A DNA stretch of 64,000 nucleotides from Flammeovirgaceae bacterium (GTDB lineage: Bacteria > Bacteroidota > Bacteroidia > Cytophagales > Cyclobacteriaceae): NCBI GenBank assembly GCA_024638265.1, contig JAHEKQ010000001.1, forward strand, positions 1 to 64,000. Direction: 5' to 3'. The stretch's first letter is position 1, and each line of letters starts with the position of its first letter. This document shows positions 1-64,000 of the stretch, piece by piece. A program made the translations under genes and the position numbers. The notes under the pieces were generated by a model. It had not been told where the DNA came from and did not search any database. It worked only from the letters and a program-made list of their open reading frames with translations.

Positions 1-1792
1 CTCTTTGAAGTTCGACGAACGAGATCTCTGACAATTGTGATGCATTACTTTCAAAGAGGATATCTTTCAATGTAAGAAGAGCATCCTTTTCCAGTTTCTG
101 CAATTGCAGTGCAATGGTGTTTTCCTCGTCATTTGTAAGGTCAATTGCCGTAGAGTTGAATGCATACCCCTGGTCGGAGCTGGCTTCGATCTCGTACCGG
201 TCTCCCGCGCGAAGGGATACCATTTCATTCCCTTCGACCTCAATTACTTCATTGCGGTCTTTGTTAATGATCCTGATTTTTGACCTCACCTTGGAATTAT
301 TGACCAGGTCCGTCACATTGATCATCACTTGTTTCTTTTCCGGAGAAAGATCTATATCATTATCAAAGTCCCGGTAAATCACCAACCCACGGACATCGAA
401 ATCAAAACTCTCTTCAAGGTAATATGGTGCACTTACTATTACGCTGTAGCTACCACCAATGGGAAGATCCAGTTGCAATCTTCCCTGTTCATCGGCAATG
501 GTCTTTATTATTTCAGACCCGGCTGAATTGCTAACAACCACTTCGGCTGGAACCGGATCGAAAAGATCACTGTCACTAATATTAAGATTTAACTTTATAC
601 TTCTGAATAATGAAATATCCTCATTGGTTTCATTGTACTGATTGACTTCCCGGAGATCATAGTAAGTGGCATACCCGGAGTAGCCCTCAGATTCCACCAA
701 CAGGTTATAGCTTTGGCCCACGGGTACTACGACGGAATATGACCCGTCATTAGGGTTATTATTCAAAGCCATAATTTCCTCCGACGTCAGTGCATTCGTT
801 ACGATAACTTTGGCGGGAACCCCATTGCCGGTATCCCTGTCGGTGATCTTCCCCGATATTACGTTATTCTTAAATTGTCTCAATTCAGGCGGGATCTCCA
901 CCGTATAAATATCCTTATTGTCATAAACGAAATACATCAGATCACCACTGGCACTGATACTGGGTAACTGATCGTCTTTTTCTGTATTAACATAATCCAG
1001 GGGCGTAGCAAAACCCCACTCACCCAAAATATTCTGCTTACTCTGGTACATATCAAATCCGCCTCTACCCCCCGGGCGGTTGGATGAAAATAAGAGCGTC
1101 TTTCCATCTGCCATGATCTTGGGTGCCTTTTCGCAGTCTACATTAATGGGAAAGGCCAGTTTAATGGGTTCAGACCATGAACCGTCGGGATTTTTTACGG
1201 TTTTGAATAAACTGGTACAGTATATATCCAGCTTACTTAATTCCTTATCCTGGGGACCATCCTCGTTGATCTTTACAAAATACAGTGTCTTCCCATCGGC
1301 AGAGATAGAGGGGAATGACTCATCAGATGATGTATTAACCGGGGCACCAAGGCTCTTGGGTTTCGACCACCCGCCTAATTCCCTTGTGCTTACATAGATA
1401 TCATTTGATGCTCCCATACCTATCGAGGCGAAGAAGTACAAGGTATTCCCATCAAAACTGATGGAGGGACCGCCAATCAAGTCGTTCTCACCTCCAAATG
1501 AATTAATTGAATCAATGGGTTGTGCCTTCCCCCAGGTGCCATCTGAGTTCAGTCGTGCTTCGAGCAGCTTAAATCCTCCAAGGGTATCTGTTTTGGCTTC
1601 GAATATGCTCGTTTTTCCATCAGCACTGATAGATGGAGCATAACCCAGAAGTATATCACGGTTGAGTTCTTCCACGATCTTTTTAGTATCTGTCGTGGAA
1701 CTCGTTGTATCTGAAAGTGCACTGGGAGCCTGGGACCAACCGAAGCAGGGAAGGACAACTAGAACAGCTATAGTTAGGCCACGGCAAATCAT
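1..1792 (-). CDS. PD40-repeat / OmpA-type envelope protein, 3' part missing
   Basis: The reading frame is open from an ATG at 1792 to the window edge (597 codons seen, no stop), so the C-terminus lies outside. It starts with a signal peptide (hydrophobic core, then CFGWSQ). About five WD40-like PD40 repeats follow (SISADGKT, SISFDGNTLYFF, SISADGKTLYF, MADGKTLLFSSNRPGG), then two or three carboxypeptidase-regulatory-like beta domains. The last visible residues (LKDILFESNASQL) match the beginning of an OmpA peptidoglycan-binding domain. I infer a periplasmic or outer-membrane protein tied to peptidoglycan. Its start overlaps the stop of the upstream TPR-CHAT gene by 4 nt (ATGA), so the two are probably translationally coupled. 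A related architecture occurs at 15586-17592. Confidence 0.85.
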   Translation of the reverse strand, partial: MICRGLTIAVLVVLPCFGWSQAPSALSDTTSSTTDTKKIVEELNRDILLGYAPSISADGKTSIFEAKTDTLGGFKLLEARLNSDGTWGKAQPIDSINSFGGENDLIGGPSISFDGNTLYFFASIGMGASNDIYVSTRELGGWSKPKSLGAPVNTSSDESFPSISADGKTLYFVKINEDGPQDKELSKLDIYCTSLFKTVKNPDGSWSEPIKLAFPINVDCEKAPKIMADGKTLLFSSNRPGGRGGFDMYQSKQNILGEWGFATPLDYVNTEKDDQLPSISASGDLMYFVYDNKDIYTVEIPPELRQFKNNVISGKITDRDTGNGVPAKVIVTNALTSEEIMALNNNPNDGSYSVVVPVGQSYNLLVESEGYSGYATYYDLREVNQYNETNEDISLFRSIKLNLNISDSDLFDPVPAEVVVSNSAGSEIIKTIADEQGRLQLDLPIGGSYSVIVSAPYYLEESFDFDVRGLVIYRDFDNDIDLSPEKKQVMINVTDLVNNSKVRSKIRIINKDRNEVIEVEGNEMVSLRAGDRYEIEASSDQGYAFNSTAIDLTNDEENTIALQLQKLEKDALLTLKDILFESNASQLSEISFVELQR

Positions 1793-4700
1793 TCTCCCAA
1801 TATAACAAAAGCCCCCCAATGATATGGATCGGGAAATTCTTTCTTGAGATCAAGCTGTGCCCTGGTAAAAGCCTGAATTTTGTCATCTCCTGACAACCAG
1901 TAATTGTAAAAGCGATTCATCAACATCTGGGTGGTTTCATCATTTACCTTCCAAAGGCTCATGATTACGCTCTTCGCTCCCGCTACAAGAAAAGCCCTCT
2001 GTAATCCATATACTCCTTCACCGTTTTTGATCGCACCAAGCCCTGTTTCACATGCTGACATAACCACCAATTCAGTGCGGTCGAGGTTAAGATTCATAGC
2101 TTCATAGGCTGTGAGTATACCATCCTCACCATTCCTCTCTTTTTCTCCAAAAAGGGTTTCATTGCTCCCTGAAAAAAGAAGGCCTGACCTGAATAGGGGG
2201 TTTGCTTTTTCGTTCTGAAGATGAATACCAAAGGCCTTACTTTCCTCTTCAACATCAAGGTCACTCATGAAAAAACCGTGCGTTGCAATGTGTAGTAGCC
2301 TTGGGCTCTCTATTCCCTTGAAGTTCTCCTCTGAAGCATCGTGTTCTACAAAAATCTTTGAATTCCACTGGTTTCCCTGAAGCGTCTCAGCAAGTGTTTC
2401 GATCTCTACTTTAGTGCCTGGCAAACCGGGTACACCTCCCGAAAATCCATATGCCGAAGTTCTCGTTTCAGATATTCCCAGCGACCTGTTACCGAAATCG
2501 GGATTGCCAAATACCGAAGCAGTTTTTCCCTGTCCGGCATCAGTTGGGTGTTCCTCTACAATCTCCCTTGTGTTACTAACCAGTCTAATGTCAAACTCAT
2601 CGAGCACATAGATATTGCTACGAAAATCCCAGAGAGTTGGATAGCTGATCTTATTGAAAATCCCGTCTGAGCTGATATAGACTGTATTCACGTCAGTCAA
2701 TTTTTCTTCCAGGGGTACCCAATAATTCTCAAAAGAGATCTTATCACCTATTGTGAACTTTATCGCATTGCGGTAGTAATTGAACATCCTGGATTCCAGT
2801 TGATTACCATAATTGAATATTGCCAACTCAGGAGTATCAAAACCGGGTTCCAGCAGCAGGGCAGTATAGTAGACAGAATCAGCATCAAATGTCCTTTCGA
2901 TCCGGAAAATCTCAATGGCAGCTTGTCCTTCTTGCAGGGAGGATTTGACATCTTCCCAGGAAATACCCGACTTGTCAATCTCTCTTGAAAACAGTTCGGA
3001 TTTAGCGGATATATCCTTTTCGAGGTCGTTTGCCCTCGCCGTAAGTGCCTCCAAATCAATTCCCTCCGTCTGAATCTCTTCGAGGGTCAGGTTATAATAT
3101 TTTATCAACCTCTCCTTCAGGCTCAACCACTCACCAAATGTCGATATCAGCTCATTATCCCCACTGTTCAATATTCTTTGCCTGATCTTGCTCGTACTAT
3201 TCAGTAACAGTGCCTTGGTAGATAACTGCAGGTCATAGAGCAGTTCAAGGACTTCCTTATTCCCCTTCAGAGCCTCCTCAATCGCGTAATCTTTAAAGGA
3301 ATCAAATACCGGCCTGATTTTCTCATAAAAGGCACTTTTTTCCTTCTCGCTTAAAGCCGGAAAATACTCACTGATCTGAAAAAGGTATTTTTCAATCGCT
3401 CTTTGATAATAGTCGAGCGCTTCCGGTTTCTCTAGTACCCGTTTTATTGAGGCCATACCGTATAATGAGTATGCATAGTCGGGATGGTTCTCCCCCAGAA
3501 TTCGAGACCTGATATCCGTTACCTTTTGAAAAAGTTGTTCTGCCCCTTCGTAATCTTCTTTGTCCTGTAATAAGGTAGCGAGGTTATAAAGGGTCTTCGC
3601 ATAGCTCGGGTGCTCCTCGCCATAAGTCTTTTCATCAATACTAAGTGCCTGGCGGAAAAGAGTCTCTGAATTGTCCAGCTCGCCCACTTCTTTGTAGAGG
3701 CTTGCAAGGTTATGAAGCGTTGTGGAATAGAGGGGATGATCCTCCCCTACCAGTATTCGATCTATTTCAAGAGCTTCTTCCAGTAGGGGTTTGGCTTCAG
3801 AATAATCCCCTTTTAACTGGTATAGAGTTGCCAGGTTTTCCAGTGAGTTGGCATAATTGGTAGTCTTATCACCTCCTACCGATTTATAGATATCCAATGA
3901 TTCCCTCAATAACGGTTCTGCCTGGGCAAAATTCCCGAGAGTCTGGTAGAAGAAGGCCAGACTGTTTAGGGCTTCTGCATAAAGAATATGTGTATTACCC
4001 AAAGCCTCTCTACGGATATCGAGCACCTCCCGAAATGCGGGTTCTGCCTCCTTGTACTTTCCCTGGGCGAGCATAATCCTTCCATAATTCAAAAGGGCAG
4101 CAGAATAATTCCGGTGCGTTTTTCCCGACTCACCCTCAACAATTTCCAGGGCGCTGGAAATGTATTTTTCCGCATCCCCGTATTCCCCGAGTTCCAGTAG
4201 CAGTAATGCCAGATTTTGCTGGGTATTGGCATAGGCTGAGCTTTTTGAGCCATGGGTATTTTCCACCTGATCCAGAGCCCGATCGAAAAACCGCTTTGAA
4301 AGCAAGAATTGTCCTCTTTCCTTGTAGAAACTTCCCATATTGTTCAGGACGGCCGCAAGTCCGCGTCCGGGATTAGCTTCAAAAATTGACAGAGCTTCTT
4401 TATAGGCTATTTCCGCTTCCCCGTAATTTCCCATTTGTTGATGAAGTGAAGCCAGACCATTCAGACTTTCCGCCCTGTCCAGGTTGGTTTCAGTAAGTTT
4501 TTCAAGCGATGAAGAGTAATATTGAAGTGCCTCGTCCAGCTGATTATTTATTTTGAGCACCCTTCCAAGGCCCGCTTCAGATCTCGCAATTATTCCCGGC
4601 TCCTGGCCGCTGGAGATGTTTAATTCGACTGCCTCTTTTTGCAGATTCAGTGCTTTCTCATTTTCGCCCAGGGCTTCCAGGAGTTTTACCATGTTTTCAG

Positions 4701-5748
4701 CTATAACCGCATAAGTCCGCTGATCTGCTGTTTTTGTCTTGTCCAATAAACCAAGCGCCTCCACGTAATGACGTGTCGCATCAGCATACCTCCCCTCGTT
4801 AAAGGCCAACACAGCCAGATTATTCAGCGACATTGCATCTGAACCACCCTCAGCGGAAACTCCTTCGAGAAGAGAATCCGAATAGTCATTTAAGCCTATA
4901 TCTCTCAGGCTTACAGCCCACTGGTTCAGCTGACTGCTCAAGGTGGCTGGACTTTCGGAATAAACTTCTTTCAAAGATTCCACCGCTGAATCAAAAAGAT
5001 CTTCTGCACCTTGTTTTGAACCCTGCAGTGCTGCAGTCGCAGAAATCTTTAATGACTGGGCGTAAATTTCCTCACCCGTGAGATCATTGGCTTTATAGAT
5101 GTCCACGAGTTGTGTTGCAAGGGGTTCGGCTGCCTCATAATCTCCACGGGCGCTCAACAGATTAGCATAATCAAAGCTCGCTAACAGGTAGTCATTATCG
5201 ACCTCATCTGTCTCCAACCTGTCAAAGGCATTTGCAAATAATTCGCCGGCGCGCTCATCATCGCCCGAATAATAATATGATGAGGCAAGTTTCCACTGGA
5301 CTCTCAGAAGCTCATAGTCATTCTGCTCTAGTAAATCAGCATAGACTTCATAGGACTCGCTAAAACTTTCAATGGCTTTTTCATATTGATCCGTCATCTG
5401 GTACGCCGATCCCAGGTTAAACAGCGTAGTCGCGTAGGTCTCATCACCTACTTCAGAAACTGACTTCCTGACCTGCAACTCCTTTTCACCGTACTCGATG
5501 GATTTATTATAGTCCTCGAAAATGAAATGAAGGTTGACTAATGACCTCAGGATGGCGGCATAATTTCCATTTGCCGAGCCATCGTTTACCATGTAATTTT
5601 CAAGACAGGCGTTCGCCTTTTCCATGGCGAGTGAATACTCCTCGTCTACCAGGTGCTGTTGTGATTGTTGGAAAAGTTCAGCCCATTCCTGACCCATACA
5701 GACGTTGGAGCAGGATAATATCAATATGATGAAGAAGACACGTTTCAT
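1789..5748 (-). CDS. Exported TPR-CHAT (caspase-like) protein
   Basis: A 1319-aa protein with an N-terminal signal peptide ending near CMGQ, so it should leave the cytoplasm. Residues about 25-790 are kinesin-light-chain-type tetratricopeptide repeats (recurring Y..L..LA.L....G.Y.EAE...). A helical linker (about 790-960) follows, then a C-terminal CHAT domain with the expected cysteine-peptidase dyad: His1157 in HIATHG and Cys1233 in SACETGLG. CHAT is a caspase-HetF fold, and members may be proteases or scaffolds. Export of a CHAT protein and its 4-nt overlap with a PD40/OmpA-type gene suggest an envelope role. The substrate is unknown. No CRISPR or gRAMP gene is nearby, so it is not the Craspase type. 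Confidence 0.9.
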   Translation of the reverse strand: MKRVFFIILILSCSNVCMGQEWAELFQQSQQHLVDEEYSLAMEKANACLENYMVNDGSANGNYAAILRSLVNLHFIFEDYNKSIEYGEKELQVRKSVSEVGDETYATTLFNLGSAYQMTDQYEKAIESFSESYEVYADLLEQNDYELLRVQWKLASSYYYSGDDERAGELFANAFDRLETDEVDNDYLLASFDYANLLSARGDYEAAEPLATQLVDIYKANDLTGEEIYAQSLKISATAALQGSKQGAEDLFDSAVESLKEVYSESPATLSSQLNQWAVSLRDIGLNDYSDSLLEGVSAEGGSDAMSLNNLAVLAFNEGRYADATRHYVEALGLLDKTKTADQRTYAVIAENMVKLLEALGENEKALNLQKEAVELNISSGQEPGIIARSEAGLGRVLKINNQLDEALQYYSSSLEKLTETNLDRAESLNGLASLHQQMGNYGEAEIAYKEALSIFEANPGRGLAAVLNNMGSFYKERGQFLLSKRFFDRALDQVENTHGSKSSAYANTQQNLALLLLELGEYGDAEKYISSALEIVEGESGKTHRNYSAALLNYGRIMLAQGKYKEAEPAFREVLDIRREALGNTHILYAEALNSLAFFYQTLGNFAQAEPLLRESLDIYKSVGGDKTTNYANSLENLATLYQLKGDYSEAKPLLEEALEIDRILVGEDHPLYSTTLHNLASLYKEVGELDNSETLFRQALSIDEKTYGEEHPSYAKTLYNLATLLQDKEDYEGAEQLFQKVTDIRSRILGENHPDYAYSLYGMASIKRVLEKPEALDYYQRAIEKYLFQISEYFPALSEKEKSAFYEKIRPVFDSFKDYAIEEALKGNKEVLELLYDLQLSTKALLLNSTSKIRQRILNSGDNELISTFGEWLSLKERLIKYYNLTLEEIQTEGIDLEALTARANDLEKDISAKSELFSREIDKSGISWEDVKSSLQEGQAAIEIFRIERTFDADSVYYTALLLEPGFDTPELAIFNYGNQLESRMFNYYRNAIKFTIGDKISFENYWVPLEEKLTDVNTVYISSDGIFNKISYPTLWDFRSNIYVLDEFDIRLVSNTREIVEEHPTDAGQGKTASVFGNPDFGNRSLGISETRTSAYGFSGGVPGLPGTKVEIETLAETLQGNQWNSKIFVEHDASEENFKGIESPRLLHIATHGFFMSDLDVEEESKAFGIHLQNEKANPLFRSGLLFSGSNETLFGEKERNGEDGILTAYEAMNLNLDRTELVVMSACETGLGAIKNGEGVYGLQRAFLVAGAKSVIMSLWKVNDETTQMLMNRFYNYWLSGDDKIQAFTRAQLDLKKEFPDPYHWGAFVILGE

Positions 5749-5830
5749 GGAATTAACTAATAAAGATATTATCGGAGCAAAAACAAGTCCAGTTTATTAA
5801 ATAATTATAATGTGAAGGAAAATGTAACCG

Positions 5831-7111
5831 CTATTTGATCCAATCCAAAACCTGCTCCAATTTAATCCCCCTCGATCCCTTTAACAAGATGGTGTCAAAA
5901 TCACCTCCTTTTGCGAGGAAGTATAATTTTAATTCTTCCTTATCCTTAAACCATTTATGGTCCTTCGACTCCTCAGCTGATACCCTCGTCAGCCCCCCTA
6001 CAAACCAGGATTCAATCCCTGACTTTCCGGCCAGCCGCCCCAATTCGCGATGCTCTGCTTCTTCGTCGTCCCCCAGCTCATACATATCTCCCAGGATCAT
6101 CAGTTTCCTATCACCTTTCAACTTTTCAAAACTGTCAATTGCTGCTGACATTGAGGTAGGATTGGCATTATAGGCATCCATGACAATAGTTTTACCCATC
6201 TTTTCAATGATCTCAGAGCGCATATTCTCTGATCGATAATTTGCGATCGACCTATTGGCCTCCTGGTCGGATATGCCAAATTCCCTGCCCACCGCTTTTG
6301 CCGCCGCAATATTAATAAAGTTATACTGACCTATAAGGAGTGTTTCAACATTGTCCCCTGAATCATCAGAAAAAACTATGTAGGGGTCCGCTGAGATTAA
6401 CCGCGTATTCCCGTTTCCTCCTTCCGGATATAACCTGGGCACCGGGATCCTTTTTTTCATGTTTCTCAATACGGGATCTGACATGTTCAGCCAAATAGTG
6501 CCACCGGTCTTTATCAGGAAATCAAATAATTCGCTTTTACCGCGAATGATATTCTCGAATCCCCCGAAAGTACCGATATGTGCTTTGCCGATGTTGGTGA
6601 TCAATCCGTGCGAGGGTTCGGCCATTCGGCAGAGATTGGCAATTTCACCAACGTGATTTGCACCCATTTCAATTATTGCAAATTCCGTGTCATCGGCAAT
6701 ACGCAGAAGAGAAAGTGGTACGCCTATATGATTGTTCAGATTTCCAACCGTCGCAATGGTATTGAATTTCGAGCTGAGCACTTCATATATCAACTCCTTG
6801 GTTGTGGTTTTCCCATTGGACCCGGTCAAGCCAATTACCGGACCCTTAAATTGGCGTCGATGGTAGAGGGAAAGGTCCTGTAGTGCCTCCAGTGAATTGC
6901 TCACATGTATCAGCCTGTCATCTTTAGAAGGGATAGGTTCATCTACAACGGAATAGGATGCACCCATTTCCAGCGCCTGCAATGCGAATTTATTGCCGTT
7001 GAAGGTCGGGCCTTTCAGGGCAAAAAATACATTTCCGTCCTTTATACTCCTTGAATCAGTAGATACGCCGCTGGATTCCCTGAAGAGTTTATGAAGTTCA
7101 CTGGATTGCAC
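5831..7111 (-). CDS. murF: UDP-N-acetylmuramoyl-tripeptide--D-alanyl-D-alanine ligase
   Basis: A 426-aa Mur ligase. It joins D-Ala-D-Ala to UDP-MurNAc-tripeptide with ATP, the last cytoplasmic step of the peptidoglycan precursor. The N-terminal MurF-type domain (STDSRSIKDGNVFFALKG) precedes the ATP loop GLTGSNGKTTTKE (about residues 94-106), the central motif EMGANHVGEI and the C-terminal domain (MDAYNANPTSM, LGDMYELG, LLKGSRG). Length fits the family. The start is GTG at 7111, 45 nt after the response regulator on the same strand. Here it sits outside a dcw cluster, which is common in Bacteroidota. Confidence 0.96.
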   Translation of the reverse strand: MQSSELHKLFRESSGVSTDSRSIKDGNVFFALKGPTFNGNKFALQALEMGASYSVVDEPIPSKDDRLIHVSNSLEALQDLSLYHRRQFKGPVIGLTGSNGKTTTKELIYEVLSSKFNTIATVGNLNNHIGVPLSLLRIADDTEFAIIEMGANHVGEIANLCRMAEPSHGLITNIGKAHIGTFGGFENIIRGKSELFDFLIKTGGTIWLNMSDPVLRNMKKRIPVPRLYPEGGNGNTRLISADPYIVFSDDSGDNVETLLIGQYNFINIAAAKAVGREFGISDQEANRSIANYRSENMRSEIIEKMGKTIVMDAYNANPTSMSAAIDSFEKLKGDRKLMILGDMYELGDDEEAEHRELGRLAGKSGIESWFVGGLTRVSAEESKDHKWFKDKEELKLYFLAKGGDFDTILLKGSRGIKLEQVLDWIK

Positions 7112-7156
7112 GGTTGAATTAACTTCAAAACAGGTTCAAAATCAAGGAGGAGATCG

Positions 7157-7837
7157 TCAGTGATCCTGCACCTCAAGTTTAAACCCGACTCCGTGATAAT
7201 TCGAAATGGTTATTGTTGGGTCATCTTTTAGATATTTTCTCAACTTACTTATAAAGACATCCATGCTCCTTCCCAGGAAATAGTCATCGGATCCCCACAC
7301 AGCTCTTAATATCTCTTCCCTCTTCAGCACAGTATCACGGCTACTGCAGAGCATTTCCAGTAATTGGGATTCCTTGGCAGTAAGCTTGTTGACTTCACCA
7401 TTCAGTTCAAGGCAAAGATCCGAAGGTTTAAAAAGATACTTTCCTATTTCGTAACTGTCCTTTTTAGGTGAAGGTGAGCTTCTCTTCAGGAAAACATTGA
7501 TCTTAAGTATTAGCTCCTCCATGCTGAAAGGCTTGGTGAGGTAATCATCACCTCCTTTTTTAAGACCTTCAATCCTGTCCTCCACCATCGATTTAGCTGA
7601 GAGAAAAAGTATAGGTGTCGAACGGTCTGTTCGTCGAATTGATTCTGCAACGTCAAAACCATCTCTTTCAGGAAGCATTACATCCAGGATAATCAGGTCA
7701 TAATTTCCCGAAACTCCCTCCTGATGTCCCTTCGCCCCATCAGTTACCAGTTCAACCTGAAAGTCGTTTGCCTCGAGATTATCCTTTATCACGAATCCCA
7801 ATGACTTGTCATCTTCCACCAAAAGTATCCTATTCAC
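7157..7837 (-). CDS. OmpR-family response regulator
   Basis: A 226-aa two-domain regulator. The receiver domain (1-115) has the acidic pocket E8-D9-D10, phosphoacceptor Asp52 (LIILDVMLP) and Lys102 (LTKPF). The C-terminal winged helix (about 130-223) has the OmpR/PhoB features KLTAKESQLLEML and RSMDVFISKLRKYL. It starts with GTG at 7837 and overlaps the stop of the kinase gene by 8 nt (GTGAATAA), so the pair is co-translated. It very probably receives phosphate from that kinase. No target site could be assigned. The next gene downstream is murF, so a cell-envelope signal is possible but unproven. Confidence 0.95.
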   Translation of the reverse strand: MNRILLVEDDKSLGFVIKDNLEANDFQVELVTDGAKGHQEGVSGNYDLIILDVMLPERDGFDVAESIRRTDRSTPILFLSAKSMVEDRIEGLKKGGDDYLTKPFSMEELILKINVFLKRSSPSPKKDSYEIGKYLFKPSDLCLELNGEVNKLTAKESQLLEMLCSSRDTVLKREEILRAVWGSDDYFLGRSMDVFISKLRKYLKDDPTITISNYHGVGFKLEVQDH

Positions 7838-9089
7838 GGGAAGGGAGTTTAATGATTATTTTGGTGCCTTTACCCTCTTCACTCTCGATATTCAGAACAC
7901 CTCCATGGGCTTCCACGATTAATTCCACATAGCTCAATCCAAGACCAAAACCCCTGGTGTTGTGGATGTTACCCGTCGGCACGCGGTAAAACTTCTGAAA
8001 TACCTTCTTGATCTCATTTTGGGGGATTCCAATACCCCGATCCATCACTTCAATTCTTACCCCATTGGGTTCGTTTCCAAGTAATACTGACACCTCGGGT
8101 TCATTACCGGAGTATTTTACAGCATTATCCAGCAGGTTGTAAAACAGGTTGGAAATATGCAATCGGTCAGCTCGTATTGCTATGTTCTCATCACAATTAA
8201 TATCAATATTTACCTTTTTTTCAGTACCGTTGACAATACCACTGACCACCTCTTTCACCAGCGGACATAAGGCGATATCCTCTTTTTTCAAGTGGATCCT
8301 CGTCTCATCCATCGTGGCCAATTGGAGAACACGCTCGACCTGGTTCTTTAAACGATTATTCTCATTGTCTATGATGGTGGCGTAGCTCAATAGACGTTCC
8401 GGCTGGTACACAATCCCCGGGTCCTTAAGCACATCAGCGGATACAGCTATTGTGGAAATAGGGGTCTTGAACTCATGGGTCATGGTATTGATAAAATCTT
8501 TCTGCACTTCAGAAAGCCTCTTTTGTCGTAGTATTACGATCATTGAATAGACAAAGAAGGCAATGACTACCAGGAGGATCGCCGAAGAAAATATCCAGAC
8601 ATCCATTTTGTTCAGAAGGGCCCGCTCCCTGTTGGGGAAGTTGACCCCGAAATAATAGGGTTGATTTTTCCATTTTGGCAACTCGCCTGAAGGTAAACTC
8701 TCTTCATTGTTGAATGTGACATAGTTGCCATATACCATTTTATCATCTGTGCAGTCATAGATTCCATATTCAAAATCCACCAATACATCACGTTTCTCAA
8801 ATTCTTCACGTAATAAATACTCAAGCAGGTTGGCATCAATTTCATTATTGATCATGACAGCATAGTAATTAGCTGAGATTTGTTTTATGGGATTGCTGGA
8901 CGGAATGGCCGCCTGGTTAAGTTCAAAAAAACGATTGGCTACCTGGTGCAGTGCGGAAGTAACATCACGGTTGAACTGGTCTTTTTCTGCATTGAAAGCC
9001 TGTCTGAACCAGTAGATTTGGATAATACCAATCCCAACAATGGCAATCGCTGCCAATATGATCACTACCCGAAAAGTACTGCGCTTCAC
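7830..9089 (-). CDS. Membrane sensor histidine kinase
   Basis: A 419-aa kinase. Two membrane segments (about 7-27 and 163-187) flank a periplasmic sensor region of roughly 135 residues with no domain I recognise. The HisKA domain carries the phosphoacceptor His205 (MTHEFKTP). The ATPase domain shows the N box (NLFYNLLDNAVKYSG), G1 (DRGIGIP), F box (FQKFYRVP) and G2 (GFGLGLSY). There is no HAMP domain, as is typical for this Bacteroidota kinase class. The start is GTG at 9089. It overlaps its cognate regulator by 8 nt. Signal unknown. Confidence 0.94.
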   Translation of the reverse strand: MKRSTFRVVIILAAIAIVGIGIIQIYWFRQAFNAEKDQFNRDVTSALHQVANRFFELNQAAIPSSNPIKQISANYYAVMINNEIDANLLEYLLREEFEKRDVLVDFEYGIYDCTDDKMVYGNYVTFNNEESLPSGELPKWKNQPYYFGVNFPNRERALLNKMDVWIFSSAILLVVIAFFVYSMIVILRQKRLSEVQKDFINTMTHEFKTPISTIAVSADVLKDPGIVYQPERLLSYATIIDNENNRLKNQVERVLQLATMDETRIHLKKEDIALCPLVKEVVSGIVNGTEKKVNIDINCDENIAIRADRLHISNLFYNLLDNAVKYSGNEPEVSVLLGNEPNGVRIEVMDRGIGIPQNEIKKVFQKFYRVPTGNIHNTRGFGLGLSYVELIVEAHGGVLNIESEEGKGTKIIIKLPSRE

Positions 9090-9164
9090 TGATTAAAATT
9101 AGTAAGAAAAAGATATAACCTTCCCGGATTTAACAGGTCATTAACATCTGACAAGGAGTGATAA

Positions 9165-10145
9165 TCAGCTTTCCCGGTCGATCAGAGCTTCCGTAAATCC
9201 CCGCAGAATCGCTTTTCGGTTAAGGGGAGTGTTCACTTTCTTCAGGTGAAAAAAGGCCTGGTCAAAGTAGTCGTTCATCTTCTCTTCAGTTAGTTCCCTT
9301 ATCCCATACTTCTGATAAAGTTCCGTGACCCTTTTGACCCTCTCTTCAGGGTTTATTTTTGAATCCTCCGAGTAGAGTGATTCAAGTTCTTTTTTGTCTT
9401 TTCCCTTGGCCAGTTGAAGGGCCCTGATCGTCAGAAAAGTTTTTTTCCTCGCAATGATATCACCCCCTACTTGTTTTCCAAACTTTTCGTCATCGGCAAA
9501 AACATCCAGCAGATCGTCTTTGAGCTGGAAGCCGAGTCCTGCACATTCACCCATTTTTCTAAGGTGGTCAATATCTTCCTCGCCGGCATTGGCCAACATG
9601 GCACCCAGTTCCAGTGCCAGGCCCAAAAGAACAGCAGTTTTGAGCCGTATCATTTCAAGATACTCTTCCTCGGTCACATCCTTCCTGGTCTCAAAGTTCA
9701 TGTCAAACTGCTGGCCTTCGCACACCTCTGCGGCAGTCTGATTGAATCTTTTTACGATTTCCACAGCATTATCAGGTCGGTTATGAAGCAGGAAGTCATA
9801 TGCTCTTACCAGCATCACATCCCCGGAGAGAATAGCCACGTTGTCATTCCACTTCTCATGGACGGTTTGTTGGCCCCTGCGCAAGGGGGCATTATCCATG
9901 ATATCATCATGGACCAGTGTGAAGTTGTGAAATAATTCTATTGACAGTGCCTCTTCCAATACTTCAGCAGCATCCTCTTCATAAAGTTGATATGACAAAA
10001 GTGTGAGCAGTGGGCGCAAGCGTTTTCCGCCCAGGTCCATTATATATCGGATCGGTTCATAAAGTTCTACTGGTGAATCGCCATAGGATTGTTCCTCCAG
10101 TTTGCTGTCGATAAGATTCTTGAGTGATTGTGGATTGCGGATCAT
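9165..10145 (-). CDS. Polyprenyl diphosphate synthase (trans type)
   Basis: A 326-aa isoprenyl synthase that condenses isopentenyl diphosphate onto an allylic primer. The first Asp-rich motif is D80-D84 (HDDIMDNAPLRRG) and the second is D210-D214 (DDLLD). GGKRLRP (39-45) contributes to diphosphate binding. The FARM lacks the two-residue insertion of typical bacterial FPP synthases. The fifth residue before it is Phe75, a bulky position that in known enzymes shortens the product, so a C15-C20 product is plausible; a longer quinone side chain cannot be excluded. It is first in the minus-strand run towards the window start, 75 nt ahead of the kinase gene. Confidence 0.93.
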   Translation of the reverse strand: MIRNPQSLKNLIDSKLEEQSYGDSPVELYEPIRYIMDLGGKRLRPLLTLLSYQLYEEDAAEVLEEALSIELFHNFTLVHDDIMDNAPLRRGQQTVHEKWNDNVAILSGDVMLVRAYDFLLHNRPDNAVEIVKRFNQTAAEVCEGQQFDMNFETRKDVTEEEYLEMIRLKTAVLLGLALELGAMLANAGEEDIDHLRKMGECAGLGFQLKDDLLDVFADDEKFGKQVGGDIIARKKTFLTIRALQLAKGKDKKELESLYSEDSKINPEERVKRVTELYQKYGIRELTEEKMNDYFDQAFFHLKKVNTPLNRKAILRGFTEALIDRES

Positions 10146-10161
10146 ACTCTAATGGAAATTT

Positions 10162-10169
10162 CAAATTTA
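10162..10169 (-). promoter_or_regulatory. Bacteroidota -7 box for the polyprenyl synthase gene
   Basis: On the minus strand this reads TAAATTTG, a full match to the Bacteroidota -7 consensus TAnnTTTG, ending 16 nt before the ATG at 10145. I see no convincing -33 box at the usual spacing. Confidence 0.45.
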
Positions 10170-10246
10170 AACGGAAATACAAGAAAATGTTTAAATGGAT
10201 ACAAACTATCTCACATTGATCCGGGTTTAGTTTCTTTGCACACTCA

Positions 10247-11425
10247 ATGTCCGAACCCCGTATAAGAACATATAACATTCAATTCTGGTTGGTATGCCTG
10301 AGCAGCTACCTGTTTTTTGCCAGTTTCAACATGATCATTCCCGAGTTGCCCGACTACCTTACCTCGCTCGGCGGACAGGATTACAAGGGGTTGATCATCG
10401 GGTTGTTTACTATTGCTGCATTAATTTCCAGGCCATTTTCAGGGAAGTTGGCTGATACCGCGGGACGAATACCGGTGATCTTTATTGGATCATTTGTTTG
10501 TGTCATAATGGGTCTCCTCTATCCCCTGTTGGGCACCGTGGTGGGATTCCTTATCCTGAGATTTTTTCATGGGTTCTCCACCGGTTTTCAACCTACCGGA
10601 ACCACGGCTTATGTCGCAGATGTTGTCCCGATTAACAAAAGAGGTGAGGCACTTGGATATATGGGCGTAGCCGGTAATCTTGGATTTGCCAGTGGGCCAT
10701 CTATCGGTAGTGTTGTCGCCAACCAGTTCGGCACCGATGCGATGTTCTATCTGAGTTCTGGCATAGCTCTTTTCAGCGTATTGATTCTGTTCAGGCTGAA
10801 CGAGACACTGGATAAAAAAGAACCTTTTAAGTTGAAACACCTCGCCGTTTGGAAAGAGTCACTATTCGATCCTGCAGTCCTGCCTGCTACACTAGTAATG
10901 ACCCTATCTTCTTTTTGTTTTGGCTTGATGCTGACTATCATCCCCGATTTCAGTACCCATCTCGGTATCGCGAATAAGGGGCTATTCTTTACCGTATTTA
11001 CTGTGGGATCCATTGTTTCCCGAATCCTTGGAGGAAAAGCTTCAGATGTCTACGGCCGCGTACCGGTATTGGTCATAGCCCTCTTATTATTAGGTGGGGG
11101 AATGGTTTCGATGGCCTATACCACCGATATGACATGGTTTTATATCAGTTCTATCCTATTCGGGTTGGGATCGGGCATGACCACTCCCACATTATTTGCC
11201 TGGACGGTCGACCTTGGAGATAGCAGGAATAAGGCGAAATCCATAGCCACAGTCTACATGGGTCTGGAGGCGGGAATATTCCTGGGAGCCATTATTTCCG
11301 CTGAAATCTACTCTAATATTTCCGCCAATTTCACCTGGACATTCCTGTCAGGGGGAATAACCTGTTTTCTGGGATTACTTTACCTGGCCTTCCGCAGAAG
11401 TTCCCGCGTCAGCCCTTCTTCTTGA
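10247..11425 (+). CDS. MFS transporter (drug/metabolite efflux type)
   Basis: A 392-aa protein with 12 predicted membrane segments spread evenly over its length. It carries the MFS motif-A-like loops GKLADTAGRIP after segment 2 and GKASDVYGRVP in the second half, plus a segment-5-like G-rich stretch (YMGVAGNLGFASGPSIG). These features fit the DHA1-type efflux transporters, with an H+ antiporter role as the family norm. The substrate cannot be read from sequence. Divergent from the polyprenyl synthase (101-bp gap). Its 3' end overlaps the convergent DUF2807 gene by 17 bp. Confidence 0.9.
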   Translation: MSEPRIRTYNIQFWLVCLSSYLFFASFNMIIPELPDYLTSLGGQDYKGLIIGLFTIAALISRPFSGKLADTAGRIPVIFIGSFVCVIMGLLYPLLGTVVGFLILRFFHGFSTGFQPTGTTAYVADVVPINKRGEALGYMGVAGNLGFASGPSIGSVVANQFGTDAMFYLSSGIALFSVLILFRLNETLDKKEPFKLKHLAVWKESLFDPAVLPATLVMTLSSFCFGLMLTIIPDFSTHLGIANKGLFFTVFTVGSIVSRILGGKASDVYGRVPVLVIALLLLGGGMVSMAYTTDMTWFYISSILFGLGSGMTTPTLFAWTVDLGDSRNKAKSIATVYMGLEAGIFLGAIISAEIYSNISANFTWTFLSGGITCFLGLLYLAFRRSSRVSPSS

Positions 11426-12101
11426 CCCGTCCACTACCTGAAGTGTTTGAATTGACCTTGTCAGGACTTCCCTCATAGTAGACATTACCACTTCCGGATA
11501 TGGTAGCCTCCAGTTCATCCGAAGCGTTGACCCTTGCCGATCCGGAGCCTGAGATACGAACCGCAACATTTTCTGCCTTCAAATCATAGGCATTGATTGA
11601 ACCGGAACCACTGATTCTGACAGAAAAGTCTGACGTGGTACCACCCAACTGAGCACTACCACTTCCGGAAATGGTCATTTTAACTTCTTCAGAATCTATT
11701 TCTACTTCGATATTTCCCGAGCCTGAGACTCCCAATTCGAGGTCATCGGTTTCAATTACCGACTCTCCATGAATATCCCCCGAACCTGAAACAGACAAGG
11801 CATTTATCTTTGGCACTGTTATATATATTTCAACATCGTTTCCACCCCAGTTCCAGGACCAGGATTTCCTTGATTTAATTCGCAACCTGCCATCCCTGAC
11901 TTCTGTTACTATCTCTTCAATATCATCTTCATCGCCCTCGATCACTACAGATTGTTTGGATCCAATGGTCAGATAAAGGTCTGCAGCCACACCCAATGAT
12001 ATCTCATCAAATGATCCAACATCACGCGTCTCCTTTTGTGCAAACAAAATCTGGGAGAATGAAAGGGTGGCTATTAGTAGAATTGTTTTAAGGTTTTTCA
12101 T
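11409..12101 (-). CDS. DUF2807 'head GIN' beta-helical secreted protein
   Basis: A 230-aa protein with a signal peptide (ATLSFSQILFAQ). It matches DUF2807 (putative auto-transporter adhesin head GIN domain), which opens with a RDVGSFDEISLGVAADLYL-like segment. The second half repeats V/ISGSGxI/A every 18-22 residues (seven copies: SGSGDIHG, SGSGNIEV, SGSGSAQL, SGSGSINA, SGSGSARV, SGSGNVYY, SGSGRVKK), consistent with a right-handed beta-helix. Function unknown. In other Bacteroidota this domain often sits beside PadR/PspC genes; here it does not. It overlaps the convergent MFS gene. Confidence 0.9.
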   Translation of the reverse strand: MKNLKTILLIATLSFSQILFAQKETRDVGSFDEISLGVAADLYLTIGSKQSVVIEGDEDDIEEIVTEVRDGRLRIKSRKSWSWNWGGNDVEIYITVPKINALSVSGSGDIHGESVIETDDLELGVSGSGNIEVEIDSEEVKMTISGSGSAQLGGTTSDFSVRISGSGSINAYDLKAENVAVRISGSGSARVNASDELEATISGSGNVYYEGSPDKVNSNTSGSGRVKKKG

Positions 12102-12155
12102 GAGCTTTGTAAGGGTTTCATTATTATAAGACCGATTAACAGCAGCATAGGTTGC

Positions 12156-12791
12156 ATGCAGATGGGATTATCGGATCATTTTTTTTCAGTGAGCAAGCGC
12201 GGTAAAGGTCAGTTCAAAGACAGGGGCAGCAAGTTCATTGGAATCGCACTTCCCGTAATCGATGAAAGGCAGGTGGAAGAAAATCTCACTGAGATTCGCA
12301 CAGAATATCACGATGCACGCCACCACTGTTTTGCATGGGTTCTGGGACCGGCGGCTGGTTCTTCCAAAGCTAATGATAACGGGGAGCCCTCCCATTCAGC
12401 CGGAGACCCTATTTTGGGGCAAATAAAATCGAGGGAATTGACTAATACACTAGTGGTAGTGGTCAGGTATTTCGGTGGTACCAAGCTTGGAGTTGGAGGA
12501 CTGATCAATGCCTACAAGACTGCTGCATCAGAAGCATTAGATGCTGCCGGGAAAAGAAAAAATACACTTACGCACCGATTTAAGGTCAGTTATAGCTACG
12601 AAAACACCACGCACATTGCGAAACTGGCTCACGACTTTGGAATTAAACCCGTAAGTGAATCCTTCCGTGAGATCTGCCGGGTGGAATTCGATGTACCCAT
12701 TTCGCGTGAATCCATTTTTTTTAACCGCCTGGGGGAATTGAAAGACCGGGAATGCCTTCTCAGCTATAAGAAAGTTGTATCTAAATCGTAA
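12156..12791 (+). CDS. IMPACT/YigZ-family protein
   Basis: A 211-aa member of the YigZ/IMPACT family. The N-terminal UPF0029 domain (about 1-125) has the hallmarks KDRGSKFIGIA, HHCFAWVLG, DNGEPSHSAGDPIL and VVVRYFGGTKLGVGGL. A short ferredoxin-like C-terminal domain follows. YigZ relatives are linked to translation control and nucleic-acid or ribosome binding, but the biochemical role is not settled. The frame opens at 12156 (M-Q-M); a start at 12162 is equally possible. It lies 9 nt ahead of rarA, suggesting co-transcription. Confidence 0.92.
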   Translation: MQMGLSDHFFSVSKRGKGQFKDRGSKFIGIALPVIDERQVEENLTEIRTEYHDARHHCFAWVLGPAAGSSKANDNGEPSHSAGDPILGQIKSRELTNTLVVVVRYFGGTKLGVGGLINAYKTAASEALDAAGKRKNTLTHRFKVSYSYENTTHIAKLAHDFGIKPVSESFREICRVEFDVPISRESIFFNRLGELKDRECLLSYKKVVSKS

Positions 12792-12800
12792 ATTCAGACC

Positions 12801-14066
12801 ATGTTTTCCCAACAACCCCTCGCTGAGAGAATCCGACCCAGTCAACTTGAAGAATTACTGGGCCAGGAGCATCTCGTGGGCGAAAAAGGTGTACTCAGCA
12901 GGACGCTGAGAATGGGAACTATTCCAAGCATGATACTTTGGGGTCCTCCCGGGGTTGGAAAAACGACAATTGCCAACATCATAGCCAACCAGGCAAAGGC
13001 ACCCTTTTATACCTTGTCGGCCATCAGCAGTGGTGTGAAGGAAGTCAGGGAGGTTATTGACAAGGCCAGAAGGCAACAGAATGCTATCCTGTTTATCGAT
13101 GAGATTCACCGGTTTAACAAAGCGCAACAGGATGCCCTGCTTGGGGCGGTGGAAAAGGGAACCGTCACCCTGATAGGTGCTACTACAGAAAACCCCTCTT
13201 TCGAAGTCAACTCAGCTCTTTTATCCCGCTGCCAGGTATATAGCCTCAAGCCCCTTAACAAGGACCAATTAATGGAACTGGCCACACGGGCATTCAAGGA
13301 CGATCCCGAATTGGGAAAAAAGAATCTGGAAATAAAAGAGTCAGAGGCACTTTTCAATCTGTCTGGTGGAGATGCCAGAAAGCTTCTCAACATCCTGGAG
13401 TTAATTGTACAAGCGACTGAGGGAGATGATATTCTGATCGATAATAAGACCGTCATCGATGTAGTTCAGCGCAAAGTGGCTTTGTATGACAAAAAAGGTG
13501 AACAACACTACGATATAATTTCAGCCTTTATCAAATCAATGAGGGGTAGTGACCCAAATGCAGCAGTTTATTACCTGGCGAGAATGATCGAAGGTGGAGA
13601 GGATGTGAAATTTATCGCAAGACGTATGCTCATTCTCGCCTCTGAGGACATTGGAAACGCGAATCCTACAGCCCTGGTCCTTGCAAATAATTGCTTCCAG
13701 GCCGTAAACGTCATTGGTTATCCAGAAGCACAAATTATCCTTTCTCAATGTGCCACATATCTTGCATGTTCCCCAAAGAGCAATGCCAGTTATAAAGCTA
13801 TTTCGAAAGCACGCTCATCGGTGCAAAAAACCGGGGACTTACCCATACCCCTTGCGCTGAGGAACTCTCCAACCCAATTCATGAAGGATGAAGGGTACGG
13901 ACAAGGGTATAAGTACGCCCACGACTATCCCAACAACTTTGCCCCTATTGAATTTCTCCCGGAGGAAATCCGCGATACTAAATTTTATAATCCAGGGGAT
14001 AATCCCAGGGAAAAAGAACTCAGGGACCGACTGCGGGCTTTGTGGAAGGAAAAGTATGGTTATTGA
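12801..14066 (+). CDS. rarA: Replication-associated recombination protein A (AAA+ ATPase)
   Basis: A 421-aa MgsA/WRNIP1-type AAA+ ATPase acting at stalled replication forks. It has Walker A GPPGVGKT (48-55), Walker B FIDEIHRF (DE at 99-100), sensor 1 (IGATTENPSF), an arginine-finger region (LLSRC) and the C-terminal tetramerisation domain (GSDPNAAVYYLARM, HDYPNNF). Full length for the family. It follows the IMPACT-family gene by 9 nt. The last 7 bp overlap the convergent 105-aa gene. Confidence 0.96.
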   Translation: MFSQQPLAERIRPSQLEELLGQEHLVGEKGVLSRTLRMGTIPSMILWGPPGVGKTTIANIIANQAKAPFYTLSAISSGVKEVREVIDKARRQQNAILFIDEIHRFNKAQQDALLGAVEKGTVTLIGATTENPSFEVNSALLSRCQVYSLKPLNKDQLMELATRAFKDDPELGKKNLEIKESEALFNLSGGDARKLLNILELIVQATEGDDILIDNKTVIDVVQRKVALYDKKGEQHYDIISAFIKSMRGSDPNAAVYYLARMIEGGEDVKFIARRMLILASEDIGNANPTALVLANNCFQAVNVIGYPEAQIILSQCATYLACSPKSNASYKAISKARSSVQKTGDLPIPLALRNSPTQFMKDEGYGQGYKYAHDYPNNFAPIEFLPEEIRDTKFYNPGDNPREKELRDRLRALWKEKYGY

Positions 14067-14377
14067 GGATATTTCTTTCTCGTTTCGACTTTCTTCATCT
14101 CTCTATCAAGGATCAGATCAGCAAGATTTGAAGCGATTTCACCAGGATTACCCATTGCCAGGGTCTTTTTGACCTCCACCTCTGAGACATCAATTCTATA
14201 GAGTATCAAAAGCAATTTCTCAAAATCCTCATCGAGTAGGACCGAGACCATGCGGGAAACCCGATCCCTCAACTCCTCATAATCGTGTGGAGCAGGATAT
14301 TGGCCTTCATCCAGCTTGAAATCTTTTACTACAAGGGAGTTGCATAGCTCCAGGTCATTCTTCCTCTCCTCCGCCAT
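14060..14377 (-). CDS. Small conserved-type protein of unknown function
   Basis: A 105-aa acidic/basic, predicted all-helical protein without signal peptide or membrane segment. I do not recognise the family. Its start (ATG, 14377) lies inside the end of the DUF5606 gene (23-nt overlap) and its stop overlaps rarA by 7 bp. It is therefore the last gene of an engB-DUF5606-this gene run. The phrase NSLVVKDFKLDEGQYPAPHDYEELRDRVS and leucine-rich segments suggest a compact helical fold. The position with engB and DUF5606 points to a housekeeping role, by inference only. Confidence 0.75.
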   Translation of the reverse strand: MAEERKNDLELCNSLVVKDFKLDEGQYPAPHDYEELRDRVSRMVSVLLDEDFEKLLLILYRIDVSEVEVKKTLAMGNPGEIASNLADLILDREMKKVETRKKYPQ

Positions 14378-14780
14378 CTGAATTTCCTTTAAGTAAATCA
14401 GGGGCCATCTTCAGGAGAACCCGGTACCATGATACCAGCCTCTTGATATCGCTTGGGTACACTCTCTCGGTATCGTATTCGGGAAGTATGTGCTGTAAAA
14501 AACTGCTGAATTCCCCGGGAGATGAAGAACTGTCCAACCCGGGATCATCGCCAAACTCGTCATGAATCTTTTTCAGGATTTCTTCCAGCGGTTTAGAGCC
14601 CGCATCATCTAATGTATAGATAGATATTTCATTTAACGCTGAGACCCTGTAATTGGCAGTGGCAACTAACTTTTTTTTCTTTTCATCCAGCGATTCCAGG
14701 ATCATACCATTCCTGGTGGGTTTGAGTATCCTGAACAATCCCGGCTTGCCAGAAACAGAAACGATGTCCTTCAATTCCAT
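14355..14780 (-). CDS. DUF5606 protein
   Basis: A 141-aa protein starting at the internal ATG at 14780 (MELKDIVSVSGKPGLF), 28 nt after the engB stop. An upstream in-frame extension to 14879 would lie inside engB and does not look like this family. The N-terminal about 55 residues (SVSGKPGLFRILKPTRNG) match DUF5606, a Bacteroidota domain of unknown function. The C-terminal half is acidic, with a glycine/glutamate tail. Cytoplasmic. Likely co-transcribed with engB. Confidence 0.85.
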   Translation of the reverse strand: MELKDIVSVSGKPGLFRILKPTRNGMILESLDEKKKKLVATANYRVSALNEISIYTLDDAGSKPLEEILKKIHDEFGDDPGLDSSSSPGEFSSFLQHILPEYDTERVYPSDIKRLVSWYRVLLKMAPDLLKGNSDGGGEEE

Positions 14781-14808
14781 GTCACAATAATACGGTATTC
14801 TTGGATTC

Positions 14809-15411
14809 CTATAAACAGCTTGCACTGATATACTCAAGAACATCTTCTCTTCCTGACTTGTCAGATGCTGAGGTAACAAATAGAGGTGGTAAATCTGCCC
14901 AGGTGTTCTTCATTACTTTCTTGAAACCGGCTACATTGGCTGCAACGCGTGTCTTTCCCTTCTTATCACTCTTTGTGAAAATTATTCCCAGGGGAATTCC
15001 ATTTTCTCCAAGAAAATTGATCATATCGAGGTCCGATTGCTGTGGCTCAAGGCGTGAATCTACCAGCACCATCACAATTGAAAGGTTTTTACGCTGTAAA
15101 AGGTATTGTGAGATCATCTTTTCCCAACCGGCTTTTTCAGTCTTACTCACTTTGGCCCATCCATAACCTGGTAAATCCACTAAATACCATTGCTTATTGA
15201 TCAGAAAATGGTTGATGAGGCGGGTCTTTCCTGGCTTTCCACTGATTTTGGCAAGGTTTTTTCTTTTAGTCAACATATTAATCAGGGAGGATTTACCCAC
15301 ATTGGACCTGCCGATAAATGCAATTTCAGGAAAATCTCCATCCGGGCAATCTTTCCAATGGGAACTGCTTTTAACAAATTCTGATGTGGTAATCCACTCC
15401 TTCTTGCTCAT
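14809..15411 (-). CDS. engB: Ribosome biogenesis GTPase EngB/YsxC
   Basis: A 200-aa TRAFAC GTPase needed for late 50S assembly. G1 is GRSNVGKS (34-41), G2 contains KPGKTR, G3 is DLPGYG and G4 is TKSDK, followed by a short G5-like TSA. Length is normal. It heads the minus-strand run engB-DUF5606-105-aa gene. A perfect -7 box (15417-15424) ends only 5 nt before the ATG. Confidence 0.96.
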   Translation of the reverse strand: MSKKEWITTSEFVKSSSHWKDCPDGDFPEIAFIGRSNVGKSSLINMLTKRKNLAKISGKPGKTRLINHFLINKQWYLVDLPGYGWAKVSKTEKAGWEKMISQYLLQRKNLSIVMVLVDSRLEPQQSDLDMINFLGENGIPLGIIFTKSDKKGKTRVAANVAGFKKVMKNTWADLPPLFVTSASDKSGREDVLEYISASCL

Positions 15412-15416
15412 GATTC

Positions 15417-15424
15417 CAAAAATA
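15417..15424 (-). promoter_or_regulatory. -7 box abutting the engB start codon
   Basis: The minus strand reads TATTTTTG (TAnnTTTG). It ends 5 nt before the engB ATG, so transcription would start on or next to the start codon. A TTG lies 22 nt upstream as a weak -33 candidate. Confidence 0.4.
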
Positions 15425-15585
15425 ACATCTAAAAGGACGATATTCTCAATTTTGCTTATATTACCATTGGTTTGCGGTCTGTACCTCTATACTTTATTTT
15501 TATTGAGGGATTTTTTTAGGTACGATTCATATTTTGAAAGAATGCAGCTAAGATATTTTCAAACTCTTACATTTTTTGACACGCC

Positions 15586-17592
15586 ATGAACCGATTAGTT
15601 AAGGTCATACCGGTTATTCTCCTATTGCTTTTAAGTGCAATACCGCTGTATTCACAGTCACAGGAGGACAAACAACTCGCTCAGCAGTTCATGGAGATGG
15701 CTGATGAGATCATGAAAAATACCAGGGCTGAAATTGAAGCGCGTGACAACTACGAACAGGCTGCAAAGCTTGATCCAACCAATATCAGGGCCAATTACCT
15801 GGCTGGCCGATACAGGATAATAACATCACAACGGGGCATGGCTGCGCCGTTTTTCGAACAAGTGAAAGCCCTCGATCCAAATTATCGTTTTGAAATCGAT
15901 TACCTCATAGGGCATGCCTATCATTACCAACACGAATTCGATAAAGCTATAGAACATTATGATCTTTACAAGCAAAGGTTGGAAGCGCAACCCGACTACC
16001 AGGGTGAAGGGTACATCCCCATGAGGGATGTAGAACGGCGCATTGAAGAGTGCAATAACGGAAAGGATCTGATCAAAAATCCAGTTAATCTTACCATAAC
16101 AAACCTTGGTCCTTCAATCAATTCTGAGTTTGATGACTTTGCCCCGGTATTTAACGATGATGAATCCCTGATTATTTTTACTTCGAGGCGCCGGGAGGAT
16201 AATTTGAATGAAGATGTTGACGATGACAATATGCCTTTCGAAGATATCTATTATGCCTACCTGGAAGATGGCGAATGGGACGAAGCTATTAATATTGGTG
16301 ACAACATTAACACGCCATTCCACGACTCCAACCTCGCCATGTCTCATGATGGCAAACAACTGTATATCTATAAGGAGGTAGGCAATGGGGATATTTATGT
16401 CTCCCAGCAAAATGAAGAAGATGGTCTTTGGTATGACCCTGAGCCTCTGGGAAATAACATTAATACGCCAGAATTCACCGAAAACTCTCTGACCCTTTCT
16501 GATGATGGTAATCTAATGATTTTCGCCAGTAATCGTTTTGGGGGATACGGAGATTTTGATCTTTACTATACTACACTTGATGCCGGGGGTCAATGGAGTG
16601 CACCTACTAACATGGGTGGAATAATCAATACGAGATACCTCGAAGACGGACCCTACCTCGACCACGATGGCAAAACACTGTATTACAGCAGTGAAGGTCA
16701 CAACACAATGGGTGGATACGATATTTTCAGGACTGTGTATGATTCAGCCAGTAATCAGTGGTCTAAACCGGAGAATGTCGGCTACCCAATAAATACCGCT
16801 GATAATGATATCTTCTACATCACTGCCACCGCGAGTGATGATATCTTCTTCTCCTCTATCAGGGAGGATGGATACGGATTCCTCGATATTTATAAGCTGA
16901 GCCCACCATCGGAAGATGTAGAAGAACCGGTTGAGGAGCCCGTGGAAGAACCCAAAGACCTGCTCCCGGTAAAAGTGGTAGTTACCATTATCGATGGCAA
17001 GTCGGGAGATCCCCTCGATGCCAACGTCACCTTGAAAAAAGCAGACGACAAGTCGGATGTCGTATTGGTAAAAGAAGGGGTGGGGGTATATACAACGAAT
17101 TTAGAAAATGAACAGGCTGAAAATTATGTGTTATCGGCAGACTTTGAGGGGTATATTTTTGAAACCAGGGCACTCCGTATACCAGGCATGAAAGAAGAGG
17201 ACTATGCTTACGAGCGCAATATCAGTATGCAGAAGATCGCAGTGAATGTGACCAGGGTCCTTAGAAATATCTACTTCGAATTTGATAAGGCCGTATTTCT
17301 TTCGGAATCTATGGACGAATTAAACAAGCTTCTCAAAATGATGAACGATAACCCAGACGTGAAGGTGGAGATTGGCGGACATACGGATAATGTGGGTGAT
17401 GCTGGTTATAATAAAAATCTTTCGCAGAAAAGGGCCGACGCTGTACGAGCTTATCTTATAGAAAATGGGGTAGATGCCAATCGGGTGACTTCGGTGGGTT
17501 ACGGAGAAGAAAGGCCCCTGGCTTCTAATGACGATGAATTGGAAGGCCGTGAATTAAACAGGCGTGTCGAGTTCACGGTAAAGGAAGACTAG
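15586..17592 (+). CDS. TPR / PD40 / OmpA-family envelope protein
   Basis: A 668-aa protein with a signal peptide (ending SAIPLYSQ). Order of domains: TPR-like helices (about 25-130), PD40 beta-propeller repeats (about 165-435), a Glu/Pro linker (VEEPVEEPVEEPKD), a carboxypeptidase-regulatory-like beta domain (about 465-540), and a C-terminal OmpA domain (about 550-668) with IYFEFDKAVF, GGHTDNVG, LSQKRADAVRAYL and NRRVEF. The OmpA domain should bind peptidoglycan. Proteins of this build accompany PorP/SprF genes in T9SS/gliding loci (PorE-like), and here it ends 1 bp from a convergent sprF-like gene. It may anchor that surface complex. Confidence 0.92.
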   Translation: MNRLVKVIPVILLLLLSAIPLYSQSQEDKQLAQQFMEMADEIMKNTRAEIEARDNYEQAAKLDPTNIRANYLAGRYRIITSQRGMAAPFFEQVKALDPNYRFEIDYLIGHAYHYQHEFDKAIEHYDLYKQRLEAQPDYQGEGYIPMRDVERRIEECNNGKDLIKNPVNLTITNLGPSINSEFDDFAPVFNDDESLIIFTSRRREDNLNEDVDDDNMPFEDIYYAYLEDGEWDEAINIGDNINTPFHDSNLAMSHDGKQLYIYKEVGNGDIYVSQQNEEDGLWYDPEPLGNNINTPEFTENSLTLSDDGNLMIFASNRFGGYGDFDLYYTTLDAGGQWSAPTNMGGIINTRYLEDGPYLDHDGKTLYYSSEGHNTMGGYDIFRTVYDSASNQWSKPENVGYPINTADNDIFYITATASDDIFFSSIREDGYGFLDIYKLSPPSEDVEEPVEEPVEEPKDLLPVKVVVTIIDGKSGDPLDANVTLKKADDKSDVVLVKEGVGVYTTNLENEQAENYVLSADFEGYIFETRALRIPGMKEEDYAYERNISMQKIAVNVTRVLRNIYFEFDKAVFLSESMDELNKLLKMMNDNPDVKVEIGGHTDNVGDAGYNKNLSQKRADAVRAYLIENGVDANRVTSVGYGEERPLASNDDELEGRELNRRVEFTVKED

Positions 17593-18480
17593 TTACCAAT
17601 ATCGATTTCCGACCGATCCGAGGTCGTAGGCGATCATGATCTCAAGAGTCCCGTAATTTGCACCCGTAAAACTCCTGGAAGAGATCTCAAAGGACATTCC
17701 GGCCCTCATCGATTCATTGACCTCCAAAATACTGTGTAAACTGATCGCATCGGTAAAATTCCTGAAGGAAGCACCCGCCCAAATTCTCTCATTTATCAGT
17801 GCTGAAAGATTAATATCAAGTGCCCTGTAACCACCATCAACTGTTCTAAACAGAAATGATGGTTTGAATTTAAAGGCGAATAAATTGTCGAAAAGGTATC
17901 CTCCCGAGATATAATAATGCCTCCTGTACCGGGTACTGGTGACAGTTCCATTATCGATTACAACATTGAGGAACTTGGGTACCGAAAATCCAAAATAATA
18001 ATTATCGGATTGTACGAATATGCCTGCGCCCACATTGGGTTTAGTAAATGATTCCCCGGATTCAACGAAAGTCGGATCACTGAATTCTGTATCGAGCTTA
18101 GCGTAATCGTATCGGAAACTGACTATTCCTCCTTGAAGGCCCAGTGAGATAGTAGCATTACTAGTTTCGATCCTGTAAGCGTAACTTGCCAGTGCCTCAA
18201 GGTTGTTATTGATTCCAAAATTATCACTGATAATCAGCAGGCCGGTTCCCATATTGCCGGCAAATTCCGTATGTACATTTAGCATGTGTGTTACGGGAGC
18301 ACCATCTATTCCCATCCATTGAAATCGGGAATCCACATTGATTGAAGTGATTTCGTGAATGCCACTGTAAGCCGGGTTGAAAAAGGATTGGTTGAAAAGA
18401 TATTGGGAAGTAGGTACTTCCAGTTGTCCAAATGTTATGAGTGGAAGTAAATAAAGATATATAACTGCCAGTTTTTTCAT
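17593..18480 (-). CDS. PorP/SprF-family type IX secretion outer-membrane protein
   Basis: A 295-aa protein with a signal peptide (LLPLITFGQ) and the family opening QYLFNQSFFNPAYSG, followed by alternating beta strands typical of a 14-strand outer-membrane barrel (GGIVSFRYDYAK, SGGYLFDN, AGMSFEI). PorP/SprF proteins pair with cargo bearing type B sorting domains and help its export or surface retention, as SprF does for SprB. This gene starts 2 nt after the stop of exactly such a cargo gene, so the two form an operon and a likely functional pair. Confidence 0.94.
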   Translation of the reverse strand: MKKLAVIYLYLLPLITFGQLEVPTSQYLFNQSFFNPAYSGIHEITSINVDSRFQWMGIDGAPVTHMLNVHTEFAGNMGTGLLIISDNFGINNNLEALASYAYRIETSNATISLGLQGGIVSFRYDYAKLDTEFSDPTFVESGESFTKPNVGAGIFVQSDNYYFGFSVPKFLNVVIDNGTVTSTRYRRHYYISGGYLFDNLFAFKFKPSFLFRTVDGGYRALDINLSALINERIWAGASFRNFTDAISLHSILEVNESMRAGMSFEISSRSFTGANYGTLEIMIAYDLGSVGNRYW

Positions 18481-18482
18481 GG

Positions 18483-21400
18483 TTATCTCTTTATAAGGAA
18501 GAAACCTGTCAAGGTATTCTGTACTGTTTCACCGCTTGAATTTTCGTATTCATAGACCACAACATAATAATATGTGCCTTCTGCTACTTCATCCACTGAA
18601 CCCTGGTTACCCACACCCGAAAAGACGTTGCTGTTGTTGTCATACCCGTCAGTTTTGTAAATAGTATCCCCCCAACGTGTATAGATATAGACCGTATTGG
18701 AAGAGAAAAATTCGATGTTCTCGATTTTTAAGAAATCATGAATTCCGTCCCCGTTAGGAGAGAGTACATTATAAATGATCACATCAACTACGTTCGCTGT
18801 AACGAAGAATGTGAATGTCCCGGCATCGGTAGTAATGGTAACAGTTCCCTGTTGCGGACCCAGGACATCTGCTGAAAATACTACGATAAAATTACCGAAC
18901 TCCAAAGAGTTTATACTTGTAGGCACATTCTCCACCGTGAAAAGTGGATTGTCAATTTCGATCGAAATGATATTTAGTACCTGGGTTCCGACGTTTTCAA
19001 TAAAAAACACTTTTTGCAAAAGGGTTGAAGGTGGAGTAGTTCCAACGTCGATTGGTGTATTCTCGTCAATAATCCCCCCCGACTGGCTATTTTCCCTGAC
19101 TGTTACGACAGGGGCCAAAACTTCTCCTGCAATATCAAACTGGTAACTCTGGAGATCGGGATCATTGGAATTAATGGTAACAGTACCGGTAAATAGTCCC
19201 GCTACAGTTGCATCCAGGTTCAAAGAAAATACTTCTTCTGCTCCTGGATCAATCGTCGTGGAGATCACCGACGATGTAAAGCTGGAATTATCAATAGTAA
19301 TATCGGAGACCTGGAGCTGTGCATCCCCCTCATTAAGAATAGTAAATTGGCTCACAAGGTTAACGTCAATATCCGTTGTTCCGAGATTGATATTGGAACC
19401 GGGATTTATGGATAAACCGGAACTGTTAGACCCTTCAAAAACCAGTATGGAAGGTGCCTGAATGGTGCCTGTTACAGGAAAAACGAACGTACCCTGGGTT
19501 GGATCATCACTTATAATGGTAATGTCCGTTGTATACACACCCGGCGTTGTTCCATCCAGCACAATATCAATTGTAGCAACTCCGCCCGTACTTGGGGGAA
19601 TAAAACCCGGATTATTTGAAATCGAAAACTCAGGACTCGATGATGTGATGGAAGAAATATTCAAATCCAGGTCACCTGCATTCTGAAGCGTCACATTTCC
19701 CGTAAGGTTAGTTGGCGTAGGGATGCCCCCAATGTCGTAAGGGGTTCCCTGGCCAGACATAATTTGTGCACCGCCAATGTCATCGCCTTCAAAAACACGG
19801 AGGATCGCAGCGGATGAAACACTTACAGTTACCGGGAAGACAAAAGCTGGTTCATCAGAATCGTCGCTTTGGATAGTGATATCAGCAGAAAATACCCCTG
19901 AAGACAATCCATCATTTTCCACCTGGAAGGTTGCCGAACCGCCGGGGGCAATTGTCCCTGGAATATTGTTCACCGTAAAAACTATATCACTTGATGAGAT
20001 CCCTGATATTGTTAGGTCTGCTACACCTGTATTTTCAATAGTGATGTCAATAGATGATGAAGTGCTGTAGAACCATGATCCCAGGTCCACAGCTCCTGCC
20101 TGCCCAGATAATATTTCAGTACCTGTATTATCCGGACCCTCAAATACAGTGATCTCCGGTTCAGGGACCGATATGGTTCCTGTGACGTCAAAAGTAAACA
20201 GGGATTCATCCTCATCTGTACTGGTAATTGTAATGGTAGAATTATAAACCGATACCACCGTACCAGAAAGTTGGATGGTTATGGTATTGGAAGTAAAGGG
20301 CTCAACAACAGGAGGAACATTTATGAAGCTGATTTCCGGGATATCGGCCTGAACGTCTGAGATAAAGAGTGGAGCTCCCGAGGTATTCTCTAAAGTTACT
20401 TCAAATAGCAAGTCGTTTCCAACGAAGGAAGTCCCCATATCTACTACAGCAGCCTGGGCATCTAAAATTGCCGTACCGGTATTATCCGGACCTTCAAATA
20501 CCCCAATTTCCCCAAAGTCGAAGGCAAACTCCGACGTATTTCCATTAGGATCAGTCGCGGTAAGGTTCAGGTATTCACCTGGCGCGAGACTTATACCACT
20601 CACGCTCCAGGGAGCGTCTGCTGCTGTCGTAGTGGCAATCAATGTCTTTCCCTGAAGAGGACCGCAACCGGTATCGTCCGTGTAAACCCTTACAACATGA
20701 CCGATAAAAGCGGTACCTATCAATTCATTTCCATCAAAACTTAACACTTCGGGTGGTTCAATATTATCATTCCCCAGACCCTGCAAGTCAATCCCTTTCA
20801 TGCCATTACAAAAGATACTGTTCCCAAGGATTTCATTGAAGTCATAATTGGCATCATCCAGCAGTATTCCCTGCATGGTATTATAAGCAATCGTATTGGG
20901 TTTGGGGAAAGCCCCGAGACGTCCGATCTTATTGAAATCATTGTTGCCCGAATCACCACCGGAAATACCGGTTTCATTTCCCAAAGGAGTAATGCCATCC
21001 GCCCCTATACCTATTTTGTTTTCAATAATCTCGTTGTTACTGGCCGTCTGTAAACTTATCCCACTACCGAGATTACCCGAAAGGACATTTAGTTGGATCA
21101 GGTTGTCATCTGAGTTGACTAACACTATGCCATAAGTATTGGGCAGGGCGGTATTTCCGAACCGATCGACACCGATCTGGTTTTCCACTACTACATTCGA
21201 AGAGGATACTTCAAGCCAGATCCCCGCTTCAAAATTTCCCGAAATGATATTTCCGACGGTCTCACCTCCAATCTGCATATCATCCACAGCCCCAAGAGCT
21301 CTTACTCCATAAGTATTGGGAGCAGCAATAATGCCCCCAGGATCTGTTCCGATACGATTTCCAAATATCATATGGTCAGTTCCCCCTGTTAGAAAAATAC

Positions 21401-24400
21401 CATTCGTATTATCGTTAATAAGGTTGTACTCTACCGTGGACCCAATCCCAGATGATACCAAGAATCCTGCTGCATCAGGATCTCCATTAAAGCCGGTGAT
21501 ATACAGGCCGTCCAATTGAATCATATCGGCAGTCAATTCAAGCCCACGGCTCAAGGAGGCGTTTCCACTACCATCAATTATTACCCTGTAACTGGCCGTC
21601 CCTGGTTGAGTATTTCCCTGGATCGTTGCAGTTTCTGTCAAAGCCGGCAAGTCTGTCGCAGGTGAAATAGTCCATCTTTCGTTTCCAGCGTCATAATTGG
21701 GGTCAGAGATGGGTATGTCAAAAGTAATATTATCTGTTCCAGAGATCGCGTTGGCCGCGTCAATTGTAAACCTGAGTGAACCCACACCCACATCATTGGT
21801 ATTTCTCACTACGAAATCCATGATGATTTCTCCATCCACCGGGTAATCAAATGAACTTTCGTCGGGATCTGCATTATCAATGTTCACTGAGGTAGCGAAT
21901 ATTCCATAATTGGAGCCGTCCAGCCTTATGGTAAAATTCTCAAAGCTTTTTGGGTCGACGGTAAGAGGTGCACTTACAATTGAAAACTCTATATCAGCCA
22001 CTGTAACTGAATTGAGCGTCAAAGGCACCCAACTTGGATTATCAACAGTAAAGACCACATCGAGGTCGGTACCAATATTCTCCGATCCCAGGTTTACCGA
22101 TGGAACTTGATCGTCGACTACGGGAATCCCGGTATTATCTGCTCCTACATAAACATCGATTTCAGGATAGTCTACCGCGAATTGGGAGGTACTGCCATTC
22201 GAATCCGTCGCTGTGGCGTTAATTATCTCAGTTCCTGTAAGGCTCAAGCCTCCAAGTGACCATATTCCACCTGCTACAACGGTAGTTCCAAGATACTCAC
22301 TGCCTTGCACGGGGATACACCCTGTAATATCGCGATATACATGTATGATATCACCGTCGACTCCCGTGCCGGATACTGTGGTGGCTGTCACTGTTGTGAT
22401 TTCAGGGGCTGATTTGGCATCATTTCCTTCGTTTGGAGTGCCCAGGGCAAGGTCGATCCCGAGTCCGCCATTACAAAATATTTCATTCGCGATTACACTG
22501 TTAAAATCAATATTACTGCCTCTCAGTTCGACTCCCTGGTTGGCATTATAAGCGATAATATTCGCTTCCCCGTCGGCTTCACCTCCTATCAGGTTATTAT
22601 CGCCACCGGTCGAGGTTCCCCACAATTCAATACCCTTACTATTTCCCATGGGTGTCACTCCGTCAAATCCCACCCCAATCATATTGCCTTGAATAAAGTT
22701 ATTCCCCGTGATCCATATGGTAATGCCCTCACTAGTGTTGCCGGATATTACATTGTCCCTGATGATGTTATTCGAATTGTTGGCGTTGGCAATTCCGACA
22801 TTATTTCCAATTGCTACCAATCCGGTAATATCGGTACCAATGAAATTTCCAATGATTTGGGTGCTTCCACCTGTATTGAAAAACACACCCCTATTCAGAT
22901 TTCCCGAAATAACATTTCCCTCCCCGAGATTGTAACCTCCTATAAGGTTGTTGCCTGAGTTCGTCCCACTAATCCCGTTAAAATTTGGCATCGCAACGGT
23001 TCCGGTTTCGTCCAGCCCAATGATATTACCTTGTACGGTCATTCCATCCCCAAGAATAAATTCCAACCCTGTACGGCAGTTATTAATTACATTCCCTTTT
23101 CCCGGAGCTCCAATGATCGATCCGCCACCGGCCAAGTGATTTAGTTCGATGCCCACATCATTGGCACTTCCTGCATCAAAGCCCGTGATATACATTCCGT
23201 AAATCTCATTGTTGCCAAATCGGAAAAACAATCCCTTACTGATAGTATTCTGTCCATCCAAACGGATCTTGTAACCGCCCGTTCCGGGTTGAAGCGTGGC
23301 ATCCAGGACGAGGGATTCAGTGATATCCGGCAGTTGGGTTAGGGGTTGGATGGTCCAGTATTCTTCGCCGGCATTATTGGTATAGCCGGGATCAGATACG
23401 GGAATATCAAATATCACATTGTCCTTTCCGGGAATATTATTGGCATTATCAACTACCCAGCGCAGAGAATTAGGACCGGAGTCATTGGTGTTGGTTACCG
23501 CAAATAACGTGTTAAGGAATTGGGAGTTTGAGAATTCAGATGTATTGCCATTATTAGTCTGTACTGCCGTTACATAGTATAGATTACCGCTTACTTGTGC
23601 AGGGTCAACAACGAATGACCAGTTTCCACTGGCATCGGCAAAAGTGCTGCCCAACAGTAATTCACCTTCATCTTCTGAGTCCAAGTAGACCTCAATAAGG
23701 GCATCGGGGTCTGACGTGCCGGTTACCGTTCCATCCAGTTGATTATCAATTATAACCGGGGGTGGTATATTATTTTGTGCCCCAAAAACTACACTTATCG
23801 CTTTGTTTGTATTGTTGAAATAGGAATTGCTGTTAAAGATATTGAAAGCAGTACCGGCAGCGAAAATCCCGTTAACTTCAATTCCATTTGTGCCATTATT
23901 GGCAATTACAGAATTTAGAACATTGTTGGTGTTCGCATCTCCTTCAATAAAAATTCCATTTTCGCCATTTCCCACAGATCCTGTTCCGCCCGGACCCGTT
24001 CCAATGTAATTGAAGTTAATATTGTTGGAGTTGACAAGCGACCCGTCAATCAGTATTCCCTCCAGGATATTACCACTGATGACATTGGCATTTAAAGCCG
24101 TTCCATCACCAATTGAAACATTACGCGCATTAACGGTTAGCCTAATTCCCTGGTTTAAATTGGGAATTGCCACCAGGCCTGTCTGGTCCGTTCCTATGTA
24201 GTTCCCGTAAATGAATTGATCCGGTACGGTTACTCCTATCCCATATGAATTCGCCGAAATTACATTTCTCTTATCGCCTTCTCCCCCAATTACATTGTCT
24301 ACCCCGCCGGCTATTACCAATCCTCCCGTTGTATTCCCAATCGGAACGGAACCAGTGACATCCAATCCAATGTAATTTCCTATGACCGTATTGGTTCCTC

Positions 24401-25526
24401 CACTTATTAAGATTCCGTTGCTCGAGTTACCCGAGATAATGTTTCGTCCTGCAGGAGTACCATCACCTATATTTATATTAGTTGAGTTAGACCTGACCCA
24501 GATTCCAAAATTGTTATTTCCCAAACCTGTAGTTCCGCTGGCATCGGTTCCAATATAATTTCCTGTGATCTGGTCGAATGATGAATTACTCAAATCAATA
24601 CCCCATTGGCTGTTACCCGAGATAACATTTTGAGTGATGTTGCTTCCCAGTGAGTTACTCCCCGTCGTGATTCCGGCACTTTGATTGGGTATCGCTACTG
24701 ATCCGGATATATCGGTACCAATATAATTTCCAGCAATGACTGTCCCCGAAGCTGTAGTCAACTCAATCCCATCCCCAGAATTCCCTGAAATAATATTTCC
24801 CTCTCCGGCCAAGGCCCCACCAATGATGGTACTAATAGTATTGAGCAATTCAATTCCCACATTAGTGTTAGGAATAGCCACGGAACCGCTTACATCTATC
24901 CCGATATGGTTTCCCTCTATTATGGTCCCGTTAACTCCCTGCACATATATACCCCAACTATTATTCCCGATAATGTTCGCTCCCTCGGGTGTGCCATCTC
25001 CGATTTGATTGTTATTACCCCCGAAAATGGCAATGCCGTAAAAATTTGGGGCAAGGCCATCTGATGAACCGGTTGGATCAGTCCCGATATAGTTGCCAAT
25101 ATAGAAATTGCCCGACCCGGTAGTATTGGCAATTGCCGCTTTGGTTGGGTCATCAAATTCAACAAAATGGAGGTAGGATATGGTACAATCTGATCCGGAA
25201 ACTTCAAACCCGGAAATGGCCGAACTTCCGAATGGCCGGATGGTAATGTCAGGTCGAAAGTCGCCATCCACATCCCCATTAATAGTGATGGAACGACCCG
25301 TTAATATGAGCGCCCCATCCAGGAATATAGTAGAACCCACCAGCCCGGCATCGAATTCAATGGTGTAAGGATTAAGGGTGGTCGAATTCAGATTGGATTG
25401 ATTGACCGCATCACTCAGTGACCCTGGGCCACTGTTGTTTGTATTATCTACTGTTAGGGTAACCTGGCTGTAAACGTTCACAGTTACCGCCATTAACAGA
25501 AAGCAGATGTAGATTTTCAGGTTCAA
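18483..25526 (-). CDS. 2347-aa modular T9SS surface protein (type B sorting domain)
   Basis: A giant exported protein with a TTG start at 25526 and a signal peptide (MAVTVNVYSQ). Three large modules each open with an NTNxSGxGSLR-like phrase followed by long NosD-like parallel beta-helix repeats (recurring GNYIGTD.SG..AIPN, NVISGN..GI). Six choice-of-anchor-D/ASH-like modules follow or intervene (each opening VFEGPDNTG-like). The last about 90 residues (LSPNGDGIHDFLKI, YTRWGDTIYKTDGY, GTYYYVV, FFLIKR) are the gliding-motility-associated type B C-terminal domain. Likely exported by T9SS and held on the surface with the sprF-like product. Adhesin or polysaccharide-binding roles are possible; no enzyme motif was seen. 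Confidence 0.93.
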   Translation of the reverse strand: MNLKIYICFLLMAVTVNVYSQVTLTVDNTNNSGPGSLSDAVNQSNLNSTTLNPYTIEFDAGLVGSTIFLDGALILTGRSITINGDVDGDFRPDITIRPFGSSAISGFEVSGSDCTISYLHFVEFDDPTKAAIANTTGSGNFYIGNYIGTDPTGSSDGLAPNFYGIAIFGGNNNQIGDGTPEGANIIGNNSWGIYVQGVNGTIIEGNHIGIDVSGSVAIPNTNVGIELLNTISTIIGGALAGEGNIISGNSGDGIELTTASGTVIAGNYIGTDISGSVAIPNQSAGITTGSNSLGSNITQNVISGNSQWGIDLSNSSFDQITGNYIGTDASGTTGLGNNNFGIWVRSNSTNINIGDGTPAGRNIISGNSSNGILISGGTNTVIGNYIGLDVTGSVPIGNTTGGLVIAGGVDNVIGGEGDKRNVISANSYGIGVTVPDQFIYGNYIGTDQTGLVAIPNLNQGIRLTVNARNVSIGDGTALNANVISGNILEGILIDGSLVNSNNINFNYIGTGPGGTGSVGNGENGIFIEGDANTNNVLNSVIANNGTNGIEVNGIFAAGTAFNIFNSNSYFNNTNKAISVVFGAQNNIPPPVIIDNQLDGTVTGTSDPDALIEVYLDSEDEGELLLGSTFADASGNWSFVVDPAQVSGNLYYVTAVQTNNGNTSEFSNSQFLNTLFAVTNTNDSGPNSLRWVVDNANNIPGKDNVIFDIPVSDPGYTNNAGEEYWTIQPLTQLPDITESLVLDATLQPGTGGYKIRLDGQNTISKGLFFRFGNNEIYGMYITGFDAGSANDVGIELNHLAGGGSIIGAPGKGNVINNCRTGLEFILGDGMTVQGNIIGLDETGTVAMPNFNGISGTNSGNNLIGGYNLGEGNVISGNLNRGVFFNTGGSTQIIGNFIGTDITGLVAIGNNVGIANANNSNNIIRDNVISGNTSEGITIWITGNNFIQGNMIGVGFDGVTPMGNSKGIELWGTSTGGDNNLIGGEADGEANIIAYNANQGVELRGSNIDFNSVIANEIFCNGGLGIDLALGTPNEGNDAKSAPEITTVTATTVSGTGVDGDIIHVYRDITGCIPVQGSEYLGTTVVAGGIWSLGGLSLTGTEIINATATDSNGSTSQFAVDYPEIDVYVGADNTGIPVVDDQVPSVNLGSENIGTDLDVVFTVDNPSWVPLTLNSVTVADIEFSIVSAPLTVDPKSFENFTIRLDGSNYGIFATSVNIDNADPDESSFDYPVDGEIIMDFVVRNTNDVGVGSLRFTIDAANAISGTDNITFDIPISDPNYDAGNERWTISPATDLPALTETATIQGNTQPGTASYRVIIDGSGNASLSRGLELTADMIQLDGLYITGFNGDPDAAGFLVSSGIGSTVEYNLINDNTNGIFLTGGTDHMIFGNRIGTDPGGIIAAPNTYGVRALGAVDDMQIGGETVGNIISGNFEAGIWLEVSSSNVVVENQIGVDRFGNTALPNTYGIVLVNSDDNLIQLNVLSGNLGSGISLQTASNNEIIENKIGIGADGITPLGNETGISGGDSGNNDFNKIGRLGAFPKPNTIAYNTMQGILLDDANYDFNEILGNSIFCNGMKGIDLQGLGNDNIEPPEVLSFDGNELIGTAFIGHVVRVYTDDTGCGPLQGKTLIATTTAADAPWSVSGISLAPGEYLNLTATDPNGNTSEFAFDFGEIGVFEGPDNTGTAILDAQAAVVDMGTSFVGNDLLFEVTLENTSGAPLFISDVQADIPEISFINVPPVVEPFTSNTITIQLSGTVVSVYNSTITITSTDEDESLFTFDVTGTISVPEPEITVFEGPDNTGTEILSGQAGAVDLGSWFYSTSSSIDITIENTGVADLTISGISSSDIVFTVNNIPGTIAPGGSATFQVENDGLSSGVFSADITIQSDDSDEPAFVFPVTVSVSSAAILRVFEGDDIGGAQIMSGQGTPYDIGGIPTPTNLTGNVTLQNAGDLDLNISSITSSSPEFSISNNPGFIPPSTGGVATIDIVLDGTTPGVYTTDITIISDDPTQGTFVFPVTGTIQAPSILVFEGSNSSGLSINPGSNINLGTTDIDVNLVSQFTILNEGDAQLQVSDITIDNSSFTSSVISTTIDPGAEEVFSLNLDATVAGLFTGTVTINSNDPDLQSYQFDIAGEVLAPVVTVRENSQSGGIIDENTPIDVGTTPPSTLLQKVFFIENVGTQVLNIISIEIDNPLFTVENVPTSINSLEFGNFIVVFSADVLGPQQGTVTITTDAGTFTFFVTANVVDVIIYNVLSPNGDGIHDFLKIENIEFFSSNTVYIYTRWGDTIYKTDGYDNNSNVFSGVGNQGSVDEVAEGTYYYVVVYEYENSSGETVQNTLTGFFLIKR

Positions 25527-25613
25527 TTTTCAGGAAGTGGGCTATTAATTTAGGAAAAATCCTGCATTCTTCTAGGAAATCCTTTATATCGTACTAAATC
25601 CAATATTTAGTAG

Positions 25614-25621
25614 TAATTTTG
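25614..25621 (+). promoter_or_regulatory. -7 box for the membrane protein-truA-ABC operon
   Basis: TAATTTTG matches TAnnTTTG. It ends 22 nt before the ATG at 25644 and lies in the 117-bp divergent gap to the adhesin gene. No clear -33 box. Confidence 0.4.
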
Positions 25622-25643
25622 AATTTGCCCATTGAGATCCATT

Positions 25644-25877
25644 ATGGAATTAATTTACATTTTACTCTTAGTTGCCGGGCTGGTGCAAATCGGTGTATAT
25701 TTTTATGGTAAGAACAGTAAGAATGTAAAGAACAAGAAGTCTAAAGAGAAAGAGACCACCATTCTCGAGAAATACAATATCAAATCACGCGGAGACCTCT
25801 TCAAGTTAATCAACAGCCATCACCTCCCGGAGAACGACAGGGAACAACTAGAGAAATATTATCAAAAAAATTCTTGA
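25644..25877 (+). CDS. Small membrane-anchored protein, unknown function
   Basis: A 77-aa protein from the ATG at 25644 (a TTG 12 nt earlier is in frame but less likely). One N-terminal membrane segment (about 2-20) is followed by a very basic stretch (KNSKNVKNKKSKEKE) and a short helical tail. I do not recognise a family. The stop overlaps the start of the next membrane protein (TTGA), so both are probably co-translated. First gene of a four-gene plus-strand operon. Confidence 0.65.
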   Translation: MELIYILLLVAGLVQIGVYFYGKNSKNVKNKKSKEKETTILEKYNIKSRGDLFKLINSHHLPENDREQLEKYYQKNS

Positions 25878-26587
25878 AATTGAGCTATCGCTTTCTCTTT
25901 GAGATCTTCTATTATCTACCCTTATTCTTCTTTACCCTGGGTCAATCTCCAAACTTCACTCAAGGTGCTATCGTTGGAACACTTGTGAGCGGTATGGTCA
26001 TCGCAACCCCCCTATTAGGAGCCGTGAGATATCTGGCCCTTGCCAAACGGTCAAAATGGCTAAAGCATCCTAACCTGGTAATTGCTTCCGCCCTTCTCAT
26101 CCTGCTTTATTTCGTTTCAAAGGGAGAACCCATCATCCTGCTAGCTGTAATGGTTGCCATTCCGTTTCTACTCATTGCCTTCACCGTAAACAAGTATTTG
26201 GGGGAAGTAATTATGGGAGTATTTCTCTTCGCGATTTATTACCTGGGAATCAATCAATTCGGTACTGATCAACTCTTAAAGATCAACCTTCTTCCTACGA
26301 TATTAACAGGAGCCATCTTTTTCACCTGGTACCGGAATAAGAGCCTTGGAAAATGGGAATTCCTATTATTTGCAGGTCTCTTCGTTTTGCTTTGCTGGAT
26401 GGGTGAAACGTTACCATATCTCCCCTTATTGTTAGTTCCCATAGTTGCCAGGGTAGTTATTAATATATTCCGGCCGCACTGGAAGACCACTAGTGATATT
26501 ATTTCGGGAATCCTTATTGGGGCCTATTTCGTATATTATTTTCTTTTTGCAAACCATGTAATTCAAGCATTGACGGGTGGGTTATGA
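25874..26587 (+). CDS. Integral membrane protein, unknown function
   Basis: A 237-aa, very hydrophobic protein with about eight predicted membrane segments and short polar loops. The TTG start at 25874 overlaps the previous stop, and the gene ends in an ATGA overlap with truA. No family motif recognised. Its overlap on both sides argues for a real gene. Role unknown. Confidence 0.8.
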   Translation: MKLSYRFLFEIFYYLPLFFFTLGQSPNFTQGAIVGTLVSGMVIATPLLGAVRYLALAKRSKWLKHPNLVIASALLILLYFVSKGEPIILLAVMVAIPFLLIAFTVNKYLGEVIMGVFLFAIYYLGINQFGTDQLLKINLLPTILTGAIFFTWYRNKSLGKWEFLLFAGLFVLLCWMGETLPYLPLLLVPIVARVVINIFRPHWKTTSDIISGILIGAYFVYYFLFANHVIQALTGGL

Positions 26588-27324
26588 GGTATTTTTTTGA
26601 AGTCGCATACAAGGGAACGGACTATCATGGCTGGCAGAAGCAATCCAATGCCCATACAGTCCAGGAGGAAATTGAAGAACACTTGTCTACTTACCTGCAA
26701 GAGAAAGTCGAGACAACGGGGAGCGGACGAACCGACACAGGGGTTCATTGTGAACAGCAGTTTTTCCACTGTGATATCAATAGAGAATTTACGGAAGACG
26801 ACTTATTTAAGGTCAACTCCTATCTTCCGGATTCTATAGTTTTCAGGGCCTTCTGGAAACTCAAACCGGAATCACACGCGCGATTTGATGCAATTTCACG
26901 CAGATACGAATACCGCCTTATGAGGATCCGCAATCCTTTTTTCCTGGAAACCAGCTATCTGTTCCTGAAGCCCTTGGATCTACGAGGCATGAATGAGGCG
27001 GCTCTTTTACTTCATGGAAAGAAAGATTTTAAATGTTTCAGCAAGGTGAAGACACAGGTAAACAATTACATTTGTTCAATCTCGGAGGCGGAGTGGAAAC
27101 CCAAGGGGGATTTGCTGACCTTCACGATCACCGGTAACCGCTTTCTCCGTGGAATGGTCAGGGCGATTGTGGGAACACTACTGGAAGTAGGTGAAGGGAA
27201 ACGAACAATAGAAGAATTGCAGATGTTATTGGAAAGTGGAAAGCGGACGGAAGCCGGAATTTCTGTCCCTGCGAGGGGATTGATCTTGAAAGAAGTGAAT
27301 TATCCGGAAAACTATTTTAAATAG
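26584..27324 (+). CDS. truA: tRNA pseudouridine(38-40) synthase
   Basis: A 246-aa TruA that isomerises uridines 38-40 in the tRNA anticodon arm. Catalytic Asp51 lies in GSGRTDTGVH. Other landmarks are the opening YKGTDYHGWQ, SRRYEYR, HGKKDFKCFS and the C-terminal NRFLRGMVRAIVGTLLEVG. Length normal. Overlaps both neighbours (ATGA upstream, one base with the GTG of the ABC gene downstream). Confidence 0.97.
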   Translation: MRYFFEVAYKGTDYHGWQKQSNAHTVQEEIEEHLSTYLQEKVETTGSGRTDTGVHCEQQFFHCDINREFTEDDLFKVNSYLPDSIVFRAFWKLKPESHARFDAISRRYEYRLMRIRNPFFLETSYLFLKPLDLRGMNEAALLLHGKKDFKCFSKVKTQVNNYICSISEAEWKPKGDLLTFTITGNRFLRGMVRAIVGTLLEVGEGKRTIEELQMLLESGKRTEAGISVPARGLILKEVNYPENYFK

Positions 27325-29093
27325 TGGAAAAAGAAAATGTATCAGGTAATATTATTGACAGTGCCGTATTAAAGCGGCTGCTGAAGTTTGTACAACCCTA
27401 CCGTGCAAAATTCTACCTGCTTATTTTTCTCACAATCCTACTGGGTGTGCTTGCACCCTTGCAGCCCGTACTGATCCAGTACACCCTTGACAATCATGTG
27501 GCATTTGGAGATTATCATGGCTTGATGATCATTACCGGGGGCCTGATCGGGCTGTTGGCTACGCAAGCACTTGTCCAGTATTTACATACATACCTCTCAG
27601 GTTGGCTTGGCCAAAACGTTATCAGGGACATCCGGATAAAGTTATATGATCACCTATTGCACCTGCGACTTAAATTCTTTGATAATACTCCCATAGGGCG
27701 TTTGGTCACCCGGACCATCTCCGACGTAGAGACCCTTGCCGATGTATTCAGCCAGGGTCTGGCGGCAATGATCAGCGATGTCCTCCAGTTGATATTTATC
27801 CTGGGGATTATGTTTTGGATGAACTGGAAACTGGCGCTTGTCAGCCTTTCCATGTTCCCATTCATGGTCATAAGTACTTACATCTTCAAGGAAAAGATCA
27901 AAGTGACATTCAACCAGGTTAGAAATGCAGTTTCAAACCTTAATTCCTATGTGCAAGAGCATATCACGGGAATGAGTATTGTCCAGATCTTTGGGAATGA
28001 GAAAAGAGAAATGGACAAATTCAAGGAGATCAACACCGAGCATAAGAAAGCGCATATGCGGTCAGTACTTTACTATTCCATATACTTTCCGGTTGCGGAG
28101 ATCATCAGCGCCGCTGGAATCGGCCTCCTGGTGTGGTATGGAGCCAAAGGTGTGATCAATGTCGAAGCAACCGGTATTCAACTAGGGACCTTGGTAGCTT
28201 TTATCATGTTTATCCAAATGTTCTTCCGACCTATCAGGATGATTGCTGACCGTTTTAATACTCTACAGCTGGGAATTGTGAGTACTCAGAGAATAATTAA
28301 CCTGCTCGACAGTGATGAGCACATCAGCGATGAAGGAGACCTGGACCCCAAGGAAATTCAAGGAAATGTCAATTTTAATAAGGTGTGGTTTGCATATAAC
28401 GAGAGGGATTATGTCCTTAAGGACATTAACCTGGAAGTAAAACAAGGGGAAACTGTTGCTCTGGTAGGGGCCACCGGAGCAGGAAAATCATCTATTATTA
28501 ATCTTCTCAATCGCTTTTACGAAATCAACAGGGGAACCATTTCCGTTGACGGGATGGACATAAAAGATTTAAAATTAAAATCACTCCGAAGGCATATCGG
28601 GGTGGTGCTACAGGATGTTTTCCTCTTCTCTGACTCCATAAAAAACAATATCACTCTTGGTAATCCTGAAATCTCAGACGAACAGGTCATGGAGGCGGCA
28701 CGCCTTGTTGGTGCTGATAAATTCATCAAAAAACTCCCCGGTGGACTCGAATATAATGTAATGGAAAGAGGCTCTACCCTGTCAGTGGGGCAGCGGCAGT
28801 TGATCTCTTTTGTAAGGGCTATGGTCTACAACCCAAAAATCCTCGTACTTGATGAAGCTACCTCCTCGGTCGATACCGAGACAGAGGAGATGATTCAGGA
28901 TGCTATTGATAAAATGATGACAGGGCGTACCTCGATCGTCATTGCCCATCGTTTGTCCACAATTCAAAAGGCCAGCAGGATTATAGTTCTCGACAAAGGT
29001 CAAATCGTTGAAACAGGAACACACAACGAGCTTCTTGAAGGAGAAGGGGCTTACTCCCAACTTTATAAAATGCAATACAAAGAAGTTGGGTAA
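27324..29093 (+). CDS. ABC exporter (fused membrane and ATPase domains)
   Basis: A 589-aa half-transporter of the MsbA/MDR type that should work as a homodimer. Six membrane segments (about 20-320) precede the ATPase domain with Walker A GATGAGKS (382-389), Q loop (VVLQDVFLF), signature LSVGQRQ (from 486), Walker B ILVLDEAT, D loop SSVD and H loop IVIAHRLST. GTG start shares one base with the truA stop. The substrate could be lipid or drug and cannot be told from sequence. Last gene of the operon from 25644. Confidence 0.95.
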   Translation: MEKENVSGNIIDSAVLKRLLKFVQPYRAKFYLLIFLTILLGVLAPLQPVLIQYTLDNHVAFGDYHGLMIITGGLIGLLATQALVQYLHTYLSGWLGQNVIRDIRIKLYDHLLHLRLKFFDNTPIGRLVTRTISDVETLADVFSQGLAAMISDVLQLIFILGIMFWMNWKLALVSLSMFPFMVISTYIFKEKIKVTFNQVRNAVSNLNSYVQEHITGMSIVQIFGNEKREMDKFKEINTEHKKAHMRSVLYYSIYFPVAEIISAAGIGLLVWYGAKGVINVEATGIQLGTLVAFIMFIQMFFRPIRMIADRFNTLQLGIVSTQRIINLLDSDEHISDEGDLDPKEIQGNVNFNKVWFAYNERDYVLKDINLEVKQGETVALVGATGAGKSSIINLLNRFYEINRGTISVDGMDIKDLKLKSLRRHIGVVLQDVFLFSDSIKNNITLGNPEISDEQVMEAARLVGADKFIKKLPGGLEYNVMERGSTLSVGQRQLISFVRAMVYNPKILVLDEATSSVDTETEEMIQDAIDKMMTGRTSIVIAHRLSTIQKASRIIVLDKGQIVETGTHNELLEGEGAYSQLYKMQYKEVG

Positions 29094-29132
29094 CTTCCAC
29101 AGAATATTTTCCGGGGTATTGCTATTTTCGAT

Positions 29133-29140
29133 TAAATTTG
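29133..29140 (+). promoter_or_regulatory. -7 box abutting the start of the 236-aa barrel gene
   Basis: TAAATTTG matches TAnnTTTG and ends 4 nt before the ATG at 29145. A TTTTC lies 21 nt upstream as a possible -33 box. This predicts a leaderless or nearly leaderless mRNA. Confidence 0.45.
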
Positions 29141-29144
29141 GAAT

Positions 29145-29855
29145 ATGCGGATAGGAGTATTATTTGGACTTCTGATTCTCATATGTTTGCCCATTGCATC
29201 ATTACAGGCGCAACACAAACATAAGATGAGGCCTTTCTTCAAGGGAAGATACAATAGTATCAAAGTACCTCGGAGTAAGAAAAAGCTGATTTGCCCCGGA
29301 TATAATGGAGCGCAATACCCCGTACAATCTCTCGGCATCAAGCTCGGAGACCCAATTGCCATTACCTACAAGGTCTATATGTCCAAACGATTATCCATTG
29401 ATCTGGACTACGGACGAACAGCCACAGGCCTGTACAGCAATTTCATAAAACAGAACTTTGAGGATGCCCGGCAGGATACTCTTGGGGTCGGGGAAGATGT
29501 TCGATACTTCGGCCATAATACCAACAAGGATGGTATTTTCACTGGTAAGATCATCTACTCCACGCCGTTTAAGCGGATTGACGGGTTGCACTGGTACCTC
29601 GGGATCGGTGCACAGTATCGGTGGTCGGATTTCGAATACATCTTTATCCAGGAGATTCCCAACACAGCCAATGAATTAAAAACCTTCGACCTGGATTATT
29701 TTACACTTGGTCCGTCAGCAGTTTTGGGCCTTGAATTTATGAGTCCTGATATCCCTTTATCCTCCTTCTTTGAGGTGGAAGGCTATTACGATGCCTTTAC
29801 CTACCCGGGATGGATTCGGATATCAGCCGGGGTGGGAATACGCTATATTTTCTGA
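29145..29855 (+). CDS. Outer-membrane beta-barrel-like protein
   Basis: A 236-aa protein with a signal peptide (LPIASLQAQ). It has alternating strand-like segments, and the C-terminal residues GVGIRYIF end in phenylalanine, as outer-membrane barrels do. Segments such as YKVYMSKRLSIDLDYGR, WYLGIGAQYRW and SAVLGLEF look like barrel strands. No specific family recognised. It shares one base (TGATG) with the next gene, so they are likely coupled. Confidence 0.8.
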   Translation: MRIGVLFGLLILICLPIASLQAQHKHKMRPFFKGRYNSIKVPRSKKKLICPGYNGAQYPVQSLGIKLGDPIAITYKVYMSKRLSIDLDYGRTATGLYSNFIKQNFEDARQDTLGVGEDVRYFGHNTNKDGIFTGKIIYSTPFKRIDGLHWYLGIGAQYRWSDFEYIFIQEIPNTANELKTFDLDYFTLGPSAVLGLEFMSPDIPLSSFFEVEGYYDAFTYPGWIRISAGVGIRYIF

Positions 29856-30364
29856 TGAAAAAGAGTTTTTTCGTTGTAATTGCCCTTTTTGTACTCATGG
29901 CAGCCTATTATTTCTACCGTGAATTTGGGGGAAATGTCAACCTGGAATTCCGGTTGGAACAAAGATCTTTTCAAATCCTGGGGGAGCCATTTAAAGGGCC
30001 CTATGATTCACCTCGCCTTGAAAATATCTTCTTTCGCGCCAAAGAACTTAGCGACAGCCTTGGTTCCAGCCTGGTGGTGGTGAATTACGGTTCAGATGAA
30101 GATGCGGAAACTGTCAACCAGTTTATCGGGTTCCTGAAAGTTGACAACGATATAATCCCGGAGGGCTACACGCTGGAGATTTTCGAACCACCTTTTACGA
30201 TTACTACCACCATTGGAGAGCACAATGCATTTATGCCAAAACCCGAAACGGTAAGCGCAATGGCTGCAGATTTTGCTGCTGAAAATGGGAAAACGCTGGG
30301 TCCGGTCAGTATAGAAATCTATCGTTCCGATCGGGAACTCATTGTATATTTCCTTACTGAATAG
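29855..30364 (+). CDS. Membrane-anchored GyrI-like domain protein (tentative)
   Basis: A 169-aa protein starting at 29855, the ATG that overlaps the previous stop by one base. An upstream in-frame start at 29810 lies inside the barrel gene and is rejected. One N-terminal membrane segment (about 5-21) leaves the rest outside the cytoplasm. The body (FQILGEPFKGPYDSP, FIGFLKVDND, EPPFTITTTIGEH) resembles one half of the GyrI/SOUL-like small-molecule-binding fold. That resemblance is weak and is my inference. Function unknown. Confidence 0.75.
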   Translation: MKKSFFVVIALFVLMAAYYFYREFGGNVNLEFRLEQRSFQILGEPFKGPYDSPRLENIFFRAKELSDSLGSSLVVVNYGSDEDAETVNQFIGFLKVDNDIIPEGYTLEIFEPPFTITTTIGEHNAFMPKPETVSAMAADFAAENGKTLGPVSIEIYRSDRELIVYFLTE

Positions 30365-30422
30365 CTGATAGTAATTCGTTTTATCCGTAAATTCATCTTG
30401 TATAATCATAAACTATATGGAC

Positions 30423-30983
30423 ATGAAAAAGCTATCATTACTGCTATTTATGCTTTCTGCATCTATTATCTCACTGGCTCAAACCGAGCAGGGCAATTTA
30501 TTTCTTGGAGGAAGTGGAACGGCCTCCAGAACAGTGAACAAACAAATTGTAGGCGGCTCAGTGTCATTTGAGGATATCAATATTGATATAAGTTTTTCTC
30601 CACTCGTCGGATATTTTGTCGCCGATGGAATCGTGGTAGGTGGAGCCGTTCAACTTACTTCTCAAAGGCAGTACCCAAAAGGACAGCCCGACAGTGACTT
30701 CAAATCCGGTACGGTTCAATTCGGTCCGTTTGCCAGGTATTACCATTCATCCGACTATTTCGGTGAGGCAGTAATTACTTTTGGAAATACCGGATCTGAA
30801 GGATTTAAAAATACGCTTACGAACTGGTCTGTAGGAGTTGGTAAGGCCATCTTCTTCAATGAATTTGTCGCTATAGAGCCTATGATTGTTTACCAATCCT
30901 CAACTGTGAAATTCGGCCCCGATGATAAAAACGTCAATGCAGGTCCTGCCGTAAAACTGGGATTCGCTATTTTCATACAGTAA
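30423..30983 (+). CDS. Outer-membrane beta-barrel protein
   Basis: A 186-aa protein (start at 30423, giving MKKLSLLLF; an ATG two codons earlier is also in frame) with a signal peptide ending SLAQ. It has eight strand-like segments (NLFLGGSGTAS, SPLVGYFVADGIVVGGAVQL, QFGPFARYYHS, WSVGVGKAIFF, GPAVKLGFAIFIQ), consistent with a small eight-strand barrel of the OmpA/OmpW size class. No enzymatic motif. Function unknown. Confidence 0.85.
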   Translation: MKKLSLLLFMLSASIISLAQTEQGNLFLGGSGTASRTVNKQIVGGSVSFEDINIDISFSPLVGYFVADGIVVGGAVQLTSQRQYPKGQPDSDFKSGTVQFGPFARYYHSSDYFGEAVITFGNTGSEGFKNTLTNWSVGVGKAIFFNEFVAIEPMIVYQSSTVKFGPDDKNVNAGPAVKLGFAIFIQ

Positions 30984-31005
30984 ACCCAACAGGTACTGAC
31001 TGTTA

Positions 31006-31019
31006 GCCCAATATTGGGC
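31006..31019. repeat. Perfect 14-bp palindrome upstream of the pirin gene
   Basis: GCCCAATATTGGGC is a perfect dyad 22 bp before the pirin ATG and 22 bp after the barrel gene stop. It could be an operator. As a hairpin it has no loop and no T-run, so it is a poor terminator. Confidence 0.5.
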
Positions 31020-31041
31020 GATTATACTTTATAAAAGAATT

Positions 31042-32049
31042 ATGTCAGTAAAAATTGAACCCTTGGGGTTTCCCTGGAAAACCAGGGACCCCTTTCTCTT
31101 TTGTGCATTTCATAAGGATGACTATCCGGCTTCCAATGGCAAAATGGGGCCTGCAGATTCACTCACGGGTCGAATGATTGGACAGGATTTCCAGGGAAAG
31201 GATGGGTGGAATATGTACCATGGCAAAGATGTGCCTGGTTTTCCGACCCATCCACACCGGGGCTTTGAAACTATCACCATTGCCAAGGAAGGGATGGTTG
31301 ATCATTCCGATTCCCTGGGAGCTGCCGGGAGATTTGGGAATGGAGATGTCCAGTGGATGACAGCGGGGAAAGGGGTTCAACATTCCGAGATGTTTCCCCT
31401 CTTGAAGCAAGATGCACCCAACCCCCTTTTGCTGTTCCAGATCTGGTTGAACCTGCCCGCCAGTAGTAAACTTGTCGAACCCTATTTTGGTATGATCTGG
31501 AACGAAAATATTCTTAAGCACAGACATACTGATGAGAATGGAAATGAAACCATGGTGGAGATCGTCTGTGGCAATCTTGCCGATAACAAGGTGATGGCGC
31601 CAGCTCCTGACAGCTGGGCTTCCAACCCGGCTAATGAAGTAGCCGTCTGGACTATTAAGATGGCTCCCGGGGCTCAGTGGACGGTTCCCGGAGTGAGTGA
31701 GGGAACTAATCGGGCACTCTATTTCTATTCAGGGAATATGATTGAAGTAGATGGTAAAGAGGCACTGGTGAATTCCAGTATCGAAATGACTGACTTTTCA
31801 GATATCAGCATAAAAAACGGTAATTCTGAAAGTCACTTCCTATACCTGCAAGGCAAACCAATCAATGAACCAGTGGCTCAATATGGGCCTTTTGTAATGA
31901 ATTCGCAGTCTGAAATACAACAGGCTATTACTGAATTCCAGCAAACCCAATTTGGCGGTTGGCCCTGGGATACGAATGGACCTACGCATGGAGCCGACAA
32001 GGGCCGTTTTGCTTTGTTCCCGGACGGAAAGGAGGAAATACCACAATGA
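31042..32049 (+). CDS. Pirin-family protein
   Basis: A 335-aa bicupin. The N-terminal cupin keeps the metal-binding motifs HPHRGFETIT and QWMTAGKGVQHSEMF (His/His/His/Glu pattern), and the C-terminal cupin is degenerate, as usual. Pirins are Fe-binding proteins with quercetinase-like or regulatory roles. Cytoplasmic, no signal peptide. The stop overlaps the ATG of the following lipoprotein gene (ATGA). A palindrome lies just upstream. Confidence 0.93.
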   Translation: MSVKIEPLGFPWKTRDPFLFCAFHKDDYPASNGKMGPADSLTGRMIGQDFQGKDGWNMYHGKDVPGFPTHPHRGFETITIAKEGMVDHSDSLGAAGRFGNGDVQWMTAGKGVQHSEMFPLLKQDAPNPLLLFQIWLNLPASSKLVEPYFGMIWNENILKHRHTDENGNETMVEIVCGNLADNKVMAPAPDSWASNPANEVAVWTIKMAPGAQWTVPGVSEGTNRALYFYSGNMIEVDGKEALVNSSIEMTDFSDISIKNGNSESHFLYLQGKPINEPVAQYGPFVMNSQSEIQQAITEFQQTQFGGWPWDTNGPTHGADKGRFALFPDGKEEIPQ

Positions 32050-32480
32050 GAGTTCTGAGCTTACTTTTAATTGGGTTGTTGGCTGGTTGTCAGTCGGCCC
32101 CCACTGAAGGACCAATAAACAGCTGGAAAGAAGAGATTCGACAGGCTGAGGCAGAATTCGCGGCTATGGCTGACTCCGTTGGTATCGCAGAGGCCTTTCA
32201 GCATTTTGCAGCAGAAGATGCGGTGTTGAAAAGGGGTAGTAGCCTTATCAAAGGCCGGCAATCGATTTATGATTTGTATACCTCGAATCCCGTGGGTGGG
32301 AGCCTTCAATGGGTGCCTGATTTTGTTGACGTCTCGCAATCGGGAGATCTCGGGTACACCTATGGCGGGTTTACCCTTACTACAGTTGACAGCTCCGGAC
32401 AGGAAATTACCAACAGGGGAATTTTTCATACCGTGTGGAAAAGGCAAGAGGATGGCAGTTGGAAGTACGTCTGGGATTGA
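32046..32480 (+). CDS. SnoaL/DUF4440-like lipoprotein
   Basis: A 144-aa protein starting at 32046 (ATGA overlap with pirin). The N-terminus MRVLSLLLIGLLAGCQ has a clear lipobox, predicting a lipoprotein. The body resembles the NTF2-like cone fold (AEAEFAAMADSVGIAEAFQ, FAAEDAVLKRG, GDLGYTYGGF, GIFHTVWKRQEDGSWKYVWD), best matching DUF4440/SnoaL-like proteins. These bind small molecules or act as isomerase-like enzymes; the ligand here is unknown. Confidence 0.88.
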   Translation: MRVLSLLLIGLLAGCQSAPTEGPINSWKEEIRQAEAEFAAMADSVGIAEAFQHFAAEDAVLKRGSSLIKGRQSIYDLYTSNPVGGSLQWVPDFVDVSQSGDLGYTYGGFTLTTVDSSGQEITNRGIFHTVWKRQEDGSWKYVWD

Positions 32481-32609
32481 AAGAGTAAAAACCATCAAAT
32501 CCGGGAATATTAATTTGCCATACAAGCCCGTTTACGGTCTTTTCACCCTTGGCAAGGAAATCACGTAAATCGGCTATACGAAAATTCCTTATTTTTAAAA
32601 TAGGGGGCA

Positions 32610-32624
32610 GGGCCCGGAGGGCCC
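32610..32624. repeat. GC-rich hairpin in the 200-bp gap before the cupin gene
   Basis: GGGCCC-GGA-GGGCCC forms a six-pair stem with a three-base loop, inside an unusually G/C-rich patch (32603-32630). The gap 32481-32680 holds nothing else I recognise. No T-run follows on either strand. Confidence 0.4.
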
Positions 32625-32680
32625 CGGGGGAACATGGTGAGGGGAATGGTTAGGTTAAAGAACGATCAAGCACATCATTT

Positions 32681-33049
32681 ATGAAATCAAAATCTCTCAA
32701 AGACCACTTCCAGGACCTGGAAGAATACTTTTTTCCTAAAGTGATCGGCGAAGTGAACGATACCTTCATAAAGGTCGCTAAGATAAAAGGTGACAAAATC
32801 CCATGGCACAATCATGAAAACGAAGACGAACTATTCTACATAATAGAAGGCTCCCTCTTGTTTGAGGAAGAGAATGAGCCTCCTTTCGAATTGAACACTG
32901 GCGACTTCCATATAGTAAAACAGGGTGTAAATCACCGGGTTTCCTCCCGGGAAGAGTGTAAAATTATGCTGATAGAGCCCAAATCAACGCTTCATACCGG
33001 TGATAAGAAAACGGAAATCACCAGACCCATCTCAGACCAAATGAAATGA
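32681..33049 (+). CDS. Cupin-domain protein
   Basis: A 122-aa single cupin. Motif 1 is HNHENEDELFYIIEG (His, His, Glu metal ligands) and motif 2 is GDFHIVKQGVNHRV (His). It belongs to the small cupin-2 group whose members bind a metal and a small ligand. No signal peptide. It shares an ATGA overlap with the exported amidohydrolase that follows, but I cannot name the reaction. Confidence 0.9.
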   Translation: MKSKSLKDHFQDLEEYFFPKVIGEVNDTFIKVAKIKGDKIPWHNHENEDELFYIIEGSLLFEEENEPPFELNTGDFHIVKQGVNHRVSSREECKIMLIEPKSTLHTGDKKTEITRPISDQMK

Positions 33050-34446
33050 CAATGAAAAGAATTCTGCTTCTGCTGGCCATAGCCGGAATAGTTAGCTGCC
33101 AGTCAACCCATCAGGAAAAAACAGGTGTTACTATATTTGAAAATGCAACCGTCTATGACGGAAATGGGAATAAACTTGAAAACGCAAACATTATAGTTTC
33201 TGGTGGAAGAATAGAATGTGTAGGAGAATGTGACACACCACAGGGGGCATCCGTTGTAGACCTCTCCGGCAAATTCGTTACACCGGGGATCGTTGACGCA
33301 CATGTTCATTTTTTCCAGACGGGGTTCTTTGACTCCCGGCCTGATGCAATGGACTTGAGGGAGATTTTTCCAACCATCGAGACTTATGGGTACCAGGCTT
33401 CCTACCCGGAACGATACTATGAGGCCTACCTTAAATCCGGGGTAACGGCAGTTTATGATGTTGGCGGGATGCCCTGGTCTATTGAACTGCAGGAAAAATG
33501 CGAGAATGATCTCTCAGCCCCACATGTGGCAGCTGCAGGACCCCTTATCACGCCTGCCTCCCCTGAACGGATTGAGATATTTAATAATCCTGTTGAAAAG
33601 GTGATGGTCCATCTTTCCGATGCTGAAACAGGCAAAAGGACTGTACGGTACAATTCTTCGCTTGGCTCAACGGGAATAAAGATATGGGGGGTTGCTATCG
33701 ATGACCCGGAATTCATAAGTAATCTCACTGAAGTTGCCAACGAAGTGGAACGAACCGGGAATAAACTCATAGTTCACTCTACTCCCCTGGCCCAGGCAAA
33801 AGCTGCATTGGGGCTCGGAGCACGATTACTGGTTCACAGCGTCGAGGACCAGGTAGTTGACGAAGAATTTATCCAGCTGGCCCTGGAGAATAATACCTAT
33901 TACAACCCTACCATGATTGTATCCAGGGGTTATCTAAATGCTACAAAAGCTGTTTTGGGAGATGGATTTGACTTCCAGGATCCAAATAGAGTCATCGACG
34001 ACAAGACCGTCAAAATGATATCTGAAGCACCGGAATATGCCTACCTGGTAGATACCGCCGCACTCAGATCTTCCTTACCACGGAGAGAAAATCGTCTTGC
34101 AATGAGGGACAGTATTATGGCTGCCAATGCATTAAAACTACATCAAAATGGGGTGAAGCTCGTGGTTGGAACTGATGCGGGAAACCCTGGAACATTGCAT
34201 GGTGTGTCGATATTCAATGAAATGGAAGCTATGCAACGAGCGGGTATTTCCGCTGAGGACTTAATTGTCATTGCTACAAGGAATGGCGCGGAAACCATGG
34301 AAAGAGCCACTGACTTCGGGACCATCGAGAATGGTAAAATGGCTGACCTCATTGTTCTGGAGAAAGATCCCGGGGTTGATATATCCGCTATGAGATCTGT
34401 TTTGCAGGTTATGAGAGGTGGAAAAATGATCCAGGTAAAGAATTAA
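33046..34446 (+). CDS. Lipoprotein amidohydrolase (metal-dependent hydrolase)
   Basis: A 466-aa amidohydrolase-superfamily enzyme. The N-terminus (LLLLAIAGIVSCQS) has a lipobox, so it is likely a periplasmic or outer-membrane lipoprotein. Metal-site elements are DAHVHFF (HxH), two later histidines (LIVHSTPL, LLVHSVED) and Asp in VVGTDAGNPG. The C-terminal composite beta domain includes GTIENGKMADLIVLEKDP. This is the imidazolonepropionase-like/prolidase-like group; substrate unknown. Starts at 33046 or 33052. Ends overlapping the convergent DinB-like gene by 4 bp. Confidence 0.92.
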   Translation: MTMKRILLLLAIAGIVSCQSTHQEKTGVTIFENATVYDGNGNKLENANIIVSGGRIECVGECDTPQGASVVDLSGKFVTPGIVDAHVHFFQTGFFDSRPDAMDLREIFPTIETYGYQASYPERYYEAYLKSGVTAVYDVGGMPWSIELQEKCENDLSAPHVAAAGPLITPASPERIEIFNNPVEKVMVHLSDAETGKRTVRYNSSLGSTGIKIWGVAIDDPEFISNLTEVANEVERTGNKLIVHSTPLAQAKAALGLGARLLVHSVEDQVVDEEFIQLALENNTYYNPTMIVSRGYLNATKAVLGDGFDFQDPNRVIDDKTVKMISEAPEYAYLVDTAALRSSLPRRENRLAMRDSIMAANALKLHQNGVKLVVGTDAGNPGTLHGVSIFNEMEAMQRAGISAEDLIVIATRNGAETMERATDFGTIENGKMADLIVLEKDPGVDISAMRSVLQVMRGGKMIQVKN

Positions 34447-35021
34447 TCCCTTACGGTTCCAGTAAATACACTGGCCTTGGAATTAAATGGATTGCCACTG
34501 GCTCTTCTGAAGGATACCACCTGGCCCACGTGCCACAGGCAATCAGACATCTGGCCGTTGATCACATTCCAAAACGGAAATTCAATGGTTTTGCCCTTTC
34601 TTTCATATCGGTAAGAAGCATTATTCAGGTCAGCCCCGGATTTGAGCAATTCACTAGTCGCTGCAAGATTTTCCAGCGTTTTTCTGCGCATATCTTCGAA
34701 TGCAAGATCGGTCCTTATCGGTGTCATCATTTCTCCTTTGACCGATCTCATTATCCCCACCGACATCTGGTATATATGCTGTAGTGTTTCATAACTGGAG
34801 CGGGCCGTTTCTGAAGGCTTGAAATCCAGGTCCTCCTGGCGGAGTGACTCTGTGGCCCAGTAATAGCGGAATCCCAATCCATCAATCATCCGTGCTGCCA
34901 CATTCAGACCGGAGTAATCATCGGGGTAATCGGGAATGCTGCTGTAAGGGAGCTCATCCATGTTTTGTGCATTTAATGAACTCCAAATTAGGGTAAATAG
35001 GACCAAAAATGATATTTTCAT
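34443..35021 (-). CDS. Exported DinB-like four-helix protein
   Basis: A 192-aa protein with a signal peptide (WSSLNAQ). The body is the DinB/YfiT four-helix fold: LQHIYQM gives the first metal ligand His and CLWHVGQVVSFRR the last; the usual middle His is an Asp in a D-x3-H arrangement. DinB-fold proteins include thiol transferases, but most are cytoplasmic, so export is unusual. Bacillithiol-dependent chemistry is conceivable, as bshC lies about 1 kb away, but export argues against it. Confidence 0.8.
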   Translation of the reverse strand: MKISFLVLFTLIWSSLNAQNMDELPYSSIPDYPDDYSGLNVAARMIDGLGFRYYWATESLRQEDLDFKPSETARSSYETLQHIYQMSVGIMRSVKGEMMTPIRTDLAFEDMRRKTLENLAATSELLKSGADLNNASYRYERKGKTIEFPFWNVINGQMSDCLWHVGQVVSFRRASGNPFNSKASVFTGTVRD

Positions 35022-35055
35022 CGTTCTGACTTTTGATTTAAGATAAGAATAGTTC

Positions 35056-35574
35056 TTGAAATACCTGCTGGAAAATACCCACTCAAAACGACTGTCCTTT
35101 CGAAGGATTGAGGAAAAAGATTTCGATGACTGGCTACCCTTCTTCAGTAATGAGGAGGCAATAAAGTACTATCCCTTCCCCAAATCTGCCAGCAATGAGC
35201 AACTTTGCCGTGAATGGTTGGACAGACAGTTCAAAAGGTACAAAGAAGAATCCGGGGGTTTTAATGCGCTGATCAACGAAGAAGGAAGCATGGTCGGCCA
35301 TTGCGGGTTGCTGGTCCAGGAAGTTGATGTAATAAGCGAGCTTGAGATAGGGTATGCGTTATTGCCGGAATTCTGGGGCATGGGGTATGCAATAGAAGCT
35401 GCAAAGCACTGCAAATCCGAAGCACAGAAAAACAAGTGGGCAAAAACCTTGATTTCAATTATCCATCCGAAAAATATCCCATCAATTAGGGTCGCTCAAA
35501 AGAATGGGATGGCGTTCGAGAAATACACAACCTTTAAGACCATTCCGGTGGGTATCTGGCGGACCGATATCTAG
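35056..35574 (+). CDS. GNAT-family acetyltransferase (RimJ/RimL type)
   Basis: A 172-aa N-acetyltransferase. It opens with SKRLSFRRIEEKDFDDW, has the acetyl-CoA loop around ELEIGYALLPEFWGMGYAIEAAK and the later VAQKNGMAFEKY segment. Group RimJ/RimL-like by layout. The substrate is unknown. TTG start at 35056. Divergent from the DinB-like gene (34-bp gap) and overlapping the convergent cyclo-ligase by 4 bp. Confidence 0.88.
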   Translation: MKYLLENTHSKRLSFRRIEEKDFDDWLPFFSNEEAIKYYPFPKSASNEQLCREWLDRQFKRYKEESGGFNALINEEGSMVGHCGLLVQEVDVISELEIGYALLPEFWGMGYAIEAAKHCKSEAQKNKWAKTLISIIHPKNIPSIRVAQKNGMAFEKYTTFKTIPVGIWRTDI

Positions 35575-36146
35575 AACTCCTGGTAACCCAACGGACAGAT
35601 AGCAGAGTCCAGTGCAATATCGAATGGTTCGACATAGGGAATGCTATCCAGAGGCACCGCAAGTGTAAATCCGACCTTTAAAGTATTGGGAGGAAGTTTT
35701 TCCAGAAACCTGTCGTAAAACCCACCCCCATATCCAATTCGATTGCCCATTCTATCAAATGTGATCAGGGGAACCAGTACCAGGTCGATTTCTTCATCTG
35801 CCACCTCCGTTCCTCCTTCCATGGGTTCGGGGATACCGTATTTGTTCATCTCCAATTGGCTGGGAGACTCGTAGATGAAATGCTTCAAACTATAATCCTT
35901 CCAAACACAGCGGGAGATGCAAATCTTCTTTTGCGGGTATTCTGTCCTGATCCTGTTTACAACTCTCCACACATCCGGTTCGTTACGGCCATCGATAGGC
36001 AGATAGACGTGTATACAGTCTGTTCCTTCTATGTTGATATGCCTGAAAAACAGATCAGTGATAATCCTGCACCGGTCTTCCCACTCACGCACAGATAGCA
36101 TCAGTCGCTTTTCGAGGTATACCTTTCGAAGTACCTCTTTATTCAT
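35571..36146 (-). CDS. 5-formyltetrahydrofolate cyclo-ligase
   Basis: A 191-aa enzyme of the MTHFS family that converts 5-formyl-THF to 5,10-methenyl-THF with ATP. The family signature RIGYGGGFYDRFL is intact, with supporting DLVLVPLITFDRMG and the N-terminal LRKVYLEKR. Length normal. It overlaps the bshC stop by 8 nt (ATGAATAA), so it is co-translated with bshC and rimO upstream. Confidence 0.95.
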   Translation of the reverse strand: MNKEVLRKVYLEKRLMLSVREWEDRCRIITDLFFRHINIEGTDCIHVYLPIDGRNEPDVWRVVNRIRTEYPQKKICISRCVWKDYSLKHFIYESPSQLEMNKYGIPEPMEGGTEVADEEIDLVLVPLITFDRMGNRIGYGGGFYDRFLEKLPPNTLKVGFTLAVPLDSIPYVEPFDIALDSAICPLGYQEF

Positions 36147-37698
36147 AGGTCAGGATATGAAACCTTAGATCGAAGGGATCGAAATTCATGACCAGCTGAT
36201 GGATGAATTCAGGGTCATCCAGGTAGAAGTTGAGAAAATTGTCCTTTCTTTCCTGTAGGCCGCCACCGGGGAAAAGAAACTCCTTTACGGATTTCATCTG
36301 TCCGATTTTTTCCTTCATCCTCCGCTTCTCTGCCCGGATCATCTTTTTTTCAATCTTCTCAAGTGATTTCATGGCCCTGGCAGCCTCGGCACCTACCATA
36401 GGTCCCAGGGTTTCATCAATTTTTTCTGCCTGGTCCCGGATCGTGTCAAAGGTGGATTGAATATGATCCGTCTTGCCATTCAGCTGGAGGTCGTTCTTTG
36501 AATACTTTATGGTCGCCTCTTTCTCAAGCACGTGTGTTTTCTTAAAAATATCCACGTGTTTAAATCCGGTTTTATTCCATTTTCTATCGATATGGGACGG
36601 AATTATCATGGCGAAGTTTCGTGGAAGCAGTATGGGAAATGGCACTTTGAAATGATCAAATACTCCCTTGAGCTCCAGCCAGTATACCAATTCTGACGGT
36701 CCCCCTACATAGGCGAGATTGGGAAGGATCATTTCCTGGTAAAGGGGTCGCAAGATTACATTCGGGCTGAATTTCTCAGGGCTTTTCTTAAATAACTCCA
36801 CCAACTCTTCCTTAGAAAACTCTCTCTCTTCATCGACTAACTTAAATCTATCACCTGACTTTTCTATCCTTGTCCTCAGGCCATCTTCAAGGCAAAAGAA
36901 ATTGATCTCTCTGGGATTTACCGGAGCTTTGATACCCGCCTTTTCCAATCCCGTAAGCATTTCATTGACACATTTTTGAGGTACCTGGTCAAGTATGTCT
37001 GCCTTCATAACAGGAATAAGTAATTCCTTCAGGTGTTTATCGTCTGCATCAATGACCACAAGTCCATATTCCACAAAAAGCTCATTAACATATTCCCTTA
37101 CTGAATCTGCGAGGGTATTTTGATTTAAGTAGGCCTTTTCAAACACTGGCAATTGAACAGGGAAATTCTCGATAAGCCCCCTTAATTCCGAGGGATCAAA
37201 ACGTCCTACGGCTCCCGACTGATCAGAATTCCATTTGAATTTTTCTCCGTGGAACCTGAAATGGCTGATCTCCTCGAAGTCGTGATCCTCGCTGGCCATC
37301 CAGTATACAGGGACAAAGTTTTTTTCCGGGTACTTTTCCGACAGCTGTCTGCAGGCATTGATGACCGTGACAATTTTGAAAATGAAATAGAGGGGACCTG
37401 TGAAAATATTGAGTTGATGGCCTGTGGTGACCGTGTAGGTATCTGGATCAAGCAGGGATTTAATATTATCGGATACACTCTCGCTGGTATCGGTAGAATC
37501 ATATTGCTGTACAAGTACATCGTGAAGGAGCTTCCTGTTTTCTGGGCTCAACGACTTTTCTTCAAACTGGGATTTAAAATTGGCTATTGTGGGAAAACGG
37601 CCGTAATAGGGTTTCAGACTATCGGTATTTTTAGCGTACTCAAGAAATGAGCTGCTAAAACAATCGGTATCCGCAAGATCTACTTTTTCAAGCTTCAT
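36139..37698 (-). CDS. bshC: Bacillithiol biosynthesis cysteine-adding enzyme BshC
   Basis: A 519-aa BshC, which adds cysteine to glucosaminyl malate to finish bacillithiol. Typical landmarks: VTTGHQLNIFTGPLYFIFK, VYWMASEDHDFEEI, PEKFSPNVILRPLYQ and LPNLAYVGGPSELVYW. A coiled-coil segment lies near the C-terminus (EKIEKKMIRAEKRRMKEK). It indicates that the organism makes bacillithiol, which is widespread in Bacteroidota. bshA and bshB are not in the window. It sits between rimO (3-nt gap) and the cyclo-ligase. Confidence 0.95.
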   Translation of the reverse strand: MKLEKVDLADTDCFSSSFLEYAKNTDSLKPYYGRFPTIANFKSQFEEKSLSPENRKLLHDVLVQQYDSTDTSESVSDNIKSLLDPDTYTVTTGHQLNIFTGPLYFIFKIVTVINACRQLSEKYPEKNFVPVYWMASEDHDFEEISHFRFHGEKFKWNSDQSGAVGRFDPSELRGLIENFPVQLPVFEKAYLNQNTLADSVREYVNELFVEYGLVVIDADDKHLKELLIPVMKADILDQVPQKCVNEMLTGLEKAGIKAPVNPREINFFCLEDGLRTRIEKSGDRFKLVDEEREFSKEELVELFKKSPEKFSPNVILRPLYQEMILPNLAYVGGPSELVYWLELKGVFDHFKVPFPILLPRNFAMIIPSHIDRKWNKTGFKHVDIFKKTHVLEKEATIKYSKNDLQLNGKTDHIQSTFDTIRDQAEKIDETLGPMVGAEAARAMKSLEKIEKKMIRAEKRRMKEKIGQMKSVKEFLFPGGGLQERKDNFLNFYLDDPEFIHQLVMNFDPFDLRFHILTYE

Positions 37699-37701
37699 CT
37701 T

Positions 37702-39003
37702 TCATAAAGGGGTCGCGTATAGATCAAATTCAGTTGAGTCATCAATCCTCGCATTAACAAAATCACCAACGGGTAAGTTCTCACCGGAAAGGATCACCTC
37801 ATTGTCCACCTCGGGTGAATCGAACTCCGTTCTGCCAATATAATTTCCACCTTCTTTGCGATCTATCAAAACCCTGAAAGTATTTCCTATTTTCTGAGCA
37901 TTGATCTCTGCACTGATGGATTGTTGTACTTCCATGATTTCAGCAGCCCTCCGCTCTTTTTCTTCCTGGGGAATCGTGTCGGGCATGGTATACGCGTGTG
38001 TATCCTCCTCGTGTGAATAGGTAAATACCCCGAGACGGTCAAAGCGGTTTCTCTCAACAAAATCCAGTGTTTCTTTGAAATCCTTATCTGTTTCGCCAGG
38101 GTGTCCTGCGATCAAGGTCGTCCTGATAGCTATTCCGGGCACTTTTTCCCGTATAGATTTCAGCAAAGTCTCAGTTTTTTCACGAGAAATTCCCCGACGC
38201 ATAATCTTCAGCACTTCTGAGCTTCCCGTTTGCAGGGGAATATCGAGGTAGTTACAAATATTGGAACGCTCCCTCATCACTTCGAGGACATCCATCGGGA
38301 AACCAGTGGGAAAGGCATAATGCAGTCTCAACCATTCCACACCTTTCACATCGGATAAATGCCGGAGGAGATCTGCCAAATTTCGTTTCTTGTACAAATC
38401 AAGACCATAGAAAGTAGAATCCTGTGCGATGATCAATATCTCTTTGGCGCCTTTATTTACGAGTCCTTCAGTCTCTTTAACCAGTTCTTCAATAGGTTTT
38501 GAACGATGTTTCCCGCGCATAAGTGGGATGGCACAGAAAGAACAAGGCCTGTCGCATCCTTCAGAAATCTTTAGGTAAGCGTAATGGGAAGGTGTGAGGG
38601 CAAGCCGTTCCCCGACAAGCTCTTTCTTGTAGTCGGCTTTCATCCGATGAAGAATCCTGGCTACATCCCTGGTCCCGAAAAAGGCATCGACTTCCGGGAT
38701 CTCTGACTGGAGGTCATCTTTGTAGCGTTCAGAAAGGCAACCCGAAACATAGAGTTTCTGAATCACACCTTCCTCTTTGGCCCTTGCATAGCGAAGGATC
38801 GTATCGATACTCTCCTTTTTTGCGTTGTCTATAAATCCACAAGTATTTACCACCACGGTATGGGCATCCCGGTCATCTTCATGGACCACGTCGAAATTAT
38901 TTCCTTTGAGTTGGGTGTACAGGTCTTCGGAATCCACCAGGTTTTTGGCGCAACCCAGTGTGACTAGCGTAACTTTTTCAGGTCTGACTCTCTGTGTGTG
39001 CAT
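37702..39003 (-). CDS. rimO: Ribosomal protein uS12 methylthiotransferase
   Basis: A 433-aa radical-SAM methylthiotransferase that modifies the conserved Asp of ribosomal protein S12. The N-terminal domain holds the three auxiliary-cluster cysteines C18, C55 and C89. The radical-SAM cluster is C150-C154-C157 (EGCDRPCSFC). The C-terminal TRAM domain is present (VLIDRKEGGNYIGRTEFDSPEVD). ATG at 39003 with a -7 box 11 nt upstream. In many Bacteroidota rimO follows ftsY; here it heads a bshC operon instead. Confidence 0.96.
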   Translation of the reverse strand: MHTQRVRPEKVTLVTLGCAKNLVDSEDLYTQLKGNNFDVVHEDDRDAHTVVVNTCGFIDNAKKESIDTILRYARAKEEGVIQKLYVSGCLSERYKDDLQSEIPEVDAFFGTRDVARILHRMKADYKKELVGERLALTPSHYAYLKISEGCDRPCSFCAIPLMRGKHRSKPIEELVKETEGLVNKGAKEILIIAQDSTFYGLDLYKKRNLADLLRHLSDVKGVEWLRLHYAFPTGFPMDVLEVMRERSNICNYLDIPLQTGSSEVLKIMRRGISREKTETLLKSIREKVPGIAIRTTLIAGHPGETDKDFKETLDFVERNRFDRLGVFTYSHEEDTHAYTMPDTIPQEEKERRAAEIMEVQQSISAEINAQKIGNTFRVLIDRKEGGNYIGRTEFDSPEVDNEVILSGENLPVGDFVNARIDDSTEFDLYATPL

Positions 39004-39014
39004 AAATACAGGCG

Positions 39015-39022
39015 CAAAATTA
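39015..39022 (-). promoter_or_regulatory. -7 box for rimO
   Basis: The minus strand reads TAATTTTG (TAnnTTTG), ending 11 nt before the rimO ATG. No -33 box at standard spacing. Confidence 0.4.
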
Positions 39023-39080
39023 GGGATAATAATTCGCGCCTGCGTACCAATTGTGGAATATTTAAGAGGGAGGAGTTATG

Positions 39081-39088
39081 TATATTTG
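39081..39088 (+). promoter_or_regulatory. -7 box abutting the DUF6452 start codon
   Basis: TATATTTG (TAnnTTTG) ends 4 nt before the ATG at 39093. This favours 39093 over the in-frame ATG at 39078, which lies upstream of the box. Confidence 0.45.
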
Positions 39089-39092
39089 CGCG

Positions 39093-39518
39093 ATGCGTAC
39101 CCTATGTCTAGTCATTTTTTGCATACTTGGAGTCTCCTGCCTTGACCAACCCCCTTGCCTCGATTCACAAAATAATCGAATTGAAATTTCTTTCAAATCC
39201 ATCGATGACAATACGGATAAAACCATAACAGTTGATTCCGTCTACGTGAGTAACCCATTATTCATCGTGGAGAAAAATATTGATATCGCCGGCACAGAAA
39301 TACCCCTTTATCCTGACATGAATGAAGTTCTCATCATAATAGAGTCGGCCTCTCTCCAGGACAGTATCAAATTACAATATGAAGCCAGGCCAAAACTGTA
39401 TTCCCGCGAATGTGATGTTGAAATGATCTTTAATGAATTTAGCCTGGAATATACCACAGCTGATTCTATCAGGCTTAATCTTGAACTAATCCCTCCTCAA
39501 ATTGAGATTGTTTTTTAG
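39093..39518 (+). CDS. DUF6452-like lipoprotein
   Basis: A 141-aa protein starting at 39093 (MRTLCLVIFCILGVSC, a lipobox). The rest is beta-rich, without an enzyme motif (IEISFKSID, VDSVYVSN, EVLIIIESAS). Size, lipobox and the following DUF6048-like gene fit the DUF6452 family of Bacteroidota, which typically pairs with DUF6048. Function unknown; likely envelope. Its end overlaps the next gene by 17 nt. Confidence 0.8.
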   Translation: MRTLCLVIFCILGVSCLDQPPCLDSQNNRIEISFKSIDDNTDKTITVDSVYVSNPLFIVEKNIDIAGTEIPLYPDMNEVLIIIESASLQDSIKLQYEARPKLYSRECDVEMIFNEFSLEYTTADSIRLNLELIPPQIEIVF

Positions 39519-40155
39519 TATCATATTGCTAATAGTATCCGCGCCACTTATGGCACAGAACGATACGGTCAGGATAGAATTCAGGAGTATAAGGCTGGGT
39601 ATTGACGGATTCGGGCTCATTCGATCGGCGGTCACTCCCGGGCTATCCACCATTGAATTCAACGGGGAATTGGATATGACCAAATATATTTTAGCTGTGG
39701 ATTTAGGCAGGTTTTCACAGGAAATAGATAGTCTTCCCCGGTATAACTATGACATCACCGGCAATTACTTCAGAATTGGTCTGGATGCTAATTTCATACC
39801 GAAAGACCGGGATGGAAGTATTATCGCATTTGGTGTCCGATACGGCCGAGCGGGATTCGATGACCGGATTGACTATGATTACAGTGATTCCGATCTCGGT
39901 ACCTTCAGCGGAATGACAGCCTTCAACAATGACGCAAGCGCATCATGGCTCGAAGCCCACGTCGGGATGAAGGCCAGGGTATACAAAGGGATTTGGCTGG
40001 GTTACCGGGCAAGCTATAAATTTGGACTCAACATTAAATCCTCAGAATTTGAACCATTCATCATACCCGGATATGGCCCGGGAGAGACCAATACGGATTC
40101 GGATACCACCTGGGGTTTCAACTATTACATATTAATAGGGCTTGGCAAGAATTGA
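39502..40155 (+). CDS. DUF6048-like outer-membrane protein
   Basis: A 217-aa protein with a TTG start at 39502 overlapping the DUF6452 gene and a signal peptide (LLIVSAPLMAQ). Barrel-like strands are visible (YILAVDLGRF, NYFRIGLDANFIP, IIAFGVRYGRAGF, WLEAHVGMKARVY, WGFNYYILIGLGKN). It matches the DUF6048 build and partner context. Function unknown; probably an outer-membrane barrel working with the lipoprotein. Confidence 0.82.
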   Translation: MRLFFSIILLIVSAPLMAQNDTVRIEFRSIRLGIDGFGLIRSAVTPGLSTIEFNGELDMTKYILAVDLGRFSQEIDSLPRYNYDITGNYFRIGLDANFIPKDRDGSIIAFGVRYGRAGFDDRIDYDYSDSDLGTFSGMTAFNNDASASWLEAHVGMKARVYKGIWLGYRASYKFGLNIKSSEFEPFIIPGYGPGETNTDSDTTWGFNYYILIGLGKN

Positions 40156-40162
40156 TTACTGA

Positions 40163-42397
40163 TCAGTCTTTGGAAATCTTATCCCTGAACCTGAAATAGC
40201 TGTAAGAAATAGCCAGTAGCAACAATCCAAGCACAATAAAAATAATAGTCTTTGACAACACCGGGATATCCGCTATGTCATACAGGAATAATTTTACAAG
40301 AGTGATACCAAAAAGCCCGATCCCTGCCAGGCGAATATATTTCTGGCGGGTCTTAATACCATAAATTACCACGACCACCGCATAGATTCCCCAGGTGATA
40401 CTTAGCCCCAACTTATACGAATTATCGTATCCCAGCATATCCATCCAGTGGATCACTTCAGAACTCAGAATCCAAACCCCGATTGTGTTGAGAATAAGAG
40501 TCTGCAGTTGCTTACTGCTTATCATATTGTATTTGGATCGGAAGGAACGGTACAACAGGTAAACCGTTGGAAGAATGATGATGAATACCAAATATCTTTG
40601 GTAAATGTATACCCAATCCGCATAATAGAGGGACTGATCATCGAGGAACCAGCCTCGGAAGGTGCCAAGAATTTCCAGTGTTGTGGTTAGAAAAATAAAT
40701 AGGGACAGGAGAACCCCGCCCTGGAGTATTTTTCCAAAGGTCTCATGAAACAAGAAACGGTCATTGATTAAGAGACAACCGGCCAGGTACGTACTCACAG
40801 ACAATACAAATGTCACTGATCTCGCTGAGTATACCTGGGGCTGAAATTCGTAGGTAATCCCGGGAATATCAAATAGTCTGCTTATCTCCACATAGAACAG
40901 CGCAAAGCCCGCAATAAAAGCAATTGCCGGTATTACGATCTTCATCAGGTCATTTCCACCCTTTATCCTGGATAATTCAATGGGGGTTTTCCAAATCAAC
41001 CAGAGGACATAAAGAATGGTACCCGTATATATAATTGATATAAGAAAATGAACATTCAGGAAGGGGGATACTTCCGAACCCCCGGTTTCCCACCAATCGA
41101 TCATCAGGCTAAAGAATGAGAGGACTATTACCGGGTATGCAATGAGCTCATAAAACCATTGATTTCTAGTCCGTGCGACATGAATGAGTACCGCTCCCAT
41201 TCCAATCCATGTCAAGGTCACCCATCCCCCATCCAACTGGATTGGAACTGTCAATACCGTGAATACGGCGGCAAGCCCCACAACGAGGCGATATACAGCG
41301 ATATCATATTCACTTCTCGACCTGATAAGTAAGGTAACAACAAAGTGAGCAGCAGCATTTGCAAGAGTAAATATCCCTGTTCCATACGGTGATTCCCTGG
41401 AATCAAATAGCGCATAGCCAACTGCAAAAAATACAAAGGCGTTTACAAGGATCAGAAAAACATCGGGCAGGTAGAACTTATCCGACCTGACAAGTTTGTA
41501 CCCGAGAAAGGTGAGGTAGAAGATTAGAAAAAACCCCAACGCAAAGTACAACCCTGTTGTAAACTCAGGCTCATCAAAAGTATTAAAAAACCAGGCCAGG
41601 TAAATGCCCCATGTAAATACAAATGATCCATAGTAGAGCCATTTCCAGTACTGGCTCAGGGATATGATCAAAATTCCCAGGTTGATGATCAGTACATAAG
41701 TAAATAACCCGGCGGCGTTGCCGGAATCATCGCTGAGGAGGAATGGTACTGCATAGGCACCCACCATCCCGAAAAGGGCAATGGATTGTTCCTTGTACTT
41801 CGCTGCGGCAAAAACCGCTCCTGCGGTGTAGCCAATCATCAGGACAAATGAGGCCGCTCTTGGGATGAAGGAATAATAGCTATACGCGGCGAAAGTGATG
41901 AAATAAAATATGGCAATGGCACCCCCCAATAAGACGGCCGAATAGGCCGGATATTTTTTCTTGAGTCTTAGGGCAATGAACCCCAAAGCAGCACCTAAAA
42001 TATAGCCTGAGATGATCCTTACTATCGGACTGAGTAAATCATTGTCGATTGCATACTTGGCGCCGAAACCAACTCCAATGACTGTAATTACTATGCCCAC
42101 TTTGCTGATCAGGTTCTCACCAATCCATTTTTCGAAATCTGATTTAATTATTGGTTTTCGGTAAGTTGGTGCAGGAGGTTTAGCAGAGAGAGGCTTTGCT
42201 TCTTGTGTTACAATCTGCTCCGGTTGCACAACAGCGGGTTTTTCAGGCTCCGATTTTACTTCAGCTACATCACCTGATGTCATCCGGCTCAGTTGCTCCC
42301 TCATGTAGGTAAGCTCCTTGCTAATGTTTTCCTGTTTTTTAGACAGGTCGTCAATCCTGGCGAGAAGACCCTTAATTATTTCCTTATCAGAAGACAC
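40163..42397 (-). CDS. DUF2339 polytopic membrane protein
   Basis: A 744-aa protein. The N-terminal about 75 residues are charged and coiled-coil-like (DDLSKKQENISKELTYMREQL), then a Pro-rich linker leads into about twenty membrane segments covering the rest. This layout, with FEKWIGENLISKVGIVITVIG at the junction, is DUF2339. Function unknown. GTG start shares one base with the stop of the S9 peptidase gene upstream. Confidence 0.9.
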   Translation of the reverse strand: MSSDKEIIKGLLARIDDLSKKQENISKELTYMREQLSRMTSGDVAEVKSEPEKPAVVQPEQIVTQEAKPLSAKPPAPTYRKPIIKSDFEKWIGENLISKVGIVITVIGVGFGAKYAIDNDLLSPIVRIISGYILGAALGFIALRLKKKYPAYSAVLLGGAIAIFYFITFAAYSYYSFIPRAASFVLMIGYTAGAVFAAAKYKEQSIALFGMVGAYAVPFLLSDDSGNAAGLFTYVLIINLGILIISLSQYWKWLYYGSFVFTWGIYLAWFFNTFDEPEFTTGLYFALGFFLIFYLTFLGYKLVRSDKFYLPDVFLILVNAFVFFAVGYALFDSRESPYGTGIFTLANAAAHFVVTLLIRSRSEYDIAVYRLVVGLAAVFTVLTVPIQLDGGWVTLTWIGMGAVLIHVARTRNQWFYELIAYPVIVLSFFSLMIDWWETGGSEVSPFLNVHFLISIIYTGTILYVLWLIWKTPIELSRIKGGNDLMKIVIPAIAFIAGFALFYVEISRLFDIPGITYEFQPQVYSARSVTFVLSVSTYLAGCLLINDRFLFHETFGKILQGGVLLSLFIFLTTTLEILGTFRGWFLDDQSLYYADWVYIYQRYLVFIIILPTVYLLYRSFRSKYNMISSKQLQTLILNTIGVWILSSEVIHWMDMLGYDNSYKLGLSITWGIYAVVVVIYGIKTRQKYIRLAGIGLFGITLVKLFLYDIADIPVLSKTIIFIVLGLLLLAISYSYFRFRDKISKD

Positions 42398-44487
42398 TAT
42401 TTCAGCTTTCTGATGAAATACTCCGAAACTGCTTTATTAACTTCCATCTGGTTCGAATGGGTCATAAAATGATGTGTGTCATCCACAATCACAAGCGTTT
42501 CCAAATCAACCCCCTTTTGTTCCAGCCGCCTGACAAGATCAGTACTCTGCGAAAACTGTACGTTTCGGTCATCATCCCCATGGATAATCAGTACCGGGGA
42601 TGTCCATGTATTCACACTGGAAACCGGGGACGATTCCCAGGCTACTTTAAGGGCAAGTTCCCGATCCGGTGCCGCATCATAGCTGTCGGGAATGAGATAA
42701 TTATCCACCCGCCCCTCAGTACGGTCGTGTACTCCATGTATGTCTACACCACAGGCAAACAGTTCCGAATCCCTTCCCAAGGCCATGGCAGTAAGATACC
42801 CCCCGTACGACCCTCCATAGACTCCAATTCTCTCTGGGTCAACAAAGTCTTGTTTGGCTAGCCACTGTCCTGCTGCCTTAATATCCTTGTATTCTGACGC
42901 ACCCCTTGTACCCCCGTCAACAGGCCGGTGAAACTCATAACCGTACCCTATGCCCAGCCTGTAGTTTACCGACAACACAACAAATCCCTGGCTTGCCAGG
43001 TGTTGATTCATGGCATAAGCGTTGGAGTAGTATGAACTATAATGCCAGCCGAGAAGCATCTGTCTGGGAGGTCCTCCATGAATATAGATTATAGCCGGCT
43101 TTTTCTTTTCACCTCCCTTTTGACTGAAGAGTGTTGCATGTATCCCTACTCCATCTTCAGAGTTAAATATTACCTGTGTAGGTTCAACCAGTTTCTTCTC
43201 CGGGAATTTATCGGGAATCCGGTCCATAGCCAGCCACTTGATCTTCTTTGATTCAACATTCATAATTGCTGGCATGGGAGGCCTTTTAGCGGTAGCGCCG
43301 ACAAAGAAGATATGATTTCCGTCACCGGTAAAATGCGGGAACCACTCAAGCCCCTTACCGGGGGTAAGAACCTCCATGTCCGCCTTGTCCACCGAAACTT
43401 TAACGATATGTCTACGGTCAATATCCAGATCATCAGGACCGGTGTTGCCCGAAAATAAAAGCTGCCTACCATCAGCACTTATGGATATGTATTCCGCCAT
43501 AAAATTTCCCGGTGTCAATAAAAGAGGATTGCCCCCCTTTTCAGGGACAGAATAAATATGAGGCCAGCCATCTTCGTACGACAGGTAGACAATTCTCTCG
43601 GCTCCCCAATGCAGGTTAGTTCTACCGTGTGTCGTTGGGAGAGAACCTCGAATAGTTTTCGGTGCTTCATAGACGACAGTAGCAGGATTATCATTCAATT
43701 CAGCCGTCATGATCTTCCACGGATTATGTCGGGCTGCCAGGATGGAATCGGCCACACCACCGGATCCGGGCCGACGGATAAATGCGAGCCGGGTCCCATC
43801 CGGTGACCACCTGGGTGAGTAATCTCGCTTGAATGATGGGGCTATCCATTTAATTGGAGTATTGCCGTCTGTATATACACCTATAAAGGAATGGCCTCCT
43901 CTGGAAGAAACGAAAGCCAATTGTCCATTTGATGACCACCTCGGCGAATAGTTGTTTCCCCTGGCTGAGAAAAGCTGGCTGGCTGAGGAACTTCCGTCGA
44001 TAGGCACTGACCAAATCTGGCCACCCTTGACCAAAGCTACAGTTTTACTATCGCTGGAAATTGCAGGGCTTTCACCCTCCGCAAGAGGCTTGGGCTGGCC
44101 ACCGGAAAATGGTATACTCCATATCCTGACTTTCTCAGGATTGGGATCAAAGGTGGGATTGACAATTCCCGCGTCATTCCAATTGGAACCAAAGTCACCT
44201 CCCCGGATATAAACCAACCACTTCCCGTCAGGCGAGATACTTACACTACTCAATTCCTGTCCCCTGTCTTCATCATACCTGGTTAATTTTCTCGCTTCGA
44301 AGTCGGGACCTTCAGCGACATAAATATTCCTCTTACCCTCTTCATTAAAGGCCCAGGCAACACGATTGCCGGTAGCACTTACGGCCGTTTGATTAGGGAA
44401 CGGATAGGATTTAATATCATCTAGGCTGACTTGGCCCAGTGAGTACATCCATGAAACAGAAAAAAGGCAGATCAATAGCGTTCTCAT
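42397..44487 (-). CDS. Exported S9-family (prolyl oligopeptidase-type) peptidase
   Basis: A 696-aa serine peptidase with a signal peptide (SWMYSLGQ). An N-terminal TolB-like beta-propeller (about 30-400) has WSIPFSGGQPK and PRWSPDGTRLAF repeats. The alpha/beta-hydrolase domain has Ser560 in GGSYGGY, Asp in HGDDDRN and His in DDTHHFM. The family releases dipeptides or acyl-amino acids from peptides. Likely periplasmic. The DUF2339 gene follows with a one-base overlap. Confidence 0.95.
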   Translation of the reverse strand: MRTLLICLFSVSWMYSLGQVSLDDIKSYPFPNQTAVSATGNRVAWAFNEEGKRNIYVAEGPDFEARKLTRYDEDRGQELSSVSISPDGKWLVYIRGGDFGSNWNDAGIVNPTFDPNPEKVRIWSIPFSGGQPKPLAEGESPAISSDSKTVALVKGGQIWSVPIDGSSSASQLFSARGNNYSPRWSSNGQLAFVSSRGGHSFIGVYTDGNTPIKWIAPSFKRDYSPRWSPDGTRLAFIRRPGSGGVADSILAARHNPWKIMTAELNDNPATVVYEAPKTIRGSLPTTHGRTNLHWGAERIVYLSYEDGWPHIYSVPEKGGNPLLLTPGNFMAEYISISADGRQLLFSGNTGPDDLDIDRRHIVKVSVDKADMEVLTPGKGLEWFPHFTGDGNHIFFVGATAKRPPMPAIMNVESKKIKWLAMDRIPDKFPEKKLVEPTQVIFNSEDGVGIHATLFSQKGGEKKKPAIIYIHGGPPRQMLLGWHYSSYYSNAYAMNQHLASQGFVVLSVNYRLGIGYGYEFHRPVDGGTRGASEYKDIKAAGQWLAKQDFVDPERIGVYGGSYGGYLTAMALGRDSELFACGVDIHGVHDRTEGRVDNYLIPDSYDAAPDRELALKVAWESSPVSSVNTWTSPVLIIHGDDDRNVQFSQSTDLVRRLEQKGVDLETLVIVDDTHHFMTHSNQMEVNKAVSEYFIRKLK

Positions 44488-44608
44488 TTGACAAAAATTT
44501 TATGAGAATAAGGTACTAACTAAACTATATTTATCCGAACCGATCATCAAATCCACTCAACAAGTTCGCTCCTGCCACCGTAAGCAATAAGTCCGTGAAA
44601 AAGTTCTA

Positions 44609-44627
44609 TACCTAAATAAATTAGGTA
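44609..44627. promoter_or_regulatory. Inverted repeat, candidate PadR operator
   Basis: TACCTAA-ATAAA-TTAGGTA is a perfect 7-bp inverted repeat with a 5-bp centre, 63 bp ahead of the PadR ATG in the 202-bp divergent gap. PadR regulators usually repress their own promoters through such dyads. Assignment is by position and symmetry only. Confidence 0.5.
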
Positions 44628-44689
44628 TTTAAGTTGACAATTCGGTGTCATCGATTTTATTACCTATATTGTCTATATATATAATTTGC

Positions 44690-45019
44690 ATGAATAACAA
44701 AGATCTAATCAGGGGTGCGCTAAAGCCGATTATCCTAACCGCTGTTAAAGAGCATGGACGTTTATACGGGTATGAGATTGCCCGGTGGGTCAGTCAAAAG
44801 ACCGATAGTCAGATCACTTTGACCGATGGTGCATTGTATCCTATGCTCCACAAATTAGAAGTTGAGGGGCTGATGACGGTAGAAAGTGAATCGGTAAATG
44901 GCAGGACCCGTAAATATTACAGCCTCACTGAGGAGGGTATAACGCAGAGTGGAATGATGGTAGATGAATTGCTGATCTTTATGAGGGCTATTGTACTTCT
45001 ATTACGTTCACCGGTTTGA
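44690..45019 (+). CDS. PadR-family transcriptional regulator
   Basis: A 109-aa PadR protein from the ATG at 44690; a 15-codon hydrophobic extension to 44645 is in frame but does not fit the family. The winged helix shows LIRGALKPIILTAVKEHGRLYGYEIA, TLTDGALYPMLHKLEVEGL and RTRKYYSLTEEG. It is short, with a single C-terminal dimer helix. PadR proteins are mostly repressors that respond to small molecules or phenolics. Five nucleotides separate it from the ALDC-like lipoprotein gene, so the regulator probably controls that gene. Confidence 0.93.
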   Translation: MNNKDLIRGALKPIILTAVKEHGRLYGYEIARWVSQKTDSQITLTDGALYPMLHKLEVEGLMTVESESVNGRTRKYYSLTEEGITQSGMMVDELLIFMRAIVLLLRSPV

Positions 45020-45024
45020 TCACA

Positions 45025-45732
45025 ATGCCACGTCGAATTACTCATCTAACAATACTTGCCCTCTTACTGCTGGTCAATTCATGCACACGCAATGTGTCCA
45101 AGGAAGTTCTGGTTTCGGGAATGATGAGAGACGTAATGTGGAATGGAGACTTGGAAGGGAAAATATTACTTGATAGCCTGGACAAGAAAAATCTATATGG
45201 ATTGGGTCCGCTGGAATATCTCCGTGGAGAGATCATGGTTCTGAATGGGACGACCTATGTTTCAACCGTTGATGCTGACTCTTCTATGGTTGTCAGCATT
45301 GATGAGAATGTCAAAGCACCGTTTTTCGTATATGCCTATAATTCTGCCTGGGAGGAGTTAGTAATTCCCGGTCCGATTGAAAATATCAAGGAGTTTGAAA
45401 AAGCATTTAATGCTATGGTGGGTGAGGGCAAAGAGCCTTTCGTATTCCGGATCGATAGGATAGTTGATGATGTGAGAATCCATACCCAGAACCTGGCCCC
45501 CGGAACAAAGGTAAGCTCACCGGATGAAGCACACAGTGGGCAGCAAAATTTCCGATTAACTGATACAGAGGTAAGTATCGTGGGATTCTATTCGACCAGG
45601 CACAAGGGAATATTCACCCATCACGATTCCAATATGCATATGCATCTTATCGATTCAGAAAGAGAGCATATGGGGCATCTCGATGACATTTCCACGACTC
45701 AGGATCTAACTATAAGAATACAGGTGCGCTGA
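45025..45732 (+). CDS. Acetolactate decarboxylase-like lipoprotein
   Basis: A 235-aa protein with an N-terminal lipobox (LLVNSC), so it should be exported and lipid-anchored. The body aligns with alpha-acetolactate decarboxylase: GDLEGKIL, YLRGEIMVLNG (Glu equivalent to the active-site Glu of GELIVLDG), FVFRIDR (active-site Arg), and H205-x-H207-x10-H218, whose spacing of 2 and 11 equals the known Zn ligands. The C-terminus stops 17 residues after H218, so the tail that carries a further active-site Glu in Brevibacillus ALDC appears absent. Chemistry may therefore differ. No acetolactate synthase gene is close. Co-transcribed with PadR. Confidence 0.82.
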   Translation: MPRRITHLTILALLLLVNSCTRNVSKEVLVSGMMRDVMWNGDLEGKILLDSLDKKNLYGLGPLEYLRGEIMVLNGTTYVSTVDADSSMVVSIDENVKAPFFVYAYNSAWEELVIPGPIENIKEFEKAFNAMVGEGKEPFVFRIDRIVDDVRIHTQNLAPGTKVSSPDEAHSGQQNFRLTDTEVSIVGFYSTRHKGIFTHHDSNMHMHLIDSEREHMGHLDDISTTQDLTIRIQVR

Positions 45733-45825
45733 AGCTGCTGTAATTCATCTTGCTGATGATCCTCATTTTGCTTTAATTGGGCAAGTTTCATGACCTATCC
45801 CCACAACAAAATTATTGATCACCCC

Positions 45826-47814
45826 ATGAGAATTCATCCTGTCTCCCTTCCATTGATTTTTACCGGTGTTTTGTTGGCCTGTACTGAAAGTGGTAGGGAA
45901 TACACGAGCTTTGATGAATATCCCACTCCGGTAGAGGCCGAGCTTTGGTTGAACTACGAACCCGATGCGACTTCGTTTAAACTCTGGTCACCCACTGCAG
46001 ATGCCGTTTACCTCAATTTATATGAAAAAGGGGATGGTGGAGAACCCATGGAAATACACCCTCTTTCATCGGATGCAGATGGTTTGTGGAGTATCACACT
46101 CGAAGGGGACCTCCAGGGAACCTACTATACATACCAGGTTAAATCAAATGGTCAATGGATGGACGAAACTCCCGGTATCTATGCGCAAGCAGTTGGTGTA
46201 AACGGCCAAAGGGCCATGGTCTTGGACTTTGACATTACCGATCCTGAGGGTTGGGAAGAAGATCACGGTCCACAGCTCAACAGTCCGAATGATGCCATTA
46301 TTTACGAAATGCATGTGAGAGACATGACGATACACCCCGAATCCGGATCATCTCTACCCGGAAAATTTACTGGATTCGTAGAAGAAGGTACCAAAGGGCC
46401 CGGCGGTGTAAGTACGGGAATTGACCACCTGGTGGAATTGGGGATCACCCATGTACACTTGCTTCCTTCTTTTGATCATTACTCGATAAAAGAAAACCAG
46501 CTCGATAGTCCCCAGTTCAACTGGGGGTATGATCCGCAAAATTACAATGTGCCGGAGGGATCCTTTTCAACAAATCCTCACGAAGCTGAAGTGCGAATAC
46601 GGGAATTCAAGGAAATGGTTATGAAATTACACGAGAAGGGGATTGGGGTAATCCTTGATGTTGTCTATAACCACACCGGGAGAACAGATAATTCGAACTT
46701 TAACCTGGAGGCACCCGGTTACTATTACCGGTTCAGGGAAGACGGCAGCTATTCTGATGCGGCTGCCTGTGGTAATGAAACAGCTTCAGAGCGAGCTATG
46801 GTCAGGAAATTCATACTCGAATCAGTCTCATACTGGGCAGAAGAATATCATATCGATGGATTCAGATTTGATCTTATGGGTATTCATGATATCACAACCA
46901 TGAATGAAGTGGCGGAAACGCTTGAAGCTATTAACCCACACATATTTGTTTATGGTGAAGGCTGGACGGCCGGAGATTCACCCCTCCCCATAGAAGATCG
47001 GGCTCTCAAGGCCAACATTCTCAAAATGCCCAATATCATTGCCTTCAGTGATGACATACGCGATGGACTGAAGGGATCGGTCTTTGAGGATGAAAGTACC
47101 GGATTTGTTAGTGGCATGGAAGACATGGAAGAGTCCGTTAAGTTCGGTGTGGTGGGGGCCATCGATCATCCCCAGATAGACTACAACGCTGTAAATTACT
47201 CCAATGCACCATGGGCAAACGAACCCTGGCAATCCATATCATATGTGTCTTGCCATGACAACCACACGCTTTATGATAAGCTGAAGGTATCGAGAAGGGA
47301 TGCCACAGAATGGGAAATCATTGCCATGCACAAACTAGCCAATGGGGTGGTTTTAACGTCTCAGGGTATTGCCTTTCTGCATGCCGGTGTAGAGCTTCTT
47401 CGAACCAAGGATGAAGAACATAATTCATATAATCTTCCTGATGAGATTAATCAAATCAACTGGAGAGCTAAAACCGAAAACCCTGAGGTTGTGGAATACT
47501 ATCGAAACTTGATAACCCTTCGCAAGACTCATCCGGCCTTCAGAATGACCACGGCTGAAGATGTCAGAAAAAATCTCGAATTCGATCAGGTAGAAGATGG
47601 ATTGATCAGCTACACGATTCGAAATAATGCCAATGGTGATGACTGGAATGAAATCCATGTAGTTTACAATGGCCGACCCGAAGAAATCTACTATGAACTT
47701 GACGGTTCCTGGAACATAGCTGTCCTCGGAGATGCCTTTGACCTCGATGGTATTATCAAGGTTACGGGAGTTAGCCTTCCTGAAATATCCATGGCTGTAT
47801 TTTTCAGGAATTAA
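45826..47814 (+). CDS. pulA: Lipoprotein type I pullulanase (GH13)
   Basis: A 662-aa debranching enzyme that cuts alpha-1,6 bonds of pullulan or branched dextrins. The start at 45826 gives a lipobox (FTGVLLAC); a 12-codon upstream extension is less likely. An N-terminal CBM48-like domain (FKLWSPTADAVYLNLY) is followed by the type I pullulanase signature YNVPEGSFSTNP. Catalytic residues are Asp349 (DGFRFDLMG), Glu378 (YGEGWT) and Asp478 (SCHDNH). Surface or periplasmic location suits uptake by the following MFS transporter. Confidence 0.95.
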   Translation: MRIHPVSLPLIFTGVLLACTESGREYTSFDEYPTPVEAELWLNYEPDATSFKLWSPTADAVYLNLYEKGDGGEPMEIHPLSSDADGLWSITLEGDLQGTYYTYQVKSNGQWMDETPGIYAQAVGVNGQRAMVLDFDITDPEGWEEDHGPQLNSPNDAIIYEMHVRDMTIHPESGSSLPGKFTGFVEEGTKGPGGVSTGIDHLVELGITHVHLLPSFDHYSIKENQLDSPQFNWGYDPQNYNVPEGSFSTNPHEAEVRIREFKEMVMKLHEKGIGVILDVVYNHTGRTDNSNFNLEAPGYYYRFREDGSYSDAAACGNETASERAMVRKFILESVSYWAEEYHIDGFRFDLMGIHDITTMNEVAETLEAINPHIFVYGEGWTAGDSPLPIEDRALKANILKMPNIIAFSDDIRDGLKGSVFEDESTGFVSGMEDMEESVKFGVVGAIDHPQIDYNAVNYSNAPWANEPWQSISYVSCHDNHTLYDKLKVSRRDATEWEIIAMHKLANGVVLTSQGIAFLHAGVELLRTKDEEHNSYNLPDEINQINWRAKTENPEVVEYYRNLITLRKTHPAFRMTTAEDVRKNLEFDQVEDGLISYTIRNNANGDDWNEIHVVYNGRPEEIYYELDGSWNIAVLGDAFDLDGIIKVTGVSLPEISMAVFFRN

Positions 47815-47827
47815 ATAATCTCTAGCG

Positions 47828-49102
47828 ATGCCCGATCTGCAAAACCGACTCACCCGAAGATTCTATGTTTTATTGGCGATGCCGGCGACTGCCATGGGCT
47901 TCGCACTCAGCGTTCAGATTGCGGTTCTCAGTTGGATATTAAATACCAAGTATGGGTTCGATGTTCACGAGGTTGGAATTGTATGGCTTGCGGGTCCCCT
48001 TGCCGGGATTCTTGGCCAGGTAATCATTGGGCTCGTTTCAGATAATGTGTGGTTCTGGAGCGGTCGGAGGAGGCCATTTATTCTTATTGGTGGAATAATA
48101 GCCGCTTTGATGATTCTCGCTTTGCCCTATATTGATGTCATAGATAAGGCCCTGGGACTCGACGCTATCATCGGTGTAGCCATAACCGTAGCCCTCACCC
48201 TCGACCTTGCCATCAACGTCAGCTTTAACCCGGCGAGATCAATCATTGCCGATGTTACACCCCAAGGTGATCCCAGGACGAAAGGTTACACCTGGATGCA
48301 AACCATCTCAGGTTTGTTTTCAGTGGGCGCCTACCTGGTGGGAGCATTTATCGGGAACTATGAACTTATCTATATCGGAGCTGCCTTCGTATTTATATCG
48401 GCTGTATTCCCCGTCCTGTTCATAAGCGAACCCAGGGAGCTTAAAAAGGTAGAAACCGTGGAAGTGGCGGTACCAAAGAAAGACACCAATTGGCCCGCCT
48501 TCCTAAAGATCTGTTTCGCACATGCATTCACTTGGGTCGGGGTACAGACCATGTTCATTTACACCTTTGCCTATGTAAAAGAGGTTATTATGGGCTATAA
48601 TACTACTGCCGATCTGTCGGTCCAGGAAAATGATCGGATCGGTTTCAGCATAGGAATAGCTTTTGCGATTTTGAATACCGTAGGTTTCATTCTCCCGGCT
48701 CTAGTCCTTGAACCTATCACAGAGAAAATTGGCCGCGTTAAGACCCATGCAATTTGTATAGCAATTATGGCGGGAGGTTATGGATTATTGGTAATTTCCG
48801 GTGAAACCATGACATCATTTTTCGTCCTGATGGCGATTGTTGGTGTAGGCTGGAGTGCCGTGGTGAGCCTACCTTTTGCCATCATGTCGGAGGTAGTGAA
48901 CCAGGAAAAAATGGGATTGATGATGGGGCTTTTCAATCTCAGTGTGGTTTTACCCCAGATGGTGGCCTCCTCTTTGGGAGGGTTCATCGGAAACCAACCG
49001 GATAAGAATGTCATCTTTATCATATGTGCTATCATGCTGGCCGTATCAGCTATTGCCTGGTTTTTTGTTAAGGAAACCAGAAAACCAATTCATCATGGGT
49101 AA
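47828..49102 (+). CDS. MFS sugar transporter (SLC45/GPH-like)
   Basis: A 424-aa protein with 12 membrane segments. Features of the sucrose/maltose MFS group are visible: GFALSVQIAVLSWIL in segment 1, LAGPLAGILGQVIIGLVSD and the basic loop WSGRRRPFILIGG, and RSIIADVTPQGDPRTKGYTWMQ in the middle. Fourteen nucleotides after pulA, so it probably imports maltodextrin-type sugars. The substrate is an inference from context. Confidence 0.88.
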   Translation: MPDLQNRLTRRFYVLLAMPATAMGFALSVQIAVLSWILNTKYGFDVHEVGIVWLAGPLAGILGQVIIGLVSDNVWFWSGRRRPFILIGGIIAALMILALPYIDVIDKALGLDAIIGVAITVALTLDLAINVSFNPARSIIADVTPQGDPRTKGYTWMQTISGLFSVGAYLVGAFIGNYELIYIGAAFVFISAVFPVLFISEPRELKKVETVEVAVPKKDTNWPAFLKICFAHAFTWVGVQTMFIYTFAYVKEVIMGYNTTADLSVQENDRIGFSIGIAFAILNTVGFILPALVLEPITEKIGRVKTHAICIAIMAGGYGLLVISGETMTSFFVLMAIVGVGWSAVVSLPFAIMSEVVNQEKMGLMMGLFNLSVVLPQMVASSLGGFIGNQPDKNVIFIICAIMLAVSAIAWFFVKETRKPIHHG

Positions 49103-49168
49103 AGCGTCACAACTAAGGGAACAGATGAAGGATTATCTTCCCAAACTTGGAAACGAATTCAAGCCACT

Positions 49169-50818
49169 ATGATCAGAGCTATCTTATTTATCTTACTGGT
49201 CGTTGTCATCTCCTGTAAAAGCAATGAACACACTTTCAACAAGAGGGATATAAAGGGGGCTCAGCGCTTGGCAGGATTGAATTTTGAGAATGACAAAATC
49301 CGACTGATGCATCGCTATCTCCTCAGGAATTATGCAGGATATGACTCAATGCGTCATTACGGAATCCCTTATGACATTTCTCCGGCCATGGTGTTTGATC
49401 CACGTCCATCCGGGTTTGAATTTCCCGAAAAGGGCACCCCAACGGCCTGGTCTGCCATTCCAACAGATCGGCCCGAAATTCTCAATAAATTGGCCTTTTA
49501 TTCGATTCCACAGCTAGCATACCTGCTACAGAACCGGCTGGTATCTTCCGAAGAATTGACCGGCATGTATATTAACCGGATCAAAAAATACAATGAACAA
49601 TTAGAGGCAATAATCACCATCACCGAAGACCTGGCTTTAGAGCAGGCAAGGAGGGCAGACAAGGAGATTGCAGAAGGGAATTACCGGGGCTTACTTCACG
49701 GCATCCCCTATGGCGTCAAGGATTTAATGGCTGTTGAAGGCTATCCCACAACCTGGGGAGCTGAACCCTACCGGGAACAGCAAATCGATATGACGGCCAG
49801 TGTGGTGAAGCAACTTGAAGAAGCTGGGGCAGTATTGATTGCAAAATTAACCTCAGGCTCATTGGCCAGGGGGGATGTTTGGTTTGGGGGTACGACCAAA
49901 AATCCCTGGGACCTGGAACAGGGTGCCAGCGGGTCTTCCGCCGGGTCGGGATCGGCTACCTCCGCGGGACTGGTAGCGTTTTCTCTCGGCACTGAAACAC
50001 TGGGATCCATCACTTCTCCCAGTAATCGATGTGGAATCACCGGCCTTCGCCCGACCTATGGAAGGGTCAGTCGAAAGGGGGTTATGACCCTGTCCTGGAG
50101 CATGGACAAGGTGGGCCCTATGGCCCGGTCTGCCCAGGATTGTGCCATTGTGTTTTCACACATACTTGGGAGCTATAATGATGACCCCACAATTTTCGAA
50201 AGCCCTTTTAATTACACACTCGACCGGGATATTCAAACACTTAAGATTGCTTACCTCGCAGAAGATTTCAGAAAGGATACTACATCGGTTGGGAAACGCA
50301 GACTTGAGGCTCTAAACAAGTTTGCTGATTTAGGGATTGAAATGGACAGTGTTTCACTCCCCGAGGGAATACCATACAATTCTTTTGATATCATTTTGCG
50401 AGCAGAGTCCGGGGCATTTTTTGACTTGCTGATCAGGAGTGGGGAAGTAGACGACCTGGTCCAGCAGCACCCGGGATCCAGGGCCAATTCCCTGAGACAG
50501 TCAAGATTTATCCCCGCCGTGGAATATCTCCAAGCCAACCGTCATCGAAGAGTGCTGATGGAAAAGATGAATGAACTGATGAAGGATTACGATGTGCTCA
50601 TCGCTCCGACTTTCGGTAGCAGACAGTTGCAGATCACAAACCTTACGGGGCATCCGGCGTTGGCCATTCCCACCGGACTCGATGATGAGGGCCATCCCAC
50701 CAGTATTACCCTGATAGGTAACTTGTTTGATGAGGGCAGTATCCTGGAACTGGGTGAGGCCTTCCAGGAAGCTACTGAATTTGACGAAGCAAGGCCGCCG
50801 TTGTTTGATGTGCATTAG
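49169..50818 (+). CDS. Lipoprotein amidase (amidase-signature family)
   Basis: A 549-aa amidase-signature hydrolase with a lipobox (LLVVVISCKS), hence exported. The Ser-cisSer-Lys triad is K184 (GIPYGVKDLM), S256 (GASGSSAGSGSA) and S280 (TETLGSITSPS), with spacing of 24 between the serines as in the family. The GLRPTYGRVS segment also fits. It hydrolyses an unknown amide. Downstream of the MFS gene; the 66-bp gap contains a 25-codon ORF overlapping both genes. Confidence 0.93.
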   Translation: MIRAILFILLVVVISCKSNEHTFNKRDIKGAQRLAGLNFENDKIRLMHRYLLRNYAGYDSMRHYGIPYDISPAMVFDPRPSGFEFPEKGTPTAWSAIPTDRPEILNKLAFYSIPQLAYLLQNRLVSSEELTGMYINRIKKYNEQLEAIITITEDLALEQARRADKEIAEGNYRGLLHGIPYGVKDLMAVEGYPTTWGAEPYREQQIDMTASVVKQLEEAGAVLIAKLTSGSLARGDVWFGGTTKNPWDLEQGASGSSAGSGSATSAGLVAFSLGTETLGSITSPSNRCGITGLRPTYGRVSRKGVMTLSWSMDKVGPMARSAQDCAIVFSHILGSYNDDPTIFESPFNYTLDRDIQTLKIAYLAEDFRKDTTSVGKRRLEALNKFADLGIEMDSVSLPEGIPYNSFDIILRAESGAFFDLLIRSGEVDDLVQQHPGSRANSLRQSRFIPAVEYLQANRHRRVLMEKMNELMKDYDVLIAPTFGSRQLQITNLTGHPALAIPTGLDDEGHPTSITLIGNLFDEGSILELGEAFQEATEFDEARPPLFDVH

Positions 50819-50832
50819 GGTTGAGGGTTGAG

Positions 50833-50880
50833 TGGTTAAGTGGTTAAGTGGTTAAGTGGTTGAGTGGTTAAGTGGTTAAG
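50833..50880. repeat. Tandem 8-bp repeat, six copies
   Basis: Six head-to-tail copies of TGGTTRAG (five TGGTTAAG, one TGGTTGAG), with degenerate partial copies just before, lying 15 bp after the amidase stop and between two convergent genes. Likely a replication-slippage repeat. Confidence 0.85.
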
Positions 50881-50932
50881 GTCGATGAGGGGTAATCAAA
50901 TCCAAGACCATATAATTACATAATTATTTAGG

Positions 50933-50980
50933 TAATTAATTGTGTAATTAATTGTATGATTAATTGTGTAATTAATTACA
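50933..50980. repeat. AT-only tandem 12-bp repeat, four copies
   Basis: Four units of TAATTAATTGTG with changes (second ends GTA, third begins TG, fourth ends ACA). It is flanked by direct repeats of TAATTACATAATTATT (from 50912 and about 50973). Close to the 3' end of the DUF1080 gene, which ends at 50987. Confidence 0.8.
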
Positions 50981-50986
50981 TAATTA

Positions 50987-51694
50987 TTAGTTCCCGTTTA
51001 GTGGGTATTGGCCCGGTGGGTTGCTGATGAGAGGGGCTACAGGGATCCACAAGAAAGCAGAAGGATCTTCCGTTAAAATCCTGATATTTCTCCATCGGAT
51101 TTCTTTACCGGCATCAGAATCATCACCAATTGAATGAACCTGAAGTGCAATAAAACCCGATTGGGTAACGGAGTCAACCAGGTTAGCAGTATTCACATCA
51201 TTTACCCAGATCCTGATGCTATCCCCCACCGCCTCCACGCGATATTGATTCCATTCATTATTTCTAAATGCCTCCCTCCCCCTCTCATTTTCTTCCAGGG
51301 TGTAAAGCCAACCGCGTCGGCCCTCATCGTAAACTCCCCCACTCCATGCACGCTCGGACGGATCAATTTCACATTGATAACCATGTACCTGGCCATTTCT
51401 GTACCCGGGTAAACTATTACTCCTGAATTGAACCCCTGAATTAATTGCCGGATCAACCCTGACTTCAAACTCTAAAATAAAGTCAGCATATTGCTCCGCG
51501 GTTGCCAGGAAAGTATTGGGAGTTCCAGCCTTTGTAGTGCCTATAATCTGGTCATTTTCCACTCTGTAATCGGCCGTCCCATTCATGACCTCCCAGCCTG
51601 ACAAGTCCATGCCGTTGAACAGGTTTCTCCATTGTTCCTTTTCCTGGCATGACATCACGGCCAGGAAGGCGAAAAATAAAATGTTAGTTCTCAT
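50987..51694 (-). CDS. DUF1080 (3-keto-disaccharide hydrolase-like) lipoprotein
   Basis: A 235-aa protein starting at 51694 (MRTNILFFAFLAVMSC, a lipobox), overlapping the dehydrogenase stop by 11 nt. It has the concanavalin-like DUF1080 fold: WRNLFNGMDLSGWEV, ADFILEFEVRVDP, NSGVQFRS, WNQYRVEAVGDSIRIWVN, GFIALQVHS, IRWRNIRI. The family includes hydrolases of 3-keto-glycosides that often sit with sugar or heme dehydrogenases, as here. The activity is inferred from the family. Confidence 0.92.
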   Translation of the reverse strand: MRTNILFFAFLAVMSCQEKEQWRNLFNGMDLSGWEVMNGTADYRVENDQIIGTTKAGTPNTFLATAEQYADFILEFEVRVDPAINSGVQFRSNSLPGYRNGQVHGYQCEIDPSERAWSGGVYDEGRRGWLYTLEENERGREAFRNNEWNQYRVEAVGDSIRIWVNDVNTANLVDSVTQSGFIALQVHSIGDDSDAGKEIRWRNIRILTEDPSAFLWIPVAPLISNPPGQYPLNGN

Positions 51695-53822
51695 AGATCG
51701 ATTGAAGTTCGTCCACAGTATAAACCTCATTGGGATTCCTGCCGTCACCTCTTACCTGGCCCACCAGGTCACCCGGTGGAATAATGTCAGCTGTTACGAA
51801 GGCATTCCTGATATAGTTCATGATATAGCGGATATCCTCATCACTCATCTCATCATTAATTGCGAGTCCGGGCATCGGGTTATTGAATTCGTATAACTCA
51901 CCATCAACCGTAACGGGGCCGGATAGTCCATAGAGCAAAATACTCGCTAATCGTTCGGGATTGCCCGACACATACTCGGAATTTAACAAGGGGGGCGCCA
52001 GCCCGGCCAAACCCTGGCCATCCTCTCCGTGACAGACCGCGCAATTCCTGACATACAAATTTCTACCAGGTGTGAGTCCTCGATATTCTACCCCGGGAGC
52101 CTGTGATTCCGCTTTACTGGCTGCAAGTTTAGACAAGGCCTCCACAAGGTCCACCCTTTCAAGCAGTGTCGGATCACCGGAATAGTTACTGAGTACGATT
52201 TCATCCAGGTATGGATTCCCATTCTGATCCCTTAGCAGCTCATTGAGTGGTTCGATATCATTGGTTTTTACAAAATAATACGCTTTGTATAAATCCAGGA
52301 CAGAATCCGGAGCCACCTGCCCAATATCTTCGAGTCGTATTTCACCCTCCGCTGCCATAATCAGCAAATGAGCAACCAATGAGGGATAATCCCGGAAATT
52401 GGTAGGAACAACATTCCGCAAAAGGTCTAATCCCTCCAGGCAATACAAGGCATGGATCCTTCCCGGTGATTGACCGGGTTGATTAAGTTCATCCCTTAGT
52501 GGCTCCAAAAGATCAGGAGATCCATGTTGAATAATCAATTGTTGTGCGCGATCCCTAATCCAGATATTTTTACTCTCCAGCGAATCAATCAGATCCGTCG
52601 GGGAAATATGCACCATCGCTCCAGGATTAATACTCCTCCCATTTCCAACCCTTATTACCCTGCCCATCCCTGTCAAACTATCCAGACCTGATTCAATGAG
52701 TTGTTCCCTCAGGTAGCTGGTCATATAGGTCTTATGCTGGATGATGCCACGATGCATATCCACTACATATAAGGCGCCATCAGGACCGTTTTTCAGGTTT
52801 ACCGGGCGGAATCCCAAATCTTTGGAAACAAGAAATTCGCGATCCGGATAAGCCTGTTCCCCGCTAACAGGAATTCCTTTACTTGTAATGATATTTCGCT
52901 TGACGATATTGGCTTCCGGTACACAGACGAATACATCTCCATCATATATCTCATCCAATCCTGATCCCTGGAAGTACAAAGGACCACAGGCGGAGGTTAC
53001 ATTCCGCAGTTTACCTTCTTCATCGAGTACACCGTCGAGATAACCCCGGTTAATGGGCGTAGCTTGCAACGGGTAAACCCGCTGATCATTAACGATGTTC
53101 TGGCCCGAGAGCAATGAGGGCCTGTAGCCGGTCTCCGTCCCAAGAACTCCCGGCACGACAAAATCTCCCCTTAACTGGTTGGAATTGTCATTGTAGAACA
53201 ACCTTCCGGAAGGATCGCGGGTTATTCCCCACTGACCCCGAAACACCGTAGATTCTGTAATCCATTTTCCTTCTATTCTTCGGTATCGCTTGGTTCCCTT
53301 GGCGCTGTAGATCCAGTTATCTATGTTGATGAGTAAGCCATTGGGCTGATGCTCCACATTGCCTCCCACAGCGTAAGCAGAATCTACCAGCTCTATAGAA
53401 CCCGGGCTGAGGTCCTCACGAATCTCGGCAAACCACAAATTGGGAGGCTCGACGTACAGGAGGCCCCCATATACGTGAGAGAAAGCCCTCGCAAGTTTGA
53501 GGCTATCGAGAAAAACCTTGTAGTGATCAGCCTTCCCATCATTATCCCGATCTTCCATGATCACGATCCGTCCAACGGGATCCTCTTCATTGGCTCCGGA
53601 TAAAGACCTCATATATCCCCTCATTTCAAGCACCCACAGTCTTCCCTCATCATCAAAACTGATATCCACAGGGGCTTCAATCAGCGGTTCTGCGGCCACC
53701 AGGCGGAGTTCAAGACCATCCTCTATATGATAATCGGATGCTTCAAGTTCCGTTTCAGGGAAGTCTTGCTTACAAGAGACCAAACCGATTATGAGACAGA
53801 GAAAGAACACTCGATATTTCAT
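51684..53822 (-). CDS. PVC-type dehydrogenase-cytochrome c lipoprotein
   Basis: A 712-aa protein with a lipobox (IIGLVSCKQ). Residues about 30-390 form a beta-propeller like the PVC-type 'membrane-bound dehydrogenase' (VDISFDDEGRLWVLEMRGY, NGPDGALYVVDMHRG). A HEAT-like helical region follows. A C-terminal cytochrome c domain has heme motif C594-A-V-C597-H598 and a distal Met (MPGLAI). It probably oxidises a sugar-like substrate and passes electrons to the respiratory chain; the substrate is unknown. It pairs with the DUF1080 gene. The heme would need the CcsBA protein encoded at 59478. Confidence 0.9.
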   Translation of the reverse strand: MKYRVFFLCLIIGLVSCKQDFPETELEASDYHIEDGLELRLVAAEPLIEAPVDISFDDEGRLWVLEMRGYMRSLSGANEEDPVGRIVIMEDRDNDGKADHYKVFLDSLKLARAFSHVYGGLLYVEPPNLWFAEIREDLSPGSIELVDSAYAVGGNVEHQPNGLLINIDNWIYSAKGTKRYRRIEGKWITESTVFRGQWGITRDPSGRLFYNDNSNQLRGDFVVPGVLGTETGYRPSLLSGQNIVNDQRVYPLQATPINRGYLDGVLDEEGKLRNVTSACGPLYFQGSGLDEIYDGDVFVCVPEANIVKRNIITSKGIPVSGEQAYPDREFLVSKDLGFRPVNLKNGPDGALYVVDMHRGIIQHKTYMTSYLREQLIESGLDSLTGMGRVIRVGNGRSINPGAMVHISPTDLIDSLESKNIWIRDRAQQLIIQHGSPDLLEPLRDELNQPGQSPGRIHALYCLEGLDLLRNVVPTNFRDYPSLVAHLLIMAAEGEIRLEDIGQVAPDSVLDLYKAYYFVKTNDIEPLNELLRDQNGNPYLDEIVLSNYSGDPTLLERVDLVEALSKLAASKAESQAPGVEYRGLTPGRNLYVRNCAVCHGEDGQGLAGLAPPLLNSEYVSGNPERLASILLYGLSGPVTVDGELYEFNNPMPGLAINDEMSDEDIRYIMNYIRNAFVTADIIPPGDLVGQVRGDGRNPNEVYTVDELQSIYEN

Positions 53823-53844
53823 GTCGCTATACTACAAAAAACTG

Positions 53845-53887
53845 AACAATCCATTGGGGAAAACATTGTGACTCCCAATGGGTTGTT
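53845..53887. promoter_or_regulatory. Long inverted repeat between divergent genes
   Basis: Arms AACAATCCATTGGG (53845-53858) and CCCAATGGGTTGTT (53874-53887) pair over 14 bp with one mismatch, around a 15-bp centre. It lies 23 bp upstream of the dehydrogenase ATG and 33 bp upstream of the CIA30 ATG. An operator for both genes is the simplest reading; no T-run suggests a terminator. Confidence 0.6.
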
Positions 53888-53919
53888 ATTGTATGGTTGC
53901 ATACTCAATAATTAAGACT

Positions 53920-54420
53920 ATGTTAATTGCATCAACATTTCTTCTATATGATTTCACTCCTGAAGCTTCACTCAATGGCTGGACTATTGTGGATGATGTG
54001 GTTATGGGGGGACGATCCAATGGCCGCATGTACATCAACGAATCCGGTAATGGAGTCTTCGAAGGATCGGTTTCACTGGAAAACAACGGTGGGTTTTCCT
54101 CAATAAGGTATGCTTTCCGTAAAATTGACTCATCACCCTATTCTTCTTTTGCCCTGCGTCTTAAAGGAGATGGCAAAAAGTATCAGCTCCGGGTAAGGTC
54201 TATCCGGGATCAGTATTATTCCTATGTGAAAGATTTTGAAACCACCGGGCTGTGGGAAACTATTATCATTCCATTCAATGAAATGTATCCCGCTTTTCGA
54301 GGCAGAAAGCTCAATATCAAGAATTATGACGGATCAGAAATGATGGAGATCAGCCTGCTGATCGGTAACAAAACAGAAGAATCCTTTCAACTCGAAATCG
54401 ACAGGATTGAGCTAAGATAA
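53920..54420 (+). CDS. CIA30-family protein
   Basis: A 166-aa protein of the CIA30 (complex I intermediate-associated 30 kDa) beta-sandwich family: WTIVDDVVMGGRSNGRM, GVFEGSVSLENNGGFSSIR, FALRLKGDGKKYQLRVR and WETIIIPFNEMYPAFRGR. Start chosen at 53920; in-frame ATGs at 53878 and 53893 overlap or lie next to the inverted repeat. No complex I genes are near, and many bacterial homologues act elsewhere, so no role in complex I is implied. Confidence 0.9.
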   Translation: MLIASTFLLYDFTPEASLNGWTIVDDVVMGGRSNGRMYINESGNGVFEGSVSLENNGGFSSIRYAFRKIDSSPYSSFALRLKGDGKKYQLRVRSIRDQYYSYVKDFETTGLWETIIIPFNEMYPAFRGRKLNIKNYDGSEMMEISLLIGNKTEESFQLEIDRIELR

Positions 54421-54486
54421 CTTCAACACAGCGTTTCATTAAACGTTATCACAATACTTTCAGGTCAAAAGCATAACTTAAAGGAC

Positions 54487-54494
54487 TAATTTTG
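54487..54494 (+). promoter_or_regulatory. -7 box abutting glpK
   Basis: TAATTTTG (TAnnTTTG) ends 5 nt before the glpK ATG, predicting a leaderless or near-leaderless glpK-glpD mRNA. The possible -33 (TTTC at 54458) is 25 nt away, too far for a confident call. Confidence 0.4.
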
Positions 54495-54499
54495 AGATT

Positions 54500-55990
54500 A
54501 TGCCTGGAAAATATATCGTCGCCCTCGATGCCGGAACCACGAGTTCCCGCGCAATACTGGTTGATGAACATGGAAAGATCATAGATAAAACCCAGAATGA
54601 ATTTTCCCAATACTTTCCCATACCGGGGTGGGTAGAACATGACCCCAGGGAAATCTGGGAGAGCCAACTAAAGGCTTACAAGGAATTACTTACAAGTCGT
54701 AACCTGGATCCTACGGAAATTCATGCCATTGGAATTACCAATCAGCGGGAAACGGTAATTCTTTGGGACCGGGAATCCGGGGAGCCGGTTCACCGGGCCA
54801 TTGTATGGCAGGACCGACGAACCGCTGATCTCTGTGAGGATTTAAAAAGCAAAGGCCATGAAGCAACTTTCCGGGACAAAACAGGACTCATTGTAGATGC
54901 CTACTTTTCGGGCACAAAAATAAAATGGATACTCGACAAACACCCTGAGATAAGGGAAAGCGCAGAATCCGGAAACATCATGTTTGGCACCGTTGACTCC
55001 TGGTTGATGTATAATTTATCGGGAGGGAAATCACATGTTACCGATATCACCAATGCCAGTCGCACCCTGCTCTTCAACATCCATACCCAGGAGTGGGACA
55101 ATGAATTACTTGAAATCCTTGAAATCCCACCTGCAATACTACCTGAAGTACTCGAGAGTAGTGGACTCCTGGCTGAAACTGATCCAGAGCTTACCGGTGT
55201 TTCGATTCCCATCACCGGTTGCGCCGGTGATCAGCAATCTGCCTTGTTTGGCCAGCTTTGTCTGAATAAGGGCATGGTAAAAAATACTTACGGCACAGGT
55301 TGTTTTACCATTCTCAATACGGGGGACATGGCCGTAATCTCCAAAAATGGACTTCTCTCCACTATAGCCTGGAAAATAAATGGCAAAATCAGCTATGCCC
55401 TGGAGGGTAGTGTGTTCGTAGCGGGTGCACTGGTGCAGTGGTTGAGAGATGAACTCAAAATAATTGAAAAGGCCTCTGATATCGAAGACCTTGCACTCTC
55501 CGCAAAGGACAATGGGGGCATCACACTGATCCCGGCCTTATCGGGATTGGCTGCCCCCTACTGGGATCCCTATGCCCGGGGTGGGATATTCGGGCTGACA
55601 CGCGGCAGTAACAGGGCACATATCGCTAGAGCTGCTTTGGAAGCCATTGCCCTCCGAACCATGGAGGTGGTGAATGCCATGAAGGAAGATTCGGGTGTTG
55701 ACATCCGTGAGCTTCGAGTAGATGGAGGGGCCAGCAACAATGACCTTCTTATGCAGATACAGTCAGACCTTCTTGAGATTAAGGTGACCCGCCCGGCAGA
55801 AACCGAGAGTACCGCGCTGGGAGCGGCTTACCTGGCTGGATTGGGATCGGGGTTTTGGAATGGTATTGAAGACCTGAATGGCCTGTGGGAATCCGAGCGC
55901 ATTTTCGAGCCCGGAACCGAAACGGACCGGGAAAAGATTATATATTATTGGAAGAAGGGAATTGAAGCATCGAGGGGCTGGACGGAATGA
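54500..55990 (+). CDS. glpK: Glycerol kinase
   Basis: A 496-aa FGGY kinase that phosphorylates glycerol to sn-glycerol 3-phosphate. The phosphate-1 loop is ALDAGTTSSRA, followed by GWVEHDPREIW, ITNQRETVILWDR, VWQDRRTADLC, YGTGCFTILNTG, YALEGSVFVAGA and VDGGASNNDLLMQ. Full length. The glpD ATG overlaps its stop (ATGA), forming a glycerol catabolic operon. No glycerol facilitator gene is seen here. Confidence 0.97.
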   Translation: MPGKYIVALDAGTTSSRAILVDEHGKIIDKTQNEFSQYFPIPGWVEHDPREIWESQLKAYKELLTSRNLDPTEIHAIGITNQRETVILWDRESGEPVHRAIVWQDRRTADLCEDLKSKGHEATFRDKTGLIVDAYFSGTKIKWILDKHPEIRESAESGNIMFGTVDSWLMYNLSGGKSHVTDITNASRTLLFNIHTQEWDNELLEILEIPPAILPEVLESSGLLAETDPELTGVSIPITGCAGDQQSALFGQLCLNKGMVKNTYGTGCFTILNTGDMAVISKNGLLSTIAWKINGKISYALEGSVFVAGALVQWLRDELKIIEKASDIEDLALSAKDNGGITLIPALSGLAAPYWDPYARGGIFGLTRGSNRAHIARAALEAIALRTMEVVNAMKEDSGVDIRELRVDGGASNNDLLMQIQSDLLEIKVTRPAETESTALGAAYLAGLGSGFWNGIEDLNGLWESERIFEPGTETDREKIIYYWKKGIEASRGWTE

Positions 55991-57540
55991 ATCGCAATGA
56001 GATCATACAACAAGTAAAGGATCGGCGGAAGCCCTGGGATATGGTTGTTATCGGTGGTGGAGCCACTGGTCTTGGGGTAGCCATTGATGCTGCGAGCCGG
56101 GGTTACCAGGCCCTATTACTTGAAAAGCACGATTTTGCCAAGGGAACCTCCAGCAGGAGCACAAAACTCGTTCACGGGGGTGTCCGATACCTGCAGAATG
56201 GTGATATTTCACTGGTCATTGAAGCGTTAAAGGAACGTGGATTGATGCGTCAGAATGCACCACACCTCGTTAGAAACCTCCCTTTTGTGATCCCATCCTA
56301 CGAATGGTGGAATTCGCCCTTCTACGGCTTAGGCCTAAAAATATATGATATGATGGCGGGTAAACTCGGGCTGGGTCCCTCTACACTTCTGAGCAAGGAA
56401 GAAACCACTGATTATATACCGAACGTCAAAAAAGAGGGACTGAAAGGCGGGGTGATCTATTATGATGGCCAGTTTGACGACGCACGCATGGCGATCAGCA
56501 TGGCACTTACTGCTCGTGATCAGGGAGCTACCCTACTCAATTATTTCGGGGTATCCGGTTTGTTAAAAGATCGTGAAATCCTGGCCGGTGTCAAGGCCAA
56601 GGACGAATTCACAGGTGAGGAAATTGAAATCAAAAGTAAAGTGGTGGTCAACGCGACCGGAGTGTTTTCCGATTCGATTATGAGAATGGACAACCCGGAC
56701 GCGGAGGATATGATCAAGCCCAGCCAGGGGGTTCACATTGTATTGGAAAAAAAATTCCTGGAAGGGAACCACGCCATTATGGTGCCCCAGACATCCGATG
56801 GCCGCGTGATGTTTGCGGTTCCCTGGCACAATAAAGTGGTGGTTGGTACTACGGATACCTTAATTGACGAAAAGAGTGAAGAACCTGTAGCCCTTGAAGA
56901 AGAGATCGATTTTATCCTCGAGAATGCCGGTGCCTATATGACCCGTCAACCCAAAAAAGAAGATATACTCAGTATTTTCGCTGGCCTGAGGCCATTGGCA
57001 GCACCAAAGGGGAATGGGAAGCCCACCAAGGAAGTGTCCAGGCATCATAAACTCCTGGTCAGCATGTCCGGGCTGGTCTCCATTTTGGGGGGTAAATGGA
57101 CTACCTACAGGAAAATGGCAGAGGACACGGTGGACAGTTCTGCTACAGTGGCGGGATTGCCGGAACGGCCTTGTATCACCCATAATATGCCCATCCACGG
57201 CTTCGAATACGACGCTGATTGGTCCGATCCCTTGCACGTCTATGGAAGGGACCGGCACAAGATCAGGAGAAAAAGCAAGAGTACAGAAAGTCTCTCCCAA
57301 AAAGTATTTCTCATCGAAGGGCAAGTGCGATGGGCGGTCGAAAAAGAAATGGCTCAGACGGTAGAAGATGTGTTAGCCCGACGGACCAGGATACTATTTC
57401 TCGATGCCCGTGAGGCTATGCGACTGGCTCCTGAGGTCGCCGGAATGATGGCAGGATATATAGGAAAGGATAAAGCCTGGGAAAAAGAGCAGGTTAGGAA
57501 TTTTAATGAGGTAGCCTCGAATTATATTTTGACTGATTAG
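55987..57540 (+). CDS. glpD: FAD-dependent glycerol-3-phosphate dehydrogenase
   Basis: A 517-aa flavoprotein that oxidises glycerol 3-phosphate to dihydroxyacetone phosphate and feeds electrons to quinone at the membrane. The FAD-binding GGGATGLG starts near residue 23; SSRSTKLVHGGVRYLQ, VVNATGVFSD, VPWHNKVVVGTTDT and LGGKWTTYRKMAEDTV are family hallmarks. Co-translated with glpK. It ends 5 bp from the convergent ftsY. Confidence 0.97.
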   Translation: MNRNEIIQQVKDRRKPWDMVVIGGGATGLGVAIDAASRGYQALLLEKHDFAKGTSSRSTKLVHGGVRYLQNGDISLVIEALKERGLMRQNAPHLVRNLPFVIPSYEWWNSPFYGLGLKIYDMMAGKLGLGPSTLLSKEETTDYIPNVKKEGLKGGVIYYDGQFDDARMAISMALTARDQGATLLNYFGVSGLLKDREILAGVKAKDEFTGEEIEIKSKVVVNATGVFSDSIMRMDNPDAEDMIKPSQGVHIVLEKKFLEGNHAIMVPQTSDGRVMFAVPWHNKVVVGTTDTLIDEKSEEPVALEEEIDFILENAGAYMTRQPKKEDILSIFAGLRPLAAPKGNGKPTKEVSRHHKLLVSMSGLVSILGGKWTTYRKMAEDTVDSSATVAGLPERPCITHNMPIHGFEYDADWSDPLHVYGRDRHKIRRKSKSTESLSQKVFLIEGQVRWAVEKEMAQTVEDVLARRTRILFLDAREAMRLAPEVAGMMAGYIGKDKAWEKEQVRNFNEVASNYILTD

Positions 57541-57545
57541 GGCTT

Positions 57546-58499
57546 CTATTCAAACAGGGTTTCCACGAAAGCTTCGCGGTTGAATACCTGGAGGTCTTCT
57601 ACTTTTTCCCCAACACCTATGTACTTGACGGGGATTTTAAACTCGTTGGAAATGCCTATTACCACACCCCCTTTGGCGGTTCCATCGAGCTTGGTGATGG
57701 CAAGAGAGGTCACTTCGGTAGCCTTGGTAAATTCACGCGCCTGGATCACGGCGTTTTGACCCGTACTGCCATCCAGTACCAGCAGCACTTCATGAGGCGC
57801 CTCCGGAATAAATTTCTGAATAACGCGCTTGATTTTGGATAGTTCGTTCATCAAGTTGACCTTGGTATGCAACCTGCCCGCAGTATCTATTATGACCACA
57901 TCAGCCCCATGATTCACCCCGTATTCCACTGCTTCAAAGGCCACTGCGCTGGGATCGGTATTCATGCCTTTGGATACCACATGGACACCCACCCTTTCAC
58001 CCCACAATTTGATCTGATCCACTGCGGCTGCGCGAAAGGTATCCGCAGCTCCCAGTACCACATGGTTCCCGAGGCTCTTGTACCTGGCGGCTAGCTTCCC
58101 TATAGTGGTGGTCTTCCCAACACCATTAACGCCCACTACCAGTATTACGTAGGGCTTCTTAGTAGGATCCAAACTCAGTCCTTCCTGGTCAGTGGCATTA
58201 TTATCTTCCAGCAACCCCGCAATCTCCTCCTTTAGGATGTTGTTAAGCTCATCCACCCCGAGGTATTTATCCCGGGCGACGCGATCTTCTATCCGTTCTA
58301 TGATTTTTACGGTGGTATCTATCCCAACGTCAGAACTGACCAGGACCTCTTCCAGGTTGTCCAGAACCTCGTCATCTACCTTTGACTTGCCGACCACCGC
58401 TTTCCCCAGCTTGGAGAAAAAGGTTTCCTTGGTCTTGTGCAAACCCGAATCCAGTGATTCCTTATCCTCTTTGGAAAAAAACTTATTGAATAGACCCAT
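57546..58499 (-). CDS. ftsY: Signal recognition particle receptor FtsY
   Basis: A 317-aa SRP-receptor GTPase that delivers ribosome-nascent chains to the translocon. After a short N-terminal segment come the NG domains: GVNGVGKT (123-130), DTFRAAA, DTAGR, TKLDGTAKGG and the final GVGEKVEDLQVFNREAFVETLF. It lacks the long acidic domain of E. coli FtsY. The ATG at 58499 lies only 6 nt after the T-run of an intrinsic terminator. Confidence 0.97.
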   Translation of the reverse strand: MGLFNKFFSKEDKESLDSGLHKTKETFFSKLGKAVVGKSKVDDEVLDNLEEVLVSSDVGIDTTVKIIERIEDRVARDKYLGVDELNNILKEEIAGLLEDNNATDQEGLSLDPTKKPYVILVVGVNGVGKTTTIGKLAARYKSLGNHVVLGAADTFRAAAVDQIKLWGERVGVHVVSKGMNTDPSAVAFEAVEYGVNHGADVVIIDTAGRLHTKVNLMNELSKIKRVIQKFIPEAPHEVLLVLDGSTGQNAVIQAREFTKATEVTSLAITKLDGTAKGGVVIGISNEFKIPVKYIGVGEKVEDLQVFNREAFVETLFE

Positions 58500-58505
58500 A
58501 CGCGC

Positions 58506-58530
58506 AAAAAAAAAGCCCCGGCCGGGACTT
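58506..58530 (-). terminator. Intrinsic terminator between DUF4295 and ftsY
   Basis: On the minus strand AGTCCC-GGCC-GGGGCT forms a six-pair GC-rich stem (one T-G pair) with a 4-nt loop, followed by nine T. It should end the rpmG-DUF4295 transcript. The T-run stops 6 nt before the ftsY ATG, so ftsY must be expressed by read-through or from a start site inside this element. Confidence 0.85.
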
Positions 58531-58553
58531 AAAGTTAGTATCTCCTCGCTGAA

Positions 58554-58706
58554 TTAAGAATTCAGCGCCTCTTTTACCTTATCCACCGGAACCATTTCTT
58601 CCTTGAAAGAATAAGAACCCGTCTTCTCGTTCTTTACGGCCTTAATTACCTTGGCGAAGTTTTTACCTTCACCCTTCTGAAGCGATGCTACTGTTTTCTT
58701 AGCCAT
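58554..58706 (-). CDS. DUF4295 protein
   Basis: A 50-aa basic protein (MAKKTVASLQKGEGKNFAKV..., ending VKEALNS). It matches DUF4295, a short Bacteroidota family nearly always next to rpmG. Its role is unknown; co-expression with a ribosomal protein and its charge suggest ribosome association. The ATG lies 2 nt after the rpmG stop, so the two are coupled. The frame was read directly from the sequence. Confidence 0.95.
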   Translation of the reverse strand: MAKKTVASLQKGEGKNFAKVIKAVKNEKTGSYSFKEEMVPVDKVKEALNS

Positions 58707-58708
58707 AA

Positions 58709-58891
58709 CTACTTAATTTCTTTGTGAACTGTATATTTCTTGAGGATGGGATTGTATTTCTTCATTTCCAGCCTTTCTGTGGTATTTTTCCTGTTCTTGG
58801 TGGTGATGTACCGGGAAGTTCCGGGCATTCCACTCTCCTTGTGCTCCGTGCACTCCAGTATTACCTGTACCCTGTTACCTTTCTTAGCCAT
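58709..58891 (-). CDS. rpmG: 50S ribosomal protein bL33
   Basis: A 60-aa bL33 ([42 protein letters not shown]). Only one cysteine, so it is the zinc-free (C-minus) form. Followed by DUF4295 after 2 nt. The usual Bacteroidota partner rpmB (bL28) is not directly upstream; osmC lies there instead. Confidence 0.97.
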
Positions 58892-58913
58892 GATGCCTTA
58901 AATTTTCGGACTG

Positions 58914-58945
58914 CAAATATAGCACTAGCGATCTTAATAAGAAAA
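58914..58945 (-). promoter_or_regulatory. Promoter of rpmG-DUF4295
   Basis: On the minus strand a -33-like TTTTC (58941-58945) is 19 nt from a perfect -7 box TATATTTG (58914-58921), followed by CAGTCCG. It ends 22 nt before the ATG. This is the best complete Bacteroidota promoter in the window. Confidence 0.65.
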
Positions 58946-58977
58946 CACTAATGGAAAATTTGTAGACGCACAGACGT

Positions 58978-59009
58978 GTTCACCTGTTCATACGTCCACA
59001 TGTCCACGT
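58978..59009. repeat. Degenerate 8-bp tandem repeat, four copies
   Basis: GTTCACCT, GTTCATAC, GTCCACAT, GTCCACGT in a row, with looser copies upstream, just after the osmC stop (59015, minus strand). The 8-bp period equals that of the repeat at 50833. Confidence 0.6.
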
Positions 59010-59014
59010 ACCAT

Positions 59015-59425
59015 TTAATTCAATGTGTACTCTACGGTAATATTCGTATCGAGAAGCTTACTGATCGGGCAGTTCTGTTCTGCGTCTTTAACACACTCGG
59101 CAAATTTATCCTCACTGATACCGGGTACTTCTGCATTCAGCGTAATTTCCGAACTGGTCACTTCCCCGTCACCCAATGTCACAACGCATTTGGCATCCAG
59201 TTTTGTAGCCGTGAAACCCGCTCCATTAAGGGCAAAACTGAGCTTCATGGCAAAGCAACCAGCATGTGCAGCAGCCACCAGTTCTTCCGGATTCGTTCCC
59301 GGCCCATTCTCGAATCTCGAGTTAAAGCTATACTGAGTGTTGTTCAATATAGTACTTTGTGTACTGAGGGTCCCTTTTCCTTCTTTACCGGTTCCCTCCC
59401 AAATTGCGGTTGCATTTCTTCTCAT
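59015..59425 (-). CDS. OsmC-family peroxiredoxin
   Basis: A 136-aa OsmC protein that reduces organic hydroperoxides. The redox cysteines are C57 (AAAHAGCFAM) and C119 (EQNCPIS). GTNPEELVAAAHAGC and the opening RRNATAIWEGTGKEGKG are typical of OsmC rather than Ohr. Cytoplasmic. Monocistronic by layout. Confidence 0.94.
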   Translation of the reverse strand: MRRNATAIWEGTGKEGKGTLSTQSTILNNTQYSFNSRFENGPGTNPEELVAAAHAGCFAMKLSFALNGAGFTATKLDAKCVVTLGDGEVTSSEITLNAEVPGISEDKFAECVKDAEQNCPISKLLDTNITVEYTLN

Positions 59426-59477
59426 GGTTATTCGTTTTATTATTTGTAATTAATCAACAGTAGCTTTTCGTACATGT

Positions 59478-62400
59478 TTATACATCGGCAACTTCCAGCA
59501 GGGCGTCTTCTTTCTTACCCTTTCCATTGCTCTTTACTTCTTTCTCACCTTTTTGATCTTTGTCCTTTCCACTGAATCGCTCATTTATAAATGCCAGGGC
59601 AGCAATAATAAAGATTACCCCAACGGTATAATACACCCAATTAGGGATAGGTAATGGATCTCCCTTTGCATAAGAATGTAAACCCGAGAGGTAGAAATTT
59701 ACCCCGAAGTAAGTCATCAGAACGGAAGAGAATCCCACCAGGCTCGCGAGGTTAAATGCATACAGCCCCCTCAGTCCGGGGATGAACCTCATATGGAGAA
59801 TAAACGCATAGAAAATAATCGTGGCCAAGGCCCAGGTCTCTTTGGGGTCCCAGCCCCAATACCGGCCCCAGCTTTCATTGGCCCAGATCCCGCCGAGAAA
59901 ATTACCAATAGTAAGCAATACCAGTCCCACTGTGAGGGTCATTTCTATTACGTAGCTCGATTCCTTAATTGTGAGGTTTAACCTGTCCCTGTTACCTACC
60001 CGGCGCATGATCATACTTACAAGATTGACGAAAGCCAATAATGCTCCCAAAGCGAGGAATCCGTAAGAAGCTGTAATAGTAGCTACATGAATGGTCAGCC
60101 AGTAGGATTTCAATACAGGAACCAGATTTGTGATCTCAGGGTCCATCCAGCTGAGGTGGGCAACGAAAAGAATTATACCCGCAAGAATGGCTGTAACAGC
60201 CATGGTCATCGGAGATTTCTTTCGGAATATCAATCCTGCCAGTAGTCCCGCCCAGGCGATATAAAGCATCGATTCATAACCATTGCTCCAGGGTTCATGA
60301 CCGGAGATATACCACCTCATACCAAGTCCTATGGCGTGTAAGGCAAAACCACCGATCACCAACCATTGGACAATCCGGAATCCCCATTTCATTTCACGCT
60401 TCGGGTTCAGAATCCGGATATAAATCATCACCAGGAATGCAAAACCAACTAACATATAGTACGGATAGAGTCTTTCGAAAATGTTCACCTTATTGTAAAG
60501 GATCTCCATCCTGACTTTTCCTTCCGGTGGCATAACTTCAGCCCCGAATTTCTCCTGATATCTCTTAATAGATTGCACCAGTTTATCAGCTTCCTGATAA
60601 TTTCCATTGTTTAGCCCCTCTTCCAGCAAGCTGAAATACAGCGGTATTACACCTTTGATAAACAGGCTATCCTCCCTTGAAAGTGCCCCGCTGGGTTCCA
60701 TCGGACTAATCCATTTATTGTCCGGGTGCCCGGGTACGGGAAATACCTTAAGAAAACTGCCAAAATATGCCATGTAGCAAATGTTGATCCTTTCATCAAC
60801 GGCAATCAATTCCTTATCCAATTTATTCCTTTCAGCAGGTTTCTTGGCAAAAGCTTCTTCTACGAGTGATTTAATCTTGTACTCTCCTTCTTGCGTAAAG
60901 AAATCCAGGAAACTCGCGTATTTTCCCTCTGCCCCCAATATTTGCGAGAGTTCACTGTGGTTGACCCTGATCATATCCTCATCTCTCCAGGCTTCCGGGT
61001 GGGAGATCATACCGAGAAAGACCTGGTCGGGGGTAAATCCCTTGTAACTGGCCTTTTTTACCACTTTCCTGAGGATTTCGCTAGACACGGTATTTAAAGG
61101 AGTAATCCTTCCGTCATCCGTCTGATAGAGAATACTGCTGAAATATTCCGCGTGCTCAGGAGTTGGTGCCGGAAGTTCTTCCTCCTGGGCATTGGCACCA
61201 TAGGGTACCAACAATGCAAAAATCAGGAGCATCGTCGCGCCGGTGGCTCGCCTTGTATGGAGACTGCTAATCATTTTCGATAACTGGGCAAATCGGGTAT
61301 TCCTCGAAAAGAATATGAGAATCAGTCCAAGGAACAGGAAGAAATACCCCCAATATGTCACAAAAGTTCCCCAATAATCATTGTTCACACTAAGTACCGT
61401 ACCTCCTTCATCGCGATCATATGAACTCTGGTAAAACCTGAAACCCCGGTGTTCCAGGATGTTATTCATGAATATCCGGTATGGTTGATTGACTCCCTGT
61501 GATGGATCTTTTAATACCACTTCGCTTGCAAATGAAGACGGACTTTCCGAACCGGGATAGCGTTCAAGCTGGAAATCCTTAAGTTCAATACTGAAAGGCA
61601 ACTGGAGCATAAGAGAGCCATAGGCTACGCTGACATTGGTTCCGTCTAGATTTACGGTTCCTTCTCTTTGCCTGATCCCACGGCCCCCGCCAACATTTAC
61701 GGTACGTTCCTGGTCCCCCTTGCTTATTTTGAATTTTACAACATCCGCGAGGCCTGAATTGACATCCCCGGAGGAGACTACCTGAAGCCGCGCATTTGCC
61801 CTGAATTCAGAAAGGACGAAATTCGAATTACCAATGACATATAGTTGCATGGGAACAAAATTTACCCACTCACCGGGCGGAACATCTCCAAAACTCTGAT
61901 CAGCCATGCGCATGAACCTCCCGGGCATTGGGCTCTTCATCATCAACCCGCTGTCAGATTCTACGATATGTACATAACCCTCAGTCTCAGGATTATTTAG
62001 AGAAAACAAAAGACCGCCAATATTCCTGGGTCTACCTTCAACCAGAAATTCATTAGACCGCTCTCCCTGAACGGTCGTGACAATAGTTGCAACCGCACCA
62101 CCATTCGGATCATCTACCACTTCATATTGTGCATGGGGAGTGAAATCTACTATTTCAACATCGATATCAGACCCATTATTAAGTGTAAAGCTTTTTTTAT
62201 AATCAGCCCCGCTAAGTGGTGAGAACAATACCCTCTGATCTGACTCTATTCTGTCATCCCCATCGTTGATCCAAACAGACACATAGGCATTCTCGGATAT
62301 GAAGGTATTGGATGATTCACCTTCCCGAATGTGCATAACTCCTTCATAACCAATAAAGCGGGTAATGCCCGCTCCTATGAGAATAAGTATGAAGGCCAGG

Positions 62401-62642
62401 TGGAAAACAAGGTTCACAATCTTCTCCTTTCGGTACATTTTGTGAGTGAATATTACCACGATCATATTCACCACGAGTAAACCGAGCATTACCTCAAACC
62501 ACCGGGCATTATAAATAACCGCTTTCGCCGAAAGCGTTCCAAAGTCGTTTTCAATGAATGTAGCCACCCCGATCGTGATCCCGAAGAGGAGCAACAACAC
62601 ACCCATCGTCCGCATATTAAATACCTTCCCCAATAAATTCAT
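59478..62642 (-). CDS. Fused ResB-CcsA cytochrome c biogenesis protein
   Basis: A 1054-aa fusion of System II cytochrome c maturation. Start at the ATG 62642 (a TTG just before is in frame). The N-terminal half is ResB/CcsB-like: four membrane segments near residues 12-100 and 430-490, and a large periplasmic domain. The C-terminal half (from about 730) is CcsA with many membrane segments and the heme-handling WWD motif WGRYWGWDPKETW (around residue 929). It exports heme and attaches it to CxxCH motifs, such as that of the dehydrogenase at 51684. A basic tail ends the protein. Confidence 0.95.
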   Translation of the reverse strand: MNLLGKVFNMRTMGVLLLLFGITIGVATFIENDFGTLSAKAVIYNARWFEVMLGLLVVNMIVVIFTHKMYRKEKIVNLVFHLAFILILIGAGITRFIGYEGVMHIREGESSNTFISENAYVSVWINDGDDRIESDQRVLFSPLSGADYKKSFTLNNGSDIDVEIVDFTPHAQYEVVDDPNGGAVATIVTTVQGERSNEFLVEGRPRNIGGLLFSLNNPETEGYVHIVESDSGLMMKSPMPGRFMRMADQSFGDVPPGEWVNFVPMQLYVIGNSNFVLSEFRANARLQVVSSGDVNSGLADVVKFKISKGDQERTVNVGGGRGIRQREGTVNLDGTNVSVAYGSLMLQLPFSIELKDFQLERYPGSESPSSFASEVVLKDPSQGVNQPYRIFMNNILEHRGFRFYQSSYDRDEGGTVLSVNNDYWGTFVTYWGYFFLFLGLILIFFSRNTRFAQLSKMISSLHTRRATGATMLLIFALLVPYGANAQEEELPAPTPEHAEYFSSILYQTDDGRITPLNTVSSEILRKVVKKASYKGFTPDQVFLGMISHPEAWRDEDMIRVNHSELSQILGAEGKYASFLDFFTQEGEYKIKSLVEEAFAKKPAERNKLDKELIAVDERINICYMAYFGSFLKVFPVPGHPDNKWISPMEPSGALSREDSLFIKGVIPLYFSLLEEGLNNGNYQEADKLVQSIKRYQEKFGAEVMPPEGKVRMEILYNKVNIFERLYPYYMLVGFAFLVMIYIRILNPKREMKWGFRIVQWLVIGGFALHAIGLGMRWYISGHEPWSNGYESMLYIAWAGLLAGLIFRKKSPMTMAVTAILAGIILFVAHLSWMDPEITNLVPVLKSYWLTIHVATITASYGFLALGALLAFVNLVSMIMRRVGNRDRLNLTIKESSYVIEMTLTVGLVLLTIGNFLGGIWANESWGRYWGWDPKETWALATIIFYAFILHMRFIPGLRGLYAFNLASLVGFSSVLMTYFGVNFYLSGLHSYAKGDPLPIPNWVYYTVGVIFIIAALAFINERFSGKDKDQKGEKEVKSNGKGKKEDALLEVADV

Positions 62643-62665
62643 CAACGTCCCATTTTAACGGACTG

Positions 62666-62673
62666 CAAAGATA
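62666..62673 (-). promoter_or_regulatory. -7 box for the CcsBA gene
   Basis: On the minus strand TATCTTTG, followed by CAGTCCG as at rpmG. It ends 23 nt before the ATG at 62642. No clear -33 box at 19 nt. Confidence 0.5.
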
Positions 62674-62726
62674 CTAACAAGAATAGAAAGTGGATAGTAG
62701 AAAGTAGAAAGTGTTGAGTTTAAACT

Positions 62727-62786
62727 GCTGAACGGCTGAACTTTGCTAGCCAAAGGCTGGTCGGCCTCTGGCCGAAACCGCTGAAC
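62727..62786. repeat. Compact repeat and hairpin cluster
   Basis: Three direct copies of GCTGAAC (62727, 62735, 62780) enclose two hairpins: AGCC-AAA-GGCT (62748-62758) and TCGGCC-TCT-GGCCGA (62761-62775). In the divergent gap between the CcsBA gene and the SAM riboswitch. Nature unknown; possibly a small dispersed intergenic element. Confidence 0.6.
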
Positions 62787-62801
62787 TTATTTACAAAATC
62801 C

Positions 62802-62832
62802 TTTCACAATTCAATCCAACACTACATATTTG
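62802..62832 (+). promoter_or_regulatory. Promoter for the SAM riboswitch transcript
   Basis: A -33-like TTTC (62802-62805) and a -7-like CATATTTG (62825-62832, first base off consensus) are 19 bp apart. The implied start lies about 15 nt before the riboswitch. Confidence 0.5.
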
Positions 62833-62849
62833 AAGTTCATTTAAAATTA

Positions 62850-62966
62850 CTTATCAAGAAAGGTGGAGGGATTAGGCCCTGTGAAACCTTGGCAACCGTG
62901 CAAACATCACTTATGCGAAAGGTGCCAAATCCTACCCCGATGGAGGGACCATCAGGGAGAGATAAG
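62850..62966 (+). promoter_or_regulatory. SAM-I (S-box) riboswitch
   Basis: P1 pairs CTTATC (62850-62855) with GATAAG (62961-62966). Inside are the S-box core phrases GGTGGAGGGATTAGGCCC, TGTGAAACCTTGGCAACC, AAGGTGCCAAATCCTACC and the P4 hairpin GATGG-AGGGA-CCATC. It senses S-adenosylmethionine and should switch off the metZ-like gene. The 79-nt linker to the ATG has a weak hairpin (ATCAAA 62971 with TTTGAT 62984) but no T-run, so control may be at translation. Confidence 0.93.
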
Positions 62967-63045
62967 AAAGATCAAACGCTTGTTTTGATTATACTTAACT
63001 CTGGAGCTTCACACTGATCCACTCTGTTTTTCATAGGGAGAACCG

Positions 63046-64000
63046 ATGAAAAATTTTGAAACAATCGCTATCCGCACACAAGCGGAAAGGAGTCAGCACC
63101 GGGAACACGCTGTACCACTGTACCTCACTTCGAGCTTTGTCTTTAATGATGCAGAGCAGGCAAGAGCTCTTTTTGCAGAAGAGGAGCAAGGCAATATTTA
63201 TTCCAGGTTCAGTAATCCCAATAACTCGGAACTCGAAGAGAAGATCCGGCTCCTGGAGGGGACTGAGTCCGCATTTTCAACGGCATCAGGCATGGCTGGA
63301 GTATTTGCTTCCATGGCCCCCTTCCTGAAAGCAGGCGATCACGTCGTGTCCTCAGCTTCCATTTTTGGAAACACACATAAAGTTATGACTGAGGTATTGC
63401 CCCAGTGGGATATTCAAGTGACCTATGCAGATGTGCGGGATAATAGCTCCTGGGAAAGAGCTGTCCGTGATAATACCCGTCTGATCTACCTGGAAACTCC
63501 TTCCAACCCGGCTCTTGATGTAGTTGATATTGAATGGCTCAGTCAAATATCCCAAAATGCGGGAGCCATATTCGTCGTGGATAATTGTTTTGCCACTCCC
63601 TACCTTCAAAAACCCGCTCATTGGGGTGCAGACCTGGTGGTGCATTCGGGAACGAAATACATCGACGGCCAGGGAAGGGTTCTCGGTGGAGTAGTTGCGG
63701 GTTCGGCCGAACACATCAAGCAGGTAAAGAACTTCGTAAAGAGGACCGGCAGCGCCCTGTCCCCATTCAATGCATGGGTATTGAGCAAAAGTCTTGAAAC
63801 ACTCTCTATTCGAATGGACAGGCATTGTGAAAATGCTGAAAAACTGACAGACTACCTCGACGGCCACCCGGATGTTCAATCTGTTACTTACCCTTTCCAC
63901 AGTAGTTTTGCCAACAGGGATATTGCTCAAAAGCAGATGAATAAGGGTGGGGGTCTTGTGTGTTTTGAGATCAAGGGAGGAGTTTCGCGGGGGCGAAAAT
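63046..64000 (+). CDS. metZ: O-succinylhomoserine sulfhydrylase / Cys-Met PLP enzyme, 3' part missing
   Basis: The frame is open from the ATG at 63046 to the window end (318 codons). It is a Cys/Met-metabolism PLP enzyme: PLYLTSSFVF, YSRFSNPNNSELEEKI, TASGMAGVFASMAPFL, TPSNPALDVVDI and the PLP lysine K204 in HSGTKYIDGQGR. The absence of a cystathionine beta-lyase-type signature and the GQGR/LGG context fit MetZ, which makes homocysteine from O-succinylhomoserine and sulfide. Cystathionine gamma-synthase cannot be excluded. The SAM riboswitch supports a methionine-synthesis role. Confidence 0.85.
   Translation, partial: MKNFETIAIRTQAERSQHREHAVPLYLTSSFVFNDAEQARALFAEEEQGNIYSRFSNPNNSELEEKIRLLEGTESAFSTASGMAGVFASMAPFLKAGDHVVSSASIFGNTHKVMTEVLPQWDIQVTYADVRDNSSWERAVRDNTRLIYLETPSNPALDVVDIEWLSQISQNAGAIFVVDNCFATPYLQKPAHWGADLVVHSGTKYIDGQGRVLGGVVAGSAEHIKQVKNFVKRTGSALSPFNAWVLSKSLETLSIRMDRHCENAEKLTDYLDGHPDVQSVTYPFHSSFANRDIAQKQMNKGGGLVCFEIKGGVSRGRK

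Follow-up and report, generated by a model that had tools for sequence, protein, structure and literature searches.

The locus at the left end of the window (by which we mean the whole stretch of 64,000 nucleotides that was analysed) raises the question of whether a caspase relative may act in the cell envelope, and with which partners, bacterial caspase relatives having been studied mostly as cytoplasmic effectors in CRISPR, gasdermin and conflict systems. A preliminary description of the locus had put forward an exported protein of 1319 aa with kinesin-light-chain-type TPRs and an intact His1157/Cys1233 dyad, and each of these elements is borne out by the open reading frame of gene 1, which occupies 1789..5748 (all window coordinates of genes 1 and 2 refer to the minus strand) and encodes a TPR-CHAT protein that is predicted to be exported. 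Its N-terminus, MKRVFFIILILSCSNVCMG followed by QEW, has the look of a Bacteroidota Sec/SPI signal peptide, with n- and h-regions and then cleavage before a glutamine according to the Q-rule (PMC5837995), and by inspection and a rule-based hydropathy script it spans residues 1-19 (5692..5748) with predicted cleavage before Gln20. This is followed by a TPR array of kinesin-light-chain type (TPR_12/TPR_10) at about residues 60-770 (3439..5571), where the Pfam TPR_12 model matches nine stretches with an E value of 4.6e-103, by a conserved linker region at residues 790-1009 (2722..3381) that is common to CHAT proteins of the order, and by the CHAT domain (PF12770) at residues 1010-1319 (1792..2721), which scores 206.7 bits in Pfam compared with a gathering cut-off of 24. 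The predicted catalytic residues His1157 (codon 2278..2280), in the context LLHIATHGFF, and Cys1233 (codon 2050..2052), in the context VMSACETGLG, are invariant in 16 aligned relatives and make up the His/Cys dyad of CHAT proteins, consistent with gene 1 being a His/Cys protease that is predicted to be catalytic. The active site is assigned from the alignment, because the CHAT alignment profile found no match among the solved structures of the PDB and the AlphaFold2 single-sequence model of residues 790-1319 is poor (pLDDT 35.5).

The next gene starts inside the stop codon of gene 1, as had been noted: the junction reads '...GAATGATTT...', and the ATG of gene 2 (1792-1790) overlaps the TGA of gene 1 (1791-1789) by 4 nt in an ATGA (1789..1792). 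Gene 2 (2..1792) encodes a PD40 propeller-CRD-OmpA protein, predicted from its reading frame and Pfam matches to be secreted, and it is cut after 597 of about 683 codons at the window start, which is the first base of contig C45. Its N-terminus, MICRGLTIAVLVVLPCFGWS followed by QAP, likewise resembles a Q-rule signal peptide (residues 1-20, 1733..1792, cleavage predicted before Gln21; PMC5837995), and the PD40 β-propeller region (about residues 21-310, 863..1732) begins directly past it, with no N-terminal TPR domain, and leads into a CarboxypepD_reg-like region, or CRD (about residues 311-560, 113..862). These are the only two Pfam domains of gene 2 inside the window, and the preliminary description of a signal-peptide PD40/OmpA protein holds there for the signal and for PD40; the OmpA part lies outside. 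The last 40 residues recur in the first 120 bases of contig C67 of the same genome, where the reading frame runs on to encode an OmpA domain (G000:C67:1-381; PF00691, E 1.9e-21), and from this overlap and the gene order in relatives we infer that the two contigs join within gene 2, giving a protein of about 683 aa, the same size as in relatives. The OmpA domain carries the motif D-x7-N-x6-R, with the spacing of the PorE residues Asp576, Asn584 and Arg591 that hold meso-DAP (PMC7192894), and gene 2 is thus, judged by these residues, probably a peptidoglycan-binding partner.

The CHAT end, gene 2 and a third gene were used to query 146 relatives, and the gene 3 profile was run on 390 genomes of the order; reading of the neighbourhoods then revealed contiguous sets of CHAT, PD40/OmpA and gene 3 in 13 genomes from one order of Bacteroidota (G053, G022, G032, G006, G058, G060, G087, G054, G076, G126, G154, G346 and G390), with three more sets split by contig ends (the source genome G000, G007 and G068). 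The pairing that the preliminary description had proposed to look for across Bacteroidota is therefore conserved, and this conservation supports its idea of an envelope-targeted caspase-like protein, as predicted, with a dedicated and probably peptidoglycan-binding partner. The cassette is present in about a tenth of the 146 relatives, the gaps between its genes are mostly -4 to +24 nt, and the trees of gene 2 and gene 3 agree. The gap between genes 1 and 2, measured in 12 contiguous relatives, amounts to 6-13 nt in eight of them and to 40-42 nt in two, and taking the longest ORF gives -31 nt in the remaining two; none keeps the ATGA overlap of the window. The wording "fused by overlap" does not denote a fusion of the two proteins. 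We also considered a natural CHAT-PD40/OmpA fusion among CHAT proteins of 1945-2057 aa (L104-L107) and rejected it, these having given no PD40 or OmpA match; a short CHAT fragment directly downstream of the full-length gene for the 1945-aa protein (L106:7015-7569) is perhaps a partial duplication. The His and Cys motifs are present in 20 of the 21 cassette-clade CHATs, and the remaining one is truncated at a contig end. Gene 3 is missing from three loci that carry CHAT and PD40/OmpA (L090, L092 and L100), close CHAT relatives in G011, G024 and G070 (L101-L103) lack genes 2 and 3 and each adjoin a divergently transcribed PD40/OmpA gene, and 38 control CHATs in the same genomes are without genes 2 and 3. 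Cassette neighbours include housekeeping genes, MurF in the window and LptC on C67, and linkage of either to the cassette is not kept in most relatives inspected.

The third gene, which was absent from the preliminary description, encodes a protein of ~740 aa with a signal-peptide-like start and lies directly after gene 2 in relatives that bear the pair; in the source genome it is found at C67:378-2564 and shares 4 nt with the 3' end of gene 2. Pfam and NCBIfam gave no match for it and the PDB none that was usable, the profiles of CHAT and gene 3 having hit there only TPR proteins and apolipoprotein E, weakly (E >= 0.05). A profile search across the phylum, covering 395 sampled genomes, gave gene 3 matches at E <= 1e-40 only in the taxonomic family of the source genome. 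The N-terminus appears weakly TPR-like, and recurring GxxxW-type motifs in the alignment suggest that the C-terminal half is possibly a propeller. The first ~400 residues are common to a separate exported protein of ~600 aa in many genomes of the family (G000:C54:36846-38165, which is L147, and L157 and L170), whose surroundings are alike in the loci read and which has no Pfam or NCBIfam match. An LptC-related gene lies directly 3' of gene 3 in the source genome (L027:2591-3109), and a similar small gene occupies this place in G007. The cassette provides a first context for this unannotated gene 3 family.

Genes 2 and 3 also occur beside a different protease, a replacement that the preliminary description likewise did not contain and that involves either Peptidase_C14 or another CHAT lineage. 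Ten genomes, eight of one genus in family f19 plus G254 and G223, have genes 2 and 3 without CHAT, followed on the same strand by a TPR-Peptidase_C14 caspase that is predicted to be exported and whose His/Cys motifs, YYSGHG and DAC[FY]SG, are intact in all ten; the gene order differs, with CHAT first in the cassette and C14 last. An adjacent C14 gene would not be expected by chance, because these genomes hold only about 9-17 Peptidase_C14 genes each, which at ~6000 assumed genes gives an estimated chance adjacency of roughly 0.4% per locus. In the C14 version, gene 2 is preceded by the gene for an exported protein of ~514 aa that matches DUF4384 weakly (L179, L182-L187 and L139). In the tree of 59 CHATs, the f22 cassette CHATs (G126 and G154) fall in a different, strongly supported clade from the f1 cassette CHATs, and the hypothesis that all cassette CHATs form one clade is rejected (p-AU 0.005). 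In the trees of both gene 3 and gene 2 (support 99/97 and 100/99), C14-bearing G223 is the sister of the f22 loci, and genes 2 and 3 have therefore been inherited jointly, with a changing protease beside them. A caspase-fold neighbour is found at 26 of the 27 loci with genes 2 and 3 (three of the CHAT cases being joined across contig ends), leaving G051 as the one locus without, and this replacement of the protease beside constant partners, the strongest line of evidence here, suggests that cutting of proteins outside the cytoplasm is the purpose of the set.

Export was called by the same rule-based hydropathy and Q-rule script rather than by SignalP, with the other ORFs of the same loci as background and with non-cassette CHATs included among the 59 CHATs counted. 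Signal-peptide-like starts are found in 57/59 CHATs, 28/30 gene 2 proteins, 37/37 gene 3 proteins and 10/10 C14 proteins, compared with 260/539 in the background, and when a Q-rule site is also required the counts are 52/59, 28/30, 37/37 and 10/10, compared with 136/539. Predicted export is the rule for CHATs in the loci studied, and the earlier view that export sets this CHAT apart is not supported by the comparison.

From gene order, conservation, the intact dyad, the peptidoglycan-binding residues, the export-type N-termini and the exchange of protease, all of which are computed observations, we infer a periplasmic location, a physical complex, protease activity, a cue and a substrate, and we consider it moderately probable that genes 1 and 2 belong to a cassette of three genes whose products form an envelope protease complex anchored to peptidoglycan. 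Sec/SPI would export each of the three proteins, and gene 2 would be held on peptidoglycan by its OmpA domain and would present its propeller for docking or sensing. Gene 1 would be the catalytic subunit, with a TPR array that docks partners or a cue and controls the His/Cys CHAT protease, and gene 3 would act as a third scaffold or sensor. In the C14 version the TPR-C14 protein would provide the catalysis, with anchor and sensor again coming from genes 2 and 3. An envelope cue would then release the protease, which would cut an exported or outer-membrane substrate, although none of the cassette genes can be recognised as encoding a substrate. A broader reading, which we entertain tentatively while leaning slightly against it, is that the peptidoglycan-anchored sensor pair of PD40/OmpA and the new family is a general chassis on which caspase-fold proteases, namely two CHAT lineages and the TPR-Peptidase_C14 caspase, have been mounted independently, as a pathway of extracytoplasmic caspase-like regulated proteolysis in Bacteroidota. 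The cassette would give a caspase relative an extracytoplasmic location together with a cell-wall anchor, a third partner and a tolerance for replacement of the protease, and it offers a defined genetic unit for testing an envelope role of caspase-fold enzymes.

The C14 version has a partial precedent in a 2012 survey, which records OmpA domains in 14 operons of metacaspases as well as likely signal peptides on many metacaspases (PMC3501461). The association is in this respect partly precedented, though those metacaspases/orthocaspases are Peptidase_C14 enzymes, whereas gene 1 is a CHAT, and in the passages of the survey that we consulted we find no CHAT version, third gene or exchange of protease (PMC3501461). 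A search of open-licence papers found no CHAT with OmpA and TPR, and no such periplasmic CHAT.

A comparator with the propeller-CRD-OmpA order of gene 2 is PorE (PG1058) of the T9SS (PMC7192894, PMC5053529), which has an outer-membrane/periplasm setting like that predicted for gene 2. Gene 2 differs in lacking the N-terminal TPR domain, in having a Q-rule SPI-type signal instead of a lipobox and in adjoining a protease gene, and it falls outside the PorE family NF052230 (cut-off 600), with 78.3 bits for the cut window copy and 164 bits for a full relative. The CHU_0125-type OmpA-like outer membrane integrity protein also combines PD40 and OmpA as gene 2 does, and here too the scores (120 bits for the window copy and 204 bits for a full relative) are below the cut-off of 620 for NF053607. 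These sub-threshold matches are nevertheless the best that gene 2 has in NCBIfam, and along with the shared domain order, with the impaired outer membrane of a chu_0125 deletion (PMC5891637) and with a true CHU_0125 gene (840 bits) that stands separately, a few genes from the cassette, in G087, they favour a reading of the cassette as an accessory to the T9SS or to outer-membrane maintenance, in which gene 2 would be a shortened relative of PorE/CHU_0125, with the protease trimming or quality-controlling secreted or outer-membrane proteins. We regard this as unlikely while giving it the most weight among the alternatives, given the absent TPR domain and lipobox, and a core T9SS role is ruled out by distribution, SprA being present in 142/146 relatives and the cassette in about a tenth. 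A second TPR-PD40-OmpA protein, with a PorE-like layout, is encoded elsewhere in the window (15586-17592, plus strand).

Craspase is cytoplasmic, and its Csx29 joins a TPR array to a His/Cys CHAT protease, as gene 1 does. It is an RNA-guided CRISPR complex (PMC9729208). Gene 1 carries a predicted export signal, and by sequence its profile did not match solved CHAT chains in the PDB. Exchange of effectors beside conserved sensors is typical of conflict systems, and it counts, together with the patchy distribution of the cassette, for an envelope defence or cell-death device, whose propellers would sense phage or envelope attack and whose protease would kill or disarm the cell. Caspase-fold effectors, CHAT included, are indeed common in conflict systems (PMC10907252). 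A PADLOC defence assignment was ruled out, since genes 1 and 2 matched only generic TPR/repeat models; no mobile or defence genes are evident adjoining the cassettes, several of which lie beside housekeeping genes, and the gene trees track family lines rather than frequent transfer, all of which make the defence reading improbable.

A further reading, in which operon history has placed these genes side by side with no joint function and the CHAT is one of many exported TPR-CHATs whose role is unrelated to genes 2 and 3, is very improbable, for although CHATs (six in the source genome) and PD40/OmpA proteins are both abundant, the same partners accompany a caspase-fold protease of three lineages at 26/27 loci and the 38 control CHATs lack them.

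In the 3.6 Mb of the source genome, Peptidase_C14 matches number 12 and CHAT matches 6. Another of its CHATs, of 953 aa (L022:7133-9994), which may have a signal of lipoprotein type, lies within a run of secreted genes that includes a Reg_prop protein. An exported TPR-CHAT of ~1400 aa, from another lineage than the cassette CHAT, is encoded beside a methylmalonyl-CoA mutase (PF01642) in many members of the family, among them the source genome (L025, L170, L171, L173, L174 and L175).
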